A DNA stretch of 64,000 bases, taken from Algoriphagus halophilus (GTDB taxonomy: Bacteria > Bacteroidota > Bacteroidia > Cytophagales > Cyclobacteriaceae). Below, piece by piece: positions 1 to 64,000 of the stretch. The notes beneath the pieces are model-generated. The model ran no database searches. It was not told the origin of the DNA and saw only the letters and a list, made by a program, of their open reading frames with translations. The stretch is from contig NZ_FSRC01000001.1 of the NCBI RefSeq assembly GCF_900129785.1, forward strand, positions 1,674,001 through 1,738,000, written 5' to 3'. The position numbers and the translations under genes were made by a program. Positions within the stretch are counted from its first letter, which is position 1. Every line of letters starts with the position of its first letter.

Positions 1-104
1 ATCAAAAATGATTTGGCTAGGATGAGAATTAAAACAATTAATACAAAACAGATTAATAGAGCTGTGATACCAAAAAGTCTTGAATTAATCGAGCTAGATT
101 GCAT
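1..104 (-). CDS. Start of a membrane protein gene, cut by the window edge
   Basis: An open frame starts with ATG (cat at 102-104 on the plus strand) and runs without a stop to base 1, giving 34 complete codons. The peptide has a short polar start (MQSSSINSRLFG) followed by a long hydrophobic stretch (ITALLICFVLIVLILILA). This fits an N-terminal signal anchor or first transmembrane helix. The rest of the protein lies outside the window, so no family can be given. It could be a sensor kinase, a cell-wall protein or a transporter. Confidence 0.5.
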   Translation of the reverse strand, partial: MQSSSINSRLFGITALLICFVLIVLILILAKSFL

Positions 105-316
105 TTATTGAATTTTAAAATCAAAATAACATTTTGTTCCAATATTTCATATTTAGCAAGACCCCTATCTTCCTTTGGTTTAGATAGGATTATAGTTAAC
201 TAATTTTAATTGAAAGCTCCAGTCCTCCTCATTTTTATCTTCAGTTTTCAACTTTAAGTCTTCTAACTTGGTAGAATACCGATCACTGAACCCTGAATAA
301 CTATTTACTCAACACC

Positions 317-1948
317 TTATTTCTGTTCCCATTTCGCATCCATCAACACCCAGGTATTAGGGTCAAGAATAACTTCTTCGGGAGCGGTTTCCAATGGAAT
401 TTCAATGCTATTTTTCATCTCTTTTATCCAAATGGTTTTCAACTCAGTTTTGTCTTTCGACTTTATAGCGAGCTCAATAGGCATCAGGAACTCACTTCCA
501 TCGTTTTGAACTTGGTTTAAAGTGATTTTCACTAGTTTTTTACCTGTATCATATGACCAATTACCTTCCACTCTTAAAGCTCCAGGTTGATATAACCATT
601 GCTCAAAAAACCGTTCCAGATCTTTTCCAGAGGCCTTTTCCATTTCTTTTCTAAAATCTGCAGTGGTTGCGTTTCCATTTTGATACTTGGCATAATAAGC
701 TTGGATGCCTTTCCAGAAGTTCTCCGTTCCGATGACTCCCCGAAGCATGTGTAATATCCAACTTCCTTTTTGATAGGTATGGGAACTCACCACCTTGCTC
801 ATATCACTCAGGTTATCATGGACGATTCGATAGTCGGGATTTTTTTCATGAAAAGCGTCAACCGTCTTTTTACTATTGGCCAGTCCTTCCAAAAAATCAT
901 CTCTTCCGTACGCATGCTCTCTGAACAACAAAGTAAAATAAGTTGCAAAACCCTCACTCAACCAAACATCGTCCCAGTCGTATTCCGTTACTGCATTTCC
1001 AAACCATTGGTGGGCAATCTCATGAATGATCACATTTCTCCAGCGGGTATTTCTATCCCCCACAACCGAATTTTCGCTATATAAAATGGCTGATGCTGCT
1101 TCCATTCCACCGCTGACACTATTGGATTGGATATTGGCAAGTTTCTCATAGGAAAATGGACCTACGTAATCGCTGTAGAATTCAAGAACCTGTTTTGTGG
1201 GAACTGCGAAGTCATAAAAGCCCTTTTCTCGATCTTGATAGTAAACCCAAGTCTGAATTGACTTGTGGTCAAACTGATCTACTTCCTGCATAGCAAAACG
1301 AGCAACTCCCAAAACATACAACCAAGAAGCGATTGGAACAGACTGTTTCCAATGGGTCAATCGGTTTCCATTCCCCAGATCTGTTTCTTCTATCTTTAAT
1401 CCATTTGATACCACCTGGTAATGTGATGGAGCAGTAACAATAAATTCACAAGTAGCTTTGTCATAGGGATGGTCTACCATAGCTAGCCAGTTTCTTCCTT
1501 TATCAGGCCAATTGTCACTGAAAAAGGTTCGATCCCCATATTTGTTTTTGGCAATTTTTAACCCGGAAGCTGGTACTCCTGAATAAACAATTTGGTATTG
1601 CTTTTCTTGATCTTTTTTGGAGCTAGATGGTAGTTTGATTTTTAATTCTTCTCCTTCGTGTGTAAATGCAAGTTCCTGTCCTTCAGATTGAATGGATGAA
1701 ACGGTCATTCCTTTATTTTCCAATGCTTTTGAAGCTTTTACCAAGTCTAAACGAAGGCTATCCTCCCCTTCTCCCAGATATCGAACATCAAGGATTAATT
1801 CACAGGTAATTTCATCAGTATCATCAGATAACTTGATGTTAAACTGGTAGTTCAGGACATCTACTTTAGGATTTTTGGGATATGAATCCGTCCGGGCGAA
1901 TGCGGAGGAGGAAAATAAGATAAATAGTAGGATATAGTAATTCTTCAT
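317..1948 (-). CDS. Exported M1 family zinc aminopeptidase
   Basis: Removes N-terminal residues from peptides, probably in the periplasm. The start is placed at the internal ATG (1946-1948), because the protein then opens with a Sec signal peptide (MKNYYILLFILFSSSAFA); an upstream in-frame start at 1978 would put ten polar residues in front of it. Numbered from that upstream start, the zinc motif is HEIAH at 319-323 with the third ligand Glu342, exactly 18 residues after the second His. An exopeptidase motif of the GAMEN type reads GGMEA near 290-294. At about 543 residues it is shorter than PepN-type enzymes and lacks the long helical C-terminal domain, like LTA4H/cold-active M1 relatives. 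It lies just downstream of the M24 peptidase on the same strand, 34 bp away, so the two may form a peptide-degrading operon. Confidence 0.9.
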   Translation of the reverse strand: MKNYYILLFILFSSSAFARTDSYPKNPKVDVLNYQFNIKLSDDTDEITCELILDVRYLGEGEDSLRLDLVKASKALENKGMTVSSIQSEGQELAFTHEGEELKIKLPSSSKKDQEKQYQIVYSGVPASGLKIAKNKYGDRTFFSDNWPDKGRNWLAMVDHPYDKATCEFIVTAPSHYQVVSNGLKIEETDLGNGNRLTHWKQSVPIASWLYVLGVARFAMQEVDQFDHKSIQTWVYYQDREKGFYDFAVPTKQVLEFYSDYVGPFSYEKLANIQSNSVSGGMEAASAILYSENSVVGDRNTRWRNVIIHEIAHQWFGNAVTEYDWDDVWLSEGFATYFTLLFREHAYGRDDFLEGLANSKKTVDAFHEKNPDYRIVHDNLSDMSKVVSSHTYQKGSWILHMLRGVIGTENFWKGIQAYYAKYQNGNATTADFRKEMEKASGKDLERFFEQWLYQPGALRVEGNWSYDTGKKLVKITLNQVQNDGSEFLMPIELAIKSKDKTELKTIWIKEMKNSIEIPLETAPEEVILDPNTWVLMDAKWEQK

Positions 1949-1982
1949 GGTATTGGGAATAGGACAAAATGAAGACATGTGT

Positions 1983-3428
1983 CTATTTTAATGTAGAAAG
2001 ATCGATTTCAGGCCTGAATTCTATCAATCCTTTTTCTCGGATGGTGTACTCCACATCTTCCCATTTGGATGGGACGAAACTACTCAGGTTTTCTACGCCA
2101 TCTTCGGTTACCAGGGCCACATCTTCAATGCGTATATATAAACGCTCTTCATGTAACCAGATCATGGGATCTATAGTGAATACCATTCCGGCTTCCAGCG
2201 GTCTCACTCGTACCCTGCCGACATCATGTACTGCCATCCCCACCGGATGCTGGAAATGCCCCCTGAATTTCAACCCTTCTTGTACCGCTTTCAAATGACT
2301 TTCCTTGACAAAGGTCTTATCCTCTAAATAGGCTTTCATATCAGATGCAGCATGATCCAATACCTCATCAGCCGTTACACCAGGCTTGATGTATCGGAAT
2401 AAGGCATCCCGATAGGCTACAATGAAATTATATAGTTCTTTTTGCTCCTCATCGAACGTTCCATTCACAGGCCAGATTCTGGTGACATCACTGGTATAAA
2501 ATTCATAATCCGGAGCATAGTCCATTAAAACCAAATCCCCATCTTTCAATTGATCAGTTTTATGGAAATAGTGTCCCATATAGGCATTGGTTCCTCCTCC
2601 TATGATGGAAGGATAACCATCTCCTTGTGAGCCATAGAGGTAAAAAATATACTTAGCAGCTGCGTCCAACTGGTATTCATAAACGCCTGGATTAGTGGAT
2701 TTCATGGCTTCTATGATGGCCAAGCCTGCGATATGAGTCGCTTTTTTGATGACCGCAATTTCCTCTTCACTTTTAATTAATCGCATCTCATCCAAAATCG
2801 GTGTCAGATCCTGGATTTCATATTGAGGATATCGGTCTTTAAGTTTGGAAATAAATCTTGCTTCTCGGGTAGGTGCACCATCCCAAGGATCGGAAGCATT
2901 TCTTGCCTGCCCGAATAGGATCTCATCTCTACTGTCATTTCCTGTTTCTGCCGGACTAAACTCCGTAAATAGAATGGGGCCCGGAGGTTTGATTAGGCCT
3001 GCACCTACCAGATCTGCAGCTAAAAATTCGATTCCTTTTACTTGGTCTATCCCTGTGAGTTCCTTTACTAATTCAGCATCTTCGGCAGAAAGGACTTTTC
3101 CCTGACTTCTTTCCATTCCCTCATCTCTATGAGGGAGGTACAGAATAGCTCTTTTACTTCTTCCATTGAGTAGTAAATAAGATCGTGCAGTTTCCACTCC
3201 TGTGAGGTAAAAAAAGGTATTGGATTGTCGAAAGACGCTGAAGCCTGGAATTCCGCTGGCTCCCTGAATAACTGCTATCGCATTGTTTCCAATCTTCTCA
3301 TACACCGTATTTCTTCTTTTTGCAAATTCCCCTTTGGAGAATTCAGTTTGAAAATGTGGATCATCTTGGGGATATGTGGAGAATGAAATAGAAAAAAGTA
3401 AAAGTAGAATGGCTTGAAATTTTTTCAT
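1983..3428 (-). CDS. Exported Xaa-Pro aminopeptidase (M24B, aminopeptidase P type)
   Basis: Cleaves the N-terminal residue before proline. A Sec signal (MKKFQAILLLLFSISFSTYPQ) is followed by an AMP_N domain (about 30-190) and the pita-bread catalytic domain (about 215-470). Expected metal ligands are visible as Asp303 (LMDYAPDY), Asp314 (SDVTRIWP), His394 (FQHPVGMAVHDVG) and Glu435 (RIEDVALV). The fourth ligand, normally Glu in a TIEPG-type motif, is Asp420 here (VFTIDPMIW). That conservative change may alter metal affinity. The gene is the likely first member of an operon with the M1 aminopeptidase. Confidence 0.9.
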   Translation of the reverse strand: MKKFQAILLLLFSISFSTYPQDDPHFQTEFSKGEFAKRRNTVYEKIGNNAIAVIQGASGIPGFSVFRQSNTFFYLTGVETARSYLLLNGRSKRAILYLPHRDEGMERSQGKVLSAEDAELVKELTGIDQVKGIEFLAADLVGAGLIKPPGPILFTEFSPAETGNDSRDEILFGQARNASDPWDGAPTREARFISKLKDRYPQYEIQDLTPILDEMRLIKSEEEIAVIKKATHIAGLAIIEAMKSTNPGVYEYQLDAAAKYIFYLYGSQGDGYPSIIGGGTNAYMGHYFHKTDQLKDGDLVLMDYAPDYEFYTSDVTRIWPVNGTFDEEQKELYNFIVAYRDALFRYIKPGVTADEVLDHAASDMKAYLEDKTFVKESHLKAVQEGLKFRGHFQHPVGMAVHDVGRVRVRPLEAGMVFTIDPMIWLHEERLYIRIEDVALVTEDGVENLSSFVPSKWEDVEYTIREKGLIEFRPEIDLSTLK

Positions 3429-3756
3429 AAGGTTGGTGGTTTAAATAGGAATATAGTAAGAATCTATCATTTCAATTCTGAGATAGGCTTAGTTCGTTCA
3501 CGCTATTGAATGAAGAAGTATTCGAATGTAAGCTCATTGGCAAGAGGTAGAATTTAGGATGTATGATTTAAGAATTCTGATTTACTGGATACGGAGGCTG
3601 AACACTAACCAAATTATTTTAAGATTCCTTATTCCCGACTTCTTACTTCCCTGAAGGCAAAACACTCCCAACTGATCTCTATTTACAGCTCACTTCTTTC
3701 AGATTTCAGTTGCAAATACATCCAATTGACTTAATTTTGAAATTCAATTTCGATCT
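3429..3756. other. Divergent intergenic region before glnS
   Basis: This 328-base gap separates the minus-strand M24 peptidase from plus-strand glnS. It must hold promoters for both directions. I find no credible small gene or strong hairpin. The only recognisable element is a Bacteroidota-type promoter near its right end, listed separately. Confidence 0.5.
3710..3739 (+). promoter_or_regulatory. Candidate Bacteroidota promoter of glnS
   Basis: TTG at 3710-3712 and TAATTTTG at 3732-3739 match the Bacteroidota -33 (TTTG) and -7 (TAnnTTTG) boxes with a 19-base spacer. The start codon of glnS follows 17 bases after the -7 box, so the transcript would have a very short leader. Pattern match only. 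Confidence 0.45.
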
Positions 3757-5820
3757 ATGACTGAAGAATCCGCATCACTCAATTTTCTAGAACAACTCAT
3801 TGAAGACGATTTAGCTGCTGGCTTTCCAAAGGAGAAGCTTCGTTTTCGTTTCCCTCCTGAGCCAAATGGTTATTTACATATTGGTCATGCTGCCTCCATT
3901 TGCCTGAATTTTGGGCTCGGTGAACTGCATAATGCACCTGTAAATCTTCGTTTTGACGATACCAATCCTGCCAAAGAAGAGCAGGAATACGTGGATGCCA
4001 TTAAGTACGATATTCAATGGTTGGGCTTCAAATGGGCAACAGAATGCTATTCTTCGGATTATTTTCAGCAATTATATGATTGGGCTGTCCAATTAATCAA
4101 AGAAGGAAAAGCCTATGTTGATGGTCAATCTGCGGAAGCCATGGCTGAGCAAAAGGGCACACCAACAACGCCTGGAGTGGCAGGTCCTTATCGAGACAAT
4201 TCGGTGGAAGAAAACCTAGCCATGTTCGAACGGATGAAAGCCGGAGAATTTGAGCAGGGTAGTTATGTGCTCCGTGCAAAAATTGATATGGCTTCTCCTA
4301 ATATGCTCATGCGGGATCCGATCTTGTACAGAATTGTGAAAAAAGCGCACCATAGGACCGGATCTGATTGGTGTATCTACCCGATGTATGATTGGACTCA
4401 TGGAGAATCTGATTACATAGAACAGATTTCGCATTCTTTATGTACCCTGGAGTTTAAAATGCACCGGGAATTATACGATTGGTTTTTAGATCAAATTGTA
4501 GATCCGAAAAAGTTAAGACCAAAGCAACGGGAATTTGCCAGAAGAAACTTGAGTTACACGGTAATGAGCAAGAGGAAATTGCTCGAACTGGTTCAGACCA
4601 AAACGGTTTCTGGATGGGATGATCCTCGTATGCCTACCATTTCTGGATTGAGAAGAAGGGGCTATACCCCAGAATCCATCAGACATTTCAGTGAACTATC
4701 TGGTATATCAAAGCGTGATTCTGTAACCGATGTTTCTTTATTGGAATATTGCATCCGGGAACATCTAAATAAAACGGCTACACGTGTGATGGCGGTGTTG
4801 GATCCAGTAAAACTGGTTATTACTAACTATCCTGAAGGGCAAACAGAAATGCTCCAGGCAGAAAACAATCCAGAAGATCCAAATTCTGGTACTCATGAAG
4901 TTCCTTTTTCAAGAGAACTGTATATAGAACGCGAAGATTTTAAGGAAAATGCCGGAAGTAAGTATTTCCGTTTAACATTGGGAAATGAGGTTCGTCTAAA
5001 AAGTGCGTACATCATTAAAGGCGAGTCTGTGGTAAAAGATGCTGCCGGAAATATTACGGAAATCCACTGTACTGCTGATTTGGATTCTCGATCTGGAAGT
5101 GGTACCGAAGCGAGTACCAGAAAAGTAAAAGGAACCTTGCATTGGGTTTCGATTCAACATGCCATTAAAGCAGAAGTTCGTGAATACGATCGTTTGTTTT
5201 TGGATGAAGCTCCAGATAGTCATGAAGACAAGAATTTTATGGAGTTTGTCAACCCTAACTCCTTAAACGTAATCAAAGAAGCATATTTGGAACCGTACTT
5301 GAAAGATGCCAGCTTAAGTGATAAGTTCCAATTCCAACGTTTGGGCTACTTTACACTTGATAAAGACAGTAAAGCAGAGCAATTGGTATTTAATAAAACA
5401 GTGGGTTTGAGAGATTCTTGGGCCAAGCAAAATGCTACTCCGGCACCTCAATCAACTCAACCGGCCAAACAAGCTAATCCCAATGCCGGTCAAGCACAAG
5501 GTCAACGTTCGGCTATTAATGAAATTCAGAAAATAGCGAAAAAATACACCAATCTCTCTGGCGATAAACTGGCTGCTGCCAGAGCAGATATCGCTAAACT
5601 TGCTGAGCAGGTAACTTATGAAGAATTGGAGCCTTTGTTTGGAACTGCCGCAAAAAAAGTGGGAACCCGCATCGGAGCGATGATTACATTAGGCGTTCTG
5701 TTACACAAAGGTCAAGAAAGAAATAAGGAGATTGATGCCTTTATTGCTGCTGGGCTTGCAGATGGAAATGAGCAATTGGTAGAGGAAGCTAAGGCTGTAG
5801 ACAATGGAAGCAATCAGTAA
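3757..5820 (+). CDS. glnS: Glutaminyl-tRNA synthetase with extra C-terminal domain
   Basis: Charges tRNA-Gln with glutamine in the cytoplasm. The class I signature PNGYLHIGHAAS lies near residues 36-47 and the KMSKS-type loop is VMSKRK at 269-274. The anticodon-binding beta-barrels follow to about 560. E. coli GlnRS has 554 residues; this one has 687. The extra part begins with a Gln/Ala/Pro-rich linker (about 564-587) and ends in a helical domain of about 100 residues (INEIQKIAKKYTN... ITLGVLLHKGQ). Some bacterial GlnRS carry a YqeY/GatB-like tail, but I cannot assign this one to that family with confidence. The gene stands alone, divergent from the M24 peptidase, and ends at a strong bidirectional terminator. 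Confidence 0.95.
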   Translation: MTEESASLNFLEQLIEDDLAAGFPKEKLRFRFPPEPNGYLHIGHAASICLNFGLGELHNAPVNLRFDDTNPAKEEQEYVDAIKYDIQWLGFKWATECYSSDYFQQLYDWAVQLIKEGKAYVDGQSAEAMAEQKGTPTTPGVAGPYRDNSVEENLAMFERMKAGEFEQGSYVLRAKIDMASPNMLMRDPILYRIVKKAHHRTGSDWCIYPMYDWTHGESDYIEQISHSLCTLEFKMHRELYDWFLDQIVDPKKLRPKQREFARRNLSYTVMSKRKLLELVQTKTVSGWDDPRMPTISGLRRRGYTPESIRHFSELSGISKRDSVTDVSLLEYCIREHLNKTATRVMAVLDPVKLVITNYPEGQTEMLQAENNPEDPNSGTHEVPFSRELYIEREDFKENAGSKYFRLTLGNEVRLKSAYIIKGESVVKDAAGNITEIHCTADLDSRSGSGTEASTRKVKGTLHWVSIQHAIKAEVREYDRLFLDEAPDSHEDKNFMEFVNPNSLNVIKEAYLEPYLKDASLSDKFQFQRLGYFTLDKDSKAEQLVFNKTVGLRDSWAKQNATPAPQSTQPAKQANPNAGQAQGQRSAINEIQKIAKKYTNLSGDKLAAARADIAKLAEQVTYEELEPLFGTAAKKVGTRIGAMITLGVLLHKGQERNKEIDAFIAAGLADGNEQLVEEAKAVDNGSNQ

Positions 5821-5842
5821 TCAGTTTACAATACTCCATTAG

Positions 5843-5878
5843 AAAATGCTCGCTGATTTTTTTCAGCGAGCATTTTTA
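5843..5878. terminator. Bidirectional terminator between glnS and the response regulator
   Basis: A perfect 14-bp stem (AAAATGCTCGCTGA at 5843-5856 with its complement at 5863-5876) closes a six-T loop. It has an A-run on one side and a T-run on the other. It serves the two convergent genes. Confidence 0.85.
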
Positions 5879-5951
5879 TTGAAAAGCTGTTGAATAAATA
5901 CCCTTTTCCGGCGAAATATTTTTTGAATATCAATTCTTCTAAATGTGGGAT

Positions 5952-6683
5952 TTAAGTAAAAAGTCTTTTCAATTCATCCCGTTTCATCCGGGCAATGGGT
6001 ACCTGGCTCCCATCATCCATCAAAAAATACCCGCCTTCAGTCTTTACATATTTTCGAACATGTTTCATATTGACCAAGTGTGATTGGTGCGTACGGTAAA
6101 AACGTTGGTCTTTCAATAACTTTTCAAAATGCCCCAGATTCCCAGAAAGTAATACCGGGGGTTCATTTTCCATGAAAACTTTGGTATAGTTTGCCTCTGC
6201 TTGTAAACGGATAATGTCACTCACCCTGGCAAAAATGACTTCATCCTGAGTAGCTAGTGCAATTCTCCGATCTTGGTCATGACTTAAGTTATAGGATAAC
6301 AAGTCAATTTTTTCTTGTTGCCCTATTTGTTCCTCCAACTTCTCTACTGCATGGATCAATTCCTTCGGGTCAACTGGTTTCAGCAAATAATCCAATGCAC
6401 TGTACTTGATGGCTCTTAGGGCATAGGAATCATAAGCAGTAACAAAGATGATTTTAAAGTCAATACCTCCTGCTTCATTGAGAAAATCAAACCCACTTCC
6501 CCCCGGCATTTCAATATCTAAGAACACCACGTCTGGTTTCGTTAACTGGATTTTATCCAAGGCTTCTGTTGCAGAAGCTGCTTGATCTATAAACCCTATT
6601 CCTGGACAATGCTGTTCCAGCAATCGTGTTAGTAATTCACGATTGCCTTCCTCATCATCGATCAATAATGCATGGTATTTCAT
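5952..6683 (-). CDS. LytTR-type response regulator
   Basis: A two-component transcription factor. The receiver domain (1-120) has the acidic pair in LLIDDEE, the phosphoacceptor Asp56 (VVFLDIEMPGG) and the conserved Lys in YLLKPVDP. A LytTR DNA-binding domain (about 140-243) follows, with RTHQSHLVNMKHV typical of the family. Its ATG overlaps the stop codon of the upstream histidine kinase by one base (TAATG), so the pair is translationally coupled and almost certainly cognate. Targets cannot be deduced. Confidence 0.92.
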   Translation of the reverse strand: MKYHALLIDDEEGNRELLTRLLEQHCPGIGFIDQAASATEALDKIQLTKPDVVFLDIEMPGGSGFDFLNEAGGIDFKIIFVTAYDSYALRAIKYSALDYLLKPVDPKELIHAVEKLEEQIGQQEKIDLLSYNLSHDQDRRIALATQDEVIFARVSDIIRLQAEANYTKVFMENEPPVLLSGNLGHFEKLLKDQRFYRTHQSHLVNMKHVRKYVKTEGGYFLMDDGSQVPIARMKRDELKRLFT

Positions 6684-8200
6684 TATTCCAGAGGTAGTTT
6701 TATTCGAACTTGGACTCCAACCCCGTCTTCTCTGTTTTTGATTTCGACAGATGCCTCACCCGCATATAAATTATTTAAATTTCGGATTCTTTCCTCACTC
6801 AAATGCAATCCTGAAGAAGCAGTAGTTGGTTTTGATAAGCCTGATCCATTATCCAAAATATCTATAAGTAGCAAATGATCTTGTTGCTGAATATCAATTT
6901 GAATAACTCCATTTTTACCCATTCCTGCAACTCCATGTTTTACTGCATTTTCTACATAGGGTTGAAGAAGCATCACAGGAACCAATTGATGGAGTGATAC
7001 CCGTTCAGAAATTTGGATTCGACTTGTAAATGAGAAGCGAAGTTGCTCCAGTTCCAGGTAGAGTTGAGTAAGGTTTAATTCCTGTTCCAATTCATGAAAC
7101 TGGCTGTTCGAAGCAGATAAGACTTCCCGTAAGAGCCTGGACAATTTTGTGATGTAAGTATTCGCAGCTTCATTCTTTTGCTGACTCACTAAGTTTTGAA
7201 TGGAACTCAAAGCATTAAACAAAAAATGAGGATTCAGTTGTGCTCGGATTGCTTTTAATTCTGCTTCTGTCAATTGCTTAGCCCATTCGAGTTGCTGTTT
7301 TTGTTTCTCTTGTTTGTTTCTATATGCAATGAATAAAATACCTCCTATCAAGATTACTACTAGGACTGAAGCACCGATCAGGGTTGGAGTCTCCAGCCAC
7401 CATGGCTTTAGGATTGTGAATGGATATCTAAGTGATAATTCTTCAGAAGCACCTTCAAATGGTTGGACATAAAAGATATAATCACCTGGAGAAAGATCTT
7501 CATATAGAAAAAGGGCAAATGGATTTTCCGGGTCATATCCCTGTAGACTTTCATGAAAACCAATTAGTTGAACCTTTGCATCTTCAGTTAATTGATCTAC
7601 CACAAAGTAAAGTCCATTATCCTTGTAGGGGAATGATGGATTAACGGGCAATCCCCTCTCATTCAGTTCATCCACATACTCTACATCTGACCAATTGTAT
7701 TGGGAAGAATCGGGATACGATGAAAAGATGTTTTGAAACTGATAGGCGACAAAGTTGCTAAAGTATTCCCCAGGATAAAGATCAGATAGTTCCAAAGAGG
7801 AATATTCGACTTTCCATGTGATGGCCAGCGTATCTCCTACTTGTTCATCAATAAATACATAGCTCTGCTCGGATCCGGGAGAAGAACTCATGCTGAACCC
7901 ATTCATTTTTACTTCTGGTCTATTGATGTACTGAAGTTTGTTATTGACGACTAAAGCGATGTCGGTGGATTGGATAGAATCTGTATTGATGCCGAGTGAA
8001 CTACCATCAGGAATAATCAAATTGATGGGTAAGTTGGTTTCAGGCTCAAAGCCATCACATAGGCTATCAATTGGATAGTTTATTTGATCCTTGTAAACCC
8101 GGATTCCTACTTTAAGTTTTCCTTTTTCTACAAAGTGTACTTGTGCTTGCAAGCTGAAAGCATGTAGTAATAAATAGATGCTAAAGAGTAATTTTTTCAT
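6683..8200 (-). CDS. LytS/YehU-type sensor histidine kinase with periplasmic sensor
   Basis: An inner-membrane sensor that phosphorylates the adjacent LytTR regulator. I place the start at the ATG at 8198-8200, which yields a signal peptide (MKKLLFSIYLLLHAFSLQAQ). A periplasmic region of about 250 residues ends in a Y_Y_Y-like segment (SPGDYIFYVQPF). One transmembrane helix follows (TLIGASVLVVILIGGILFIAY), then the His_kinase motif LNPHFLFNALSSIQN with the phospho-His near residue 325, and a HATPase_c domain with DNGSGL. The ligand of the sensor region is unknown; I do not recognise clear propeller repeats in it. Confidence 0.9.
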   Translation of the reverse strand: MKKLLFSIYLLLHAFSLQAQVHFVEKGKLKVGIRVYKDQINYPIDSLCDGFEPETNLPINLIIPDGSSLGINTDSIQSTDIALVVNNKLQYINRPEVKMNGFSMSSSPGSEQSYVFIDEQVGDTLAITWKVEYSSLELSDLYPGEYFSNFVAYQFQNIFSSYPDSSQYNWSDVEYVDELNERGLPVNPSFPYKDNGLYFVVDQLTEDAKVQLIGFHESLQGYDPENPFALFLYEDLSPGDYIFYVQPFEGASEELSLRYPFTILKPWWLETPTLIGASVLVVILIGGILFIAYRNKQEKQKQQLEWAKQLTEAELKAIRAQLNPHFLFNALSSIQNLVSQQKNEAANTYITKLSRLLREVLSASNSQFHELEQELNLTQLYLELEQLRFSFTSRIQISERVSLHQLVPVMLLQPYVENAVKHGVAGMGKNGVIQIDIQQQDHLLLIDILDNGSGLSKPTTASSGLHLSEERIRNLNNLYAGEASVEIKNREDGVGVQVRIKLPLE

Positions 8201-8266
8201 TTTTGGATCGTGTGTTATCCACATAGACAGCTTCTTGGAACCTGCACTTCTGTGAAAATATGGTTT

Positions 8267-8980
8267 TTATTTTAATTTGGATTTGAGTAATAATTCCTGC
8301 CCGTAGATGGATTGCTGGATAGGAATTGAAAGGGAAGCATATAGATCTAAATAATCTTCAGGAGTCAATTGATCAACGAGTAGGCAAAAATTCGGGAGTA
8401 AGGCGGCAACCATTTGCTCCTTATGCCTTTTTACATACTCTTTTAAAAGGGCTTTCCGGTCTACTTGGGTTATCTGGTTTAATTTTTTAGCAATTATTCC
8501 AGTGGTAGAAAGGTCTCCAGATTCCTTCGATCGGTCATAGATCTCTTTTAAATCATCCCAATGCTTCAGGAGCGCTTTGTCCTCTTCCAGGTAGGATTTC
8601 AGAATGGTATTGGATGAGGAACCGATTACCCGTATGCTATCAAAATGAGCTGTTTCTCCTGCAATCAAGAGGTTAGAATTCTCCAGCATAAATTCAGTCA
8701 GCTTTCTATTCGTACCATCTTCAGTCAGGTAAATTATCTGAACAAAATAGGGGAACTCAGCTTTTCCAGAGAATTGAAAATCACCGTTAAAGGCAGGGAT
8801 TTTTTCAAATCTTGGTGCAGAAGGTGTATCAAAATGCAGCACTGACAATGAATCTGCTTGAAGGCCCTGAACCTTACCTTTCACCTGAAATCCAGATTGT
8901 CCATAACTAATAGCTCCGAATAATAGAAGTAGGACTGTTGCCAACAATAATTTGAAAGTATTCATCTTTTTTTTCTTCAA
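8267..8980 (-). CDS. Exported stand-alone DUF4369 protein
   Basis: After a signal peptide (MNTFKLLLATVLLLLFGAISYGQ) the sequence matches the DUF4369 domain normally found in front of TlpA/ResA-like thioredoxins in Bacteroidota: FQVKGKVQGLQADSLSVL, then a lipid-like beta-sandwich region, then a helical part. The thioredoxin domain with CxxC is absent and the protein ends at 237 residues. It is therefore either a single-domain family member or a shortened relic. The function is unknown, probably periplasmic. It lies 66 bp upstream of the sensor kinase on the same strand and could be co-transcribed with it. The start at 8980 or the ATG five codons later are both possible. Confidence 0.75.
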   Translation of the reverse strand: MKKKKMNTFKLLLATVLLLLFGAISYGQSGFQVKGKVQGLQADSLSVLHFDTPSAPRFEKIPAFNGDFQFSGKAEFPYFVQIIYLTEDGTNRKLTEFMLENSNLLIAGETAHFDSIRVIGSSSNTILKSYLEEDKALLKHWDDLKEIYDRSKESGDLSTTGIIAKKLNQITQVDRKALLKEYVKRHKEQMVAALLPNFCLLVDQLTPEDYLDLYASLSIPIQQSIYGQELLLKSKLK

Positions 8981-9144
8981 ATCTGGCTGATCTCATCGGC
9001 CCATGTATTAATGAATGTAGATTACTGAGGTATGGATGTATATTCGGACATACGCATTAGGTTTGGTAATGAAATGGGGCTAGATCTTAGGGTTTGCTTA
9101 TATTTAACTGAACATCAGTAATTTGTGGTGAATTAATCTAAGGG

Positions 9145-9990
9145 ATGAAATCGAATTCACATTTTCAGGGAAAAGTAATTTGGATTACCGGAGCATCATC
9201 CGGGATTGGGGAAGAGATGTGTTATCAATTTTCAAAGCTGGGGGCTCAATTGATTATTTCAGCTAGAAATGTAGGGAAGTTGAAGAGAGTCAATGCCCAA
9301 CTGCCTAGAAATCCTGGTTCGGCAAAAGTCCTTCCTCTTGATTTAGAAAAACTACCTGAACTTCCAGAAAAGGTTCAAAAGGCCCTGTCCTATTTTGGAC
9401 GTGTGGATATTCTTGTGAACAATGCTGGTATAGCAGTCCGGGATTTTGTAAGAAATACTGCTTTGGAAATTGATCAAAAACTAATGAATATCAATTATTT
9501 AGGTCCTATCACCTTAAGCAAATTATTATTACCCCAATTTAAAAAACAAGGCAAGGGACAGATGGTGGTAATCAGTAGTTTATCCGGGAAATATGGCGTT
9601 CCTAAATTAGCTGCATATGCTGCTCCCAAACATGCTTTGCATGGTTTTTATGAATCATTTAGAAGTGAGTTAGTGGATTCTGGTATTGGAATTACGTTGA
9701 TTATCCCTGGAATTATTCAGACAGAAATCACAGCTCATGCTGTATTAGGGCAAGGAGAAAATTATGGAAAAGTGGAAATGGCTTTTAAAAATGCCTATCC
9801 AGTAGAAAAGGCAGTCAAGAAAATGATTGGCGCTATTCAACAAGGCAAGGAGGAATTTTATGTGGGAGGTGCTGAAGGTTTTACGCTTTGGCTGAATCGC
9901 TTTTCACCATGGTTGCTACGAAGATTTATTAGAAATCATCCGTTGAAAAAAATAAGGACTTTCAAAAGGAAGTTAGGGATAGGAAAATGA
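9145..9990 (+). CDS. Short-chain dehydrogenase/reductase
   Basis: An NAD(P)-dependent oxidoreductase of the classical SDR family. The dinucleotide-binding motif is TGASSGIG (about 15-22), the structural motif is NNAG near 93-96, and the catalytic Ser and Tyr-Lys lie in VISSLSGKYG and YAAPK. A basic C-terminal tail (LLRRFIRNHPLKKIRTFKRK) may attach the protein to the membrane, as in DHRS7-like members. The substrate is not predictable. It stands alone between divergent and convergent neighbours. Confidence 0.9.
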   Translation: MKSNSHFQGKVIWITGASSGIGEEMCYQFSKLGAQLIISARNVGKLKRVNAQLPRNPGSAKVLPLDLEKLPELPEKVQKALSYFGRVDILVNNAGIAVRDFVRNTALEIDQKLMNINYLGPITLSKLLLPQFKKQGKGQMVVISSLSGKYGVPKLAAYAAPKHALHGFYESFRSELVDSGIGITLIIPGIIQTEITAHAVLGQGENYGKVEMAFKNAYPVEKAVKKMIGAIQQGKEEFYVGGAEGFTLWLNRFSPWLLRRFIRNHPLKKIRTFKRKLGIGK

Positions 9991-10012
9991 TTTCATGAAA
10001 ATCAATTCAAAC

Positions 10013-10047
10013 GCATCGTGATTCTTGTTTATTCAGAACCACGATGC
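10013..10047. terminator. Strong hairpin between convergent genes
   Basis: GCATCGTG at 10013-10020 pairs with CACGATGC at 10040-10047, and the stem continues inwards as TTCT/AGAA with one mismatch. An outer ATCAATT/AATTGAT pair flanks it. There is no clean T-run, so it may stabilise 3' ends rather than act as a classic intrinsic terminator. It lies between the SDR gene and the convergent membrane protein. Confidence 0.55.
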
Positions 10048-10059
10048 TAATTGATAAGC

Positions 10060-10725
10060 TTATTTTATAAAAGAGGTTTCAAGAACATTTTTATATCCAT
10101 ATGGCTTAAAAATATATGGGATGTAAAAACATTGCATGATAGCCAATAATACGCCTATTTGGTCGCTGGTACCGCTAGGTGTGCCTGTGGAAAGCAATAA
10201 AAATAGGATGGGTAACATTCCTAAAAACAAATAAAGCAAGGTCCTGTTTTTTTGAGTCCATGGAATAAATGATTCTTCTTTTTCTGTCCCAAGTACCATA
10301 ATTATCAATAAAAGCGCGATGGAGGCAAGAGGCAAAACAAGGGTACTGATGGAGACATGAACATTCAGGGTGTCTCCATGAAACATGGTGTCCCCATTTT
10401 TTAGGATGTCGAATAGTAAGTTGCCAAATACATTCAGCCACCAAATACCCAGCAAGCCTCCATATAGTTTTCTGTTTTTCATTCGATAAAGTCCAAAAAT
10501 GACAGTGGCATATAAACTCATTTGGAAAATGAGGAAAATGAAGGAAGGAGTGACTCCTGCCCCATGTATCGTTAGACCGAAATAATTTGTCCCCCAGGCA
10601 TAGGATGTTCCATCAAATAGTGATCTGATAAAAGGAAGCCACACGATCATGAACGTGAGAGAAATAAACAGAGACAGGACATTCGTCCAAATGTTAGGTG
10701 TTCGAAATGCTGGTAGATTTTTCAT
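10060..10725 (-). CDS. Six-helix membrane protein of unknown function
   Basis: I do not recognise the family. About six hydrophobic helices are visible (for example NVLSLFISLTFMIVWLPF, SFIFLIFQMSLYATVIFGLY, ISTLVLPLASIALLLIIMV and LYLFLGMLPILFLLL). I chose the ATG at 10723-10725. The frame extends to a GTG at 10785, which would add a 20-residue basic segment. It lies downstream of the membrane LytTR regulator on the same strand, with a 36-97 bp gap depending on start, so the regulator may control or sense through it. Confidence 0.6.
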   Translation of the reverse strand: MKNLPAFRTPNIWTNVLSLFISLTFMIVWLPFIRSLFDGTSYAWGTNYFGLTIHGAGVTPSFIFLIFQMSLYATVIFGLYRMKNRKLYGGLLGIWWLNVFGNLLFDILKNGDTMFHGDTLNVHVSISTLVLPLASIALLLIIMVLGTEKEESFIPWTQKNRTLLYLFLGMLPILFLLLSTGTPSGTSDQIGVLLAIMQCFYIPYIFKPYGYKNVLETSFIK

Positions 10726-10821
10726 AAGAGATATGTTTTTTCTCTTGGACCGGAAAAAATCCTTCCTCGTTACAGTATTTGACACCTTTGGGGTGAAATT
10801 CTGGTATTTGGGTTCAATGAC

Positions 10822-11652
10822 TTATTTTAATTGTAACAATAAGTTGGAAGCATAGGATCGAGATACTGGAATCGACTTTGCAACATGGTCCAACTTGATC
10901 ATCCCTTGCTGATTATTCCCTTCATAGTTTGCTAAATGGAAAAGATTAATGGTATAGGAACGATGACATCGAACCAATGCAGGATGAAGGTTTAGGTCTT
11001 CAATTTTTTTCAATGTAGTTCTTACCAATGTTTTCTCTTCTTTTTCCTGATGTAAATAATGTATTGCCACATAATTGTCTTCGGGCTCCAGATAAAGTAG
11101 GCTTTCCAAAGCGAATGACTTAATCTCACTTTGGCTTTCTGAAGGAATTTGAATGATTTTTATTCCCTCTTTTTCATGATCGATGGAAGTCTCTGAGCGA
11201 TGTTGGACCTGCTGAATTTTTGCATAGAAATAAATGGCTACTAAAGGGATGATGCTAACAGTGGTGAAGTTTCCAATAAAGTCAAACCAGCTTTTCCAAT
11301 GGAAGTCATGCCAACTTCCTAAATAGTTGTAGGCTAAAAAAATAAAGGTAGCTGTATACACATTTGTCCAGAGTAACCAAAGAAGGATGTGCCATTTATA
11401 AACTTCATTTTTAAAAATTAAAGGGAAAAGCACAAACTCGTTTATTAACAATATGATACAAACCAATATTCCCAGGCCGAACATGGTGATTGTAAAAAGT
11501 GGAGTTATCTCCTCCTTAGGGTCATAGTTATTAACGCCGAAGGGTTGAAAAAACAGCATAAACAAGCTGAAAAATAGGCTTGTGACTAGAATGGCGTAAA
11601 ACTTTTCACGCTTACTCAATTGGAAAAACTGCTCGTTCAAAAAGGATGTCAT
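10822..11652 (-). CDS. Membrane-anchored LytTR transcription regulator
   Basis: The N-terminal half (about 18-150) has four hydrophobic helices (for example FYAILVTSLFFSLFMLFF, FGLGILVCIILLINEFVLFP and ATFIFLAYNYLG). The C-terminal part (about 170-276) is a LytTR DNA-binding domain, including LVRCHRSYTINLFHL and a final SIPVSRSYASNLL. There is no receiver domain, so it is not a normal response regulator. Such one-component, membrane-bound LytTR proteins are common in Bacteroidota and often regulate their own operon. The likely partner is the membrane protein downstream. Confidence 0.82.
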   Translation of the reverse strand: MTSFLNEQFFQLSKREKFYAILVTSLFFSLFMLFFQPFGVNNYDPKEEITPLFTITMFGLGILVCIILLINEFVLFPLIFKNEVYKWHILLWLLWTNVYTATFIFLAYNYLGSWHDFHWKSWFDFIGNFTTVSIIPLVAIYFYAKIQQVQHRSETSIDHEKEGIKIIQIPSESQSEIKSFALESLLYLEPEDNYVAIHYLHQEKEEKTLVRTTLKKIEDLNLHPALVRCHRSYTINLFHLANYEGNNQQGMIKLDHVAKSIPVSRSYASNLLLQLK

Positions 11653-11817
11653 AGAATTACTATTCCCATGAAAATATCAAATTTTGATCGAATAGTATTT
11701 AAATAGTTGAGAAACAGTATTTTCAATAGATACTGATTTCCCTTGGCTATCGTGCGATTTTCTAAGGCTTATCCCTATATTCCATAAACCATCAACTTTA
11801 CAAGCAACCCACCATCT

Positions 11818-13254
11818 ATGAAAATTGTAAAAAAGCTGTTTTTGGCCGTATTTGTTTTGGCCATTATTGTAATTGCTATTCTTCTCTTTAACACCTTTCG
11901 TTTAAGTTCTAAACAAGTAGAACCTCAGCCTATTCAAGAAGTAGCCATTTCTGAGGATGTTTTTGATCATCTTTCCGGGGCCATCCAATTTCAAACCATT
12001 TCTTTCAGCGAAGATGCCATTCCTGATTCTGCTGCATTCAATGGTTTTCACGCTTATTTAGCAGAAACCTTTCCTCAAGTTCATGGAACCATGGATCTGA
12101 CCAAAATCAATCAATACAGTCTGTTGTATAAATGGGAAGGTTCAGACGCTACCAAAAAACCAATTATTCTGATGTCTCATCAGGATGTGGTTCCAGTAGA
12201 CGTACCAACTATGGAAATGTGGGAAGCACCCCCATTTGAAGGAAGAATTACTACTGATCATATTATTGGTCGAGGTACCTTAGATGATAAATCTTCTTTG
12301 ATTGCTTTATTGGAAAGTGCAGAAATGCTTATCAAGGAAGGTTTTAAGCCTTCCCAGACGATCTATTTTGCATTCGGTCATGATGAGGAAGTAGGAGGTG
12401 GAAAAGGTGCCGCAAAAATTGCTGAATACTTTGAACAACAAGGAATATCAGCTGCATTTACGTTGGATGAAGGAGGAATGATTACCGAAGGAATGGTTCC
12501 CGGTGTGGATCAGCCCATATCCATGATCAATGTGGCAGAAAAAGGGTTCGCTTCTTTTCGGTTGATTGTGGAAACGACTGGAGGACACAGCTCTGCTCCT
12601 CCTCGAGAAAACACCATCGGTATGTTGGCCCAGTCTATTGTGGATTTGGAAAATAACCAATTGCCTTATCGAATGGTGGAACCGGTTCAATACCAATTAG
12701 ACTATTTAGGTCCAGAATTGCCCTTCATGCAAAAGCTTGCTTTTGCCAATCCTTGGTTATTGCAAGGACCTATTTTGCGAGGACTTAATTCCCACACTAC
12801 GACAGCACCAACCATCATTGATGGAGGAGTAAAAAATAACGTGATACCTACTGTGGCTGAGGCGACTATTAATTTTAGGATATTACCTGGAGAGACCATT
12901 GAATCTGTTCAAGCTCATATTGAATCTATCGTAAGCGATAAAGTGCGGGTGGAGCCTGTAGGTTTTTTGACCAACCCCTCTCCTTCTTCCAGCATTGATT
13001 CGGAGGCCTATAAGTTCTTGGAAGCCACTATCCGTTCGGTATTTCCTGAAACAGTAGTTGTTCCGGGATTAATTGGCGGAGGTACCGATGCCCGTTATTT
13101 TTATGGAATTTCTGAAGGAGTTTATAGATTCTACCCTATTCGCATTTCTCCGGATGGAATGAAAAGATTTCATGGAATTGATGAGAAAATCTCCAAAGAG
13201 AATTACAAAGAAATTGTTCAGTTTACTTACCAGCTGATGAAGAAGTTCGGTTGA
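11818..13254 (+). CDS. PM20D1-like M20 metallohydrolase, membrane-anchored
   Basis: A dizinc M20 enzyme with an N-terminal anchor or signal (KKLFLAVFVLAIIVIAILLF). Metal and catalytic motifs are His121-x-Asp123 (MSHQDVVPVD), the bridging Asp in GRGTLDDKSS, the general base in FGHDEEVGGG, and the dimerisation/lid domain from about 235. The spacing, and the phrase WEAPPFEGRI before GRGTLDDK, are characteristic of the carboxypeptidase S/PM20D1 branch. In animals that branch makes and hydrolyses N-acyl amino acids; other members are plain dipeptidases. The true substrate here is unknown. It is a single gene that ends at a nested hairpin. Confidence 0.85.
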   Translation: MKIVKKLFLAVFVLAIIVIAILLFNTFRLSSKQVEPQPIQEVAISEDVFDHLSGAIQFQTISFSEDAIPDSAAFNGFHAYLAETFPQVHGTMDLTKINQYSLLYKWEGSDATKKPIILMSHQDVVPVDVPTMEMWEAPPFEGRITTDHIIGRGTLDDKSSLIALLESAEMLIKEGFKPSQTIYFAFGHDEEVGGGKGAAKIAEYFEQQGISAAFTLDEGGMITEGMVPGVDQPISMINVAEKGFASFRLIVETTGGHSSAPPRENTIGMLAQSIVDLENNQLPYRMVEPVQYQLDYLGPELPFMQKLAFANPWLLQGPILRGLNSHTTTAPTIIDGGVKNNVIPTVAEATINFRILPGETIESVQAHIESIVSDKVRVEPVGFLTNPSPSSSIDSEAYKFLEATIRSVFPETVVVPGLIGGGTDARYFYGISEGVYRFYPIRISPDGMKRFHGIDEKISKENYKEIVQFTYQLMKKFG

Positions 13255-13275
13255 TTCTAAACAACTGGCAAGAAG

Positions 13276-13366
13276 GAATACGATTTAATCAGATTGGAAT
13301 CATTCGGAAGGTCAAACTTTCCAGAAATGGTTTCTAAGTTCTTTTTAAATCGTATTTCTTTTTTTA
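13276..13366. terminator. Nested hairpin terminator between convergent genes
   Basis: AATACGATTTAA (13277-13288) pairs with TTAAATCGTATT (13345-13356), followed by a T-rich run. A smaller GGAAG/CTTCC-like hairpin sits inside the loop. It lies between the M20 gene and the convergent glycosidase gene and may serve both. Confidence 0.55.
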
Positions 13367-16186
13367 TTGAAACAATACCCAAGAATCACCATTACTTGGT
13401 ACAGTTACTTCAATTTCTACCGAATAATCACGGTTTAGACGAAGATTGGTGGAATCTCCTGATTTGGTGGTGATTCTGGTTTCATCGGTAAGCCCCGTAT
13501 AGTAGAGAGGTACTTTTATCTTTTTGGTAATCTCTTGATTGGTAGGGTTATACACCACCAACATACCTTTCTCTTCTCCAGAAGGGTTGACATTCAGCCA
13601 ATAATCCAGATCGTTGCCAGTAGCTCTTTTCAGATGGATGATATCTCCTTCCAAAACCTGACGATGTTCCTTGTACCAACCTACCATGCCTTTTACCATG
13701 TTTTTGGTTTCTTCTGAATCAAAAAGTCGAGGTCCCCGATAACAGGCCTGAACACCTGCACCTAAATTACTGGCCATCATCATTTCGTAATGCGCCAAAT
13801 GTTCGTTTAATGGTTCGATGGTAGCAGCTTCTCCTCCTCCGTGATATTCGGTTAAGGGAACAAACATCCAACCCATGGTAGAAGTCTTCTCCCAGGTACC
13901 ATCATAGATATTTTGACGGGCATGAACCAATTGCTCATTTCTTGGCAGACTCCAGTTAACCTCCCGGTAACCCATCGCAATTTTACTTCCTCCTGTCATG
14001 AAATAGTAATCGGGAATATTCAGATATATGCCTTTTGATCGGCTCCATTTGTAGAAATTGGAAATGGTACGATATTGATTCCAACGACTATCATTCAATC
14101 CCTTGTGCCCGGGATGATCTTCCGAAGCACAAACATCTCCAGGATAAGAACCATCATGTTCCAATAAGGTAAAACCGGATTTTTCATAAAAGTTATATAG
14201 CTTCCGGAAGTAGGCTTGTCCCCATTCACTTTCTATACAAGGAGAGTTTCCAAAAGTAGGTCTCATCCCTTCTGGCATGACCACATTAGTTGAAGCATCG
14301 ATACTTCTGGAAGCGAGCAAGGAATAGCCTCCTATCTCTACTCCTTTACTTTTGGCATAATCCGCGTATCGCTTCATTTCTGCAAGATACTCTTCGCTAT
14401 CGTCTTCTATGTTAAATCCACTTCCAAAAGTCAAAATGACCATTTCAAATCCCACTTCTGAAGCTTGATCAATGGCTGTTTTCACCCGTTTCCAATCTGC
14501 AAATCGAGCATGCATCATCAAGGGATTTTCTGTAGTCCAAGGGGCAAGAGTTTTATACATCCTTCTCATCGCAAGACCTTTCCTTTCCCGATCATAACTA
14601 TCATGAGGTAACACAAAAGTTCGGAAGGAAGTAAATTCCTCTCCTGGGGCAATGGTTTGATCTGGACCATATTCTGGGCTGACCTTCAATAAGCTAGGGG
14701 TCTGTCTTAGGTAGTTTACTTGAGTAGAATAGTCAGGATCCGGTAACCATTTTACCAAATGTGCATTTGCATCATCGGCTGACATACTAGCAAACGCCAT
14801 ATCCGTTTCTACATGAATATTGGGTTTTTTAAAAACTGTATTTTCTCTTACTTCAACTTTGGATTCATATTCTACTGCAGCAATGATCTCACTGGTAAAT
14901 TCATCTAGATTGATATCCTTTGGACTTTGATTTTTGACAGTTATCCATTTTCCGAATACAGGGATACCATCATACAATTCGTAATGTACGGATACCGTTA
15001 CATCTCCAGGTTGTAAACTGTTTTTTACAGATTGATCTATTGAACCATATAGGGCAAAATCCAAGACTTGTAGGCGAACCAATTCCCCTAATTCATCCCC
15101 ATCCTGTGGGTTTCCATTTCCATCACTTTTTCCAATCCTAACATGGGTTGGCATACTTGAAAAAGCAGGAAGGGTTTCAATGGTCATCCAGCCGCCATTT
15201 TTTGGTTTGGCTTCACAATACACTGCCTTTTCTGTGACACGAAATCTTAAAGACCAAGGAGTAGAAAGATCCAGTTTTTGTCTTCCTCCAGCAGCCCTGA
15301 TTTGTTCTTTGCCGTTCCAAAGTCCAAACATAGGAATTCCATCATCATAGGAATTTCCACCCGGTCTTAAGAAAAATTTGATAGTTTGATCAGGCCATAC
15401 CAAGGTGATCCCAGGACCATATTCTTTGGATTGATCTGTACCTGTACTAAAGGTGGCTTCAATGATTTTGGTATCCTCTTCCAATTTCCGCTCTACATAT
15501 ACTGCAGAGTTTTGGAGGGTGTAGATCTCACCTATTTTCCCCTCATTTTCAAACGAGGATCTTGGATGTGAGGTAGATTCATGAGTGCTCCAAGTTGGGT
15601 CTAGTTCATTGAATTCAGTGGAATAGATTTTTTTCCTGCCAAGAAAACTTGGAAGAGGGTCATTAGATTCTAATAACTTGTTTTGTTCAGGTAGTTTGAA
15701 ATCCAATCGAAGGTGAACCCCTTTTGGAGGCCAGGGTCTGTCCAAATCACCATAACGTATTTTAGCCCATTCAAATGGGGTTTCTGTTTCCAGGATTTCG
15801 TAGCCATTAAATTGCATGGCTGCGTTGGAATTATGAAGGTCCTTGATCCACTCTTCTTTCAAAAATGCATAGTTAGGCTGTCCATTCAATCCACCTACTT
15901 CGTAATTAACTCCGTTGATCTGAACTTCTGCTTCCGGTTTTACTCCCCTTAAATAGGATTCTCCACTTGTTAAATTATCCAGTCGAATGGTTGCGGCATT
16001 TGGGGATATTTTAATCACTCTTTTGACCAAGCCGTTTGTAAGTTCCAATTCTTCGGTTCCCTCAATAATTCTGGCTTTGTACGTCGAATTATCCAAAAGC
16101 CAATCCGTTTGGGAATAGGAAGATTGAACTATAAAGAAGGTTCCCAGTAAGAAAAGGCTAGGTAATATGTTTAGGCTAATTTTCAT
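13364..16186 (-). CDS. Exported clan GH-D-like glycoside hydrolase (alpha-galactosidase-like)
   Basis: A large secreted carbohydrase. The ATG at 16184-16186 gives a Sec signal (MKISLNILPSLFLLGTFFIVQSSYSQ); the frame opens eight codons earlier. The layout resembles GH36-type enzymes: an N-terminal beta-supersandwich, a central barrel (about 560-830) and a C-terminal beta-domain. In the barrel, EMVILTFGSGFN and GVEIGGYSLLASR are strand-like, and LLEHDGSYPGD near residue 677 is the best candidate for the nucleophile Asp. A LamG/concanavalin-like segment (about 222-382, YVERKLEEDTKIIEATFS...) interrupts the N-terminal sandwich and may bind substrate. Substrate specificity is not visible; no susC/D pair is nearby, so this is not a normal polysaccharide locus. 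Confidence 0.75.
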   Translation of the reverse strand: MKISLNILPSLFLLGTFFIVQSSYSQTDWLLDNSTYKARIIEGTEELELTNGLVKRVIKISPNAATIRLDNLTSGESYLRGVKPEAEVQINGVNYEVGGLNGQPNYAFLKEEWIKDLHNSNAAMQFNGYEILETETPFEWAKIRYGDLDRPWPPKGVHLRLDFKLPEQNKLLESNDPLPSFLGRKKIYSTEFNELDPTWSTHESTSHPRSSFENEGKIGEIYTLQNSAVYVERKLEEDTKIIEATFSTGTDQSKEYGPGITLVWPDQTIKFFLRPGGNSYDDGIPMFGLWNGKEQIRAAGGRQKLDLSTPWSLRFRVTEKAVYCEAKPKNGGWMTIETLPAFSSMPTHVRIGKSDGNGNPQDGDELGELVRLQVLDFALYGSIDQSVKNSLQPGDVTVSVHYELYDGIPVFGKWITVKNQSPKDINLDEFTSEIIAAVEYESKVEVRENTVFKKPNIHVETDMAFASMSADDANAHLVKWLPDPDYSTQVNYLRQTPSLLKVSPEYGPDQTIAPGEEFTSFRTFVLPHDSYDRERKGLAMRRMYKTLAPWTTENPLMMHARFADWKRVKTAIDQASEVGFEMVILTFGSGFNIEDDSEEYLAEMKRYADYAKSKGVEIGGYSLLASRSIDASTNVVMPEGMRPTFGNSPCIESEWGQAYFRKLYNFYEKSGFTLLEHDGSYPGDVCASEDHPGHKGLNDSRWNQYRTISNFYKWSRSKGIYLNIPDYYFMTGGSKIAMGYREVNWSLPRNEQLVHARQNIYDGTWEKTSTMGWMFVPLTEYHGGGEAATIEPLNEHLAHYEMMMASNLGAGVQACYRGPRLFDSEETKNMVKGMVGWYKEHRQVLEGDIIHLKRATGNDLDYWLNVNPSGEEKGMLVVYNPTNQEITKKIKVPLYYTGLTDETRITTKSGDSTNLRLNRDYSVEIEVTVPSNGDSWVLFQ

Positions 16187-16334
16187 TTGAAGAAAAATGG
16201 GTTTTAACAAAGAAAGCTATGTCTCCTTAATTCCAAAAGAATTTTTAAAAAGAATGTATAAGAAAATCGAAAAATTAAGGAAAGTGACTTGAACATTTCT
16301 TTCCTTGTAGCCCATGATATGGGATGGATCCTAA

Positions 16335-16368
16335 AAAGGCGAACTCTACTAGTGAAGAGTTCGCCTTT
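16335..16368 (-). terminator. Intrinsic terminator of the M13 peptidase gene
   Basis: A perfect 13-bp stem (AAAGGCGAACTCT at 16335-16347 with its complement at 16356-16368) has an 8-base loop and is followed on the minus strand by a run of five T. It lies 31 bases beyond the stop codon of the M13 gene and separates it from the glycosidase gene. Confidence 0.85.
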
Positions 16369-16398
16369 CGAAAAACAGCATTTATGATTTTTTTTTAC

Positions 16399-18423
16399 CT
16401 ACCAGATTTTAATCCGTTGCTCTTCAGGTTTAAAGTTTTTGTCCCCGGGCTGAATGTCAAAAGCTTGATAGAATGGTTCAAAATTCATCAGAGGACCATT
16501 GACTCTCCACATAGCTGGGGAGTGGGAATTGGTATTGACATAGGTTCTCATATACTCATCCCTCACTTTCACTCTCCAAATATTGGCAATAGATAGACAA
16601 AAACGTTGATCTGGGGTATACCCATCTATCTTGGTAGTGTCCTGCCCTTGTTCTGTGAGTTTAAATGCATCGTAAGCGATGTAGATTCCTCCATTATCTG
16701 CTGTATTTTCCCCAATGGTCATGGCTCCTTTAATGTGAACAGAATCTAATACCGTATAGGTGTCATAGCGATCGATCAATTGCTGAGTTTTGGCCTTGAA
16801 TTTTTCATAGTCCTCTGTTGTCCACCAATTTTTTACATTTCCATCTTTATCAAACTGAGAACCTTGATCATCAAAAGCATGAGTCAATTCATGTCCAATC
16901 ACCATTCCAATTCCTCCATAGTTCACAGCATCATCCGCATAGAAGTCAAAATAAGGGTATTGAAGAATCCCGGCTGGAAAGACGATCTCGTTTAATGAGG
17001 GATTGTAATAAGCTGTTACAGTGCTTGGAGTGGTTCCCCACTCAGCTCTATTTGGGGCTTTTCCAAATTTAGCCAACTGATATTGACTTTCGTCTTTTCT
17101 AAGGGCTATGACGTTTTCAAAGTAGTTGTTCTTGTCAATGGAGACCTTGTATTCTCTCCATTCATCAGGGTAACCGATCTTTTTGGTAATGGAATACAAC
17201 TTTTCTTTTGCTTGAGTTTTAGTACTGTCACTCATCCAATCCAGCTTATTGATTCTACTTTCGAATGCCTTTTGGAGGTTATTGACAAGGGTTAAAACAC
17301 GTTGTTTTGCATCTTCATTGAAGTATCTTTTGACATATAATTGTCCCAAGTCAAAACCCAACTGTCTGTCCACTTTCTGTACCATTTGTTGTGCTCGAGT
17401 CAATTGAGTGGATTGTCCAGAAACAACCTTCGAATATTCAAAAGCTGCATTTTCGAAAGGGGTACTTAAGATATCTGCATAGTTGACCAATGTGCTCGCT
17501 TTCAGGTAGGTTTTCCAATCTTCCAGTGGAACTGAGCCAAGCATGGCGTTTAACTTATTGTAATATGCAGGTTGCCTAACATCGACAGAATCTGCAGAAA
17601 GACCTAACTCCGTTAGAATAGCTTGTAGACCAATGTTCCCGTTTTCTGTTTCAATATCATCTACAGACAACTTATGGTAGTTTTCTTTTACAACTCTGCG
17701 CTGGATTCTAGTCTTATGGGATTCTGCCAAGGATTTCTCTAGCTCATAAGTCTTTTCAGCGGCGTTAGTAGCCTCTGTTTCTGTACTACCAGTCAATTGA
17801 AATAGGGTGGCCAGGTAATGTTGATATGCCTTTTGAATACCAATGGTAGAGGAATCAGTATTGAAGTAGTAATCCCTGTCAGGTAAGCCTATACCAGTTT
17901 GGCTGAGATGAACAATGTTGATGCTACTGTTCTCATCATCAGGAGATATTCTTAACCCAATCAGGGTTTGATTATTTGACTTCAATTCAGAAGTTACAAA
18001 TTGGTGTAGGTCGGAAAGGCGGCTGATAGCCTCAATTTGCTCTAAAATTGGAATAATGGGTTCATAGCCTCTCGCATTAATGGCAGCTGTATCCATTCCA
18101 GAGGCATAAAAATCCCCTACTTTTTGTTCAATACTCCCCTTGGGATGCGCTTCTTTTGATACTTCAGTTAAAATATTTTCCAATAACTGTTTTTGGGGAA
18201 TATTTAAAAAGGAATAGGAGCCTACTCCTACTTGATCATCAGCTATTTTGACGGTATCATACCAAGTGCCATTGACATGCATGAAGAAATTATCCCCTGG
18301 ACGAATGGCAGGATTGATTTCATCTACTTTGATAAAATGCTCTCGAACTTGCTCTTCTTTCATGTCAGGACCAGTGGTACAAGCTGCTAGAAGAGCCAGA
18401 GAAGCGTAAAGGATTTTTTTCAT
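16399..18423 (-). CDS. M13 family zinc endopeptidase lipoprotein (neprilysin/PepO type)
   Basis: Cleaves oligopeptides outside the cytoplasm. The N-terminus is a lipoprotein signal with lipobox LLAAC (Cys15), so the enzyme is membrane-anchored. The long helical M13_N region covers about 35-430. The catalytic domain has HELTH at 511-515 and the third zinc ligand Glu572 in GENTADNGG. The substrate-positioning NAYYNP-type motif appears as TAYYNPSLNEIVFPAG. The C-terminal tryptophan of the neprilysin CxxW motif is kept as KIW without the Cys. It has its own terminator and is probably monocistronic. Confidence 0.93.
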   Translation of the reverse strand: MKKILYASLALLAACTTGPDMKEEQVREHFIKVDEINPAIRPGDNFFMHVNGTWYDTVKIADDQVGVGSYSFLNIPQKQLLENILTEVSKEAHPKGSIEQKVGDFYASGMDTAAINARGYEPIIPILEQIEAISRLSDLHQFVTSELKSNNQTLIGLRISPDDENSSINIVHLSQTGIGLPDRDYYFNTDSSTIGIQKAYQHYLATLFQLTGSTETEATNAAEKTYELEKSLAESHKTRIQRRVVKENYHKLSVDDIETENGNIGLQAILTELGLSADSVDVRQPAYYNKLNAMLGSVPLEDWKTYLKASTLVNYADILSTPFENAAFEYSKVVSGQSTQLTRAQQMVQKVDRQLGFDLGQLYVKRYFNEDAKQRVLTLVNNLQKAFESRINKLDWMSDSTKTQAKEKLYSITKKIGYPDEWREYKVSIDKNNYFENVIALRKDESQYQLAKFGKAPNRAEWGTTPSTVTAYYNPSLNEIVFPAGILQYPYFDFYADDAVNYGGIGMVIGHELTHAFDDQGSQFDKDGNVKNWWTTEDYEKFKAKTQQLIDRYDTYTVLDSVHIKGAMTIGENTADNGGIYIAYDAFKLTEQGQDTTKIDGYTPDQRFCLSIANIWRVKVRDEYMRTYVNTNSHSPAMWRVNGPLMNFEPFYQAFDIQPGDKNFKPEEQRIKIW

Positions 18424-18545
18424 AAGGATGGTGGTCTTTTTAAGTCAAGAAATTTAGCTGAAAATGAGCAGGATGCAATTTCCATTTATATAAAGAGAAA
18501 ATACAAGCTGTAAGAAAGTCCTTTTCGATTTGGAAGATTTCAGAT

Positions 18546-18580
18546 GCAAAAAAACCTCAACAGCACTACACTATTGAGGT
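18546..18580 (-). terminator. Terminator of the xanthine dehydrogenase operon
   Basis: ACCTCAA (18554-18560) pairs with TTGAGGT (18574-18580). On the minus strand the stem is followed directly by about seven T. It lies 23 bases after the xanthine dehydrogenase stop codon. Confidence 0.75.
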
Positions 18581-18602
18581 CTTGAGTTGATTTGGAAAGA
18601 TT

Positions 18603-21600
18603 TTATTTAAAATCCTGCTTCTTTACTTCCAATACCCTACTTACTTCCTGAACTGTGGCTGGGGCATCTAATTTAAAATACCCAGACAGACCTCGTTCCA
18701 ATCTAGAAGCTCGAATGGCTGATTTTATGGCAAAGAATACACTGGTGGCCAAAACCAAAGGAGGCTCCCCTACTTCTTTGGATGAAAAAAGCCCATTAGG
18801 GTTTTCAGGCACTTCTGAAGAGTTGGATCTTGGATATAAATAAGTATTCATTTCCAAGGGGATGGTAGTGATCGCCGGTGGCTTATAGGTCCAAGTGTTT
18901 AAGGTATTCAACCTTCCTTTTTCCTCTCCATTAGGTTCAAAGACCAATTTTTCTGTCAATACATATCCCACTCCTTGGACAAATGCTCCTTCTACCTGAC
19001 CTATGTCAATGGCAGGGTTTAAACTCCATCCCATATCAAAAACAATATCAGATTTTAAAATCTTTACCTCTCCAGTGAGAATATCTACCTCTACTTCCGA
19101 GCATGCTGCAGAAAATGTAAATCCTACAAAGGAGTCCACCACCCCAGCTGTACTTGGTACCTTGGCTAAATCAATTCCTGGGATCGCCTTGTTTTCACTG
19201 TTTGGTTTGAAGGTCATGGCAGGAATTGGAGTGGTTCCTCCAGGAATCGGTGCTGTAAATGATGCTATTAAATCTACTCGATATTGATAGGCTAATGCCA
19301 CCAAGTTTTGCCAAATTAATTTAGGATGTTGATCGATGGGCCTTTTTATGGAAGCAGACCAACCTGCTGAGCCATGATTCCAAAAGTCAATTCCCTGTTC
19401 TTTACACCATTCTTCTCCATGGTCTTTTAAGAGCTTGAAGCCAAATTCGGTAATTCTACTTCGCATTTTCTCACAAGCCTGCTTCACTGCTTCTCCATTA
19501 TAGGCAGTTCCGGTAGAACCTCCGGTACTTGTGGGATTGGGAATGCTTTTGGTAGTGGGACTGTGAATTTGAATTAACTCCATAGGAATATTCAACACGT
19601 ATGCGGCAACTTGTTCAACTTTGGTCATCATGCCCTGCCCCATATCTACTCCTCCTTGATTGATTGAAACACTTCCATCCCCAGAATACACCGAAACAAT
19701 TGCTGCTGCCTGCTCGATCATGACCAGATTATAACCGGAACCGTATTTTACCGGAATCATATACACTCCTCTTTTTTTCCATTTATTGGCTTTATTGAAT
19801 GCATCCACTTCTTGGAGCTTTTCCCGGTAATTGCTTTTTTCTTCCACATATTTCCAGACATCCCGCATGTAGCAATAGGAAAGGGCCTGTCCAAAAGGGG
19901 TTACATCCCCTCTTACATACATGTTTTTCCTTCTAAATTCCACAGGATCCATTCCGATAGAGAATGCACCATCATCAATCGCATTTTCTAAAATGAGTTT
20001 GCCTTGTATATCTCCAAAGGCTCTCATGGCTGTATTAGGAGCTTTATTGGTTCTACATACATCTAATTGACTTTCGAAATTTTTGACCTTGTAGGCATTG
20101 TCAATTCGTAACTGAACACAGTTGGATACGATATAGGAACAATCATAAAATGCTCCTCCGTCCGCCCAGATCTTCAGATGTAAGCCTCTGATGATCCCTC
20201 GGTCCTCTTCCCGTAATTTGCCTTGATCTACAGCAATTTGGTACTGACCATAATATCCATGACGCTTTCCTATCATCGCGGTATCATGTTCCCGCTTCAT
20301 TGCCAGTCGGATTGGTCTATTCAAAGCATGGGCTGCTACTGCTACCGGAGCAGCAACAAATTTTGCTTGCTCGGTCTTTCCTCCATACCCCCCTCCTAAT
20401 TGTCGGATGTCCACGTTCACTTTATTATGCTCTGCAGCCAAGGTACTTGCGACTGTTTGGTGCATTTCCATGGGACTTTGGGAAGAGGGATGGACTAAGA
20501 TTTGGTCATCATCTTCCGGAAATGCTACGCAGGCTTGAGTTTCCATATAAAAATGGACTTGCTCTCCCGAAATCTGGGTGTTTTCTACCACCAGGCAGGA
20601 AGCCCCATCTATTTTCTCTTTCCTTAAATTTGGGGTTTTATCCAAAGGGTCCCTCTTCAGATTTACCCAGTACAGCTCCGTACCGGGTCTGGTGATTTTC
20701 CATATATGAGAAACGAAGGAGGCTGTACTTGGGCAATCTGGAAAAATGCTGCCTTTTTTAATGGCGTCCTCAATAGAAACAATGGGCTCTTCCCAACTTT
20801 TATCCCATTGGTCTTTTCCTGCATTTTGCCAAGTGATGGGAGAATAGCCTACGCAATTACATGAGGCATATTCTGCGATTTCAATGGCATCTTGCTCTGT
20901 TTGTGCGATGACCATGGCAATGGCTTGTCCAGGATAAAGAATGTTATCTGTAGCAAAAACAGGTTGATCAAAAGCCATCCCCTGCAGGTTCATTCCCCCA
21001 ACAGGGATATCCTTTGAATTGATCAGCTTAAAAAAGGAAGGAAACTTATCCCTGAGAATACGTTCCAAAACTTCTTCATTAATATTCTCTTTCGAGTCAG
21101 GGTTTATAAAATGATAATTGGCAAGGGATTTTTTGGATTGAATAAATGCAGCATTCTTACCCACAGGAGGTAGCGGAATCTCATGCGTATAATGTACTTG
21201 CCCCATGGCTTGATGAAAAGCCATTAACTTGATGTATGGTTGAGAAAGAGGTTTTTTAAAGTCCTGAATTTCATATGATTGGGTTCCATTACTTAAACCC
21301 CAGTTTCCCCAATTAATATCTCCTGCTGATGAAAGATCAGTTGGCACCCCCTGGGTTGATTTTTCTAAAAGAGTCCTGATTACTGCTTTATATAGAAATG
21401 AAATTGCCAAGTTGGTTTTGTACTCATCGGTAAAGCCCTCGGATGGAATGGACTCATATCTTCCTTGACTTTCCCATTGATTCAACTCCTTTTGAACTTC
21501 TCTTCTTAGGATTGTAGTCAATTTGGGTAACAGGTCTAAGTCTAAGGTCTTGCCCTTTAACCATTGTTCTGAACTAGAAGCTTTCCAAGCAACAGGGGCA

Positions 21601-23165
21601 ATTCCAGCAAATACGATGGAAACTTCTTTTACTTTTAAATTCTGGTCAAGTTCTATTCTGGTACAATTGTTAACAATAGAATGGGAATTCACTTCTCTCA
21701 GAGCTACTTTTTGAGATAAGGTCACCTCATTTGCATTTCCAAAAGGAATGAAATATCCCAAAATGATTAGATCATGTACCATTTCAGGTGCTTTTAATAA
21801 CTGCTGAATCAAAACTGAAATCTTGATTCGAGATTCTTTGCCTGACTTCACCCTTAAAATCCTGATTTCAGAATCCGTTCCAAAGAGCGCCGTAAATAAA
21901 TCCGATGGAAAAGGTGGGCCACTTTGAATATGTTTTAATTCAAGCATGGTATTTCCTGCAATGGATGCCGCGTTTCTAACAATCATTCCAGCTGTTCTAT
22001 GGACCATATATTGAATAGCTCCAATTCTAGAAGTTGGAGCTAAATTTTCTTTTTTGATGAGCTGGTCTAAATGGGTTAATAATTCAGAGTATGTGGTAGA
22101 AGCACCTACTTCAAGTCCTTTCTCACTTTTGGAAATCCCATATAGTTCAGGAATTAATTTGATATCGACGAATAATTTGAATTTGGGGAACTCTTCGGCA
22201 TAAACCCCAAAGGATGTATTTCCAAAAACGATTTGGGTGGTATCAGGCGGGTTCTTTCTCAATATATCTTTCAACTCATCCACAGTCTCTGGGCTAAGCC
22301 ATTTCTGCGTGGAGTTTAGGATAGAAATAGGCGGTAATGCCATCTTTGCAGCTTTTGGAAAAGGGATGTTGATGGACTCATGAACAAGGACTTGTTGACA
22401 TTTATCCTCAGTTAGGCACTTCATTCGTTGTGCCTCATCTTCCGCACTCCAATCAGAGGCAAAAGTTTTCATTCCAGTGAGGATAGATCTATATCCCGTA
22501 CATCGACAAATATTTCCATCGAAAATTGATTCAATTTCCTTTTTTGTAGGTGAAGGGTTTGCTGCTAAAAATGCCGACATATTCATGACAAATCCCACCG
22601 TGCAATACCCACATTGAGTTCCATTGTTGACCGCCAAGCGGTGGGCTACTGGATTTATCCCCTCATGCAGATCTTGATTTTCCTGCTCAGATAAACAGTT
22701 GGATGAGATGGAATTAGTTGAAATTGATGCTAACTGCTGCCTAACTTTTTCTTTTCTACTAGTACTGGAATCAAGTAGATCTGCTTTGTTTTTATTCCAA
22801 GCCGGAGGGGCTGTTACAGCTAAATTAGAGGCTCCCCTTGAGGAAGAAGGTGTAAAAGTCAAATGTTTGTTTTCTGGTCTTTTAATACCTCCCGTACCTT
22901 CAATAGTGGTGATAGCCATCCCTCCCAAGGCGCAAACCGGCCTTAGGCATGAATTGATTGACTTGTGTTCAGCTGCCTGATTTTTTTCATTCCAGGTAGA
23001 TAAAATGACAGTACAAGCACCACACCCCCCTTGGCCACATCCTTTTTTGGCTCCAGTTAGTCCTACTTCATTGGATCGTAAATAATCCAATAAGAGTAAG
23101 TCAGGTTTTGGGTTGGTAATGGTAACTTCTTCTCCATTGAGGAAAAATGAAACGCTATTGTTCAT
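18603..23165 (-). CDS. Fused xanthine dehydrogenase with a 73-residue insertion
   Basis: Oxidises purines such as hypoxanthine and xanthine. All three parts are in one chain, as in animals and plants, whereas most bacteria use separate XdhA and XdhB. The N-terminal [2Fe-2S] Cys are in GCGQGGCGAC and SCLRPVC (43-78). The second cluster is CGYC (185-188) and CRC near 218. A FAD_binding_5/CO_deh_flav_C part spans about 290-580 and the molybdopterin domains about 640-1500. GGGYGGKTEQ and the catalytic Glu in EVGEPPLVLA are intact. Residues 96-168 are an extra, low-complexity stretch between GTGGIK and GINPVAHRL, where homologues join directly. There is no signal peptide, so it is cytoplasmic. It is the last gene of an operon with the phosphoesterase (33 bp gap) and the heme lipoprotein. 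Confidence 0.92.
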   Translation of the reverse strand: MNNSVSFFLNGEEVTITNPKPDLLLLDYLRSNEVGLTGAKKGCGQGGCGACTVILSTWNEKNQAAEHKSINSCLRPVCALGGMAITTIEGTGGIKRPENKHLTFTPSSSRGASNLAVTAPPAWNKNKADLLDSSTSRKEKVRQQLASISTNSISSNCLSEQENQDLHEGINPVAHRLAVNNGTQCGYCTVGFVMNMSAFLAANPSPTKKEIESIFDGNICRCTGYRSILTGMKTFASDWSAEDEAQRMKCLTEDKCQQVLVHESINIPFPKAAKMALPPISILNSTQKWLSPETVDELKDILRKNPPDTTQIVFGNTSFGVYAEEFPKFKLFVDIKLIPELYGISKSEKGLEVGASTTYSELLTHLDQLIKKENLAPTSRIGAIQYMVHRTAGMIVRNAASIAGNTMLELKHIQSGPPFPSDLFTALFGTDSEIRILRVKSGKESRIKISVLIQQLLKAPEMVHDLIILGYFIPFGNANEVTLSQKVALREVNSHSIVNNCTRIELDQNLKVKEVSIVFAGIAPVAWKASSSEQWLKGKTLDLDLLPKLTTILRREVQKELNQWESQGRYESIPSEGFTDEYKTNLAISFLYKAVIRTLLEKSTQGVPTDLSSAGDINWGNWGLSNGTQSYEIQDFKKPLSQPYIKLMAFHQAMGQVHYTHEIPLPPVGKNAAFIQSKKSLANYHFINPDSKENINEEVLERILRDKFPSFFKLINSKDIPVGGMNLQGMAFDQPVFATDNILYPGQAIAMVIAQTEQDAIEIAEYASCNCVGYSPITWQNAGKDQWDKSWEEPIVSIEDAIKKGSIFPDCPSTASFVSHIWKITRPGTELYWVNLKRDPLDKTPNLRKEKIDGASCLVVENTQISGEQVHFYMETQACVAFPEDDDQILVHPSSQSPMEMHQTVASTLAAEHNKVNVDIRQLGGGYGGKTEQAKFVAAPVAVAAHALNRPIRLAMKREHDTAMIGKRHGYYGQYQIAVDQGKLREEDRGIIRGLHLKIWADGGAFYDCSYIVSNCVQLRIDNAYKVKNFESQLDVCRTNKAPNTAMRAFGDIQGKLILENAIDDGAFSIGMDPVEFRRKNMYVRGDVTPFGQALSYCYMRDVWKYVEEKSNYREKLQEVDAFNKANKWKKRGVYMIPVKYGSGYNLVMIEQAAAIVSVYSGDGSVSINQGGVDMGQGMMTKVEQVAAYVLNIPMELIQIHSPTTKSIPNPTSTGGSTGTAYNGEAVKQACEKMRSRITEFGFKLLKDHGEEWCKEQGIDFWNHGSAGWSASIKRPIDQHPKLIWQNLVALAYQYRVDLIASFTAPIPGGTTPIPAMTFKPNSENKAIPGIDLAKVPSTAGVVDSFVGFTFSAACSEVEVDILTGEVKILKSDIVFDMGWSLNPAIDIGQVEGAFVQGVGYVLTEKLVFEPNGEEKGRLNTLNTWTYKPPAITTIPLEMNTYLYPRSNSSEVPENPNGLFSSKEVGEPPLVLATSVFFAIKSAIRASRLERGLSGYFKLDAPATVQEVSRVLEVKKQDFK
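22662..22880 (-). repeat. In-frame insertion inside the XDH iron-sulfur domain
   Basis: This 219-bp stretch adds 73 codons without breaking the frame. It encodes Ser/Asn/Lys-rich sequence (for example SSSRGASNLAVTAPPAW). Within it GCAGATCTTGATT (22667-22679) and AATCAAGTAGATCTGC (22769-22784) form an inverted repeat with a 3-base bulge around a 118-bp segment. That looks like a palindromic mini-element that entered a coding region. No similar copy is visible elsewhere in the window. Confidence 0.45.
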
Positions 23166-23198
23166 GGTATTGAATGTTAAAAAGGAAGCTCTAGCAGT

Positions 23199-24752
23199 TT
23201 AAGAACTTGCCGGTCTTGTGATAAAAAGTTTCTTAAAATTCTTCTGAAGGTAAGTGAGGGTACTTTCTTGTTCTTTTTGAGGAATACCACTCAAGTCATT
23301 CACTATTTTGGCCATGGTTCTATGTAAATCATTTACATGAGATACATCGACTTTTGTATCCCAAGCCAAAGGAGTTACCTCAGGAAAATCAGTTCTTGCC
23401 TTTGAAAGTGTCAAGACTCCTGATAAGCTTGGTGCTGCTTTATCACGTTCTGTTAAGTTTCCTTCCAATTGGAAGCATTCCTGAACGGTCTTGATAATGG
23501 AGGTATGGTCATATGGAACATAGCCACTGGGTCTGGCAATAAGCCCTTCTGATATGTAAGGGTTGATTAATACACAGGGAACTCTCACACCAAATCGATT
23601 AAAAAGGAAGCCATCTTGTCCTGGAGTATTAGTTGGATCAGGGTTTTTGGCTTCTCCGGGAGGTGCTACATGATCATAACATCCTCCATGTTCATCATAG
23701 GTAATGATCAGTAAGGTGGAATCAAATACCTTAGAGTTTTTGATTGCATGGTAGACCTCAGCAATTAATTGTTCCCCAGGTCTGATATCATTTGGTGGGT
23801 GTTGATCATTTTGATCATCTCCCCCATAGGTAGGCTCTAAAAATGAGTAACTGGGTAGATTACCTTCCTGACATTTCTGAATAAATTGATCTAATGTCCC
23901 AAAATTGGAATCGTATTTTGAATCATGTAATTCGGTCATACAGAGTCTGGTCAGGGAGAAGTAATCCTTTTCAAATTCTCCTGCAGCATCTTCCTCTTTC
24001 TTTCGCTCCGAGGTTGGCATCAAATTGTTTCCAAAAATTCCCCAACTTAAATCGGTTCGCTTTTGGGTGTCAATGGCATCTTGGATCTGATTGTAAATGG
24101 TTTTCTGATCACAAAAAGCATTGGGTGAATTATTGACATTGCCACCTGAAGTAGCTGCGTGGACAAAACTTCGATTAGGCAAGGTTTGACTTGGGACAGA
24201 ACAGTGGTATTGATCACAAACTGCAAATCCTTTGGCCAGTCCGGATAGTACTGGAGTCTGTGCAGGTGTGTAACACTTCATGATATCCCTCGGATTAGTA
24301 GGGTTGTCACCAAAGCTATATGCTCCGTACAACATGGCATTTTGATAATTTTGAACAAAGCCCATATTGACAGGAGCCGGGGTATAGTTCTCAGCTACCT
24401 GGTAGAAACTAAATAGTTGATAATTGGTGTCTTTAAAGCCTTCTCCCGGATCTGGATCTGGAAGGCAAAAATTCACGGGATTATCTACTTCTCTTCCGTA
24501 TTTATATTTTTTTGCTCCATTCTGCTCCACTCCCACTTTTTCAATAAATGGAATACCATCTGAATCGATGTTATCCAATGGGTTCCAAAGACCATCATTT
24601 AACCCTTCAAATTCCTGATTATTACAGGGCTTTTCGTCATAGTACAACCAACCCAATAAGTTGTCAAAAGATCTATTTTCCAGCATCAATACCACGATGT
24701 GATTGATGTTATTTTGTAATCTTTCTTTTTGTTCTTCTAAATATTGGCTCAT
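23199..24752 (-). CDS. Phosphoesterase family protein (phospholipase C / acid phosphatase AcpA-like)
   Basis: A member of the PF04185-type alkaline-phosphatase-fold esterases, which cleave phosphate mono- or diesters such as phospholipids. The N-terminal metal motif is VVLMLENRSFDNLLGW (about 22-37), the likely nucleophile Ser is in VPSQTLPNR, and a second metal motif is TYDEHGGCYDH. His in VPYDHTS is the third. No signal peptide is visible: the protein starts MSQYLEEQKERLQNN. Most relatives are secreted by Sec or Tat, so this one is either cytoplasmic or exported by another route. Its ATG overlaps the stop of the heme lipoprotein gene in the sequence ATGA, showing translational coupling. Confidence 0.88.
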   Translation of the reverse strand: MSQYLEEQKERLQNNINHIVVLMLENRSFDNLLGWLYYDEKPCNNQEFEGLNDGLWNPLDNIDSDGIPFIEKVGVEQNGAKKYKYGREVDNPVNFCLPDPDPGEGFKDTNYQLFSFYQVAENYTPAPVNMGFVQNYQNAMLYGAYSFGDNPTNPRDIMKCYTPAQTPVLSGLAKGFAVCDQYHCSVPSQTLPNRSFVHAATSGGNVNNSPNAFCDQKTIYNQIQDAIDTQKRTDLSWGIFGNNLMPTSERKKEEDAAGEFEKDYFSLTRLCMTELHDSKYDSNFGTLDQFIQKCQEGNLPSYSFLEPTYGGDDQNDQHPPNDIRPGEQLIAEVYHAIKNSKVFDSTLLIITYDEHGGCYDHVAPPGEAKNPDPTNTPGQDGFLFNRFGVRVPCVLINPYISEGLIARPSGYVPYDHTSIIKTVQECFQLEGNLTERDKAAPSLSGVLTLSKARTDFPEVTPLAWDTKVDVSHVNDLHRTMAKIVNDLSGIPQKEQESTLTYLQKNFKKLFITRPASS

Positions 24753-26167
24753 GGTTGTTGGGGTTCATTTGGTTCTACTTTTGGGGATCCATCACGGTTC
24801 ATCATCACCGGTAATCGTTCGTATTCACTGGTCCAATAACCTGCTACATCTTCATCTTTCCATTCCGTGAAATATCCAAGTGCAAGTGAAACCTGCAGAG
24901 AGAAATCACAGGAAGTGGCATTGTCAGTGTAAGGGGTGGCACATCTTAAATTTTGGAAATATTTTCTGAATGCTTCCGCTTGTGTTTCTGTCAGTTTTGT
25001 CAATTGTCCCATGGCGTTGGTGTCTCCAATAAAGGCTTCTTTTGGAACCAATGGAGCTACTTGTGGAAATTCAGCAGTAGCATGACAAGACATGCAGGAG
25101 GAAGTGTTTAAATCTACAGGGCCATCTAATCTTCCCCCCCAGCCCAAATGCTGTGGTGGCAATTGGGTTGAATCAGGATTGATCTTGGTTTGCTTTAAAT
25201 TTGGATTGATAATGGTTCGTTTGACAGGATATGGATTGATGAAATTGGTGGTATCCTGAGGGTCATTTCCAAACTGTATTCCAACAGGAACCAAGTTTTC
25301 AGCTCGCATGGAGCCTTCTTTTCCATTATTGAGCTTTCCGTTGTAGCAAAAGGTTCCAAAGACCCAACCAGTGCCATATTGGTCTGCTCTTGGGTCTCTG
25401 ACCATTACATCCATTTGTATTAAATGCATGGGCTTCACAATTCTACCAGTGTCTAACCCATTATTCCAAGTTGGGGTAATGTATGCATTCCAAGTCATGG
25501 GGTTCACCAAATAATCTGCATCTGTTTCATCTGCATCCGTAAAAAGTAGTTTAAAAATGACTGTCCCCACAGGGAAGCCATTGGGAGCTTGTGTGGCATA
25601 TGCGTTTGGATTGTCTCCATCTTTCCACATCTGGGCTAACGTGTACCCTGCAAATTCATTGTAAAAACCCAAGGCGTAGGTTTGATGGGATTCGGTTTGA
25701 TTCGGGCCCAATTGATAGGGACCAACTTCAGCTTCCTTTGCCAAACCATGAAAACCTTCCGAACCTTGTGGTCCCCAATGCATCCAAGGCATATGGTACC
25801 AATTTCTCACTTTACTCTTTTGAGCAACAAAATCCACCTCGATCATTCCTTCAAAGGAATAATCCCTTACTGCATTGATGTATTCCATCCAATGCTCGTC
25901 TTCATCGAAAGGAATATTCAAAAACTCGGGAAGTTGAGATTCATCGGGCATGGTTAAAGGATAATCCTGACTCAACTCAAATACTTTTTCACCTGGGTAT
26001 TGCGTGAGAAATTCCTCGGGACTAAGCATCTTTCCAAAGTCCGGAAAATTGTTGTTGACAAATTTGGCGGCGTCATTTCCTTCTGTATTTGAATTTGTAG
26101 AGACCGAACAAGATTGAACAATAAATAGCATCAAGGAAAAGCCAATCCAGACTTTTCCCCGTTTCAT
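24749..26167 (-). CDS. Lipoprotein with one c-type heme site, unknown family
   Basis: The ATG at 26165-26167 gives a lipoprotein signal with lipobox ending at Cys26 in the longer frame (FIVQSCS). Near residues 364-368 there is one CxxCH heme-attachment motif (SSCMSCHATAEF). The remaining 450 residues are Trp/Asn/Pro-rich and do not match a cytochrome family I recognise. It would be a periplasmic or surface redox protein. It is the first gene of the operon with the phosphoesterase and the fused xanthine dehydrogenase, so electron transfer related to that operon is possible, but the compartments differ. The start could also lie six codons upstream at 26185. Confidence 0.7.
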   Translation of the reverse strand: MKRGKVWIGFSLMLFIVQSCSVSTNSNTEGNDAAKFVNNNFPDFGKMLSPEEFLTQYPGEKVFELSQDYPLTMPDESQLPEFLNIPFDEDEHWMEYINAVRDYSFEGMIEVDFVAQKSKVRNWYHMPWMHWGPQGSEGFHGLAKEAEVGPYQLGPNQTESHQTYALGFYNEFAGYTLAQMWKDGDNPNAYATQAPNGFPVGTVIFKLLFTDADETDADYLVNPMTWNAYITPTWNNGLDTGRIVKPMHLIQMDVMVRDPRADQYGTGWVFGTFCYNGKLNNGKEGSMRAENLVPVGIQFGNDPQDTTNFINPYPVKRTIINPNLKQTKINPDSTQLPPQHLGWGGRLDGPVDLNTSSCMSCHATAEFPQVAPLVPKEAFIGDTNAMGQLTKLTETQAEAFRKYFQNLRCATPYTDNATSCDFSLQVSLALGYFTEWKDEDVAGYWTSEYERLPVMMNRDGSPKVEPNEPQQP

Positions 26168-26185
26168 AAAATTGATGGTATGCAT

Positions 26186-26887
26186 TTTAAAATTGGGTTA
26201 AGGGGTAAAAAAAAATTGAAAAGTATAAATCAATATAAAATTTTAAATCCTTAAATCTTAAGGTTTTAATTAATTACTCTTGAATCAAATTTTAGATAAC
26301 GGAAAGAGAAATTGATTTTTTTCTGAACTTAAAAAATGCTCTTCTGATCCAACTTCTTTTTCATTTATATGAACAGGTTTTTGCTGTTATTGAAAGGAAG
26401 AGCTGTTGTTTTGGATAAGTTTAATAGCCCAATTATTCTTTGAAAAAAATAGTTTAAATAAATGCTCATTTTTTTGAATGAAGATTCAAGCTTCTATAAA
26501 AACATAGGTTTTATTTAATGCTCCTTACTCGATCCAACGTTTAAAATTCTTTTCAAAAAAAACCAGACCTAATCTAGATCTGGTTTTCGCGAATTTCTAT
26601 TAACTCATTTATTTCATAATCATCATATTGCAGGTGATTACAATTAGATAACAAGATAAACTTTGGAATGGTTTAACTTTAGTAATCAGCAATTTTATTT
26701 GCGTTGGTTTTATGTGGAGAATCAATATTTGACTAAAACCGAGTGGCTTCTTTCCCCATTTTTTGCCCATCAATTTTTTAATGACTTCCCCAGCTTTTTA
26801 GCATGCCATATCAACCGTCCAAAAAAGTCTATTCAAAGCTTACTGGAACTTTTTGTACTTTAATTTTTGACAAAACCATCAACCTTT
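26186..26887. other. 700-bp intergenic region with operator-like palindrome and orphan terminator
   Basis: The gap lies between divergent genes. CCTTAA-ATC-TTAAGG (26249-26263) is a small palindrome 82 bp upstream of the heme lipoprotein start and could be an operator. A terminator-like hairpin at 26559-26587 is listed separately. Short open frames exist on both strands (for example a TTG-started frame at 26663-26863), but none looks like a protein. I see no tRNA or known riboswitch. Confidence 0.45.
26555..26587 (-). terminator. Orphan terminator, minus strand
   Basis: AAAACCAGA (26559-26567) pairs with TCTGGTTTT (26579-26587). On the minus strand it is followed by about eight T, a strong intrinsic terminator. 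No minus-strand protein gene lies upstream of it before the plus-strand Asp-box gene, so it may end a small RNA read from about 26.6-26.9 kb. On the plus strand the T-run is only four bases. Confidence 0.55.
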
Positions 26888-29800
26888 ATGAAATACAATT
26901 ACCAATCAATCCGGGTATTCTTGATATGCCTTGGATTAGCGTTTACTGACTATGAGGTATTCGCACAAGATGAATCTACTACGGTGGATCCATCTTTTTA
27001 TAGTAGCTATAGCTGGAGGAATATTGGCCCTGATCGTGGAGGTAGATCTTTGGGGGCCTCTGGAAGTCCCGGAAGAAAAAATGAATATTATTTTGGCGCT
27101 ACCGGAGGAGGATTATGGAAAACCGTCGACGGTGGAAATGAATGGTTTCCTGTCACAGATGGAAAAATTTCTTCTTCTAGTATCGGTGCCGTAGCTGTGG
27201 CTGAAACTAACCCTGATGTGGTGTACATTGGAGGAGGAGAAACTCAGCTGAGAGGAAGCATCACCCAAGGTGATGGGGTTTACAAAACCACGGATGGTGG
27301 CGAAACCTGGAGGCATTTAGGGTTAAAAGAAACCCAGGCTATATCAAGAATTAGAGTCCATCCAACCAATCCTGATATTGTTTATGTAGCTGCATTGGGT
27401 CATCCTTATGGAGAAAATGAGGAAAGAGGTGTATTTCGCTCCACGGATGGAGGAAACAATTGGGAGAAGGTCCTATATGTAAGTGATAAAGCAGGTGCAG
27501 CAGATTTAATAATAGATCGGACCAATCCTGATGTCTTGTACGCCTCTACCTGGCAGGTGTACCGAAAAGCTTGGAAAATGTGGGGAGGTGGACCTGACTC
27601 CAAACTATGGAAATCAACGGATGGAGGAGATACTTGGACAGATTTGACCTCAAACCCTGGGATGCCTGAAGGTCCAATTGGAAAGATTGGAGTTACTGTC
27701 TCCCCTGCTGATCCCAATCGTGTTTGGGCAATTGTGGAAGCAAATGAAGGAGGAGTATTCCGCTCCGATGATGCGGGTCAGACATGGAAAAAGGTAAACG
27801 ATGAAAGAAAACTAAGACAAAGGGCTTTTTACTATTCTAGAATCTATGCAGACCCTATAGACAAAAATACAGTTTATGGGTTGAATGTAGATTTTTGGAA
27901 ATCCACTGATGGAGGTGAAACGTTTGATGTGGAAATTTCGGTTCCCCATGGCGATAATCATGACTTATGGATCGATCCAAATGATCCTATGCGTATGATC
28001 AGCTCCAATGATGGTGGAGGGGTAGTGAGTATCAATGGTGGCAAAACTTGGACAGAGGAAGATTATCCTACTTCCCAATTTTACCATGTTATGACCACTT
28101 CTGATGTTCCTTATCATGTAGCTGGTGCACAGCAGGACAACAGTACTCTTGCCATGCCTTCGGAAGGATGGAATCATATGTTAGGCAGAGGTCCTGGACA
28201 CGGTTATCATTATGCCGTTGGTGGAGGAGAAAGTGGATGGATTACTCAAAGCCCAACCGATCCGGATGTTTTTTATGCTGGTTCCCAGGGAGCACTATTG
28301 ACGCGCTATAATAGAAAAACCGGACAATACCGAGATATTCAGGTGTATCCAAGATTCTTCTCGGGCGAACCGGCTTCTGCCCTTCCGGAAAGATGGCAGT
28401 GGACTTTCCCGATCATGTTTTCTCCCTTGGATCCATCGATTATGTATACCACCTCTCAGCATGTATGGAAAACCACAAATGACGGTCAAACTTGGGAAAA
28501 GATCAGCCCGGATTTAACCTATGCTGACCCTGAGACTTTAGGTAAAACAGGAGGCGTAATTACCATGGATATGAATGGTCCGGAGATCTATGCAACAGTC
28601 TTTGCTTTAGCCCCATCTATGCATGATGTCAATACGATTTGGGCAGGATCTGATGATGGAAAAGTTCACATCACCCAAGATGGAGGGAAAAATTGGGTGG
28701 ATATTACCCCTTCAGATTTACCAAAGTTTTCCAGAATCAGCATCATTGATGAAGGTAAGTTCCAGCCGGGCACCTTGTATTTGGCGGCAAATAGGTATCA
28801 GGTAGATGATAGACAGCCATATGTGTTTAAAACCAAGGATTATGGAAAGACTTGGACTAAAATTATCGATGGAATTGAAGATGGACATTTCGCCAGAGCC
28901 ATTCGCGAGGATTTAGAAAAGCCGGGTCTATTGTATTTGGCTACTGAGCATGGCGTGTATGTATCATTTAATGATGGAGCAAAATGGCAGTCTCTTCAAT
29001 TGAATTTGCCTGATACCCCTATTAGAGATCTTGTTTTGAAAAATGACGATGTGGTGTTGGGTTCTCATGGCCGTGGGTTCTGGATCTTGGATGATATTAG
29101 ACCTTTGAGGGAAGCAGTCGAAGTGAGTGCAAACAATGAAGTGGCTTTATTCAAACCAGCTAACCCTATACGAGGTGTATACGATGCTGCGATCCAATAT
29201 TATTTACCAGAAGAGGCTGAGTCCGTAACCATCGAAATTAAAGACGTGGAGGGGAATTTGATCAATACCTATACTGGAACCAAAGGAAAAGAAGGTAGAA
29301 GTAATCCTGGTTTAAAGGAAGGCCTCAATACCTTTACCTGGAATATGCGGTATCCAGGGGCAACCGTATTTGATGGAATGATCATTTGGTCTGCACGCCC
29401 ACAAAGAGGTCCTATGGCCCCTATTGGAGAATATAATGTCACCTTGAAAACTGGAGATGTAGAGAAAAACACCTCTTTTAAACTGGAAATGGACCCAAAT
29501 CTCGAGGGGGTAACAGCAGCAGATATTCAGGAACAATTTGACTTGGCAATGGCGATCAGAGATAAAGTGTCCGAAGCAAATGAGGCAGTTATTTTGATTC
29601 GGGACATTCGGGCTCAGGCCAATGAGGTGAAAGCAAATGCCAAGGTAAAAGCTCAAATTGAGGATGTACTTTCGAAAATGAGGGTAATTGAAGAAGACCT
29701 ATATCAAGTACAAAATCAATCAGGTCAGGATCCTTTGAACTTTCCTATCAAATTGAATAACCGTTTGGCTTCCTTACAAAGAAGTGTGGAATCCGGTCAG

Positions 29801-29950
29801 GCTAAACCAACCGATGCATCCTATGTTGTTTTTGAGGAACTATCGGGTGAATTGGAAGAGCATTTATCTAAATTGAATGACATCCTAAACGGAGAGTTTA
29901 AAAAGTTAAATGAGGTCTTACCTGAGAAAATCAGTATAGATAAAAAGTAA
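26888..29950 (+). CDS. Exported VPS10/sortilin-like Asp-box (BNR) propeller protein
   Basis: A large extracytoplasmic protein of about 1020 residues. The ATG at 26888 is preferred over the TTG at 26867, since it gives a signal peptide ending in AFTDYEVFAQ. At least eight Asp-box motifs of the form S/T-x-D-G-G-x-T-W are spread through residues 70-740 (KTVDGGNEW, KTTDGGETW, RSTDGGNNW, KSTDGGDTW, RSDDAGQTW and others), as in ten-bladed sortilin propellers. A beta-sandwich (about 770-870) and a helical C-terminus follow. Databases often label such proteins glycosyl hydrolase, but no catalytic residues support that. Bacteroidota carry many copies; peptide or glycan binding is plausible. There is no C-terminal secretion domain that I can recognise. 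Confidence 0.85.
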   Translation: MKYNYQSIRVFLICLGLAFTDYEVFAQDESTTVDPSFYSSYSWRNIGPDRGGRSLGASGSPGRKNEYYFGATGGGLWKTVDGGNEWFPVTDGKISSSSIGAVAVAETNPDVVYIGGGETQLRGSITQGDGVYKTTDGGETWRHLGLKETQAISRIRVHPTNPDIVYVAALGHPYGENEERGVFRSTDGGNNWEKVLYVSDKAGAADLIIDRTNPDVLYASTWQVYRKAWKMWGGGPDSKLWKSTDGGDTWTDLTSNPGMPEGPIGKIGVTVSPADPNRVWAIVEANEGGVFRSDDAGQTWKKVNDERKLRQRAFYYSRIYADPIDKNTVYGLNVDFWKSTDGGETFDVEISVPHGDNHDLWIDPNDPMRMISSNDGGGVVSINGGKTWTEEDYPTSQFYHVMTTSDVPYHVAGAQQDNSTLAMPSEGWNHMLGRGPGHGYHYAVGGGESGWITQSPTDPDVFYAGSQGALLTRYNRKTGQYRDIQVYPRFFSGEPASALPERWQWTFPIMFSPLDPSIMYTTSQHVWKTTNDGQTWEKISPDLTYADPETLGKTGGVITMDMNGPEIYATVFALAPSMHDVNTIWAGSDDGKVHITQDGGKNWVDITPSDLPKFSRISIIDEGKFQPGTLYLAANRYQVDDRQPYVFKTKDYGKTWTKIIDGIEDGHFARAIREDLEKPGLLYLATEHGVYVSFNDGAKWQSLQLNLPDTPIRDLVLKNDDVVLGSHGRGFWILDDIRPLREAVEVSANNEVALFKPANPIRGVYDAAIQYYLPEEAESVTIEIKDVEGNLINTYTGTKGKEGRSNPGLKEGLNTFTWNMRYPGATVFDGMIIWSARPQRGPMAPIGEYNVTLKTGDVEKNTSFKLEMDPNLEGVTAADIQEQFDLAMAIRDKVSEANEAVILIRDIRAQANEVKANAKVKAQIEDVLSKMRVIEEDLYQVQNQSGQDPLNFPIKLNNRLASLQRSVESGQAKPTDASYVVFEELSGELEEHLSKLNDILNGEFKKLNEVLPEKISIDKK

Positions 29951-29960
29951 ACTAAATTAA

Positions 29961-30108
29961 AGAGGTTGTCTCTATAATAAGTATTCGATAAAAAATGTCA
30001 CATTCAGCATCCCAATCATTGAACGGGACTGAAATGTGGCATTTTTTTTTGATCAATATAGTGCAGTTCCTTTCATCTGAACACCTAGTTTATTAAGTGA
30101 CAACCTCT
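29961..30108. mobile_element. MITE-like element or IS remnant, 148 bp
   Basis: The ends are perfect 10-bp inverted repeats: AGAGGTTGTC (29961-29970) and GACAACCTCT (30099-30108). Similarity continues inward (TCTATAATAA against ACTTAATAA on the complement). A second, imperfect palindrome fills the centre. No transposase is encoded and no target duplication is obvious. The GAGGTTGTC-type ends resemble those of several IS families; this is an inference. The element starts 10 bases after the stop codon of the Asp-box gene. Confidence 0.45.
29994..30050 (+). terminator. Terminator hairpin of the Asp-box gene, inside the MITE-like repeat
   Basis: AATGTCACATTCAG (29994-30007) pairs imperfectly with CTGAAATGTGGCATT (30029-30043), followed by a run of T. 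The loop is long (21 bases), so folding may be weaker than in other terminators of this window. Confidence 0.55.
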
Positions 30109-30276
30109 GTTTTATTTTTCAGGGAAAGTAAATAAGCGATACTTTTTTGGAACTGTTGATAAAAAATGGCTGAGATATTTGACAGTCAAATTTTATAATC
30201 TTTAAAACCCAATCTCCTGTAAGCAAGTTTGAATGAGTATCAAACAATAAAATGGTACTACAAGTAAATTGGCCAA

Positions 30277-31311
30277 ATGAGAAAGCAATTCGGAGGTAAA
30301 ATCAGTAAAAAAGAGATTGAAGAATATAAAAAGATCAGCAATTGGGATGGAGAGAAATTCGTGAATTTAGAACCTACCAGTATGGATTTCAGTTTTCAGG
30401 CTCTTCCAAAGTTTCTTTACAAACAATTTTGTGAAAAAGAAGGCAGGGAACCCAAAAAGCCCCTACCCATTGTACCTTTCCAATCAGATAATTTTTTAGC
30501 CCCTTCCGAAAAATCAAAGTTCATTTGGTATGGGCATTCGGCGATTCTCCTTAGGATGAACAATAAAACCATATTGATTGACCCCATGCTGGGAACCAAT
30601 GCCTCTCCTATTGCGCCATTTTCTACCAAACGATTTAGCACCCATACATTAGAACTTATAGATGATTTTCCAGAGATTGATTTGCTATTAATGACACATG
30701 ATCATTATGACCATCTTGATCTGGATAGTATTAGGAAGCTTCAGCCAAAAGTGAAGCAATATTTTACAGGAATGGGAGTTGGAAGACATTTAAAAAAATG
30801 GGGGATTGAGGAGGATAAGATTATTGAATTTGATTGGTGGAGATCGGAAGCGTTTCAGGATATTCAAATTACCTATACCCCTACCAGACATTTTTCGGGA
30901 AGAGGGTTAACAGATCGAGCTAAATCCATGTGGGGTGGTTGGGCTTTTCAAACAGAGCAGGAGCGACTTTGGTTTAGTGGTGATAGTGGATATGGAAATC
31001 ACTTTGAGGAAGTAGGTGAAAGACTTGGTCCCTTTGACTTTGCATGGATGGAGTGTGGGCAATACAATGAGAATTGGAGCTTAATCCATATGTTTCCTGA
31101 AGAAAGTGTTCAAGCTGCAATGGATGCAAAGGCGAGGAAAGTAATGCCGGTTCATTGGGCAGGTTTCTCATTAGCTCAGCATCATTGGACGGATCCCGTT
31201 GAAAAATTTGTTGCATCTGCCCAACGAAAAAGCATTCCTTTCCATACCCCTGAATTAGGGGAATTGGTGGATTTGAATCAAGAACGACAAAACCAATTTT
31301 GGTGGAGATAA
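30277..31311 (+). CDS. NAPE-PLD-like metallo-beta-lactamase-fold hydrolase, cytoplasmic copy
   Basis: A metal-dependent hydrolase of the MBL superfamily. The metal motif is His141-x-His143-x-Asp145-His146 (THDHYDHLD), with later ligands in RHFSGRG, SGDSGYG and PVHWAGFSL. The overall pattern (IWYGHSAILL, IDPMLG, TPTRHFSGRG, LWFSGDSGYG, MPVHWAGFSLAQH) is that of the NAPE-PLD/UlaG-like branch, which releases N-acylethanolamines in animals; bacterial substrates are mostly unknown. There is no signal peptide. A second copy with a membrane anchor is encoded at 44491-45621 and is similar throughout the catalytic region. Confidence 0.85.
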   Translation: MRKQFGGKISKKEIEEYKKISNWDGEKFVNLEPTSMDFSFQALPKFLYKQFCEKEGREPKKPLPIVPFQSDNFLAPSEKSKFIWYGHSAILLRMNNKTILIDPMLGTNASPIAPFSTKRFSTHTLELIDDFPEIDLLLMTHDHYDHLDLDSIRKLQPKVKQYFTGMGVGRHLKKWGIEEDKIIEFDWWRSEAFQDIQITYTPTRHFSGRGLTDRAKSMWGGWAFQTEQERLWFSGDSGYGNHFEEVGERLGPFDFAWMECGQYNENWSLIHMFPEESVQAAMDAKARKVMPVHWAGFSLAQHHWTDPVEKFVASAQRKSIPFHTPELGELVDLNQERQNQFWWR

Positions 31312-31453
31312 TCACTTGATTTAGGTAATTGAATTTATGGGATTAATTCAAAAATTAAGAGGAGTGTTCTTGTTCCCTTTTTTATAAGTGGATCGCTTTA
31401 AAAGGAAATAATTGCTAACTTAAAGAGATACAGGTTACTATAAATTTATTACC

Positions 31454-32575
31454 ATGAAAAACACATACATTTTATTCCTATTTGGATTCCTGATGGCAGT
31501 AATCATGGCATTTACCTTTAAGCCTATTGAATTGCCTTATGGAATGGCGAAAGGAACTCCTGAAATTAAATCCATAACCTCTTTAGCTTTTGGACCAGAG
31601 GGAGTTCTTTTTATCGGAGACTCTAAAAGTGCGGCTGTCTTTGCTATTAATACCAAGGATAATGAATTTACCAATGAAATTACTTCGGTAAATATCCAAA
31701 GTATCGATAAGAAGCTTGCAAGTAAATTGGGGACTACTGTAGATCACCTATCAATTTTGGATATAGCCGTCAACCCCACCTCCAAAAAGGTATATATGGC
31801 TATCCAATCAGCAGATGGAACCCCTCTATTGATGACGCTTGAAGGAGATGAATTTGCTCCAGTATCATTGGAAAATATTGAATACGCTTCCGTCGAACTC
31901 AATAATTCTCCAGCTGAAGATGCCAAAGATGGAAGAGGTCGATCTTTACGGATTTCCTCGATTTCCGATTTGGGATATGCAGAAGGGAAGTTATTAGTCA
32001 GTGGATTGTCCAATCAGGAGTTTAGTTCTACTTTCAGAAGTATACCATTTCCATTCTCAGATATTCAAGATCATGCTTCCTTAGAGATTTTTCATGCTGC
32101 ACATGGAAGGTATGAAACTACCTCTCCTATTAAAACTTTTACGACAGCAGAGATTAATGGAAAGGATTACTTGGTAGCAAGTTATACCTGTACTCCTTTG
32201 GTATTATTTCCCATGGATGAATTAAAAGCCGGGAAACATATTAAGGGAAGAACGATTGCTGAAATGGGAAGTGGCAATCAACCATTGGATATTTTAAGTG
32301 TCAATAAGAATGGTAAATCCTACTTGGTAATGGCTAATTCAAACCGGCCAGTGTTCCGGGTAAATTATGAAGATATTGAGAATTTTGAAGGTTCTTTAAC
32401 TGAACCTGTTCCAGATAATTTTGCGACGGATGGGGTTGATTTTGTGTCCATGCCATTAACAAACGTTCAACAGTTGGATAAGATGGATGATGGAACCCTT
32501 ATTTTGCTTCAAAGAAAGTCCAATGGATCTTTAGATTTATGGTCAACAGATAAAGCAGATTACTTGCTTAGATAA
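31454..32575 (+). CDS. Exported beta-propeller-like protein of unknown function
   Basis: A signal peptide or anchor (MKNTYILFLFGFLMAVIMAFTF) is followed by strand-rich sequence with phrases such as TSLAFGPEGVLFIGDSKSAAVFAI, DIAVNPTSKKVYMAI and VASYTCTPLVLFPMDEL, which suggest a beta-propeller of NHL/SMP-30 shape. I do not recognise a named family. Its stop codon overlaps the ATG of the next gene (TAATG), so the two are translationally coupled and probably act together at the cell envelope. Confidence 0.65.
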   Translation: MKNTYILFLFGFLMAVIMAFTFKPIELPYGMAKGTPEIKSITSLAFGPEGVLFIGDSKSAAVFAINTKDNEFTNEITSVNIQSIDKKLASKLGTTVDHLSILDIAVNPTSKKVYMAIQSADGTPLLMTLEGDEFAPVSLENIEYASVELNNSPAEDAKDGRGRSLRISSISDLGYAEGKLLVSGLSNQEFSSTFRSIPFPFSDIQDHASLEIFHAAHGRYETTSPIKTFTTAEINGKDYLVASYTCTPLVLFPMDELKAGKHIKGRTIAEMGSGNQPLDILSVNKNGKSYLVMANSNRPVFRVNYEDIENFEGSLTEPVPDNFATDGVDFVSMPLTNVQQLDKMDDGTLILLQRKSNGSLDLWSTDKADYLLR

Positions 32576-33669
32576 TGAATCGTCGCTTACTCAAGGTCAG
32601 GTTATATTTTTTGTATAACCTGATTTTTTTTGGAACACTTCTATGTTCATCCTGCACTCGGGAGAAGGAAACAGATGTGATGATACGTTGGGAAAATAAC
32701 AAAGCCATCGCATTTCAAATTTCAGGTTCTGAGTTGAGTAAGGGTTTGGAAGTTCGACTTGTCCAAAACGGTGAGCGCTTATCTATTTTGGGGAAGACTG
32801 AGCAAAACCCAAATGGAATGGTTTTTACCCCATTGATTCCATTTACTAGAGGCTTGAGTTATGAGGTGGTATCTCAAGATCGAGTCTTGCAAACAGTCTT
32901 TATTCCTTTTGAGGAAGAAGAAGAACAAATTCCTAAACTTCTATCCATTTATCCAAGCCAGGATACTTTACCTGAGAATTTATTAAAGATTTATTTAAAA
33001 TTCTCTCTATCCATGAAAGAAGGCATTTCACAAGAACATATGGCCCTTGTGGATGCAAATCAGGATACCGTACCCTCCGTATTTTTAAACCTCCAACCAG
33101 AATTATGGAATGAGGATCAAACCATTTTAACCATTTGGTTAGACCCGGGAAGGATTAAAAGAGACTTAATTCCTAATCTGGAAATGGGTGCACCCTTGGA
33201 GCAATCCCAATCTTATGAATTATTGGTTTCTTCCAATTGGGAGGCAAAAAATGAAAATGCGTTGGATCAAGATTATTCCAAGCGATTTTGGGTTACCCAC
33301 AGAGATAGCATTTCTCCCAATCCAAGCACTTGGATAATTGAATCACCAACATCAAACACGTTTGAATCTTTGACCATTGCATTCAATGAGCCGCTGGATT
33401 ATTCCTTATTGAATGAAGTTTTTAGCATTAAAGGAGAGAATGATTCATCAATAGAAGGTGAATTTGAACTAGGGATTCATGAAAAATCAATTCGATTTGT
33501 TCCCAATATCAGTTGGAAGCCTGGAGAATATCGGATCCTAATAGAAAGTAGATTAGAAGATTTGGCTGGTAATAATTTGAATAGATTGTTTGAAAGAGAT
33601 CTGGCAGATTCTAAAGGTATTCCAGCAGATAATACACCTTTGAAAACTATCAATTTTCAAATTAACTAA
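32575..33669 (+). CDS. Lipoprotein with SbsA-type Ig-like (Big_5) domain
   Basis: The N-terminal signal ends in the lipobox LLCSSC. Two similar Ig-like segments are visible. One begins PKLLSIYPSQDTLPENLLKIYLKFSLSM; the other spans about residues 255-345, with SLTIAFNEPLDYSLL and IRFVPNISWKPGEYRILI, and ends in DLAGNNLNR. Such bacterial Ig-like domains bind surfaces or partner proteins. The start overlaps the stop of the upstream propeller gene by one base. The function is unknown; the pair may form an exported complex. Confidence 0.7.
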   Translation: MNRRLLKVRLYFLYNLIFFGTLLCSSCTREKETDVMIRWENNKAIAFQISGSELSKGLEVRLVQNGERLSILGKTEQNPNGMVFTPLIPFTRGLSYEVVSQDRVLQTVFIPFEEEEEQIPKLLSIYPSQDTLPENLLKIYLKFSLSMKEGISQEHMALVDANQDTVPSVFLNLQPELWNEDQTILTIWLDPGRIKRDLIPNLEMGAPLEQSQSYELLVSSNWEAKNENALDQDYSKRFWVTHRDSISPNPSTWIIESPTSNTFESLTIAFNEPLDYSLLNEVFSIKGENDSSIEGEFELGIHEKSIRFVPNISWKPGEYRILIESRLEDLAGNNLNRLFERDLADSKGIPADNTPLKTINFQIN

Positions 33670-33786
33670 AACATAACTGTTTGATTATGGTTAAACTTTC
33701 CTATTTAATATTTCTTTAAAAGTTTGACTAACTATATTTTCAATATGATTATTTTATGAATAATATTTTCAACTAAACTATATTTT

Positions 33787-34722
33787 ATGAAAAACAGTAA
33801 AATTTTAATTGGATTATGTTCTGGACTTATTCTTTTTAGTTGCCAGAATTTAGATGAGACCAATGATCTGGGACAGCAAAAATTGGCAGATGAAATTATT
33901 TACAGCGATTTAAAAGTACCAACAATTAAGGTAAACCTTAAGTCAGAAAATGCCAGAATTGCTGGGGAGGAGCGGGAAGTAAAATTGATGAAGGCGGAAT
34001 TCATTACCGCACCTGGAAGTGAACAAATGGGAAGAACTGTCATTTTTGACAATAAAGGAAGTAAACAGTTGGACTTTCATTTTAATCCGGATCGAAAAAT
34101 TTTCGGTACTTCTGATATGTCTTATTATATCGATGAGGTCAGACCTTCCTCTACCATTAGTACAAGTGATGCCACTGGTGCTTTAGAAAATGCAGCCCAG
34201 ACTTGGGAAGAAGTTTCTTGCTCTGAAATGGGGTTGTACCGTACGCCTACAGAGGCTGACCCCTACGGTATTGTTGCAAATATATTTGGATACCCAAGTA
34301 TTCCGGATGTAGTAGCCGATGTTTCTAACTTAGGATTTATGCCTGCTGAATTTTTTGACTTCTTGGCTCCAGGAGGCTCTAATTTCATTTTGGCAGTAAC
34401 CTTCACCTTTTCTTATGGCGGTGAACCAGATTTGAATGGTGACGGTAAAATTGATTCAGCTTTAAAGGAGATCTATTACAATGACAATTTCCCTTGGGCA
34501 GCGAATGGCGGACAGATTGATTTAGAAACTGTAGCACTTCATGAAATGGGCCATGGATTTGACCAAGCACATTTCGGAACAGGATTTATCAAGAAAAATG
34601 GTGAATTCCAATTTTCTCCAAGAGCAGTTATGAATGCTTCTTATTCAGGTATACAGCAAGATATTTACAGAACTGATAATGCTGGACACTGTGGAATTTG
34701 GGCAACATGGCCGAGTAATTAA
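33787..34722 (+). CDS. Metzincin-like zinc protease lipoprotein with Gly-to-Asp change
   Basis: The lipobox is LILFSC. The C-terminal half has a zinc motif, His252-Glu253-Met-Gly-His256-Gly-Phe-Asp259-Gln-Ala-His262, then a possible Met-turn in SPRAVMNASYSG. Metzincins carry HExxHxxGxxH with a Gly at the position of Asp259. All three His and the Glu are kept, so zinc binding is likely, but the loop after the second His may differ. The segment DLNGDGKIDSALKEIYYNDNF is a calcium-loop-like sequence. It is probably a surface endopeptidase of the M10/M12-like or M57-like Bacteroidota group. It is single-gene and ends at a clear terminator. Confidence 0.75.
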   Translation: MKNSKILIGLCSGLILFSCQNLDETNDLGQQKLADEIIYSDLKVPTIKVNLKSENARIAGEEREVKLMKAEFITAPGSEQMGRTVIFDNKGSKQLDFHFNPDRKIFGTSDMSYYIDEVRPSSTISTSDATGALENAAQTWEEVSCSEMGLYRTPTEADPYGIVANIFGYPSIPDVVADVSNLGFMPAEFFDFLAPGGSNFILAVTFTFSYGGEPDLNGDGKIDSALKEIYYNDNFPWAANGGQIDLETVALHEMGHGFDQAHFGTGFIKKNGEFQFSPRAVMNASYSGIQQDIYRTDNAGHCGIWATWPSN

Positions 34723-34740
34723 GGAAGTACAAATTCATTG

Positions 34741-34768
34741 AAGCCTCTGATTTTTCAGGGGCTTTTTT
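34741..34768 (+). terminator. Terminator of the metzincin-like gene
   Basis: AAGCCTCTGA (34741-34750) pairs with TCAGGGGCTT (34755-34764) with one G-T pair and a four-T loop, followed by T. It lies 18 bases after the stop codon and abuts the stop of the convergent gene. Confidence 0.85.
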
Positions 34769-35240
34769 ATGCCAATTCCTCTATCCTACCTTGGTAGTCA
34801 AACTGCAAATCTTCATGTAAACCTGAAAGGATTTTTTCAGCTTTAGAAAGTTGAGACCGGTACAAATTCTCGATGACAGTATTGGAATGTCTTAAGAAGC
34901 CATATTCCTTCATTCGTTCGCAGAAAAATAAAAGCACCTCTAACTGATCCGCTTTGTCTTTGCTAAGCTTTAAAAGCTTATTCATTTTTCTTCGAATCTT
35001 CTGAGCTGATTTCTTTGCATAATAAGAGTGTTCTCCCCGGGCATTTTGAAATTCCAACTCTAAATCTTCTTGAACCATTTGCACATAAAGTCCCGGTTGG
35101 TCCCTTCCATATAGTTTGAAGAATAGGTAGGCCTTGTTATCTCTACTGAACTTGCTTAATTCAATGATAAATTCTCTAAGCTCTTTTTCATCCAAATAGC
35201 TTAACTCTCTCTTTATTTCTGCCAGACTTGGTATTTGCAT
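34767..35240 (-). CDS. Small helical cytoplasmic protein, possibly DUF6155-like
   Basis: This 157-residue protein is strongly helical and charged, beginning IPSLAEIKRELSYLDEKELREFIIELSKF. The opening resembles DUF6155-type proteins, in which a short 'LSKEELIELLLDL'-like helix pair is followed by a helical bundle; I hold this only loosely. It has no signal peptide or catalytic motif. It lies 7 bp downstream of the DUF819 permease gene and is the third gene in the M20-DUF819-this gene run, so it is probably co-transcribed. Confidence 0.6.
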   Translation of the reverse strand: MQIPSLAEIKRELSYLDEKELREFIIELSKFSRDNKAYLFFKLYGRDQPGLYVQMVQEDLELEFQNARGEHSYYAKKSAQKIRRKMNKLLKLSKDKADQLEVLLFFCERMKEYGFLRHSNTVIENLYRSQLSKAEKILSGLHEDLQFDYQGRIEELA

Positions 35241-35247
35241 TGAAAAT

Positions 35248-36393
35248 TTAATTTAAAAGCTCAAATAGGTATATCGTCAACATCCCCCATCCAGTTCCAG
35301 TGACCATACTTAGGATCGCAAGCAAAATTGCATGTGGCATCAAATCCTTTCGATATGCTGCAGTGACTGCTGGAGCGGTGGAAATTCCTCCTAGGTTTGC
35401 CATGGAGGCTATGGGAACCCAAACCAAATTTAACTTCAGGATTTTAGCACAAACCAACATACCTACAAAGTGGAGGATTAACCAAATCACCACCACTAGA
35501 ATAAATACTAAGGGTAAGCTTAAATTGCTGAAGTCTAGTCTTAAGCCCAAGATAGCCATCACTAGGACAATACAGATTCCTCCTAATTGAAGAGAAAACC
35601 GGGTGTTCCAAATTTTGATTAGGTTTCCTAAAGCCAATCCGATTATCGATAAAATAATGACCATTCCCAAGAAGGAAATGTTTAGGAAAAAAATGATAGA
35701 GGAAACCCCAAAGAAGATTAGAACCGTAGAAAATGGAAATATTTTCCTGCCACTGTTTTTCAGATTAAGCTCAGACTGATCGGGAATTGGGTCATTGATA
35801 CCAAATAAGATATTGAATACCTCTCCTTTTTTGATGAATTGAAACATCAGAATGGTCCAGATATTGACCAAAATATTATCGAGAACCAACACAGAAAGAA
35901 ATAGGGATTCAGGGGTTTGTGCTAGTTCTTTTAAAATCAATTGGCTGGTACTTCCCCCAATCCATCCCCCGACAATAGGAACCAGACCTTTCCAAAAGCC
36001 CTGTCCTATAAACAGCTCTGAGGAATTTGGATCAACCCCCGAAAAAAGTAAAACGAGGATAATGGGGAGTGTCGCAATAAATAATGAACCCATAAAAAAT
36101 AGAACCAGTGGACGTATCCCCACGATTGCCAATTGGCGAAAAGGGAGCGCACTCATTACGGCTAATAATGTGATGGGAATTATCCAGTTGCGACTTAAAC
36201 TATGTAAGTAAACCTCAGAGAGATCCCAACCGAAAAGATGGGTAAAGCCTGCTGGAATCACATAAGCGAAAAGAATTGCCGGGAACCAGTCAAGAATTTT
36301 TTCGATGATCCGATTGTGTACCTTACTAATTCTAAGAACAAATACTACGGTGAGTAGAACAATACCAAATGCGATTAGATCTAGATTACCCAT
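35248..36393 (-). CDS. DUF819 family membrane protein (YjcL-like)
   Basis: An inner-membrane protein of 381 residues with about ten to eleven hydrophobic helices. Family-like motifs are GGWIGGSTSQLILKE, an inverted-repeat transporter feature, and the late STAPAVTAAYRKDLMPHAILLAI. DUF819 proteins are thought to be transporters, but the substrate is unknown. The start codon directly abuts the stop codon of the M20 peptidase gene (36394-36396), so the two are likely co-translated. That suggests uptake or export of a peptide or peptidase product, as an inference from position only. Confidence 0.8.
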   Translation of the reverse strand: MGNLDLIAFGIVLLTVVFVLRISKVHNRIIEKILDWFPAILFAYVIPAGFTHLFGWDLSEVYLHSLSRNWIIPITLLAVMSALPFRQLAIVGIRPLVLFFMGSLFIATLPIILVLLFSGVDPNSSELFIGQGFWKGLVPIVGGWIGGSTSQLILKELAQTPESLFLSVLVLDNILVNIWTILMFQFIKKGEVFNILFGINDPIPDQSELNLKNSGRKIFPFSTVLIFFGVSSIIFFLNISFLGMVIILSIIGLALGNLIKIWNTRFSLQLGGICIVLVMAILGLRLDFSNLSLPLVFILVVVIWLILHFVGMLVCAKILKLNLVWVPIASMANLGGISTAPAVTAAYRKDLMPHAILLAILSMVTGTGWGMLTIYLFELLN

Positions 36394-37917
36394 TTATTGA
36401 AATGGTTGGGTAAGGATACCTAGACACGTTTGAATGCCTTCCAAGTAATTTCCAATTCTGATATTCTCATTGGGAGCATGAATGCTATTGTCTGGGTTTG
36501 GAATCCGAACAGATACAGCTGGCACGCCTAAAATATTTATAAAGGGAGCCATGGGCTGAGAACCTCCGGTAGTTCTGGTATTGATGTACTGGTCACCAAA
36601 TACGTAATTCATACCTGACTTCAGCCAATTGGCAAAAGGGGAATCCATTTCCGCTCTGAATGGATCAGAACCTAATCTATACTCAAAGGAAGCTAGTTTA
36701 GGATAGCTGTTTCTTTCCTCAATAGTAGGTTCATCTTCTACTAAATGAAACCCCTGATCGATCACAAATTGCTTTAGTAAATCAATTTGCCGTTGTCCAG
36801 GAGTTTCCTTGACTAATCGCATATCAATTTCTGCTACTGCTTCTGATGGGATCAAGGTTCTTACCTCATTCCCTACCCATCCTGCTCGTAGTCCCCTCAC
36901 ATTCAAGGAAGGGAATTGTAGTGCTTCCTGAAGGGAATTCCCTACTTTTTCTGCTTCTGCAAATCCTAGTTCACTTTCAATTTCTTCCAGGTCCTCAGGA
37001 ACCTTATTCATGCTATTGATCTCTTCTTCAGAAAACTGAATTCCTGCATAAAAGTCAGGGATCAACACTCTTCCTTCTTCATCCTTCATGGCTGCCAATA
37101 ACTTACTTAAAGAGAACACAGGGTTAGGAGCAAAATTTCCATATTGTCCTGAATGAAGGTCTTTAGAAGCCCCAAAGACACGAATTGTAGCAGTGGCGAT
37201 TCCCCTGGCTCCAAAAGTCAAATTCGGTAAGTTGGAAATATGTCGAGTGCCATCCATGATTAATATTCCATCTGCCTCAAAGAGTTCTTTGTTTTGGGCA
37301 ACTACATCAGCTAATTCCGGAGAACTCATTTCTTCTTGAAAATCTAGAATAAATTTTAGGTTGACTGAGGGTTGGTTTCCGGTTTTTTTAAGAATATCCA
37401 AAGCCGTAAAAAATGCCATAGAAGGGCCCTTTGAGTCGGATGCAGATCGCGCAAAGATTTTCCATTCTGGGTCAATAGGACCCTCAAGAAAGTTCCAGTT
37501 GATCTCTTCCCACTCCTCTCCTTCTTTCATTTTAAGAGCAGGTATATATGGACTCTCCTGATTCCAAGAAGATGAATCCACAGGTTGTCCGTCTATTTGC
37601 ATATAGACCAAAATAGTTTTCTTCTTTGGGTCAATTGTGCCTTTCGCAAACAGGTGTGGAACGAATCCTGACATTAGCTCCTTGGTTTTGAACCCTCTGC
37701 TTTCCAACGCATCCTTACACCATTCTAGGTTTGCTTGAATGTCTTCATCCACTTTTCCATTATTGGGAATGGAAAGGTATTCTCGAAAAGTCTTTAAGGA
37801 AGTTCTTAACTCTTTCAATGATTCCTCTTTGATTTCATTGCTGGTCAACTGAGCAAAGACATTTTGAAACGTGAGAAGAATTAGGAATAACGGGAGAATG
37901 AATTGCTTTAATTTCAT
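36394..37917 (-). CDS. Exported M20 family peptidase with altered first metal motif
   Basis: The ATG at 37915-37917 gives a signal peptide (MKLKQFILPLFLILLTFQNVFAQ); an upstream start at 37989 only adds a second hydrophobic stretch. M20 motifs are present: FARSASDSKGP with the bridging Asp, ILDFQEEMSSPEL with the catalytic Glu-Glu, and SIHAPNENI with the last His. The first motif, normally GHxDVVP, reads VYMQIDGQPVD, so the first His ligand is Gln. I recall other Bacteroidota M20 proteins with a similar QxDGQPVD form, so it may define a subfamily. It is probably a periplasmic peptidase, followed without a gap by the DUF819 permease. Confidence 0.82.
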   Translation of the reverse strand: MKLKQFILPLFLILLTFQNVFAQLTSNEIKEESLKELRTSLKTFREYLSIPNNGKVDEDIQANLEWCKDALESRGFKTKELMSGFVPHLFAKGTIDPKKKTILVYMQIDGQPVDSSSWNQESPYIPALKMKEGEEWEEINWNFLEGPIDPEWKIFARSASDSKGPSMAFFTALDILKKTGNQPSVNLKFILDFQEEMSSPELADVVAQNKELFEADGILIMDGTRHISNLPNLTFGARGIATATIRVFGASKDLHSGQYGNFAPNPVFSLSKLLAAMKDEEGRVLIPDFYAGIQFSEEEINSMNKVPEDLEEIESELGFAEAEKVGNSLQEALQFPSLNVRGLRAGWVGNEVRTLIPSEAVAEIDMRLVKETPGQRQIDLLKQFVIDQGFHLVEDEPTIEERNSYPKLASFEYRLGSDPFRAEMDSPFANWLKSGMNYVFGDQYINTRTTGGSQPMAPFINILGVPAVSVRIPNPDNSIHAPNENIRIGNYLEGIQTCLGILTQPFQ

Positions 37918-38204
37918 AGCCTTAGGTAAGAAAAAGAAAGATAGCATTTTTAGAAAAATGGCTGTACTAAAAGCATCTGTTTGACCCATACTTTTTAAGG
38001 TTTATTCAGTATGAAACCTTAAAAATGAATTCTAAGAGAAGGCAATTCTCCATTCAAGACTAATAGGACGCTACTTGAAGGGCCATATTTCAAATAAAAT
38101 CTTACTGTTTTCAAATCTTTTTATCCAATCCTCAGTTAAATTTTGAAATAGAGGTCCAGGTAAGTTATCTTGAAACAATTACCCTATGATTAGCTAATTT
38201 ATTT

Positions 38205-39323
38205 ATGAAAGAACTTCAGGCCATAATTCAGGCGTATGACCATTACCAGACATTGGATAAGAAGATCGCTTTGGCTACGGTAGTCCATGTGGATGGATCT
38301 GCCTACCGTAGACCTGGAGCAAGAATGTTGGTTTCTGAAGATGGTGAATTAACTGGAGCGATCAGTGGTGGATGTTTAGAAGGTGATGCACTCAGAAAAG
38401 CACAATCCGTAATCTTCCAACAAAAATCCATGTTGGTCACCTATGATACCACAGATGAGGATGATCAAAAATTTGGAGTAGGCCTAGGTTGTAATGGTAT
38501 TATTCATGTGTTGATCGAACCGATTGATTATCAGGATGCTTCCAACTCTGTCAACTTGTTGAAAACGGCACTTTCAGATAGGAATGTGGGTACTTTAATT
38601 ACCTTATTCTCCATTAAAAATTCCAGGTCTGAACAGGTTGGGACAATCCTTCTTTTTAAAAATGGGCAGCAAATAGGAAAGCTAGACCAATTAGAACCCA
38701 ATTTATTATATCAGATTAGTAGCCAAGCAAATGATAAAGCGCAGTTAAGTAGCTTGATAAAAAGTTATCCTGAACATGATTCAATTCAGGTCTTTTTTGA
38801 AAAAATTAAACCGGCCACACGTTTATTGCTTTTTGGTGCTGGGAATGATACCATTCCATTGGTACAGTTAGCAGATATTTTAGGGTTTGAAGTGATTTTG
38901 ATTGATGGAAGAGCCAATCAAGCTACTCAAGGCCGGTTTCCAAAAGCCAAAGAAATTGTGGTGGCCCCTGCTAATGAAGCAGTTGAGAAATTAAGTATAG
39001 ACTCCCAAACTGTTGCCTTGTTAATGACGCATAATTTTGAATATGAATGCGTAGTATTGCAACAGTTAGTGGATTTCGACATTCCTTATATCGGTATTTT
39101 AGGGCCGAAGAAAAAATCCGAGAAAATGATCCATAGGTTAGAAATCAATGGAGTTTCGGTAAGGAAAGATCATCTTTATTCTCCCATGGGATTGGACATA
39201 GGAGCGGAAGGATCAGAAGAAATTGCCTTAGCTGTATTGGCTGAAATCAAAGCGGTTTTGGCAGGAAAAACAGGGTCTTTTCTAAAAGAAAAAGAAGGAC
39301 CTATTCATCAGGAACTTTTATAA
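38205..39323 (+). CDS. xdhC: XdhC-type molybdenum cofactor sulfuration chaperone
   Basis: XdhC proteins bind molybdenum cofactor, help replace its oxo ligand by sulfur, and load it into xanthine-dehydrogenase-family enzymes. The N-terminal XdhC/CoxI domain is seen in VHVDGSAYRRPGARML and GAISGGCLEGD, and the C-terminal Rossmann domain in RLLLFGAGNDTIPLV with EVILIDGR. Length (372) is normal. It is followed after 3 bp by a cytidylyltransferase, and a cysteine desulfurase and a molybdenum hydroxylase lie within 5 kb, so its client is probably the IorAB-like enzyme, the fused XDH, or both. Confidence 0.92.
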   Translation: MKELQAIIQAYDHYQTLDKKIALATVVHVDGSAYRRPGARMLVSEDGELTGAISGGCLEGDALRKAQSVIFQQKSMLVTYDTTDEDDQKFGVGLGCNGIIHVLIEPIDYQDASNSVNLLKTALSDRNVGTLITLFSIKNSRSEQVGTILLFKNGQQIGKLDQLEPNLLYQISSQANDKAQLSSLIKSYPEHDSIQVFFEKIKPATRLLLFGAGNDTIPLVQLADILGFEVILIDGRANQATQGRFPKAKEIVVAPANEAVEKLSIDSQTVALLMTHNFEYECVVLQQLVDFDIPYIGILGPKKKSEKMIHRLEINGVSVRKDHLYSPMGLDIGAEGSEEIALAVLAEIKAVLAGKTGSFLKEKEGPIHQELL

Positions 39324-39326
39324 AAA

Positions 39327-39908
39327 ATGAAAACAGGGATTATCATATTGGCAGCAGGAGAATCTTCACGATTAGGTTATCCCAAACAAATAGCCCGGTA
39401 CAAGGATAAAACCCTTCTTCAATATGCAATAGATGCCGCGAATGGATCAAAGGCTGATAAAAAGGTTTTGGTGCTTGGAGCTTTTAAGGATGAAATTAAA
39501 AAGACTTTTCCTGGAGCCAGTATTCCTAATATTCCAAATCCAAATTGGAAAGAGGGAATGTCCAGCACACTGATTAAAGGGTTGGAATATCTTCAAAAGA
39601 TCAATCCCGTGGATCAAGTAATTATTATGCTTTGCGATCAACCCTTTGTGGATGCGAAGCTTATTAATAAACTGATCGCCACGCAAGCAAAAACAGGGAA
39701 AGGAATTATTGCCAGTGGCTATTCCAAAACCTTTGGTGTTCCAATTCTTTTTGGTAAAGCATATTTTGAAGAATTGATGTCTTTAACGGGTGATGAAGGA
39801 GCCAAAAAAATAGCAGCAGCGCATGAGGATGATGTAGAAATTGTGCCCTTTCCAAAAGGAAAGACAGATGTTGACACGGAAGCGGATTTAAGGGATTTGA
39901 ATTTGTAG
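39327..39908 (+). CDS. MocA/MobA-like nucleotidyltransferase for molybdenum cofactor
   Basis: A 193-residue enzyme of the NTP-transferase fold. The N-terminal signature GIIILAAGESSRLGYPKQI binds the nucleotide and metal; later LCDQPFVDAKLI and DVDTEADLRDL fit the MocA/MobA family. MocA adds CMP to molybdopterin to give the cytosine dinucleotide used by many IorAB/CoxL-type hydroxylases; MobA adds GMP. CTP versus GTP use cannot be told from sequence alone. The xdhC context and the nearby IorAB genes favour the MocA role. It is co-transcribed with xdhC, given the 3-bp gap. Confidence 0.88.
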   Translation: MKTGIIILAAGESSRLGYPKQIARYKDKTLLQYAIDAANGSKADKKVLVLGAFKDEIKKTFPGASIPNIPNPNWKEGMSSTLIKGLEYLQKINPVDQVIIMLCDQPFVDAKLINKLIATQAKTGKGIIASGYSKTFGVPILFGKAYFEELMSLTGDEGAKKIAAAHEDDVEIVPFPKGKTDVDTEADLRDLNL

Positions 39909-39964
39909 GGCTGTATTGATTTAATCTCTAGTAGGTTTGTACCTAGTTCGTAAATGGTATAAAT

Positions 39965-41110
39965 CTATTGCCCTCTTAAGTCCTTGATTGATTTCCTAAC
40001 CCAGGCTATTGAATCCAAAATATCTTGTTCGGTGGTTTGTCTACCCAAACTAAATCGTAAAGAAGCCCTACCCAGATAGTCATCTAAGCCCATTGCTTTC
40101 AACACATGTGAAGGTTTTGGTGAAATACTGGTACAAGCCGAGCCAGAACTGACAGCTACTTTCATGCACACCTTCCGAAGTAAATCCTCCCCCTCTACTC
40201 CTTCAAAAGAAATGTTCGTCACATGGGGCAATCTATGTTCTTGACTTCCGTTCAAATGAGTTTTGGGGATTTGTAATAATCCTTCTTCCAATTGGTTACG
40301 AAGGAGTGAAAGTCTGGAAAATTCAGATTCCAACATTCCTTGCTTTACTTCTGCTGCTTTACCCATCCCTACAATACCAGGAACATTCAATGTTCCACTT
40401 CTAAATCCTTTTTCATGCCCCCCGCCAGAAATCTGGCCTATTGGTTTAGGAAGATTGTGATTATGCCTTATAAATAATGCTCCTACTCCCTTGGGTCCTT
40501 CAAATTTATGAGCAGAGATGGCCATTAAGTGAATGCCTTTTACAGAAACTTGAATTTTCCCTGCAGCTTGGACTGCATCGGTAAAAAAGATGATGCCTTT
40601 TTCCTCTGCGATTTGAGCGATCTCTGAAATAGGATGAATGAACCCAGTTTCATTATTAGCCCACATGAGGGCAATCATTTTAGTTTCTGGTCGAATGGAT
40701 GATTGTAGTGTATCCAAATCAATGCTTCCATCTCTTTGAACAGGTAGATAAGTAATACTTGCTCCTTTGCCCTCCAGTTCCTCAAAACAGTCCAATATGG
40801 CTTTATGCTCCGTCTGGCAAGTGATATAATGTTGTTTTTCGCCCGCATATACCTCAAAAATCCCTTTGATAGCCAAGTTGATTGCCTCGGTAGCTCCAGA
40901 AGTAAATATGATTTCTTTGGACCTTGCTCCTATCAAATTAGCTATTTGTTCTCTGGCTTTTTCCACAGCTTCTTCTGCCACCCATCCATAAGGATGGTAT
41001 TTGCTGGCGGCATTTCCAAAGTGCTGAGAAAACCAGGGCAACATCTCTTCTAAAACCTCCGGAGCACAAGGTGTAGTGGCATTGTAATCCAAATAGATTG
41101 GGTAATTCAT
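39965..41110 (-). CDS. NifS/IscS-type cysteine desulfurase
   Basis: A pyridoxal-phosphate enzyme that takes sulfur from cysteine as a persulfide. The PLP lysine is Lys202 in SAHKFEGPKGVG, a His near 103 lies in TEHKAIL, and the active Cys326 is in SSGSACTS. Length (381) is as in group I IscS/NifS. There is no iscU, iscA or suf gene beside it. Instead it is convergent with xdhC-mocA and lies near the IorAB genes, which suggests a dedicated sulfur donor for molybdenum-cofactor sulfuration, as known for NifS4 with XdhC in Rhodobacter capsulatus. A tRNA-thiolation role (MnmA partner) is the main alternative. Confidence 0.9.
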   Translation of the reverse strand: MNYPIYLDYNATTPCAPEVLEEMLPWFSQHFGNAASKYHPYGWVAEEAVEKAREQIANLIGARSKEIIFTSGATEAINLAIKGIFEVYAGEKQHYITCQTEHKAILDCFEELEGKGASITYLPVQRDGSIDLDTLQSSIRPETKMIALMWANNETGFIHPISEIAQIAEEKGIIFFTDAVQAAGKIQVSVKGIHLMAISAHKFEGPKGVGALFIRHNHNLPKPIGQISGGGHEKGFRSGTLNVPGIVGMGKAAEVKQGMLESEFSRLSLLRNQLEEGLLQIPKTHLNGSQEHRLPHVTNISFEGVEGEDLLRKVCMKVAVSSGSACTSISPKPSHVLKAMGLDDYLGRASLRFSLGRQTTEQDILDSIAWVRKSIKDLRGQ

Positions 41111-41216
41111 AGATTCAAAATAGAAGTTTCGACTGAGCTTTAAAAGGTTTAATTGATGAGGAACTAAATTCGTTAACTATTCGCTTTATTGCTTATAGTT
41201 TTCAAATAATTTTGAA

Positions 41217-41570
41217 ATGCAAGAAACATGGAGTTTGCAGCTTAAAGAGAAAGATGGAGAAGCTCTATCTTCTTCTATCCCCTCTGCATTGGTGGAAAAT
41301 CAAAAGGAGCTAGGAATTTTTCTTTCCTATTACTTCAAACGTGAAGGAGCTGTGGTTGAGCAGGTTCTTTTGAAAGAGGAGCCAGAATTTTTCACCGAAA
41401 ATTCAGGACAATTGATTCTGGAATTTGATTTGGTGCATTTTAATGACTGTTTGGCCATACATGAACAAAAGAGGGAAGAATTGAAAGTGGATTTTTTAAT
41501 AGATCCATTAACCATGAAATTAATACTCAAAGGACCCTATTGGCCCGAAAGGGGAATGGATGATATTTAA
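41217..41570 (+). CDS. Hypothetical protein, 117 residues
   Basis: Family not recognised. It is soluble, Glu-rich, with no signal peptide and one Cys; the sequence alternates short helices and strands (LGIFLSYYFKREGAVVEQVLL, QLILEFDLVHFNDCLAIHEQ, LIDPLTMKLILKGPYW). It is divergent from the cysteine desulfurase gene, with 106 bp between the starts, and convergent with the IorB gene, so it sits inside the molybdenum island. Any role in that pathway is only a guess from position. Confidence 0.55.
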   Translation: MQETWSLQLKEKDGEALSSSIPSALVENQKELGIFLSYYFKREGAVVEQVLLKEEPEFFTENSGQLILEFDLVHFNDCLAIHEQKREELKVDFLIDPLTMKLILKGPYWPERGMDDI

Positions 41571-41589
41571 GCTCATAAAGAATCATACA

Positions 41590-41623
41590 AAAAAAGGTGT
41601 CAAGTAATTTTGACACCTTTTTT
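41590..41623. terminator. Bidirectional terminator
   Basis: AAAAAAGGTGTCAA (41590-41603) pairs with TTGACACCTTTTTT (41610-41623) around a six-base loop. It has A- and T-runs on both sides and serves the convergent 117-residue gene and the IorB-like gene. Confidence 0.85.
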
Positions 41624-41653
41624 GTTAATAAACCAATATTCAATTGAAGCACG

Positions 41654-43819
41654 TTAGGCACGTTTGATTTCCAGATTAAGATCAGAGAATTCCTCTTGCT
41701 CTATAAATGGTTGCCTTCTTAATCTTCTTTTTGTCGCTTTGTAAATGGCATTGGCAACCGCTCCTCCCGTAGGTGGTAATGCAGGTTCCCCTAAACCAGT
41801 CGGATCATATCCACTGTCCACGTAATGCACATCTATTTGTGGAACTTCTTTCATTCTGATCAATCGATACTTATCAAAGTTCTTTTGAGTAGGAAGACCG
41901 TTTTCAAAGGTCAAATTACCATACATTGCATGTCCCATTCCGTCCACAATTCCACCTCTTACTTGATGGTTGGCTCCGGTAGGGTTAATTACCATCCCAC
42001 AATCCGTTGCTGCGGTGATTTTCTTGAGCACCGGAGATCCATTTTCCATTTCAATATCCGCTACCTGCGCAACATAGGTTCTATGGGAGAAGTAAACTGA
42101 AAAACCTTGACTGACATTTGGGTTTTTCCCCCAATTTGATTTCTCAGCGGCAGTTTTAATCACTCCTATCATTCGATCCGCATCGTACCCCAATTCTCCT
42201 CCAACCGGATTTGCTTTGGCCTTTTCTAAAAGAGAAAGCCTGAATTCCACAGGATCCCTGTTGGCTTCTAAAGCCACCTCATCAAGAAAAGATTGTTCCG
42301 CATAAGCCAAGAAGTTGGTAATTGGAGCTCTCCAAGGATTGGTAGTAATTGGCGAATTATGATCAATACTTTCAATCAACACATTGTCTACTGCCCCTGA
42401 AGGAAAATTATTCTGACGTGTGCTGTTCCCAGCATTGATTCCTGCTCCTTTTAATTTATAACCAATCATATTTCCATCGGCATCCAAGGCAGCCTCAAAT
42501 CGATACCTTACGGCAGGCCTATAAGCTCCACCTGTAATATCATCTTCTCTGCTCCAAGTCACTTTAACCGGGGCATTGATGGCTTTAGAAACTTTGACTG
42601 CTTCTTCTACATAGTCTGCTCGTAGTCTTCTACCAAATCCCCCTCCCAAACGTGTGATTTCCACAGAAATATTCTCTTTAGGGATGCCAAGTATTTCTGC
42701 AGCAGCAGAAGCAGCTCTATCTGGTGTTTGCGTAGGTCCGATTAGTTCCGCAGAATTCTCCTTCACATGCGCAAAGAAGTTCATGGGTTCCATTGGAGAA
42801 TGTGATAGGAATGGACATTGGTATTCAGCTGTAACCACCTTTGCGGCATTTTTAAAGGCCATTGCTACGTTACCATCCCTCCTTCTTTCTTCCGCTTTGT
42901 TAGAATCAAGCATCTCACGGAAAAGACGATCGTGATCACTGGAACTTTCTACAAGCCCATCTGCCTCATAATCTATTTTCAAAAGCTTTTTAGCTTTCAT
43001 CAATGGCCAGGTAGAATCCCCAATTAGGACTACATTATTTTCCATGACCATGACATCAGAAATGCCTTTAACGTTTTTGGCTGCAGCATCTTCTACTGAT
43101 TTGATTTTCATTCCAAAAGGAGGTCTTTGAATCATCGCATGCTTCATTCCTTCCCTGTAGAAATCTAATCCATATAATGGTTTTCCAGTAAAAATGGCTT
43201 GATTGTCTACATTTTTAACCGGTGTACCAATGATTTTGAAGTCTTTTGGATCTTTTAGGGTTACCTCTTCTGGTGCTTCTAAAACAGAGGCAGCAATAGC
43301 CATATCTCCATAGCTAGCTTCTTTGCCACTTCCTTTATGGTAGATCTTGCTAGCCTCAGTTGTTATTTCAGAAGCCGGAACGCCCCATTCTTTAGCTGCA
43401 GCAGCTACTAGTAAATATCTTGCAGTAGCACCTGCTTTTCTCAATCTTTCCCAGGAATGTGGCATCGCACCAGATCCACCAGTTAACTGCCGATCATACT
43501 TTTCCTGATCCAGATTTGCTTGCATGACCCGAACATTTTTCCAGTCTGCATCCAGTTCTTCAGCCACTACCATGGGAAAAGATGTTTTGATATTTTGTCC
43601 TAACTCTGGGTTAGGTGAGTAAATCACGATATCTCCACTTGGTGCAATTGATAGGTAGGCATTAAAGCCTTTGGCTTGAGAAAGAACCTGTTCATCGGTT
43701 AGGACTTCCATTTTTGGTGAATCGCAACCTAGCCAGTTAAAGCCTATAAATAAGCCACCAGCTGTCGTACCTGCTATCTTTAGAAAATCCCGTCTAGTTG
43801 TTTTTGTTAGTGTAGCCAT
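41654..43819 (-). CDS. IorB-like molybdopterin-binding hydroxylase subunit, Tat-exported
   Basis: The large catalytic subunit of a xanthine-oxidase-family molybdenum hydroxylase like isoquinoline 1-oxidoreductase. The N-terminal twin-arginine signal is TTRRDFLKIAGTTAGG (Arg9-Arg10), so the folded complex is exported. Cofactor-binding loops are GGGFGRRLRADYVEEAVK and WRAPITNFLAYAEQSF; the catalytic Glu is in GLGEPALPP near residue 678. It lies 5 bp downstream of its [2Fe-2S] subunit gene. No cytochrome c subunit lies directly beside it. The substrate, likely an aldehyde or N-heterocycle, cannot be inferred. Confidence 0.9.
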   Translation of the reverse strand: MATLTKTTRRDFLKIAGTTAGGLFIGFNWLGCDSPKMEVLTDEQVLSQAKGFNAYLSIAPSGDIVIYSPNPELGQNIKTSFPMVVAEELDADWKNVRVMQANLDQEKYDRQLTGGSGAMPHSWERLRKAGATARYLLVAAAAKEWGVPASEITTEASKIYHKGSGKEASYGDMAIAASVLEAPEEVTLKDPKDFKIIGTPVKNVDNQAIFTGKPLYGLDFYREGMKHAMIQRPPFGMKIKSVEDAAAKNVKGISDVMVMENNVVLIGDSTWPLMKAKKLLKIDYEADGLVESSSDHDRLFREMLDSNKAEERRRDGNVAMAFKNAAKVVTAEYQCPFLSHSPMEPMNFFAHVKENSAELIGPTQTPDRAASAAAEILGIPKENISVEITRLGGGFGRRLRADYVEEAVKVSKAINAPVKVTWSREDDITGGAYRPAVRYRFEAALDADGNMIGYKLKGAGINAGNSTRQNNFPSGAVDNVLIESIDHNSPITTNPWRAPITNFLAYAEQSFLDEVALEANRDPVEFRLSLLEKAKANPVGGELGYDADRMIGVIKTAAEKSNWGKNPNVSQGFSVYFSHRTYVAQVADIEMENGSPVLKKITAATDCGMVINPTGANHQVRGGIVDGMGHAMYGNLTFENGLPTQKNFDKYRLIRMKEVPQIDVHYVDSGYDPTGLGEPALPPTGGAVANAIYKATKRRLRRQPFIEQEEFSDLNLEIKRA

Positions 43820-43824
43820 GATTT

Positions 43825-44280
43825 TTAGATTTTAGCAGCTTTTGCAACAGCTTCTCTGATTTTATGATAGGTTCCGCATCTACAAATATTTCTATTCATT
43901 GCATTTTCTATCTCCTCCATACTTGGAGCAGGATTTTTATCTAAAAATGCCGCTGCGTTCATGATTTGCCCTGCTTGGCAATACCCACATTGGGCCACAT
44001 CAATTTCATCCCATGCTTTTTGGACTGGATGATCTCCATCTTTGGATAGGCCTTCAATGGTGGTTATTTCATCTGAACCTACACTTGATACAGGCATGCT
44101 ACATGAAAATATAGCCTCTCCGTTTAAATGAACAGTACAGGCCCCGCATTGGGCAATTCCACAAGAATATTTGGTACCCACTAAGCCAAGATGATCCCGA
44201 AGAACCCACAATAAAGGGGTGTCCTCTTCGACATCAACGGTATGGGTACTACCGTTAATTTTAAGATTTAATGTTGCCAT
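43825..44280 (-). CDS. IorA-like [2Fe-2S] subunit of the molybdenum hydroxylase
   Basis: The small electron-transfer subunit. I start at the ATG at 44278-44280 (MATLNLKING), because this matches the family N-terminus; the frame extends 13 codons upstream. Cluster ligands are in YSCGIAQCGACTVHL with a fourth Cys in FSCSMP, and in AQCGYCQAGQ with NICRCGTYH for the second cluster. It has no signal peptide and would be carried out by the Tat signal of IorB. It forms an operon with iorB-like. Confidence 0.93.
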   Translation of the reverse strand: MATLNLKINGSTHTVDVEEDTPLLWVLRDHLGLVGTKYSCGIAQCGACTVHLNGEAIFSCSMPVSSVGSDEITTIEGLSKDGDHPVQKAWDEIDVAQCGYCQAGQIMNAAAFLDKNPAPSMEEIENAMNRNICRCGTYHKIREAVAKAAKI

Positions 44281-44373
44281 GGATTTATGTCTTTTGAACC
44301 TTAAGTTAATGAAATTCAATTCGTAAATAAAGCCGTCTATGGAAATGTATGGACGACAATAATCTGTATAGTC

Positions 44374-44389
44374 AGTATGAGTTCATACT
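44374..44389. promoter_or_regulatory. Palindromic operator candidate
   Basis: AGTATGA-GT-TCATACT is a perfect 7-bp inverted repeat with a two-base centre. It lies 93 bp upstream of the IorA-like start and about 100 bp before the divergent MBL gene. The size and symmetry suit a dimeric transcription factor. The regulator is not identified. Confidence 0.35.
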
Positions 44390-44442
44390 AGGTTGAAGAT
44401 TTTTAAAGTATTTTTCAGGAATTGGAGATCTTTTTATAAGGA

Positions 44443-44471
44443 TTTGAGTTTATCCTTGTGCGATATTTTTG
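44443..44471 (+). promoter_or_regulatory. Candidate promoter of the second MBL gene
   Basis: TATTTTTG at 44464-44471 matches the Bacteroidota -7 box TAnnTTTG. TTTG at 44443-44446 could be the -33 box, though the 17-base spacer is a little short. The start codon follows 19 bases later. Confidence 0.35.
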
Positions 44472-44490
44472 AAAATACCCTAAAAATTAC

Positions 44491-45621
44491 ATGCTTAAAT
44501 CTTCCATAAAGGCAATTCAAAGATTACTGATTGTGATTATCTCAATTTGCCTTCTACTCCTAATCATAGGATTCCTTTTCGTAAGTCTAAGTCCCCAGTT
44601 TGGAGGCAATCCCAGTTCTGAGCAGAAAGCTGAATTTGAAAAATTGGGGCATTATTCCAATGGAGAGTTTCAAAACTTGATCGAAACCAACATGGATATG
44701 GATTTTGGAGAAGCAATAAAAATGCTTCCGGAATTCTTTAAAAATGATCCATCCAGAGTTCCTGATTTTGATATTCCCATAGTGAAAATTGATTCCGTAG
44801 ACCTCACTTTGCCAAACCAAACTACGAGGTTGATTTGGTTTGGACATTCCGCATTTCTCTTACAAATAGATGGTAAAAATATCCTGTTAGATCCCATGCT
44901 TGGGGAAGTACCTGCTCCCCACCCTCTGTTGGGAAAGAAACGATTCAGCAAAGAGCTTCCTATAGAAATTGAACAATTACCATCCATTGATATGATTTTG
45001 TTCTCACATGATCATTACGATCATCTGGATTATGGTTCTGTTCAAAAACTGATGGGTAAGACTCACGCATATTATGTCCCTTTGGGACTGGGATCCCACC
45101 TAAAAGCATGGGGGATTCATCCTGAGAAAATTCATGAGATGGACTGGTGGGATGAATTGGAGGTAGATGGTTTGAAGTTGGCATTTACTCCTTCCAGACA
45201 TTTTTCGGGAAGAGGACTAACTAATCGATTTTCTACGTTATGGGGGTCTTGGGTGATCCATGGAGAGTCCGACCGAATCTATTTTAGTGGAGACGGTGGA
45301 TATGGCCCTCATTTCAAAGATATCGGAGACCGCTTTGGTCCTTTTGATTTTGCCATGATGGAATGTGGTCAATACAATGAGCGATGGAAGGAGATTCATA
45401 TGATACCAGAAGAAACCGCACAAGCAGGTTTGGATATTCAAGCCAAAGTTATCATGCCCATCCATTGGGGGGCTTTTTCTCTTGCCATGCATTCTTGGAC
45501 TGATCCGGTACTAAAGGCAGCAGAGGAGCTTAAATTACCTGTATATGTTCCAAAAATCGGGTCATATATTAATATGGATCAAAATCTTGAAACAAGAGAA
45601 GAATGGTGGATTAAACCTTAA
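44491..45621 (+). CDS. NAPE-PLD-like MBL-fold hydrolase, membrane-anchored copy
   Basis: A paralogue of the hydrolase at 30277-31311. An N-terminal helix (LLIVIISICLLLLIIGFLFV) anchors it or acts as a signal. The metal motif is His173-x-His175-x-Asp177-His178 (SHDHYDHLD). The further pattern is the same: IWFGHSAFLLQ, LDPMLGEVPAP, TPSRHFSGRGLTN, IYFSGDGGYGPHF, ECGQYNERWKEIHM and MPIHWGAFSLAMH. It lacks the long polar N-terminus of the cytoplasmic copy. Substrate unknown; N-acyl phospholipids or other amide or phosphodiester substrates are possible. It is divergent from the IorA/IorB operon. Confidence 0.85.
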   Translation: MLKSSIKAIQRLLIVIISICLLLLIIGFLFVSLSPQFGGNPSSEQKAEFEKLGHYSNGEFQNLIETNMDMDFGEAIKMLPEFFKNDPSRVPDFDIPIVKIDSVDLTLPNQTTRLIWFGHSAFLLQIDGKNILLDPMLGEVPAPHPLLGKKRFSKELPIEIEQLPSIDMILFSHDHYDHLDYGSVQKLMGKTHAYYVPLGLGSHLKAWGIHPEKIHEMDWWDELEVDGLKLAFTPSRHFSGRGLTNRFSTLWGSWVIHGESDRIYFSGDGGYGPHFKDIGDRFGPFDFAMMECGQYNERWKEIHMIPEETAQAGLDIQAKVIMPIHWGAFSLAMHSWTDPVLKAAEELKLPVYVPKIGSYINMDQNLETREEWWIKP

Positions 45622-45801
45622 AAAAGGATAGATAGTGCTGATTTTCAGAGAATAGAGCGGAGTTTTTGAAAATTAACTTGTGAAATGGGCTAAATCGACA
45701 TGCTTTTTTAAGAAAATGACATTTTATAAATGGCTAGTTTTTGAAGCATTTTTCCTAATTTGACATTTTAAATATCTATTTAATTCAACCTAAAAAAACC
45801 T

Positions 45802-46956
45802 ATGTCCCAGACGATCAATGCTGCTATTGTAGGAACCGGCTTTATCGGTCCCGCACATTTAGAGGCACTTAGAAGAATTCCTAATATCCATGTTTCAGGC
45901 CTCGTTGAAGTAAACCAAGAGGTAGCTGAAGCCAAAGCCAAGGAGCTTGGTATTCCAAATGCATATACTTTTGAAAATATGTTGAAGGATGACAGCATTC
46001 AAGTGGTACATGTTTGTACCCCTAACTTCCTGCATTTCCCACAAACCAAAGCTTGTTTATTGGCAGGTAAACATGTGGTTTGTGAAAAACCTTTAGCGAA
46101 TACCATCGCTGAAGCAGAAGAATTGGTTGCCATTGCAGAAGAGAAAGGATTGGTCAATGCAGTACATTTCAATCTTCGCTATTACCCTATGGTAAGACAA
46201 ATGAAAGTGATGCGTGAAAGTGGAGAATTGGGAGAAGTGAATTCTGTGATGGGTTCATACTTGCAAGATTGGTTATTCCATCGCACAGACTATAACTGGA
46301 GATTGGAGCCTGAACAATCCGGCGGATCAAGAGCTGTTGCTGATATTGGATCCCATTTATTGGATATGACAGAATACGTTACCGGTTTGAGAATTACGGC
46401 GGTGATGGCTGATTTTTCTACCGTTTATAAAACCAGATTGAAACCTTTGAAAGCGATTGAGACTTTCTCTGGCAAAGCTTTGGACCCTTCTGATTATAAA
46501 GAGTATCCAGTAAATTCGGAAGATTATGCAACCGTATTATTACGTTTTGATAATGGAAGAACAGGATCTATAACTGTAAGTCAAATCAATGCGGGCCGTA
46601 AAAACAGATTGAATATTGAGATCTCCGGTTCTAAGGCAAACTTTGAATTTAATGCAGAAAAACCAAATGAACTTTGGATAGGTAAGCGCGATGAACCAAA
46701 TTCTGTGATGATGAAAGACCCGGCTTTGGTAAGTGCAGGAGCACGTTCTTTGGTAAGTTTCCCAGGTGGACACCAAGAAGGCTTCCCAGACACCTCAAAA
46801 CAACTATTTAAAGAGGTTTATGCTGCTGTTCGTGAGGGTAAAATGCCTGAATCTCCTACCTTCCCAACTTTTGCAGATGGTTTGAGAGAATTGATTATAG
46901 GTGAAGCAATTGTAGAAAGTAATGCCAAGGAAGCTTGGGTTAAGATTCCTTCATAA
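45802..46956 (+). CDS. Gfo/Idh/MocA family oxidoreductase
   Basis: An NAD(P)-dependent sugar or inositol dehydrogenase-like enzyme. The Rossmann motif is GTGFIGPAHLEALR (about 11-24) and the conserved Lys is in VCEKPLANT near 98. The C-terminal domain contains GGSRAVADIGSHLLDM, where His is often catalytic. Length (384) is normal. There is no signal peptide, in contrast to the many exported Bacteroidota members. It is single-gene with a strong terminator; the substrate is unknown. Confidence 0.9.
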   Translation: MSQTINAAIVGTGFIGPAHLEALRRIPNIHVSGLVEVNQEVAEAKAKELGIPNAYTFENMLKDDSIQVVHVCTPNFLHFPQTKACLLAGKHVVCEKPLANTIAEAEELVAIAEEKGLVNAVHFNLRYYPMVRQMKVMRESGELGEVNSVMGSYLQDWLFHRTDYNWRLEPEQSGGSRAVADIGSHLLDMTEYVTGLRITAVMADFSTVYKTRLKPLKAIETFSGKALDPSDYKEYPVNSEDYATVLLRFDNGRTGSITVSQINAGRKNRLNIEISGSKANFEFNAEKPNELWIGKRDEPNSVMMKDPALVSAGARSLVSFPGGHQEGFPDTSKQLFKEVYAAVREGKMPESPTFPTFADGLRELIIGEAIVESNAKEAWVKIPS

Positions 46957-47015
46957 TTCCTGCTTTCATAAACGGGGCAATAGAATACTAAATCTATATG
47001 CTCCAACAAACCTTT

Positions 47016-47055
47016 AAACAGGGGGTTGAATACTTTTCAACTCCCTGTTTCTTTT
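47016..47055 (+). terminator. Terminator of the Gfo/Idh/MocA gene
   Basis: A 15-bp stem with one G-T pair (47016-47030 with 47036-47050) and a five-base loop, followed by CTTTTG. It lies about 60 bases after the stop codon. Confidence 0.8.
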
Positions 47056-47187
47056 GAATGGAATTAAAAAATGCTTTAGCTAAACCTGTTTCATTAGCCT
47101 CCCGTTATTTTTCTTTAAAATGTCAGTTTTAAGACAATCTAATTTGAATAAATTCTGTATTTTCCAGTCTAAATACCATAAAATAAC

Positions 47188-47700
47188 ATGACAATGAATT
47201 TGAAAAAGAGCTTTTTTGCAATGATCCTAATGGCATTTGTAGGATTTGCTGCTACCGCACAAGAAAAACCAAGTCCTGCTAGGACAGCAGAAGGAACTGT
47301 AGGCGATGCCAAAATCACCATCAATTATAGTAGCCCTGCAGTAAAAGGTAGAGTGATTTGGGGAGATTTGGTTCCTTTGGGAGAGGTTTGGAGAGCTGGA
47401 GCGAATGAAGCAACCACCTTTACCACTACCAAGGATATCATGGTTGAAGGTAAAAAGTTACCTGCTGGAACGTATGGATTCTTTGTAATCCCTGGTGAAA
47501 ACACATCTACATTCATTTTCAATGAAGTTGCCAAGCAGTGGGGAGCCTTTGATTATGATTCAAGCAAAGATGTGCTTAGAGTAAGTGTTCCTTCACAACA
47601 AACTTCTTCCATGGAAGAGCGATTGGTATATGAAGTGAAACCATCCAGCTTTGAAATTAGATGGGAATATGGAAAAGCATCTGCGAAATTAGGTTCTTAA
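47188..47700 (+). CDS. Exported DUF2911 protein
   Basis: A signal peptide (LKKSFFAMILMAFVGFAATAQ) is followed by the DUF2911 domain, recognised by SPARTAEGTVGDAKITINYSSPAVKGRVIWGDLVPLGEVWRAGANE and AGTYGFFVIPGE (broken here into its parts). The domain is common in Bacteroidota and its function is unknown; it is thought to be a beta-sandwich in the periplasm. The ATG at 47188 or 47194 may be used. It is monocistronic with its own terminator. Confidence 0.88.
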   Translation: MTMNLKKSFFAMILMAFVGFAATAQEKPSPARTAEGTVGDAKITINYSSPAVKGRVIWGDLVPLGEVWRAGANEATTFTTTKDIMVEGKKLPAGTYGFFVIPGENTSTFIFNEVAKQWGAFDYDSSKDVLRVSVPSQQTSSMEERLVYEVKPSSFEIRWEYGKASAKLGS

Positions 47701-47722
47701 GCCTATATCCTAAAAAAAGATG

Positions 47723-47752
47723 AAACCACGGGAATTTACCCGTGGTTTTTTT
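47723..47752 (+). terminator. Terminator of the DUF2911 gene
   Basis: AAACCACGGG (47723-47732) pairs perfectly with CCCGTGGTTT (47739-47748) and is followed by T. The loop has six bases. Confidence 0.88.
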
Positions 47753-47779
47753 ATGGATAAAAATTCAAGAATAGAAAGC

Positions 47780-48787
47780 TTATAACTGTCGGACAGGTTC
47801 GTAGGTATTTCTATCTTCTTTTTCTAGATAATTAACCAAGGGTCTTCCCATTCCCTCCCAAGCCACGGTCATTTGATCACCTGCTTTAAGTAGTATATTA
47901 TTTCCAAAGCTAAAAGCATCTGCACCGTAAAAGTGGACATGTGTTTGTAAAGGAATTCGGTGAGAATCATACTTGAAATGGTGATACTCCAAGTTTTTCA
48001 AATTATGGCACATGTTCTTTTGACCTGAATTGATGTTGGAACTCCAGATCTGATCCCCATCTCTGGAAACAGTAACCTCCCCTGAAATCGATTCAAAATC
48101 CGCATCAATTACCAATTCCGGCCCAATCGCACAGGTTCTTATTTTAGAGGGAGCTAAATAGAGATAGTTTATTTTTTCCATCGCATGGTCAGAAAATTCA
48201 TTTCCGATCGTCATCCCAATCCTGAATGGATTTCCTTCTCTATCAATGATATATACTCCTGCAATTTCCGGTTCTTCCCCTCCGTCATTCCCGAAATAGG
48301 GAATTAGAAGTTTGTCTCCATGTGCTCTCAATACCGCTCCATTTCCTTTAAAAAACCATTCCGGTTGAACTCCTATTTCGCCAGGAGCCGGATTTCCTCC
48401 TTTCACACCCATCTCGTACATTTTTAAACTATCCGTAACTTGCTGTTGTTGATCGCTGTGCATCATTTGACGATTTAACGCACTGTTATGATGGGTCAAG
48501 CCAGTGCCTGAAACCAGACATTGAAAAGAAGATTCTGGATGATCAAATGATGGAAGCAACTTCCATTCATTATTCATTGAATGGATAGAATCATAGTCTA
48601 GCTTTTCATCGGAAATACTGTTCTGGATCAGATTTATCAAACTTTGATTGGTATCAATAGCTTTTAAAGCAAGTTCATAAACCGAACCAAAGTCTTTTAA
48701 AAGTAGCAAATCAGGTTCTTGAACTTTTGCGATTCTTCGACCATTTTTTGGATGTGTCAATTGTACTAACCTTATGCTGTTTTTCAT
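47780..48787 (-). CDS. AraD1/GguC-like protein of the fumarylacetoacetase superfamily
   Basis: This 335-residue protein has the look of the AraD1 (GguC) family: an N-terminal region (VQLTHPKNGRRIAKVQEPDL) and a FAH-fold core with QPEWFFKGNGAVLRAHG, EPEIAGVYIIDREGNPFRIGMTIGNEFSDH and ASKIRTCAIGPEL-like sequence. FAH-fold enzymes bind a divalent metal through carboxylates; Glu in EEPEIAG and Asp/Glu nearby are candidates. GguC-type proteins are often found near sugar-acid dehydratases and aldolases; none is adjacent here. The reaction, probably lyase or hydrolase on a 2-keto-3-deoxy sugar acid, is uncertain. Confidence 0.8.
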   Translation of the reverse strand: MKNSIRLVQLTHPKNGRRIAKVQEPDLLLLKDFGSVYELALKAIDTNQSLINLIQNSISDEKLDYDSIHSMNNEWKLLPSFDHPESSFQCLVSGTGLTHHNSALNRQMMHSDQQQQVTDSLKMYEMGVKGGNPAPGEIGVQPEWFFKGNGAVLRAHGDKLLIPYFGNDGGEEPEIAGVYIIDREGNPFRIGMTIGNEFSDHAMEKINYLYLAPSKIRTCAIGPELVIDADFESISGEVTVSRDGDQIWSSNINSGQKNMCHNLKNLEYHHFKYDSHRIPLQTHVHFYGADAFSFGNNILLKAGDQMTVAWEGMGRPLVNYLEKEDRNTYEPVRQL

Positions 48788-49068
48788 TTTTAAAAAGGGT
48801 TTAAGTTAATCTAGGAAACTAGATTCCGGACTATTTTTCAAAAGTTCCAAGAATAATTTCAGAAAAACTAAACTCCTTCCAAAAACATCTTTATACATGA
48901 AATTTGGATTCGTGTGTTTAGTCATCTTTGATGCTACTAGTATGTATCCTGTAGAAGGTTTGGATTTAACTTAAAGAATTGAAACCAGTTCCTGATTTTT
49001 GTTTTCTTCACCAGATTTGAGAGCTCAAAATGCATCCCCTACTTTTTAATCTTTTATTTTTGCATCCC

Positions 49069-51558
49069 ATGCTTCAAAATTTCGATATTCATTCTTTTGA
49101 CCTACCAGTAGCAGACATCATCCCTGAGGTAAGTCAACATCTTTCCGATTCTAATTCTCTGATCATTCAGGCTCCTCCAGGGGCGGGTAAAAGTACCTTG
49201 CTTCCTTTGTCCTTATTGGGGGAACCTTGGCTTAAAGGGAAGAAAATAATGATGTTGGAACCCAGACGTTTGGCTACTAAATCCATTGCCCAACGGATGG
49301 CAGCTATGACAAATACCAAGGTTGGGGATGTAATTGGCTATAGAATCCGTTTTGAATCTGTGGTATCCAAAAACACCCAACTAGAAGTGATCACCGAAGG
49401 AATTTTAACTCGGATGATGCACTCCGATAATAGCCTGGAAGATGTTGGTATGGTGATTTTTGATGAATTCCATGAGCGAAACCTTCATTCTGAAGTTGCT
49501 TTGGCACTTTGCAGAGAAATTCAGGAAGTATTAAGACCTGATTTGCGGATTTTATTGATGTCTGCAACCATCGACACCCCTACTCTTTCAGAGTTGCTGA
49601 ATGCCGAAGTCATTCAAAGCAGTGGAAGACAATACCCTGTTGAAGTAGCCCATTTAGGGGAAATCGATGAATACAGTATTGGAGAGGATACTGCCCGCAA
49701 ACTGATCCCACTCACGCATCAGCACCAAGGAGATTTTTTGGTGTTTTTACCTGGTCAAGGAGATATAAAAAAAGCGGAATCCATTTTAAGAAATGCCTTA
49801 CCCGATGATATGGTTTTGCCTTTGTATGGTCAACTTTCTCCCAGCGCACAAAATAGAGCTATTCTTCCGGACCCTTCCGGAAAGAGGAAAATTGTCTTGT
49901 CGACAGATATCGCGGAAACCTCGCTTACCATAGAAGGCATCAAAGTGGTAGTAGATTCCGGGTATGCAAAGTCTTCCAAATTTGATCCTAGAACAGGTCT
50001 TTCTAGGCTTGTGTTACATAGGATCAGCAAGGACTCTGCTGATCAACGCTCAGGGCGTGCAGGAAGGTTAACAGCAGGGCATTCTTATAGACTTTGGACA
50101 AATGCCATTGAAAACCAGATGGCTGAATTTAGAACACCGGAATTATTGGAAGCAGACCTAGCTCCCATGGTGTTGGATATGAAGGCATGGGGACAGGAAG
50201 ATATTCGAAACATGACTTGGCTCACCCCTCCTCCTTCCGGGACTTTATCATTGGCAGAAAAAACATTGGAGGCTATTGAGGCTTTGGAAGATGGGAATCT
50301 GACCGCTCATGGTAAAGAAATACACGGTGTTCCTACACATCCAAGGATCGCCCATATGTTATTGAATGCGAAGAACCATGATGAACTTGGATTGGGAACA
50401 GATATAGCCGCTTTATTGGATGAAAGAGATCCCTTAGGACCTGAAGCTGGTGTGGATCTAAACTTGAGAATTGAGGCCTTAAGAAAATATAGGGATCGTG
50501 GAGTGACCGTTTCCCGAATAAAAAAGATTGAAAAATTAGCATCTTCTTATAGATTCATGTTTAAGGTTGCTCCAGAAAACAAAGCAGTGGATCCTTGGAT
50601 GACTGGTTTATTATTGGCTTATGCATATCCAGAAAGGATTGCAGCCGCTAGACCAGGTAACAATGCACAATTCCAACTGGCCAATGGAAAAATTGCCCAA
50701 ATTGGTCACCGTGATGATTTAGCCCATGAATCTTGGCTGGCAGTAGCACATGTGGATGCAAGAGATGGGATGGGGAAAATCTGGATGGCCGCACCTATTA
50801 ATCCAAAGGACTTGGCTCCCATGCTTAAAACAAAGGAAGTATTAAAATGGGATCGGAAGAAAGGTGGTTTACAGGCTCATTCTGAAATAAGGATTGGCTC
50901 TATTATACTTGGCACCAGACCTTTGGCGACCTATTCAGAAGGGAATGTCAAAGAAGCTATTTTAGAAGCAATCCGGGAAGAGGGAGAATATTTGTTGGAT
51001 TTTAATGAGGCAGTAGAACAATTGATTTTAAGAGTTCAGTCCCTGAAAATATGGAATCCAGAACAGGAATGGCCGAATTGGTCTGTTGCTATGCTTTGCG
51101 AAACTCCCGAGAAATGGCTGGAGTTTTACTTACAGAACATCAAAAAGAATGAAGATTTAAAACAATTGAACCTGGTTCAGATTTTAAAAAATAGTCTTTC
51201 ATTTGAATTACAGCAACTTTTGGATGAATTAGCTCCTACTTCGATAGATGTTCCATCTGGCAGCAAAATCAAATTGGAATACCGCTCAGAGGGAGAAATC
51301 CCTATTCTTTCGGTGAGACTTCAGGAACTATTTGGGTTGCTGGAAACACCTAAAATCAATGCAGGAAAAATCCCTGTATTAATAGAAATGCTATCGCCCG
51401 GCTTCAAGCCTGTACAATTAACCCAGGATTTGAAAAGCTTTTGGCAACATGGGTATTTTGAAGTGAAAAAAGAATTAAAGAGAAGATACCCCAAACATGA
51501 ATGGCCAGAGGATCCAATTTCAGCTGAAGCAGTAAGAGGGGTGAAAAGGAGGACTTAA
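49069..51558 (+). CDS. hrpB: ATP-dependent helicase HrpB (DEAH-box)
   Basis: An RNA helicase of the DExH/DEAH family, role in bacteria poorly defined. Motifs in order: Walker A APPGAGKST, LEPRRLATKSIAQRM, DEFHERNLHSEV, SATID, LPGQGDIKKAE, STDIAETSLTIEGI and QRSGRAGR. The C-terminal HrpB domain (about 480-829) follows with DARDGMGKIWMAAPI. An upstream ATG at 49030 adds 13 residues; I prefer 49069, which puts LPVADIIPEV at the usual position near the start. It ends tail-to-tail with the minus-strand gene, and the two stop codons share bases. Confidence 0.93.
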   Translation: MLQNFDIHSFDLPVADIIPEVSQHLSDSNSLIIQAPPGAGKSTLLPLSLLGEPWLKGKKIMMLEPRRLATKSIAQRMAAMTNTKVGDVIGYRIRFESVVSKNTQLEVITEGILTRMMHSDNSLEDVGMVIFDEFHERNLHSEVALALCREIQEVLRPDLRILLMSATIDTPTLSELLNAEVIQSSGRQYPVEVAHLGEIDEYSIGEDTARKLIPLTHQHQGDFLVFLPGQGDIKKAESILRNALPDDMVLPLYGQLSPSAQNRAILPDPSGKRKIVLSTDIAETSLTIEGIKVVVDSGYAKSSKFDPRTGLSRLVLHRISKDSADQRSGRAGRLTAGHSYRLWTNAIENQMAEFRTPELLEADLAPMVLDMKAWGQEDIRNMTWLTPPPSGTLSLAEKTLEAIEALEDGNLTAHGKEIHGVPTHPRIAHMLLNAKNHDELGLGTDIAALLDERDPLGPEAGVDLNLRIEALRKYRDRGVTVSRIKKIEKLASSYRFMFKVAPENKAVDPWMTGLLLAYAYPERIAAARPGNNAQFQLANGKIAQIGHRDDLAHESWLAVAHVDARDGMGKIWMAAPINPKDLAPMLKTKEVLKWDRKKGGLQAHSEIRIGSIILGTRPLATYSEGNVKEAILEAIREEGEYLLDFNEAVEQLILRVQSLKIWNPEQEWPNWSVAMLCETPEKWLEFYLQNIKKNEDLKQLNLVQILKNSLSFELQQLLDELAPTSIDVPSGSKIKLEYRSEGEIPILSVRLQELFGLLETPKINAGKIPVLIEMLSPGFKPVQLTQDLKSFWQHGYFEVKKELKRRYPKHEWPEDPISAEAVRGVKRRT

Positions 51559-52175
51559 TCTAAGTTGTCCAGGTAATCCAAAAATTTTAAAAATGAGGCA
51601 ATGGTAAAAGGTGTCATTTGTTTTTCCTCAATATGTTCCAAAAACAACTGCCGTAAATAAGGATAGTCCTTGGGATTAAATAGTTTGCTTAAAGCAGTGG
51701 CCCGAAATGCATTGTAGACAAAATTATGTGTTTTGAAAAAGTTTGACTTTCTCTCGAAGAAAGCAATTTCCAAATTCAAAGGATCGATCATTTTATCTAA
51801 CCAAGGAATACCATCAGAAAGTAAAAATTCTTCACCTCGATGGAGCATATCAGTTAAATCTTCCTCGCCATGAATGATAAATGATCGAGGAACATTCTTA
51901 CTGATTTTATCTTGTGATTGAACTAAAGTGATGGACCGCTCAGAAAAACCGCTCAAAGTGGGAAGAAATTCATGGATTAACTCTTCAACCTGATGGATTC
52001 GGATACCAAAGTTGTATTCCAGACAGGTTCCCCTTGAATCTTCATGGTGATGAACAAAAATCACTTGGCTTCCAATGGGAAATCTTTTTTGAAACAACAT
52101 ATAATTCTGATTGATCTCGAAGCCATGATCGAGAAAAAACTGAATATGAAGTCCAAAAAAGTCTATGTTTTTCAT
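51555..52175 (-). CDS. Hypothetical protein, 206 residues
   Basis: Family not recognised. It is cytoplasmic, rich in Phe and His, with HHHEDSRG near 43-50 and helical sequence at the C-terminus (RQLFLEHIEEKQMTPFTIASFLKFLDYL). There are no clear metal or catalytic motifs and no transmembrane segment. The stop codon overlaps that of convergent hrpB. It is preceded by the HEAT-like gene 38 bp upstream on the same strand and may be in its operon. Confidence 0.6.
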   Translation of the reverse strand: MKNIDFFGLHIQFFLDHGFEINQNYMLFQKRFPIGSQVIFVHHHEDSRGTCLEYNFGIRIHQVEELIHEFLPTLSGFSERSITLVQSQDKISKNVPRSFIIHGEEDLTDMLHRGEEFLLSDGIPWLDKMIDPLNLEIAFFERKSNFFKTHNFVYNAFRATALSKLFNPKDYPYLRQLFLEHIEEKQMTPFTIASFLKFLDYLDNLD

Positions 52176-52212
52176 GTTTATTTAAACATGAGAATAGTAA
52201 TTTTGTTGCCGA

Positions 52213-52737
52213 TTATTCAGAAAATAATTCCTTCATTTCTAGCAACATAGGTTCGACTTCAGCTTTTTTAATGGCTAGACTTCCTTCGTCTTCGGGGTTG
52301 TGTAAGTAATGGTTCCAATGCTTTTCGGCCTTGCGAATGGTTCTTGGGGTAATTTCGAATTCCACACTATCTAAATACTCTTTTGCCAGTGTCTCAGCTT
52401 TAAAGTTTCCGAATAGATACACCCTAAAAATATCGACGAAGCTTTCACTCAAATCAAATTCCTCCAAAACTTGTACAAATGCACCTTGGTTCTTTTGATT
52501 TTTCTTATCTCTAATTGCAGTAAAAATAGCTTCCAAAGCCTCGTTGTTGAAACTCGTTTTCGCCAATGCTTTACATGCTAAATAAGCAATCTCCCAATTA
52601 TCTCCTTTGACGAGTTCAATCAGTTTGTCTTTGACTTCCTCCGTATTGATCTTTCCTAGCTTTTCGGCAAAATAGAAAGCTTCTTTTTCATTGGGATCAC
52701 AAATTTTGTCAAAAAGTTTTTGAGTTTCCTCCTGCAT
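52213..52737 (-). CDS. HEAT-like alpha-solenoid protein
   Basis: A 174-residue helical protein. Repeated pairs of helices such as DKLIELVKGDNWEIAYLACKALAKT, NNEALEAIFTAIRDKKNQKNQGAFVQVLEEF and FRVYLFGNFKAETLAKEYLDSV give a HEAT/armadillo-like appearance. It is probably a protein-binding scaffold. It is divergent from the VLRF1-domain gene, 49 bp between the starts, so the two may share a regulatory region. Confidence 0.65.
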   Translation of the reverse strand: MQEETQKLFDKICDPNEKEAFYFAEKLGKINTEEVKDKLIELVKGDNWEIAYLACKALAKTSFNNEALEAIFTAIRDKKNQKNQGAFVQVLEEFDLSESFVDIFRVYLFGNFKAETLAKEYLDSVEFEITPRTIRKAEKHWNHYLHNPEDEGSLAIKKAEVEPMLLEMKELFSE

Positions 52738-52785
52738 AAATTTTCAGTTTATTTGCACAAAGATAATTGAATTGTCATCCAAATC

Positions 52786-53502
52786 ATGTCTACAGGAAAT
52801 TACCAAGAGATCAATTCCACCATTTTTTCAAATCTTCAGAATAAAGCCATTGATATGGGTTTGCAGCAAACTTATTTACCCGAATCACATCAATTGGAGT
52901 TTAGCGAGAATAATGAATGGTTACTGAAAGTTTCCTTGCCTTGGTCGATGGAGTTTAGTAGGACAAAGGGGTTACTCAAGAGAGAGGATTACCATTTGGC
53001 ATTGGTGATGATCCGGGCCGGCATCGCATGTATGGGTTACTTTCATAATGGAGAAATGGTCAACCATAAAGTTTTCAGGGCATATATGGTGCGACAAAAG
53101 CAAGGAAAAAGTCAAATTAAATATTTGAAAACCAAAGGAAAATCTAGAGCAGGTTCAAGAATAAGATTAGGTGAATCTGAACAGTTTTTTGAAGACATAA
53201 ATGAACGCCTACTAAATTATTCTGATCAGTATCCTATTACTCATTGGGGGATTTCCTGTAGTAAGACCTTATGGCCGTATTTTTTTGGAGCGAACCCTCC
53301 TCCTCCATTTGGAAAGAAACAGGAAAACTTAATGAGCATCCCTTTTCATGTACAGCATCCTGATTTTGAAACTCTACAGGAAATCCATAGGAAATTGAAT
53401 TCTTTTCAATTACTGATTTCTGATTTGGGAAGGAGGAAATTTGATACAATCGAAGGTCAAACCCCGCCGAAAAAACAGGATCAAGACCTGGAAGATTGGT
53501 AG
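52786..53502 (+). CDS. VLRF1 (Vms1-like release factor 1) domain protein
   Basis: The core (about 65-145) matches the VLRF1/eRF1-like fold of Vms1/ANKZF1. It has an initial hydrophobic strand with a Gly (LALVMIRAGIACMGYF), then KVFRAYMVRQKQGKSQ and KSRAGSRIRLGESEQFFEDINERL. Compare Vms1, where R-Y-V-V-R-x-K-Q-G-G-S-Q and S-A-G-S-x-x-R occur in the same order. Gln110 (KQGKSQ) aligns with the Gln that Vms1 uses to release peptides from tRNA on stalled ribosomes. The protein is short, without zinc finger or ankyrin repeats. A peptidyl-tRNA hydrolase or tRNA-cleaving role is inferred, not shown. Confidence 0.75.
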   Translation: MSTGNYQEINSTIFSNLQNKAIDMGLQQTYLPESHQLEFSENNEWLLKVSLPWSMEFSRTKGLLKREDYHLALVMIRAGIACMGYFHNGEMVNHKVFRAYMVRQKQGKSQIKYLKTKGKSRAGSRIRLGESEQFFEDINERLLNYSDQYPITHWGISCSKTLWPYFFGANPPPPFGKKQENLMSIPFHVQHPDFETLQEIHRKLNSFQLLISDLGRRKFDTIEGQTPPKKQDQDLEDW

Positions 53503-53536
53503 GAAGATATTCTTTCCGAAAGTTCCCTATAAATAA

Positions 53537-53562
53537 AAAGACCTGAATTTCTTCAGGTCTTT
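53537..53562. terminator. Bidirectional terminator
   Basis: AAAGACCTGAA (53537-53547) pairs perfectly with TTCAGGTCTTT (53552-53562) around a four-base loop, with A and T runs. It serves the VLRF1 gene and the convergent TM2 gene. Confidence 0.85.
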
Positions 53563-53583
53563 CCGTTAGTGGTTAAGGTGATT

Positions 53584-53961
53584 TTACTCTTTATGATCTG
53601 GTCCCATATCAAAGGAGGTAGATAACATGTTAATGGTTTCGTGAGCTACTTTTATGTTATACTCATAAGCCAGACTTTTATAATTGACTAAGTCAACGAT
53701 CGTACCGATAAAGCAAAGACCTACGGTCAAAATATAGAGAATACCCAGTCCTATTTGTCCTAGGATAAATCGATGCAAACCAGCGAAGCCAAAGAAACCT
53801 AGCAAAGTAAGGATTAAGATCATTTGAGCATCTTTTCGTCTTGCTCTATAAACTTGTGCAAATAGAGATGCTTGGTCTTCGTCCATGTTTTTCATCAATC
53901 CCTGGATATATCCCAGTTCCATTCCTTCCAATTCAGGAAGATGTCTCAATACATTAGCCAT
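53584..53961 (-). CDS. TM2 domain membrane protein
   Basis: The N-terminal 45 residues are helical and charged. The rest is a TM2 domain: LLGFFGFAGLHRFILGQIGLGILYILTVGLCFIGTIVDLV contains two helices joined by a short loop with the family Gly/His/Arg pattern (cut here into two helices of about 20 residues). The function of TM2 proteins in bacteria is unknown. The gene overlaps the end of the DUF2752 gene by 8 bases, so the two are translationally coupled. Confidence 0.82.
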   Translation of the reverse strand: MANVLRHLPELEGMELGYIQGLMKNMDEDQASLFAQVYRARRKDAQMILILTLLGFFGFAGLHRFILGQIGLGILYILTVGLCFIGTIVDLVNYKSLAYEYNIKVAHETINMLSTSFDMGPDHKE

Positions 53962-54259
53962 AATTGTGTGTTGTTTTAAGGTTTTTAATTAGTTGCCAAA
54001 TTCTAGAGAAAATCACTACGTAAGCAAGCATCGCCAAAGGATGCATGGACCATGAAGCTTGAAAATCGCCTCTTGCAAGGAGATTCATAGATCTTCCCAA
54101 TCCACATCCTGGACACCAACTAAATCCAAGTTGATCCAAAGGGCAAAGACTCATATGAGGCTCAGCACCCGGTTCAAGCATCAGGATTGCTATCAAACTC
54201 CCTATCCAGAAGAATAGCTCTAGGGGGAATCGTTGTAGCCGTTGTGTTATTTCCTTCAT
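53954..54259 (-). CDS. DUF2752 small membrane protein
   Basis: A 101-residue protein with a Cys-rich motif, CPLDQLGFSWCPGCGLGRSM, typical of DUF2752, then hydrophobic helices (LAMLAYVVIFSRIWQLI) and an N-terminal one (LELFFWIGSLIAILML). The Cys may bind a metal or form disulfides. The function is unknown. The last bases overlap the TM2 gene start. Confidence 0.82.
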   Translation of the reverse strand: MKEITQRLQRFPLELFFWIGSLIAILMLEPGAEPHMSLCPLDQLGFSWCPGCGLGRSMNLLARGDFQASWSMHPLAMLAYVVIFSRIWQLIKNLKTTHNYG

Positions 54260-54367
54260 GCCTATTATGATACGAAAAAGGTGCCATTACCTAAACATAG
54301 CCTAAATAGCCCAATTTCGAAGGTTACAAAAAATATATGAGTGGTAAACGTACAAATTTATGTACGA

Positions 54368-55450
54368 TTATGAACGCTTTTGTTCAGGTAAATGAATCTG
54401 TACTGCCTCTCCGAATTGATTGGAATAGCTCAATTCGAATTCTTTCATGAATCTAGCATGAGATTGGTTACCGGCATAATTTTTCCAGCCTAATAATTTA
54501 AAAATTGACCCGACTACCTCTGGGATAAAAATAGGTTCAGAGTGAATCCCTAAGGCTTGAGAAGCTTCCTTTCCCACCAAAAATGAAACGAGCGCTTCTG
54601 ATTTTCCCTTAAGGAAGGTTTCCTTTTGGTTTTGCTCAAAGTAGCTCAATAGGGATTGGATCAATTTCTCACCTGCCGCGGAATTTCTTAAATGTCTTTT
54701 TCTAATCAATTGCTCTAAAACAAATGCCTCTTTGCTTGTCTCTGGCCAAAACTCAGTCTGGATACCCAATAATTTCCCCAAATATTTCCAATAGGCTAAA
54801 AGATTCTCACTTTCCTCTTTGGTGACAGTAGCTCTCACTTTTCTCATTCCCCTGACCACCAGTAAACTAAAAGCGAGATTGGTGCCGATCAGATCCTCTT
54901 GATTAATGGGTTTACCAAATTCGGGCTTCCAATCATGGGCATAATGATGAATGAAAAATCTACTGTATGCATGGATTAAGCGAATTTTAGCGCATGTCAA
55001 AAAAGCCTGATATGAATCAATAAAAGCTCCGGGTTTAAATACATCCAAAAGAAATTTTGCTGTTTCTCCTAAGCGTTTACCCGAATCTTCTAGGATTCTC
55101 TTAGATCTAACAAGTACTTCTGCTCCATTGGCAAAAGCATAACAATAAGGCAAGGAATAAAATCCCAACATGGCTAAATAGGTATCTCCTCGCTTATTAA
55201 AAAACGCTTGCCCCTGAATCAAGGATTTTCTTTCTTGACTGGTAGCAGGATTATTATAATCTTCGAAAAATAAATGAAGTGATGCTGGGAAATGAGCAGG
55301 GATCTTAGAAGGGATTTCTTCCCATAGGTTGATTTCTGAACTTAACTCAGGAAAATTGATTAGATCCATCACAGCTCGGTCAGCCAGTGGATCTTCTTGT
55401 TTTCTCAGTTCATCGAACTGTTGAGGATGGTACAATTTTAGTTTACTCAC
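54368..55450 (-). CDS. MpaB/Lcp-like oxygenase family protein (DUF2236)
   Basis: A member of the family of ER-bound oxygenase MpaB and latex-clearing protein Lcp, heme enzymes that cleave polyisoprenoids or oxidise lipids. The core is FYSLPYCYAFANGAEVLVRS, GKRLGETAKFLLDV, and KIRLIHAYSRFFIHHY, where His in LIHAYSR corresponds to the heme ligand. No signal peptide is seen, unlike secreted Lcp. The substrate is unknown; the context gives no hint. It is divergent from the propeller gene at 55500. Confidence 0.8.
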   Translation of the reverse strand: MSKLKLYHPQQFDELRKQEDPLADRAVMDLINFPELSSEINLWEEIPSKIPAHFPASLHLFFEDYNNPATSQERKSLIQGQAFFNKRGDTYLAMLGFYSLPYCYAFANGAEVLVRSKRILEDSGKRLGETAKFLLDVFKPGAFIDSYQAFLTCAKIRLIHAYSRFFIHHYAHDWKPEFGKPINQEDLIGTNLAFSLLVVRGMRKVRATVTKEESENLLAYWKYLGKLLGIQTEFWPETSKEAFVLEQLIRKRHLRNSAAGEKLIQSLLSYFEQNQKETFLKGKSEALVSFLVGKEASQALGIHSEPIFIPEVVGSIFKLLGWKNYAGNQSHARFMKEFELSYSNQFGEAVQIHLPEQKRS

Positions 55451-55499
55451 AGCTTTCTAACATGCATTTTGTACTTTGGTTGATCAATTTTAGAAAAAA

Positions 55500-56393
55500 A
55501 TGAAAATTCTATATACCCTATTACTAGTTAGTCTTTCCAGTTTTTCCGGAATTGTTCTAGCTCAAGGGGGATTTGACCTTTGGGTAGTTGAAACATCAGG
55601 GAAATCCGGTAACCTCAAAATACATCCTGAAACAGCTTATGCTTTGACTGATAGGCCTGAATATGATAATCAGCCCAGCTTTATCAACGAATACCAGATG
55701 GTTTTTTCGGCGGCAGATGAAAATGATAATTTTGATATCATTGTATACAACTTCAATTCCAAGAAGTTTACCAATATGAGCCGTACTTCCGATAGGAATG
55801 AAAACTCACCCACCATTACAGATTGTGGGATGTATATTTCTGCGGTAGTATCAGAACCGGATAAAAAACAACGGATATGGTTATATCCAATTAATTTTGA
55901 ACCTGCCGAGCTTTTGTATGATGACATTGAACCGGTAGGTTATTACGACTGGTATGATAATAAAGCAGCGATGTTTGTTTTGGGAGATCCTAATACCTTG
56001 GTTTATGCCAGAGGGAGAAATGATTTGATAGAAATTGATTCAAATGTGGCTCGATCAATTAATAAACGTCCAAAAACCAGTGAAATAACTTATTTATCTA
56101 CTGCTGATTTTCGTAATGTTGCGGATCAACAAGCCTACCTTTTAAAAAGTTATGATATTGAGACCGGGGAAAGAGCTGAATATGGTTTTGGATTGGAAGG
56201 CTCTCAGGATTTCATTTGGCTGGATAAAAAGTATTTATTGATGGCAAAAGGGAATGACATTTATAAAAGAAAATACACAGATAATAACTGGGAACTGATG
56301 GGAACCATCCAATCTGATACCCACCAAAACATATCAAGAATGGCTTACAGCGAAGATTTAGATCTTTTAGTAGTAGCCATGGAAAGAAAATAA
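55500..56393 (+). CDS. Exported TolB-like propeller protein
   Basis: A signal peptide (MKILYTLLLVSLSSFSGIVLAQ) is followed by repeats of the WD40/PD40-like type: NQPSFINEYQMVFSAADENDNFDIIVYNF, then NSPTITDCGMYISAVVSEPDKKQRIWLY (given in part). I read this as a beta-propeller scaffold, not an enzyme. The function is unknown. It is 12 bp upstream of the gluconolactonase-like gene, so both are probably in one operon. Confidence 0.7.
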   Translation: MKILYTLLLVSLSSFSGIVLAQGGFDLWVVETSGKSGNLKIHPETAYALTDRPEYDNQPSFINEYQMVFSAADENDNFDIIVYNFNSKKFTNMSRTSDRNENSPTITDCGMYISAVVSEPDKKQRIWLYPINFEPAELLYDDIEPVGYYDWYDNKAAMFVLGDPNTLVYARGRNDLIEIDSNVARSINKRPKTSEITYLSTADFRNVADQQAYLLKSYDIETGERAEYGFGLEGSQDFIWLDKKYLLMAKGNDIYKRKYTDNNWELMGTIQSDTHQNISRMAYSEDLDLLVVAMERK

Positions 56394-56405
56394 TAACTAA
56401 ACTTT

Positions 56406-57320
56406 ATGAATCCAATCAAACACACGCTCATTTTTGCCGCGCTTTTAGCCTCCAATACTTTATTGGCCCAAATTGAAGATAGAGGTGGTGTAGTAGCAAG
56501 AAATGCTGAATTAGTAAAAGTGAAGGATGGTTTTACCTTTACAGAAGGCCCTGCAGTAAACCGAATGGGAGATATCTTTTTCACTGATCAACCCAATAAT
56601 AAGATTTATAAATGGTCTGCCGGCAGCAATGAAATCACCCTTTTTAAGGAAAACGCAGGTCGGTCAAATGGAATGTATTTCTTACTGAATAATACCTTGA
56701 TTACCTGTGCTGATGAAAAAAATGAACTTTGGTCAATAGATCAGGATGGAAATGAAGAGGTAATTTTATCAGGGTTTAAAGGAAATAAATTAAATGGACC
56801 AAACGACCTTTGGGTTCGTCCAAAAGGTGGGTTGTTCTTTACTGACCCGCTTTATCCTAGAGAATATTGGGAAGGTAATCGAAGTCCAGAAATGGAACAA
56901 GATGGTCAGCATGTATATTTTGTTTCTGAAGACCGGTCGGAGTTTTTCCAAGTAACGGATGATTTGGTTAAACCCAATGGAATTGTAGGGACACCTGACG
57001 GCAAATACTTATTTGTATCCGATATCGGAGCCAACAAAACCTACAAATATGAAATCCGGGAAGATGGATATCTTACGAATAAAACCCTTTTCTGTGAAAA
57101 AGGCTCTGATGGGATGACCATTGATTTTAAAGGGAATTTGTACTTGACCGGAGATGGGGTAACCGTATTCAATAGGAATGGAGATCAAATTGCTCATATC
57201 CCTGTACCCGCTAAATGGACAGCCAATGTAGTTTTTGGAGCATTGGATAGAAAGACGCTATTTATTACTGCCATGGATGCGGTATATACACTTCAAATGA
57301 AAACCAGAGGAGTTTGGTAA
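56406..57320 (+). CDS. Exported SMP-30/gluconolactonase-like hydrolase
   Basis: A signal peptide (MNPIKHTLIFAALLASNTLLAQ) precedes a six-bladed SGL domain. Family motifs are FTEGPAVNRMGDIFFTDQPNN with the metal Glu, NGPNDLWVRPKGGLFFTDPLYP with Asn-Asp ligands, and KPNGIVGTPDGKYLFVSDIGAN (each given in pieces). Such enzymes open sugar lactones using calcium or zinc. The location is periplasmic. It probably forms an operon with the propeller gene upstream. Confidence 0.88.
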   Translation: MNPIKHTLIFAALLASNTLLAQIEDRGGVVARNAELVKVKDGFTFTEGPAVNRMGDIFFTDQPNNKIYKWSAGSNEITLFKENAGRSNGMYFLLNNTLITCADEKNELWSIDQDGNEEVILSGFKGNKLNGPNDLWVRPKGGLFFTDPLYPREYWEGNRSPEMEQDGQHVYFVSEDRSEFFQVTDDLVKPNGIVGTPDGKYLFVSDIGANKTYKYEIREDGYLTNKTLFCEKGSDGMTIDFKGNLYLTGDGVTVFNRNGDQIAHIPVPAKWTANVVFGALDRKTLFITAMDAVYTLQMKTRGVW

Positions 57321-57346
57321 AAAAAATGGGGATTAACAATCCCCAT
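57319..57346 (-). terminator. Terminator of the FrnE-like gene, overlapping its last codons
   Basis: ATGGGGATT (57326-57334) pairs with AATCCCCAT (57338-57346) around a three-base loop; on the minus strand a run of T follows. The stem includes the stop codon and the last codons of the gene, so the hairpin is compact and shared with coding sequence. Confidence 0.8.
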
Positions 57347-58040
57347 CTAGTTCACAAGAATTTTCATCTGAGCCCTGAACAAATTGTAGTTCAGGGTTTT
57401 CTTTTATAAAATCGGCCCAAGCTTTTTCTAACGTTTGGTCAAATACCTGATCTGCTTGTGCACCGGATATACCAAACTTCCTATCCAAAACAAAGAAAGG
57501 AACACCTTGAACCCCTATTAGTCTGGACTCATAGATATCCTTTTCAACTTCTTCATGAAACTTATCGGACTCAAGCATTGCTTTGATTTCTCCGGCATCC
57601 AATCCCACTTCCGTACCTAAATTCTGTAAGGTTTCGAAATCATCCACATTTTCTCCTTGTGTAAAATAAGCGTTCAATAACCGCTCCTTCATGTCAGCCC
57701 CTTTTCCAGCAACTTCCGCAAAGTGAATCAGTCGATGGGCATTTTTTGTATTGGCCACCACTGTTTGTTCCATGTTGAATTCCAATCCCTCTGATTTAGC
57801 CATTTCTACCACTTGTGAAGTAATCTGAAGGGTTTGTGGCATTGACCAACCTTTAGATTTGGAAAGATATTCTAAGGAATTTAAGGATGGATCTGTCACT
57901 TGATCTGGATTCAATTGGAAACTCTTCCATTCGATCTTCACCTGGTTTTTATGAGGAAATTTAGCTAGGGCTTTTTCCAGTTTTCTTTTTCCGATGTAGC
58001 AAAATGGACAAACTACATCAGACCAAATTTCAATTTTCAT
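57333..58040 (-). CDS. FrnE-like DsbA-family thiol oxidoreductase
   Basis: A cytoplasmic 2-hydroxychromene isomerase/DsbA-fold protein. The active-site motif is CPFC in DVVCPFCYIGKRKLE (about 10-13), and the cis-Pro is in GVQGVPFFVLDRKFG near 180. No signal peptide. FrnE was named for frenolicin synthesis, but relatives such as Deinococcus FrnE act in disulfide and stress chemistry. The C-terminal CELDGDC has two Cys, which in some FrnE form an extra motif. It is divergent from the zinc-ribbon gene. Confidence 0.88.
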   Translation of the reverse strand: MKIEIWSDVVCPFCYIGKRKLEKALAKFPHKNQVKIEWKSFQLNPDQVTDPSLNSLEYLSKSKGWSMPQTLQITSQVVEMAKSEGLEFNMEQTVVANTKNAHRLIHFAEVAGKGADMKERLLNAYFTQGENVDDFETLQNLGTEVGLDAGEIKAMLESDKFHEEVEKDIYESRLIGVQGVPFFVLDRKFGISGAQADQVFDQTLEKAWADFIKENPELQFVQGSDENSCELDGDC

Positions 58041-58099
58041 AAGATTTTAATTTACTTATGTTCAAATAGAATTTTAAACAAAAGAGTTCACTGAGCACA

Positions 58100-58255
58100 T
58101 TGAAAACCAAAGAATGCCCTTCCTGCGCAATGGAAGTTGATGTAAATGCGAAAGTTTGTCCGATCTGTCAATTTGAATTTCCAAAAAAATCCCCTTGGAT
58201 CATGTGGATGGCAATTTTCCTTTTAATCGTATGGATTGTATCTTACATTCTTTAA
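58100..58255 (+). CDS. Small zinc-ribbon membrane protein, 51 residues, TTG start
   Basis: This short frame has no ATG near its start; I propose the TTG at 58100, the frame being open back to a TAG at 58067. The peptide starts LKTKECPSCAMEVD, with Cys at 6 and 9, and continues KVCPICQFEFPKK with Cys at 20 and 23, giving a CxxC-x10-CxxC zinc ribbon. A single transmembrane helix follows (WIMWMAIFLLIVWIVSYIL) and ends the protein. The arrangement is typical of small bacterial zinc-ribbon membrane proteins of unknown function. It lies 13 bp before the exported aminotransferase gene and is probably co-transcribed. Confidence 0.7.
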   Translation: MKTKECPSCAMEVDVNAKVCPICQFEFPKKSPWIMWMAIFLLIVWIVSYIL

Positions 58256-58268
58256 GAATCTCCTCCCC

Positions 58269-59522
58269 ATGAATAAAAGATCCTTTATTAAATCACTAGC
58301 CCTATTAGGCTTTAGTTCAAGTTCCCTTTTTAACTCAAAAGCGAAAGCTAAAAGCATTTATGAGCTAGATTTTAATGCGCCTGATATTTGGGATCAGATT
58401 CGTGCGGCCTATAAGTTGAAGCCAGACTATGTCAATTTAGAAAATGGATATTATTGTTTCTTACCAGAGGAAACACTGGAAAAGTATATTCAGCATTTGA
58501 GGGATGTAAATTACCATGCCTCTAGCTATATGAGAACTGTTCAATGGGATAATAAAGCTAAGTCTGCCGCCAAAGTTGCGGAATTAATCGGGGCTGGTCC
58601 TGAAGAGGTGGTTTTGACTAGGAATACTACAGAATCAATTGATTTGATTATTTCTGGATATCCCTGGAAAAAAGGAGACGAAGCCATTGTTTCCAATCAG
58701 GATTATGGCAGTTTGCTGAATATGTTTGAACTGGCCGAAAGAAGATACGGAATCAAAGTAAAACGTATCGACATTCCCATGCATCCTGAGAATGATGAAG
58801 AAATAGTAGATGTTTACGAAAAAGCCATTACTCCGAAAACGAAATTAATGATGGTGCCTCATATCGTGAATATCACAGGACATATTCTTCCTGTTCGAAA
58901 AATTGCGGATATGGCCCATAGCCATGGAGTCGAAATTATGCTGGACGGGGCGCATGCGGTAGGTCATTTTGATTTCAATATTTCAGAATTGAATTGTGAC
59001 TATTATGGCTCTAGCCTACATAAATGGCTAAGTGTACCCCTAGGTTGTGGGATGCTTTATGTTAAAAAAGGGAAAAGCCAGCAGATAAGACCTTTGCTTG
59101 CTCCTTACGAATTAGATCAAAAGACCCTCTTGAATTTAAATCATACAGGTACCCACGCAGTTTCTACTGATTTGGCGGTTCTTGATGCCATTGATTTTCA
59201 CAATAAGATGGGCAGCAAGCGAAAAGAAGAGCGCTTAAGGTATATTCAAAAATATTGGTCAGATCAGGTCAGGGATTTGCCAGGGGTCAATGTCAATACT
59301 CCAAAGGAACCCCAAAGGTCTTGTGGGATCGGGAATGTGGGCATAGATGCAGTGGAACCTGCAGATATGGCCAAGATTTTAATGGATAAATATAAGATTT
59401 ATACAGTGGGTATTAATGGTTCAGGTGTGCGTGGATGTAGAATATCCCCAAATGTGTACACTTCTGAAAATGACATGGATCAGTTTGTGAAAGCTATTAA
59501 AGAAATGTCAGGAAATGCATAA
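58269..59522 (+). CDS. Exported class V aminotransferase-fold protein
   Basis: A PLP enzyme resembling isopenicillin N epimerase and cysteine-desulfurase-like proteins. The ATG at 58269 is preferred over the TTG at 58236. It begins with a Tat/Sec-like signal (NKRSFIKSLALLGFSSSSLF). The PLP lysine is in SSLHKWLSVPLG near residue 260, and TRNTTESIDLIISG and MLDGAHAVGHFDF line the cofactor. A secreted PLP enzyme is unusual; its substrate could be an extracytoplasmic amino acid or cysteine derivative. No active Cys loop like that of NifS is visible. Confidence 0.85.
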   Translation: MNKRSFIKSLALLGFSSSSLFNSKAKAKSIYELDFNAPDIWDQIRAAYKLKPDYVNLENGYYCFLPEETLEKYIQHLRDVNYHASSYMRTVQWDNKAKSAAKVAELIGAGPEEVVLTRNTTESIDLIISGYPWKKGDEAIVSNQDYGSLLNMFELAERRYGIKVKRIDIPMHPENDEEIVDVYEKAITPKTKLMMVPHIVNITGHILPVRKIADMAHSHGVEIMLDGAHAVGHFDFNISELNCDYYGSSLHKWLSVPLGCGMLYVKKGKSQQIRPLLAPYELDQKTLLNLNHTGTHAVSTDLAVLDAIDFHNKMGSKRKEERLRYIQKYWSDQVRDLPGVNVNTPKEPQRSCGIGNVGIDAVEPADMAKILMDKYKIYTVGINGSGVRGCRISPNVYTSENDMDQFVKAIKEMSGNA

Positions 59523-59623
59523 CGGAATTTTATTTGGTTAAAACTCCCAAACAGGAATTATTGGTGGATATGAGTGTTATGGCAAAACTTTTGCAATGAA
59601 CCTTAAAAAAAATAAAGAATTAC

Positions 59624-59654
59624 TTGCAATTAGTTTTCAAAGAGTCCAAATTTG
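59624..59654 (+). promoter_or_regulatory. Candidate promoter of the arginine operon
   Basis: TTG (59624-59626) and CAAATTTG (59647-59654) fit the -33 and -7 boxes with a 20-base spacer and one mismatch (C for T in the -7 box). The leader ATG is 13 bases further, so transcription would start just before it. Pattern match only. Confidence 0.35.
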
Positions 59655-59667
59655 CTCCCCGAATCGA

Positions 59668-59787
59668 ATGAACACCCTTTCACACATAGCGCCAGCTTTC
59701 ATACATGCACTTCCTGTAGCAATAGTGAAGCCTGTTATGTTATTTTTCACTCCTTTGAGGAGGTATAGGTTCTTTTTTAGGGTTTAA
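59668..59787 (+). CDS. Possible arginine leader peptide ORF, 39 residues
   Basis: An ATG at 59668 begins MNTLSHIAPAFIHALPVAIV and the frame ends with TPLRRYRFFFRV and TAA. Four of the last ten codons before Val are AGG: Arg-Arg-Tyr-Arg-Phe-Phe-Phe-Arg. A hairpin and T-run follow at once (59779-59795), and an arginine-biosynthesis operon starts 108 bases downstream. This arrangement matches an attenuation leader in which ribosomes would stall when arginine is scarce. A shorter ORF may begin at the internal ATG 59737 and give 16 residues. The frame also extends back to an ATG at 59596, which I consider chance. Confidence 0.45.
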   Translation: MNTLSHIAPAFIHALPVAIVKPVMLFFTPLRRYRFFFRV

Positions 59788-59795
59788 CCCTTTTT
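59779..59795 (+). terminator. Hairpin and T-run after the arginine leader (candidate attenuator)
   Basis: AGGGT (59779-59783) pairs with ACCCT (59787-59791) around TTA, followed by TTTT. The stem is only 5 bp, so termination would be weak alone. The stem overlaps the last Arg codon and stop of the leader, so translation would control it. A second hairpin (CCGAA/TTCGG core, 59859-59874) lies just before the GNAT start and may also act. Confidence 0.4.
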
Positions 59796-59895
59796 GTTAC
59801 ACTTCGTTTTCCTACGTGGAGAACATATTCGCCTAATTCTTCCTGTTCTACTAATTTCCCCGAATCTTTTCGGGATATCCTTCATGCATTCAAAC

Positions 59896-60576
59896 ATGGA
59901 AAATATATCATTTAAAATCATAATGGCTGAGCCATACCACAAAAAATACGCAACCATCATCACTGATGAGATGGAAAATTCTGCGAAAGCTCGTGGTACA
60001 GGTATCGCTAAAAGAAGCCCAGCATACATCGAAACAAAAATGGATGAGGGGAAGGCAGTCATTGCGTTAACCCAAGATGGAACCTGGGCTGGATTCTGCT
60101 ATATAGAAGCTTGGGGGCATGGAAAATATGTTGCCAATTCAGGTCTAATTGTAGCTCCGGAATTTAGAAAATACGGACTTGCTAGAATGATCAAGCAAGA
60201 AATTTTCAAATTAAGTAGAAAGAAATATCCTGACTCCAAGATTTTCGGATTGACTACGGGTGCAGCAGTTATGAAAATCAACTCAGGTTTGGGCTATATT
60301 CCAGTTTCCTATGCCGATTTGACGGATGACAATGAATTTTGGAAAGGATGTCAAAGTTGTGTCAATTATGAGATTTTGATGAGTAAAAATCGTCAAAATT
60401 GCCTTTGTACCGCCATGTTGTATGATCCTGAAGCGAAAAAAAACCATGTAGAAGAACTCGCTTTAAGAAAGGATTTCAAGAAAGAGATCAAATTGTTTGA
60501 CCGATGGGTTAGATTAAAAAAATATGTGATGTTGAAAATCAATAAGTCCAAAGCTTCTGTGTTCAGCATCTTTTAA
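59896..60576 (+). CDS. GNAT acyltransferase in the arginine operon, likely ArgA substitute
   Basis: Probably acylates glutamate as the first step of arginine synthesis, with acetyl-CoA or, as in some Bacteroidota, succinyl-CoA. I start at ATG 59896 (MENISFKIIMAEP); the frame continues upstream to a TTG at 59794. Visible GNAT features are strand sequences KAVIALTQDGTWAGFCYI and NSGLIVAPEFRKYGLARMIKQE with the acyl-CoA loop of Arg-x-x-Gly-x-Ala type, then IFGLTTGAAVMKINSGLGY. The C-terminal 60 residues (LYDPEAKKNHVEELAL...) carry a CQSC and CLC pair of Cys, possibly a metal site. Its neighbours argG, argC and argD follow after 35 bp, which supports the role. Confidence 0.75.
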   Translation: MENISFKIIMAEPYHKKYATIITDEMENSAKARGTGIAKRSPAYIETKMDEGKAVIALTQDGTWAGFCYIEAWGHGKYVANSGLIVAPEFRKYGLARMIKQEIFKLSRKKYPDSKIFGLTTGAAVMKINSGLGYIPVSYADLTDDNEFWKGCQSCVNYEILMSKNRQNCLCTAMLYDPEAKKNHVEELALRKDFKKEIKLFDRWVRLKKYVMLKINKSKASVFSIF

Positions 60577-60611
60577 TAAAATTACCAGACCAATTGCCTA
60601 ATTAAAAACTG

Positions 60612-61805
60612 ATGAAAAAAATTGTTTTAGCCTACAGTGGTGGATTAGACACCACCTTTTGTGCCCTTCACCTATCCAAAGAGTTAGGGTATGAAGTTCA
60701 TGCCGTATTAGTTAATACAGGCGGATTTTCAACTGAAGAATTGAAAACTATTGAAGAAAGGGCTGGAAGTCTGGGCATTGCTTCTTTTAAGGTGTTGGAT
60801 GTGGTAGAAACGTATTACCAAGAAGTTATTAAGTATTTAATTTTTGGGAATGTCTTAAAAAATCAAACCTATCCCCTATCTGTATCGGCTGAAAGAATCC
60901 TTCAGGCTAAATCTTTAGCAGAATATGCCAAATCAATCGGTGCTAAATCTGTAGCACATGGATCCACTGGCGCCGGAAATGATCAGGTACGATTTGATAT
61001 GATCTTTCAAACCATTGTTCCGGATATTGAAATCATTACTCCTATCCGTGACCTGAAATTAAGTAGACAGGAAGAGATTGATTATCTGAAAATGCATGGC
61101 GTTTCCATGAACTTTGAAAAAGCAGCATATTCCATCAATAAAGGTATTTGGGGAACTTCAGTGGGAGGTAAAGAAACCTTAACCTCCTCAGATTATTTAC
61201 CTGAATCTGCTTGGCCAACACAAGTAACCGAAACAGAAGCCAAAGAAATTACTTTAACCTTTGAAAAAGGTGAATTAGTTGGTGTCAATAACAAGACTTA
61301 CGAGCATGCAACAGATGCCATTCTTGAGGTTCAGACATTGGCGGCTCCCTACGGAATCGGTAGAGATATTCACGTAGGTGATACCATTATCGGAATTAAA
61401 GGAAGAGTAGGATTTGAAGCAGCTGCTCCTTTGGTCATTATCAAAGGACACCAATTGTTAGAAAAGCACACGCTTACCAAGTGGCAAATGTTCTGGAAAA
61501 ACCAACAGGCGGAATTTTATGGAAATCACCTTCATGAAGGCCATTACCTGGATCCAGTGATGAGAAATTTGGAGGCATTCCTACAAAGCACGCAGGAATA
61601 TGTTTCAGGCACAGTTAGAGTATTACTTCAACCTTATCGATTTACCCTATTGGGAATTATCTCTGACCATGATTTGATGTCCAATAAATTTGGAAGCTAT
61701 GGGGAAATGAATAAAGGATATACTGCTGATGATGTAAAAGGATTTACCAGAATATTAGGGAATCAAACTGCCATCTTCCACAAGGTAAACGGAGAACATG
61801 AATAA
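60612..61805 (+). CDS. argG: Argininosuccinate synthase
   Basis: Joins citrulline and aspartate with ATP to give argininosuccinate. The P-loop type ATP motif is AYSGGLDTTF (about 7-16). Further family sequence is HGSTGAGNDQVRFD and SINKGIWGTSVGGKET. Length 397 is normal. It is co-transcribed with the GNAT gene and overlaps argC by 8 bases (61798-61805), so argC is likely to be translationally coupled. Confidence 0.95.
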   Translation: MKKIVLAYSGGLDTTFCALHLSKELGYEVHAVLVNTGGFSTEELKTIEERAGSLGIASFKVLDVVETYYQEVIKYLIFGNVLKNQTYPLSVSAERILQAKSLAEYAKSIGAKSVAHGSTGAGNDQVRFDMIFQTIVPDIEIITPIRDLKLSRQEEIDYLKMHGVSMNFEKAAYSINKGIWGTSVGGKETLTSSDYLPESAWPTQVTETEAKEITLTFEKGELVGVNNKTYEHATDAILEVQTLAAPYGIGRDIHVGDTIIGIKGRVGFEAAAPLVIIKGHQLLEKHTLTKWQMFWKNQQAEFYGNHLHEGHYLDPVMRNLEAFLQSTQEYVSGTVRVLLQPYRFTLLGIISDHDLMSNKFGSYGEMNKGYTADDVKGFTRILGNQTAIFHKVNGEHE

Positions 61806-62766
61806 GATAAAAACAGCCATCATAGGCGCTGCAGGATATACCGGAGGAGAATTGTTGCGTATCCTGGTAAATCATCCAGCCTGCGAATTGGTGTATGTGC
61901 ACAGTAATAGCCAAAAAGGAAAAAAAGTCACGGAAGTTCATCCTGATTTAATCGGGGATTGTGAATTGGTATTTACGGATGAAGTGGATACCTATGGAAT
62001 TCAAGCTGTATTTCTTGGTCTTCCCCATGGGCAGACCAAATCTTTCTTAGAGGAAAATCCTTTTCCTGAAGAAACGGTAATCATTGATTTATCTACTGAT
62101 TTCAGAGATGAGTCCAATGGCTTTATTTACGGTCTTCCTGAAGTAAATTCAGCTAACATCAAAAAGGCTAAAAGAATCGCAAATCCAGGTTGTTTTGCCA
62201 CAGGAATCCAATTGGCTTTGGCTCCTGCGATTGCTGCAGGCTGGGCTACTGATACGGTTCATATAACTGGTGTCACAGGTAGTACAGGTGCCGGAAAAAA
62301 ATTGGCTGAGACTTCCCACTTCAGCTACAGATCTTCCAATATGTCGGTGTACAAATTATTTACTCACCAGCACTTGAAAGAAATAAGGCAGACTTTTAAT
62401 CAACTGAATTCTGGTTTTGATGCAGATTTGCTTTTTGTTCCTTACCGTGGGAATTTTCCGAGAGGGATTTGGGTAACTACCTATTTACCTTTTAACGGAT
62501 CGGAAGAAGAAGCTAGAAAAGTGTACCAGGATTTTTATAAAAATGCTGCGTTTACGCATGTTTCCGATCAGGATATAGATATGAAACAAGCTGTAAATAC
62601 CAATAAGTGCATCATCTATGTTCAAAAAGAGGCGGGTCAATTAGTGATTTATTCTGCTATTGACAACTTGTTGAAGGGGGCTTCTGGTCAAGCAGTACAA
62701 AATTTCAACTTGGCTTTTGGATTAGATGAAAAAACAGGTTTAAACCTGAAAAGTATCGCTTTTTAA
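61798..62766 (+). CDS. argC: N-acetyl-gamma-glutamyl-phosphate reductase
   Basis: Reduces N-acyl-glutamyl phosphate to the semialdehyde with NADPH. The Rossmann motif is GAAGYTGGELLRIL (about 10-23), the active Cys is in NPGCFATGIQLAL near 131, and His in FVPYRGNFPRGIW-region completes the pocket. Length 322 is normal. The start overlaps the end of argG, and argD follows 47 bp downstream. Confidence 0.95.
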   Translation: MNKIKTAIIGAAGYTGGELLRILVNHPACELVYVHSNSQKGKKVTEVHPDLIGDCELVFTDEVDTYGIQAVFLGLPHGQTKSFLEENPFPEETVIIDLSTDFRDESNGFIYGLPEVNSANIKKAKRIANPGCFATGIQLALAPAIAAGWATDTVHITGVTGSTGAGKKLAETSHFSYRSSNMSVYKLFTHQHLKEIRQTFNQLNSGFDADLLFVPYRGNFPRGIWVTTYLPFNGSEEEARKVYQDFYKNAAFTHVSDQDIDMKQAVNTNKCIIYVQKEAGQLVIYSAIDNLLKGASGQAVQNFNLAFGLDEKTGLNLKSIAF

Positions 62767-62813
62767 AAAATGGAATTTGTTCCTACTCATTTATTTCTTT
62801 ACTACTGTTCAAC

Positions 62814-63962
62814 ATGAATTTATTTGATGTATACCCTTTGATCCCGGTCACTCCGGTCAAGGCTCTAGGCGCAAAGCTTTGGGATGATCAAGGTCAAGAA
62901 TATTTAGACTTGTATGGAGGTCACGCTGTGATTTCCATCGGTCATACCCATCCACACTATGTAAAAAGGATAGAAGATCAATTGAATACAATTGCCTTTT
63001 ATTCCAATTCTGTTCAAATCCCTATTCAAAAAGAGTACGCTGAAAAACTAGGAAACATTTCAGGATATCCTGAATACAGTTTATTCCTTTGTAATTCTGG
63101 TGCTGAGGCAAATGAAAATGCCATTAAATTGGCCTCTTTTGAAACAGGAAAATCAGGGTTTATCGCATTTTCAGGTGGTTTCCATGGAAGAACCTCTGCA
63201 GCAGTTGCATTAACAGACAATCCTAAAATCATTGCGCCTTGCAATGCCAGAGAGGATTTTCAGATTCTTCCTTGGGGAGATTTGCAAGCGGTGGAATTAA
63301 GAGTCAAAGAAGGCAATATCGCAGGGATAATCATTGAAGGGATTCAAGGTGTGGGAGGTATTCAAGTTCCTTCCCCAGAGTTTTTGACCGGATTAGCCCA
63401 TATTGCGAAGGATTTTGGGGTCAAACTGATTTTGGATGAGGTGCAATCTGGTTTTGGTAGAACAGGGAAGTTCTTTGCCCATCAATGGGTAAAAGACATC
63501 AAGCCAGATATCATCAGTATGGCCAAAGGCATGGGAAATGGTTTTCCGATAGGTGGAATTCTAATTTCCCCTGAATTTAAGGCCAGTTATGGATTACTGG
63601 GAACAACCTTCGGTGGCAATCATTTGGCTTGTGCTGCCGGATTAGGAGTGGTCGAAGTGTTGGAGCAGGAAGACTTGATCCAGAAATCTGCTGACTTAGG
63701 TGCGCAGCTCAAAGAAGCCCTTCAGGAAATCCCTGGAATAGTTGAAGTTCGTGGTCATGGTCTGATGATCGGTATTGACTTAGATAGAGAAGCAGCCTCT
63801 GTTAGATCTGAATTAGTCAAAAAGTATCACATGTTCACTGGAAGTGCAGCCACAAAAAATACCATTAGATTACTTCCTCCTTTAAATATCGAATGGAATC
63901 AGCTAAATTCGTTTATAACAGCATTAAAGGAAGTTCTCGCACAATCCCCTATTCTTAAGTAA
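62814..63962 (+). CDS. argD: Acetylornithine (or succinylornithine) aminotransferase
   Basis: A class III PLP aminotransferase making N-acyl-ornithine. The PLP lysine is in ISMAKGMGNGFPIGG near 240, and the PLP-binding Asp is in LILDEVQSGFGRTG. GGHAVISIGHTHPHYV and NSGAEANENAIKLA are family motifs. Which acyl group is used cannot be told from this gene; the N-succinyl route known in Bacteroides is possible. Only 47 bp separate it from argC, and the next ATG follows its stop at once. Confidence 0.93.
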   Translation: MNLFDVYPLIPVTPVKALGAKLWDDQGQEYLDLYGGHAVISIGHTHPHYVKRIEDQLNTIAFYSNSVQIPIQKEYAEKLGNISGYPEYSLFLCNSGAEANENAIKLASFETGKSGFIAFSGGFHGRTSAAVALTDNPKIIAPCNAREDFQILPWGDLQAVELRVKEGNIAGIIIEGIQGVGGIQVPSPEFLTGLAHIAKDFGVKLILDEVQSGFGRTGKFFAHQWVKDIKPDIISMAKGMGNGFPIGGILISPEFKASYGLLGTTFGGNHLACAAGLGVVEVLEQEDLIQKSADLGAQLKEALQEIPGIVEVRGHGLMIGIDLDREAASVRSELVKKYHMFTGSAATKNTIRLLPPLNIEWNQLNSFITALKEVLAQSPILK

Positions 63963-64000
63963 ATGGACTCTAGTTCACCCCTCATTCAACAATTTAGAAA
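63963..64000 (+). CDS. Start of the next arginine-operon gene, cut by the window edge
   Basis: An ATG directly follows the argD stop codon and opens MDSSSPLIQQFR, running to the end of the window. Twelve codons are too few to name it. By context it may be proA, an acyl-ornithine carbamoyltransferase (argF type) or argB. Confidence 0.45.
   Translation, partial: MDSSSPLIQQFR

Follow-up and report, generated by a model that had tools for sequence, protein, structure and literature searches.

A conserved arginine-rich leader open reading frame that probably senses arginine supply precedes the arginine operon of Algoriphagus halophilus and its relatives

The window, the whole 64,000-nucleotide stretch of Algoriphagus halophilus DNA that was analysed, carries near its end the beginning of a gene row that reads GNAT-argG-argC-argD-argF'-argB-argE-like-argH. 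The GNAT gene is preceded by a short open reading frame (ORF) with an arginine-rich end and by three hairpins, H1 to H3. The features, with their positions in the window, are:

59624..59654, plus strand: promoter-like pair, TTG at 59624-59626 and CAAATTTG at 59647-59654, seen in the sequence and in columns that align in 30 loci of the genus
59668..59787, plus strand: 39-codon leader ORF, MNTLSHIAPAFIHALPVAIVKPVMLFFTPLRRYRFFFRV, recognized by frame conservation, by a length that is the same in all 37 named loci and by pN/pS
59758..59781, plus strand: leader Arg codons 31, 32, 34 and 38, starting at 59758, 59761, 59767 and 59779, all AGG
59779..59791, plus strand: hairpin H1, AGGGTTTAACCCT, with Arg codon 38 and the stop codon inside it, recognized by paired cells in the alignment and by controls
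59806..59824, plus strand: hairpin H2 with the apex CCUACGUGG, recognized by covariation and as one clear match in its own genome
59825..59858, plus strand: C-rich, G-poor, weakly structured stretch, a putative Rho loading region by composition and folding energy
59859..59874, plus strand: hairpin H3, before the GNAT gene
59896..60576, plus strand: gene for a GNAT acetyltransferase, the first structural gene
60612..61805, plus strand: argG, argininosuccinate synthase
61798..62766, plus strand: argC, over the cut-off of TIGR01850
62814..63962, plus strand: gene for an argD-like aminotransferase, by family matches

An earlier note, made from the sequence alone, had placed the leader upstream of GNAT-argG-argC-argD, and this is what we find, with the addition that the row is longer and reaches argH. 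The GNAT protein scores just above the cut-off of PF00583 and has no NCBIfam family match at E values up to 1e-10; its start was taken as the ATG at 59896, the one that aligns among relatives, in a frame that is open upstream to a TTG at 59794. The argG product has Pfam domains well above cut-off, and the NCBIfam argG models stay below theirs. Beyond the window (on L270), matches follow to models for N-acetylornithine carbamoyltransferase (argF'-like), argB, an ArgE/DapE deacylase and argH, of which argB and argH alone exceed their curated cut-offs. As the arginine gene row extends past the window, one leader could serve most of the pathway. On the 3′ side of argH (L270:4581-6796) lie two genes that, judged by eye, resemble those for a SulP-type transporter and a carbonic anhydrase, perhaps for bicarbonate supply. 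The gene 5′ of the leader, at 58269-59519 on the same strand, is class-V aminotransferase-like (PF00266), and no functional tie to the operon was seen.

The leader peptide ends in PLRRYRFFFRV followed by TAA, and the Arg-rich tail with AGG for each Arg that the earlier note had described was confirmed, with four AGG codons. Of the 736 Arg codons in 46 long ORFs of the window, 107 are AGG; at this rate at least four AGG in nine codons have a probability of about 1e-7, uncorrected for the choice of place. The promoter-like pair, too, is present as described and ends 13 bases 5′ of the leader ATG, and CAAATTTG matches seven of the eight positions of the promoter consensus TAnnTTTG. An in-frame ATG at 59596, upstream of this pair, would give an ORF of 63 amino acids; it was rejected as the leader because the conserved start is that of the 39-codon ORF.

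The sequence ACATA was observed at 59684-59688, near the leader start. All 38 distinct Algoriphagus sequences use ATA for Ile at codon 7 while the neighbouring codons vary, and 46 of 121 loci contain ACATA between +7 and +40 of the leader, not always in one and the same reading frame as judged by eye; it is possibly an element at the RNA level. A pairing between ACATA and the H2 loop, looked for by eye alone, was inconsistent and was given up.

Thirty-eight named Algoriphagus loci were available, and since one of them (L215) begins inside the GNAT gene, 37 have readable upstream DNA; among the named GNAT proteins of the genome collection, that of A. lutimaris comes closest, with 99% identity. 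In all 37 an ATG lies exactly 39 codons before the stop codon in H1, which is TGA in 21 and TAA in 16 cases. Within the 105 nucleotides before H1, the leader frame is interrupted by a stop in one of 49 loci of the family, compared with 49 and 40 for the other two frames. Among the 38 distinct sequences, codons 2-15 have a pN/pS of 0.89 and codons 16-27 one of 0.98, compared with 0.41 for codons 28-37, which lie outside H1; by this measure constraint at the amino acid level is confined to the Arg-rich tail. Arginine is found at codons 31, 32, 34 and 38 in 35, 28, 34 and 38 of the 38 sequences, respectively. The leader ORF is real and conserved, and the behaviour of its frame and its substitutions indicates that it is translated. 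The comparison with relatives that the earlier note had proposed as a check thus found both the frame and the Arg codons kept, along with a hairpin that covaries, namely H2.

Residues other than arginine are kept as well. Across the 38 distinct sequences F27 is retained (TTT in 22, TTC in 16), codon 28 specifies Ser or Thr, and P29 is present in 37 and uses all four of its codons, all with free third positions; simple sensing of Arg codons needs none of this, which counts against our main reading. Together with the low pN/pS of codons 28-37, it speaks for a ligand-dependent arrest peptide, in which free arginine or a related metabolite in the tunnel would arrest the ribosome near the stop codon when plentiful, as in the fungal arginine attenuator peptide, SpeFL and TnaC. 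A TP-x-R-like tail moreover recurs in four families (f1, f5, f11 and f18). Across families, however, only Arg is common to the tails, which read PRP, RRR, RIRI, IRR and others, as expected if the Arg codons and not one peptide matter. We consider an arrest peptide unlikely, with some room left for it by the F[ST]P motif of the genus.

The wider comparison covered 158 regions upstream of GNAT genes (134 from the own order, 24 from other orders), to which 47 further loci were added, bringing the other orders to 71. The counts of terminal Arg use the best ORF per locus, likewise in the dinucleotide shuffles, and they are not independent since the loci are kin. The highest Arg count in the last ten residues of short ATG-initiated ORFs averages 2.53 in the 158 regions versus 0.45 in shuffles, while the same measure gives 0.93 versus 0.46 for Pro and 1.18 versus 0.79 for Phe. 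At least three Arg in the last ten residues were found in 93 of the 158 regions and, for ATG starts in the other orders, in 35 of 71 loci as opposed to 2.8% in shuffles; with any start the latter figure rises to 40 of 71 loci (4.9% in shuffles), in 17 of 24 families. At the ends of short ORFs before GNAT-argG, no other residue comes near the enrichment of Arg, in the own order and in others alike. The earlier note had counted the Phe-richness of the segment against an arginine leader; over all loci this objection falls away, though the genus does show good conservation of F27 and of the FFF stretch. With any start and at least three Arg, no such leader was found in the seven other-order families f27, f31, f35, f40, f61, f72 and f85, nor, within the own order, in f9 (two loci), f17 (one) and f22 (one); f20 has it in one of five loci. 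These gaps count against our main reading. The codons themselves differ: genus leaders use AGG for 115 of 135 Arg codons, and some 20 leaders of other orders use CGA 24, CGC 11, CGT 9, AGG 9, AGA 8 and CGG 3 times. As Arg codons vary between lineages, it is the amino acid and not one codon that is kept.

In other families, hairpins with other pairs stand at the leader stop in the place of H1, for example GGCCCTAGGCC, AGGCGCTAGTCGCCT, GCCCTGAAAAGGGC and ACGCTGATAGCGT. A hairpin with at least three G-C pairs is found there in 98 of 156 loci, compared with 82 at the shifted place +30, which corresponds to H2, and 16-47 at the nine other shifted places; outside the genus the figures are 63 of 121 against 16-43 at shifted places and 54 at +30. 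Directly 3′ of H1 the window has TTTTTG, listed as terminator-like, so that the hairpin with a T-run overlapping the leader stop noted earlier does exist here. Its reading as an intrinsic terminator is not supported by the comparison. At least six T in the eight bases after H1 occur in two of 37 named Algoriphagus loci, i.e., the T-run is local. Terminator-like sites between leader and GNAT were found in eight of 121 loci, above the 3.1 expected from shuffles; the terminator, codon and composition counts cover only the 121 loci with at least two Arg in the last ten residues. An intrinsic terminator at H1 or H3 was rejected on these grounds, and it does not seem that a conserved terminator of this kind provides the output.

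The T-run of the window and the excess of terminator-like sites are what favours a classical attenuator, in which H1 or another hairpin would terminate transcription unless prevented by alternative pairing. Such a switch was searched for by comparing own with swapped duplex energies for 36 segment pairs in 50 loci, and no clear covarying long-range pairing emerged from this comparison, which is blind to constant pairing. The most favourable segment pair, ORF start with the GNAT start region, reached -2.3 SE, the largest difference (+3.7 SE) disfavoured a duplex between H3 and the GNAT start, and segments meant to pair alternatively differed little between own and swapped partners. Pairing of GCTATG with CATAGC or AATAGC, suggestive by eye in some f1 loci, likewise gave no clear signal in the duplex energies. 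A classical attenuator is thus very improbable, and since a search for a defining feature, an intrinsic terminator kept before the first structural gene, gave none, we do not class the leader as Yanofsky-type. What remains of the arginine attenuator put forward in the earlier note is a translated Arg-rich leader peptide with a covarying hairpin; the intrinsic terminator and the alternative-pairing switch are not supported.

The covarying hairpin is H2, which was absent from the earlier note. In the alignment of H1 and H2, 31 cells are changed on both sides compared with 5.6 in shuffles (0/500), all of them in H2. Alignment A1 comprises 40 of the 45 loci with H1 (five near-identical rows were left out, and L023 was missed by the pattern), and alignment A3 comprises 44 of 61 candidates. 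As all A3 rows were preselected for pairing, covariation in A3 is biased, and the conclusion rests on A1, whose rows were chosen by H1 alone. Model R1 finds one clear match in the own genome (E 8e-15, the next being 4.5). With a limit of E 1 it also matches 33 times among 88 further loci, and at least three of these matches (L065, L093 and L125) are in the wrong place or on the wrong strand. A model of H2 alone gives 28.6 bits at this locus and 18.1 bits for the next match in the genome. H2 was also considered as a general attenuator hairpin, an idea that was dropped because nine of the 11 other own-genome matches (E 0.46 to 9.95) lie inside open frames of at least 348 residues; the remaining two weak matches (L168 and L175) lie outside such frames, L175 with an open frame starting 59 bases downstream.

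A single clear H2 in the genome, with an apex that is kept over several families while the stem changes (one of the supporting alignments being biased by the choice of rows for pairing), could mean that the RNA itself is the sensor or binding site, with a protein or another factor as the reader of H2 and a secondary part for the ORF. The 7-nt loop of H2 resembles the anticodon loop of tRNA-Arg in most rows, and mimicry of tRNA-Arg was considered; this idea is weakened by 15 of 44 rows in which the middle anticodon position is U and not C. In the other orders H2 has eight matches at E up to 3 among 71 loci, far behind the 35 loci with Arg-rich ORFs. Between 59400 and 60700 Rfam yields two matches (E 3.6 and 4.1) far below their gathering scores, i.e., no family above threshold and no T-box or riboswitch. 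The strong coding signal of the ORF also argues against a purely RNA-based sensor, to which we give hardly any credence.

Downstream of the leader, H2 included, the C and G contents are 0.289 and 0.126 in 40 genus loci; the 26 intergenic regions of the window that served as controls have 0.162 and 0.147. Genus windows at H1, H2 and -30 (H3) are more structured than shuffles; at -50 from GNAT the mean folding energy is -0.4 kcal/mol. The window centred 30 bases before GNAT has a mean z of -2.09, with 81% of 36 genus loci below -1, and the second hairpin that the earlier note saw just before the first structural gene is this H3. After H2, at 59825-59840, many loci have, by eye, a pyrimidine-rich spacer of about eight bases, often followed by CGCC or ATAGC; H2 and spacer could be a hairpin-linked pause site for RNA polymerase.

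The repressor ArgR (PF01316) was detected in none of 58 relatives, the own genome included, and the operon was not assigned to an ArgR regulon; among positive controls the model matched in nine of 14 genomes, including E. coli and a Bacteroides. Class-wide, 13 of 246 genomes match, 11 of them over the cut-off, of which eight have a GNAT match and three do not. In seven of the eight (G347, G381, G409, G435, G459, G479 and G517; loci L216-L222) argR lies directly 5′ of GNAT on the same strand, and in none of them is argR preceded by an ORF with three or more Arg among its last ten residues. In the eighth, G455, the sole ArgR match is borderline (26.9 bits) and lies on a different contig, and an Arg-rich ORF stands upstream of GNAT (L250). 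From this gene order, argR and the leader look like alternatives at one operon position, in a set of seven genomes of which five belong to one family (f49). As no ArgR was found in the relatives, it is probably the leader that mainly adjusts the operon to arginine.

Taken together, translation of the ORF, conservation of Arg, H1 and H2, the place before arginine genes and the absence of a detectable ArgR support, on comparative grounds, a cis-acting arginine leader, and we think it quite likely that ribosome position on the translated 39-codon ORF relative to H1 sets operon expression. What the leader ribosome senses is most likely the supply of Arg-tRNA. Transcription would start just 5′ of the ORF, the ribosome would dwell at the four terminal Arg codons when charged Arg-tRNA is short, and its position relative to H1 would alter folding or loading of the downstream RNA and so switch the arginine operon on or off, stalling at low arginine leading to derepression. 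The output could be Rho-dependent termination on the C-rich stretch after H2, for which composition and low structure are suitable, or control of GNAT translation initiation through H3. More tentatively, and with rather less than even confidence, we suggest that in many ArgR-less Bacteroidota an Arg-codon leader, in the place where other members of the class have argR, controls the whole operon, and that Cytophagales add H2 (CCUAYGYGG apex), read by some factor or by RNA polymerase, which would make an undescribed attenuator without a terminator.

An arginine leader of this kind would explain the control of arginine synthesis in a large bacterial group where no ArgR was found. It would also show that one operon position can be taken either by a repressor gene or by a leader peptide, and the conserved H2 apex would point to a so far undescribed reader. 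Bacteroidota mostly lack Shine-Dalgarno sequences, and the leader would be a compact and testable case of upstream ORF (uORF) control without a conserved intrinsic terminator in such a phylum. The literature searched, mostly open-access papers, yielded no arginine leader peptide described from Bacteroidota.

The leader probably works like the known leader-peptide controls. In the trp, his, leu and ilv attenuators a short ORF ending in codons for the end product is followed by hairpins, and the Algoriphagus leader shares with them its place directly before a biosynthetic operon, the end-product codons at its end and the hairpins downstream; it differs in that no conserved intrinsic terminator or covarying switch was found and in that the amino acid is arginine. 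ArgR likewise serves arginine control and lies directly before GNAT in seven genomes of the class, but is a protein. Within the phylum, leader attenuation before amino acid operons was inferred from transcriptome data for Flavobacterium psychrophilum, where the section on 5′ cis-regulatory RNAs lists pheA and hisG, among other conserved elements, and no arginine genes (PMC9723704), and short ORFs reminiscent of leader peptides are mentioned for B. thetaiotaomicron (PMC7366714). The S. aureus uORF rbfL has a rare AGG Arg codon at which ribosomes pause at low arginine; unlike what we propose here, its target is a biofilm regulator, which is repressed through the covering of the ribosome-binding site, and low arginine lowers expression (PMC13009471). 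A further Arg-codon uORF is orf34 of the Salmonella speF leader: arginine is reported to be sensed by ribosome pausing at consecutive Arg codons, translation interferes with Rho-dependent termination, the response runs through RNA stability, and the target is ornithine decarboxylase rather than arginine synthesis (PMC6386406).
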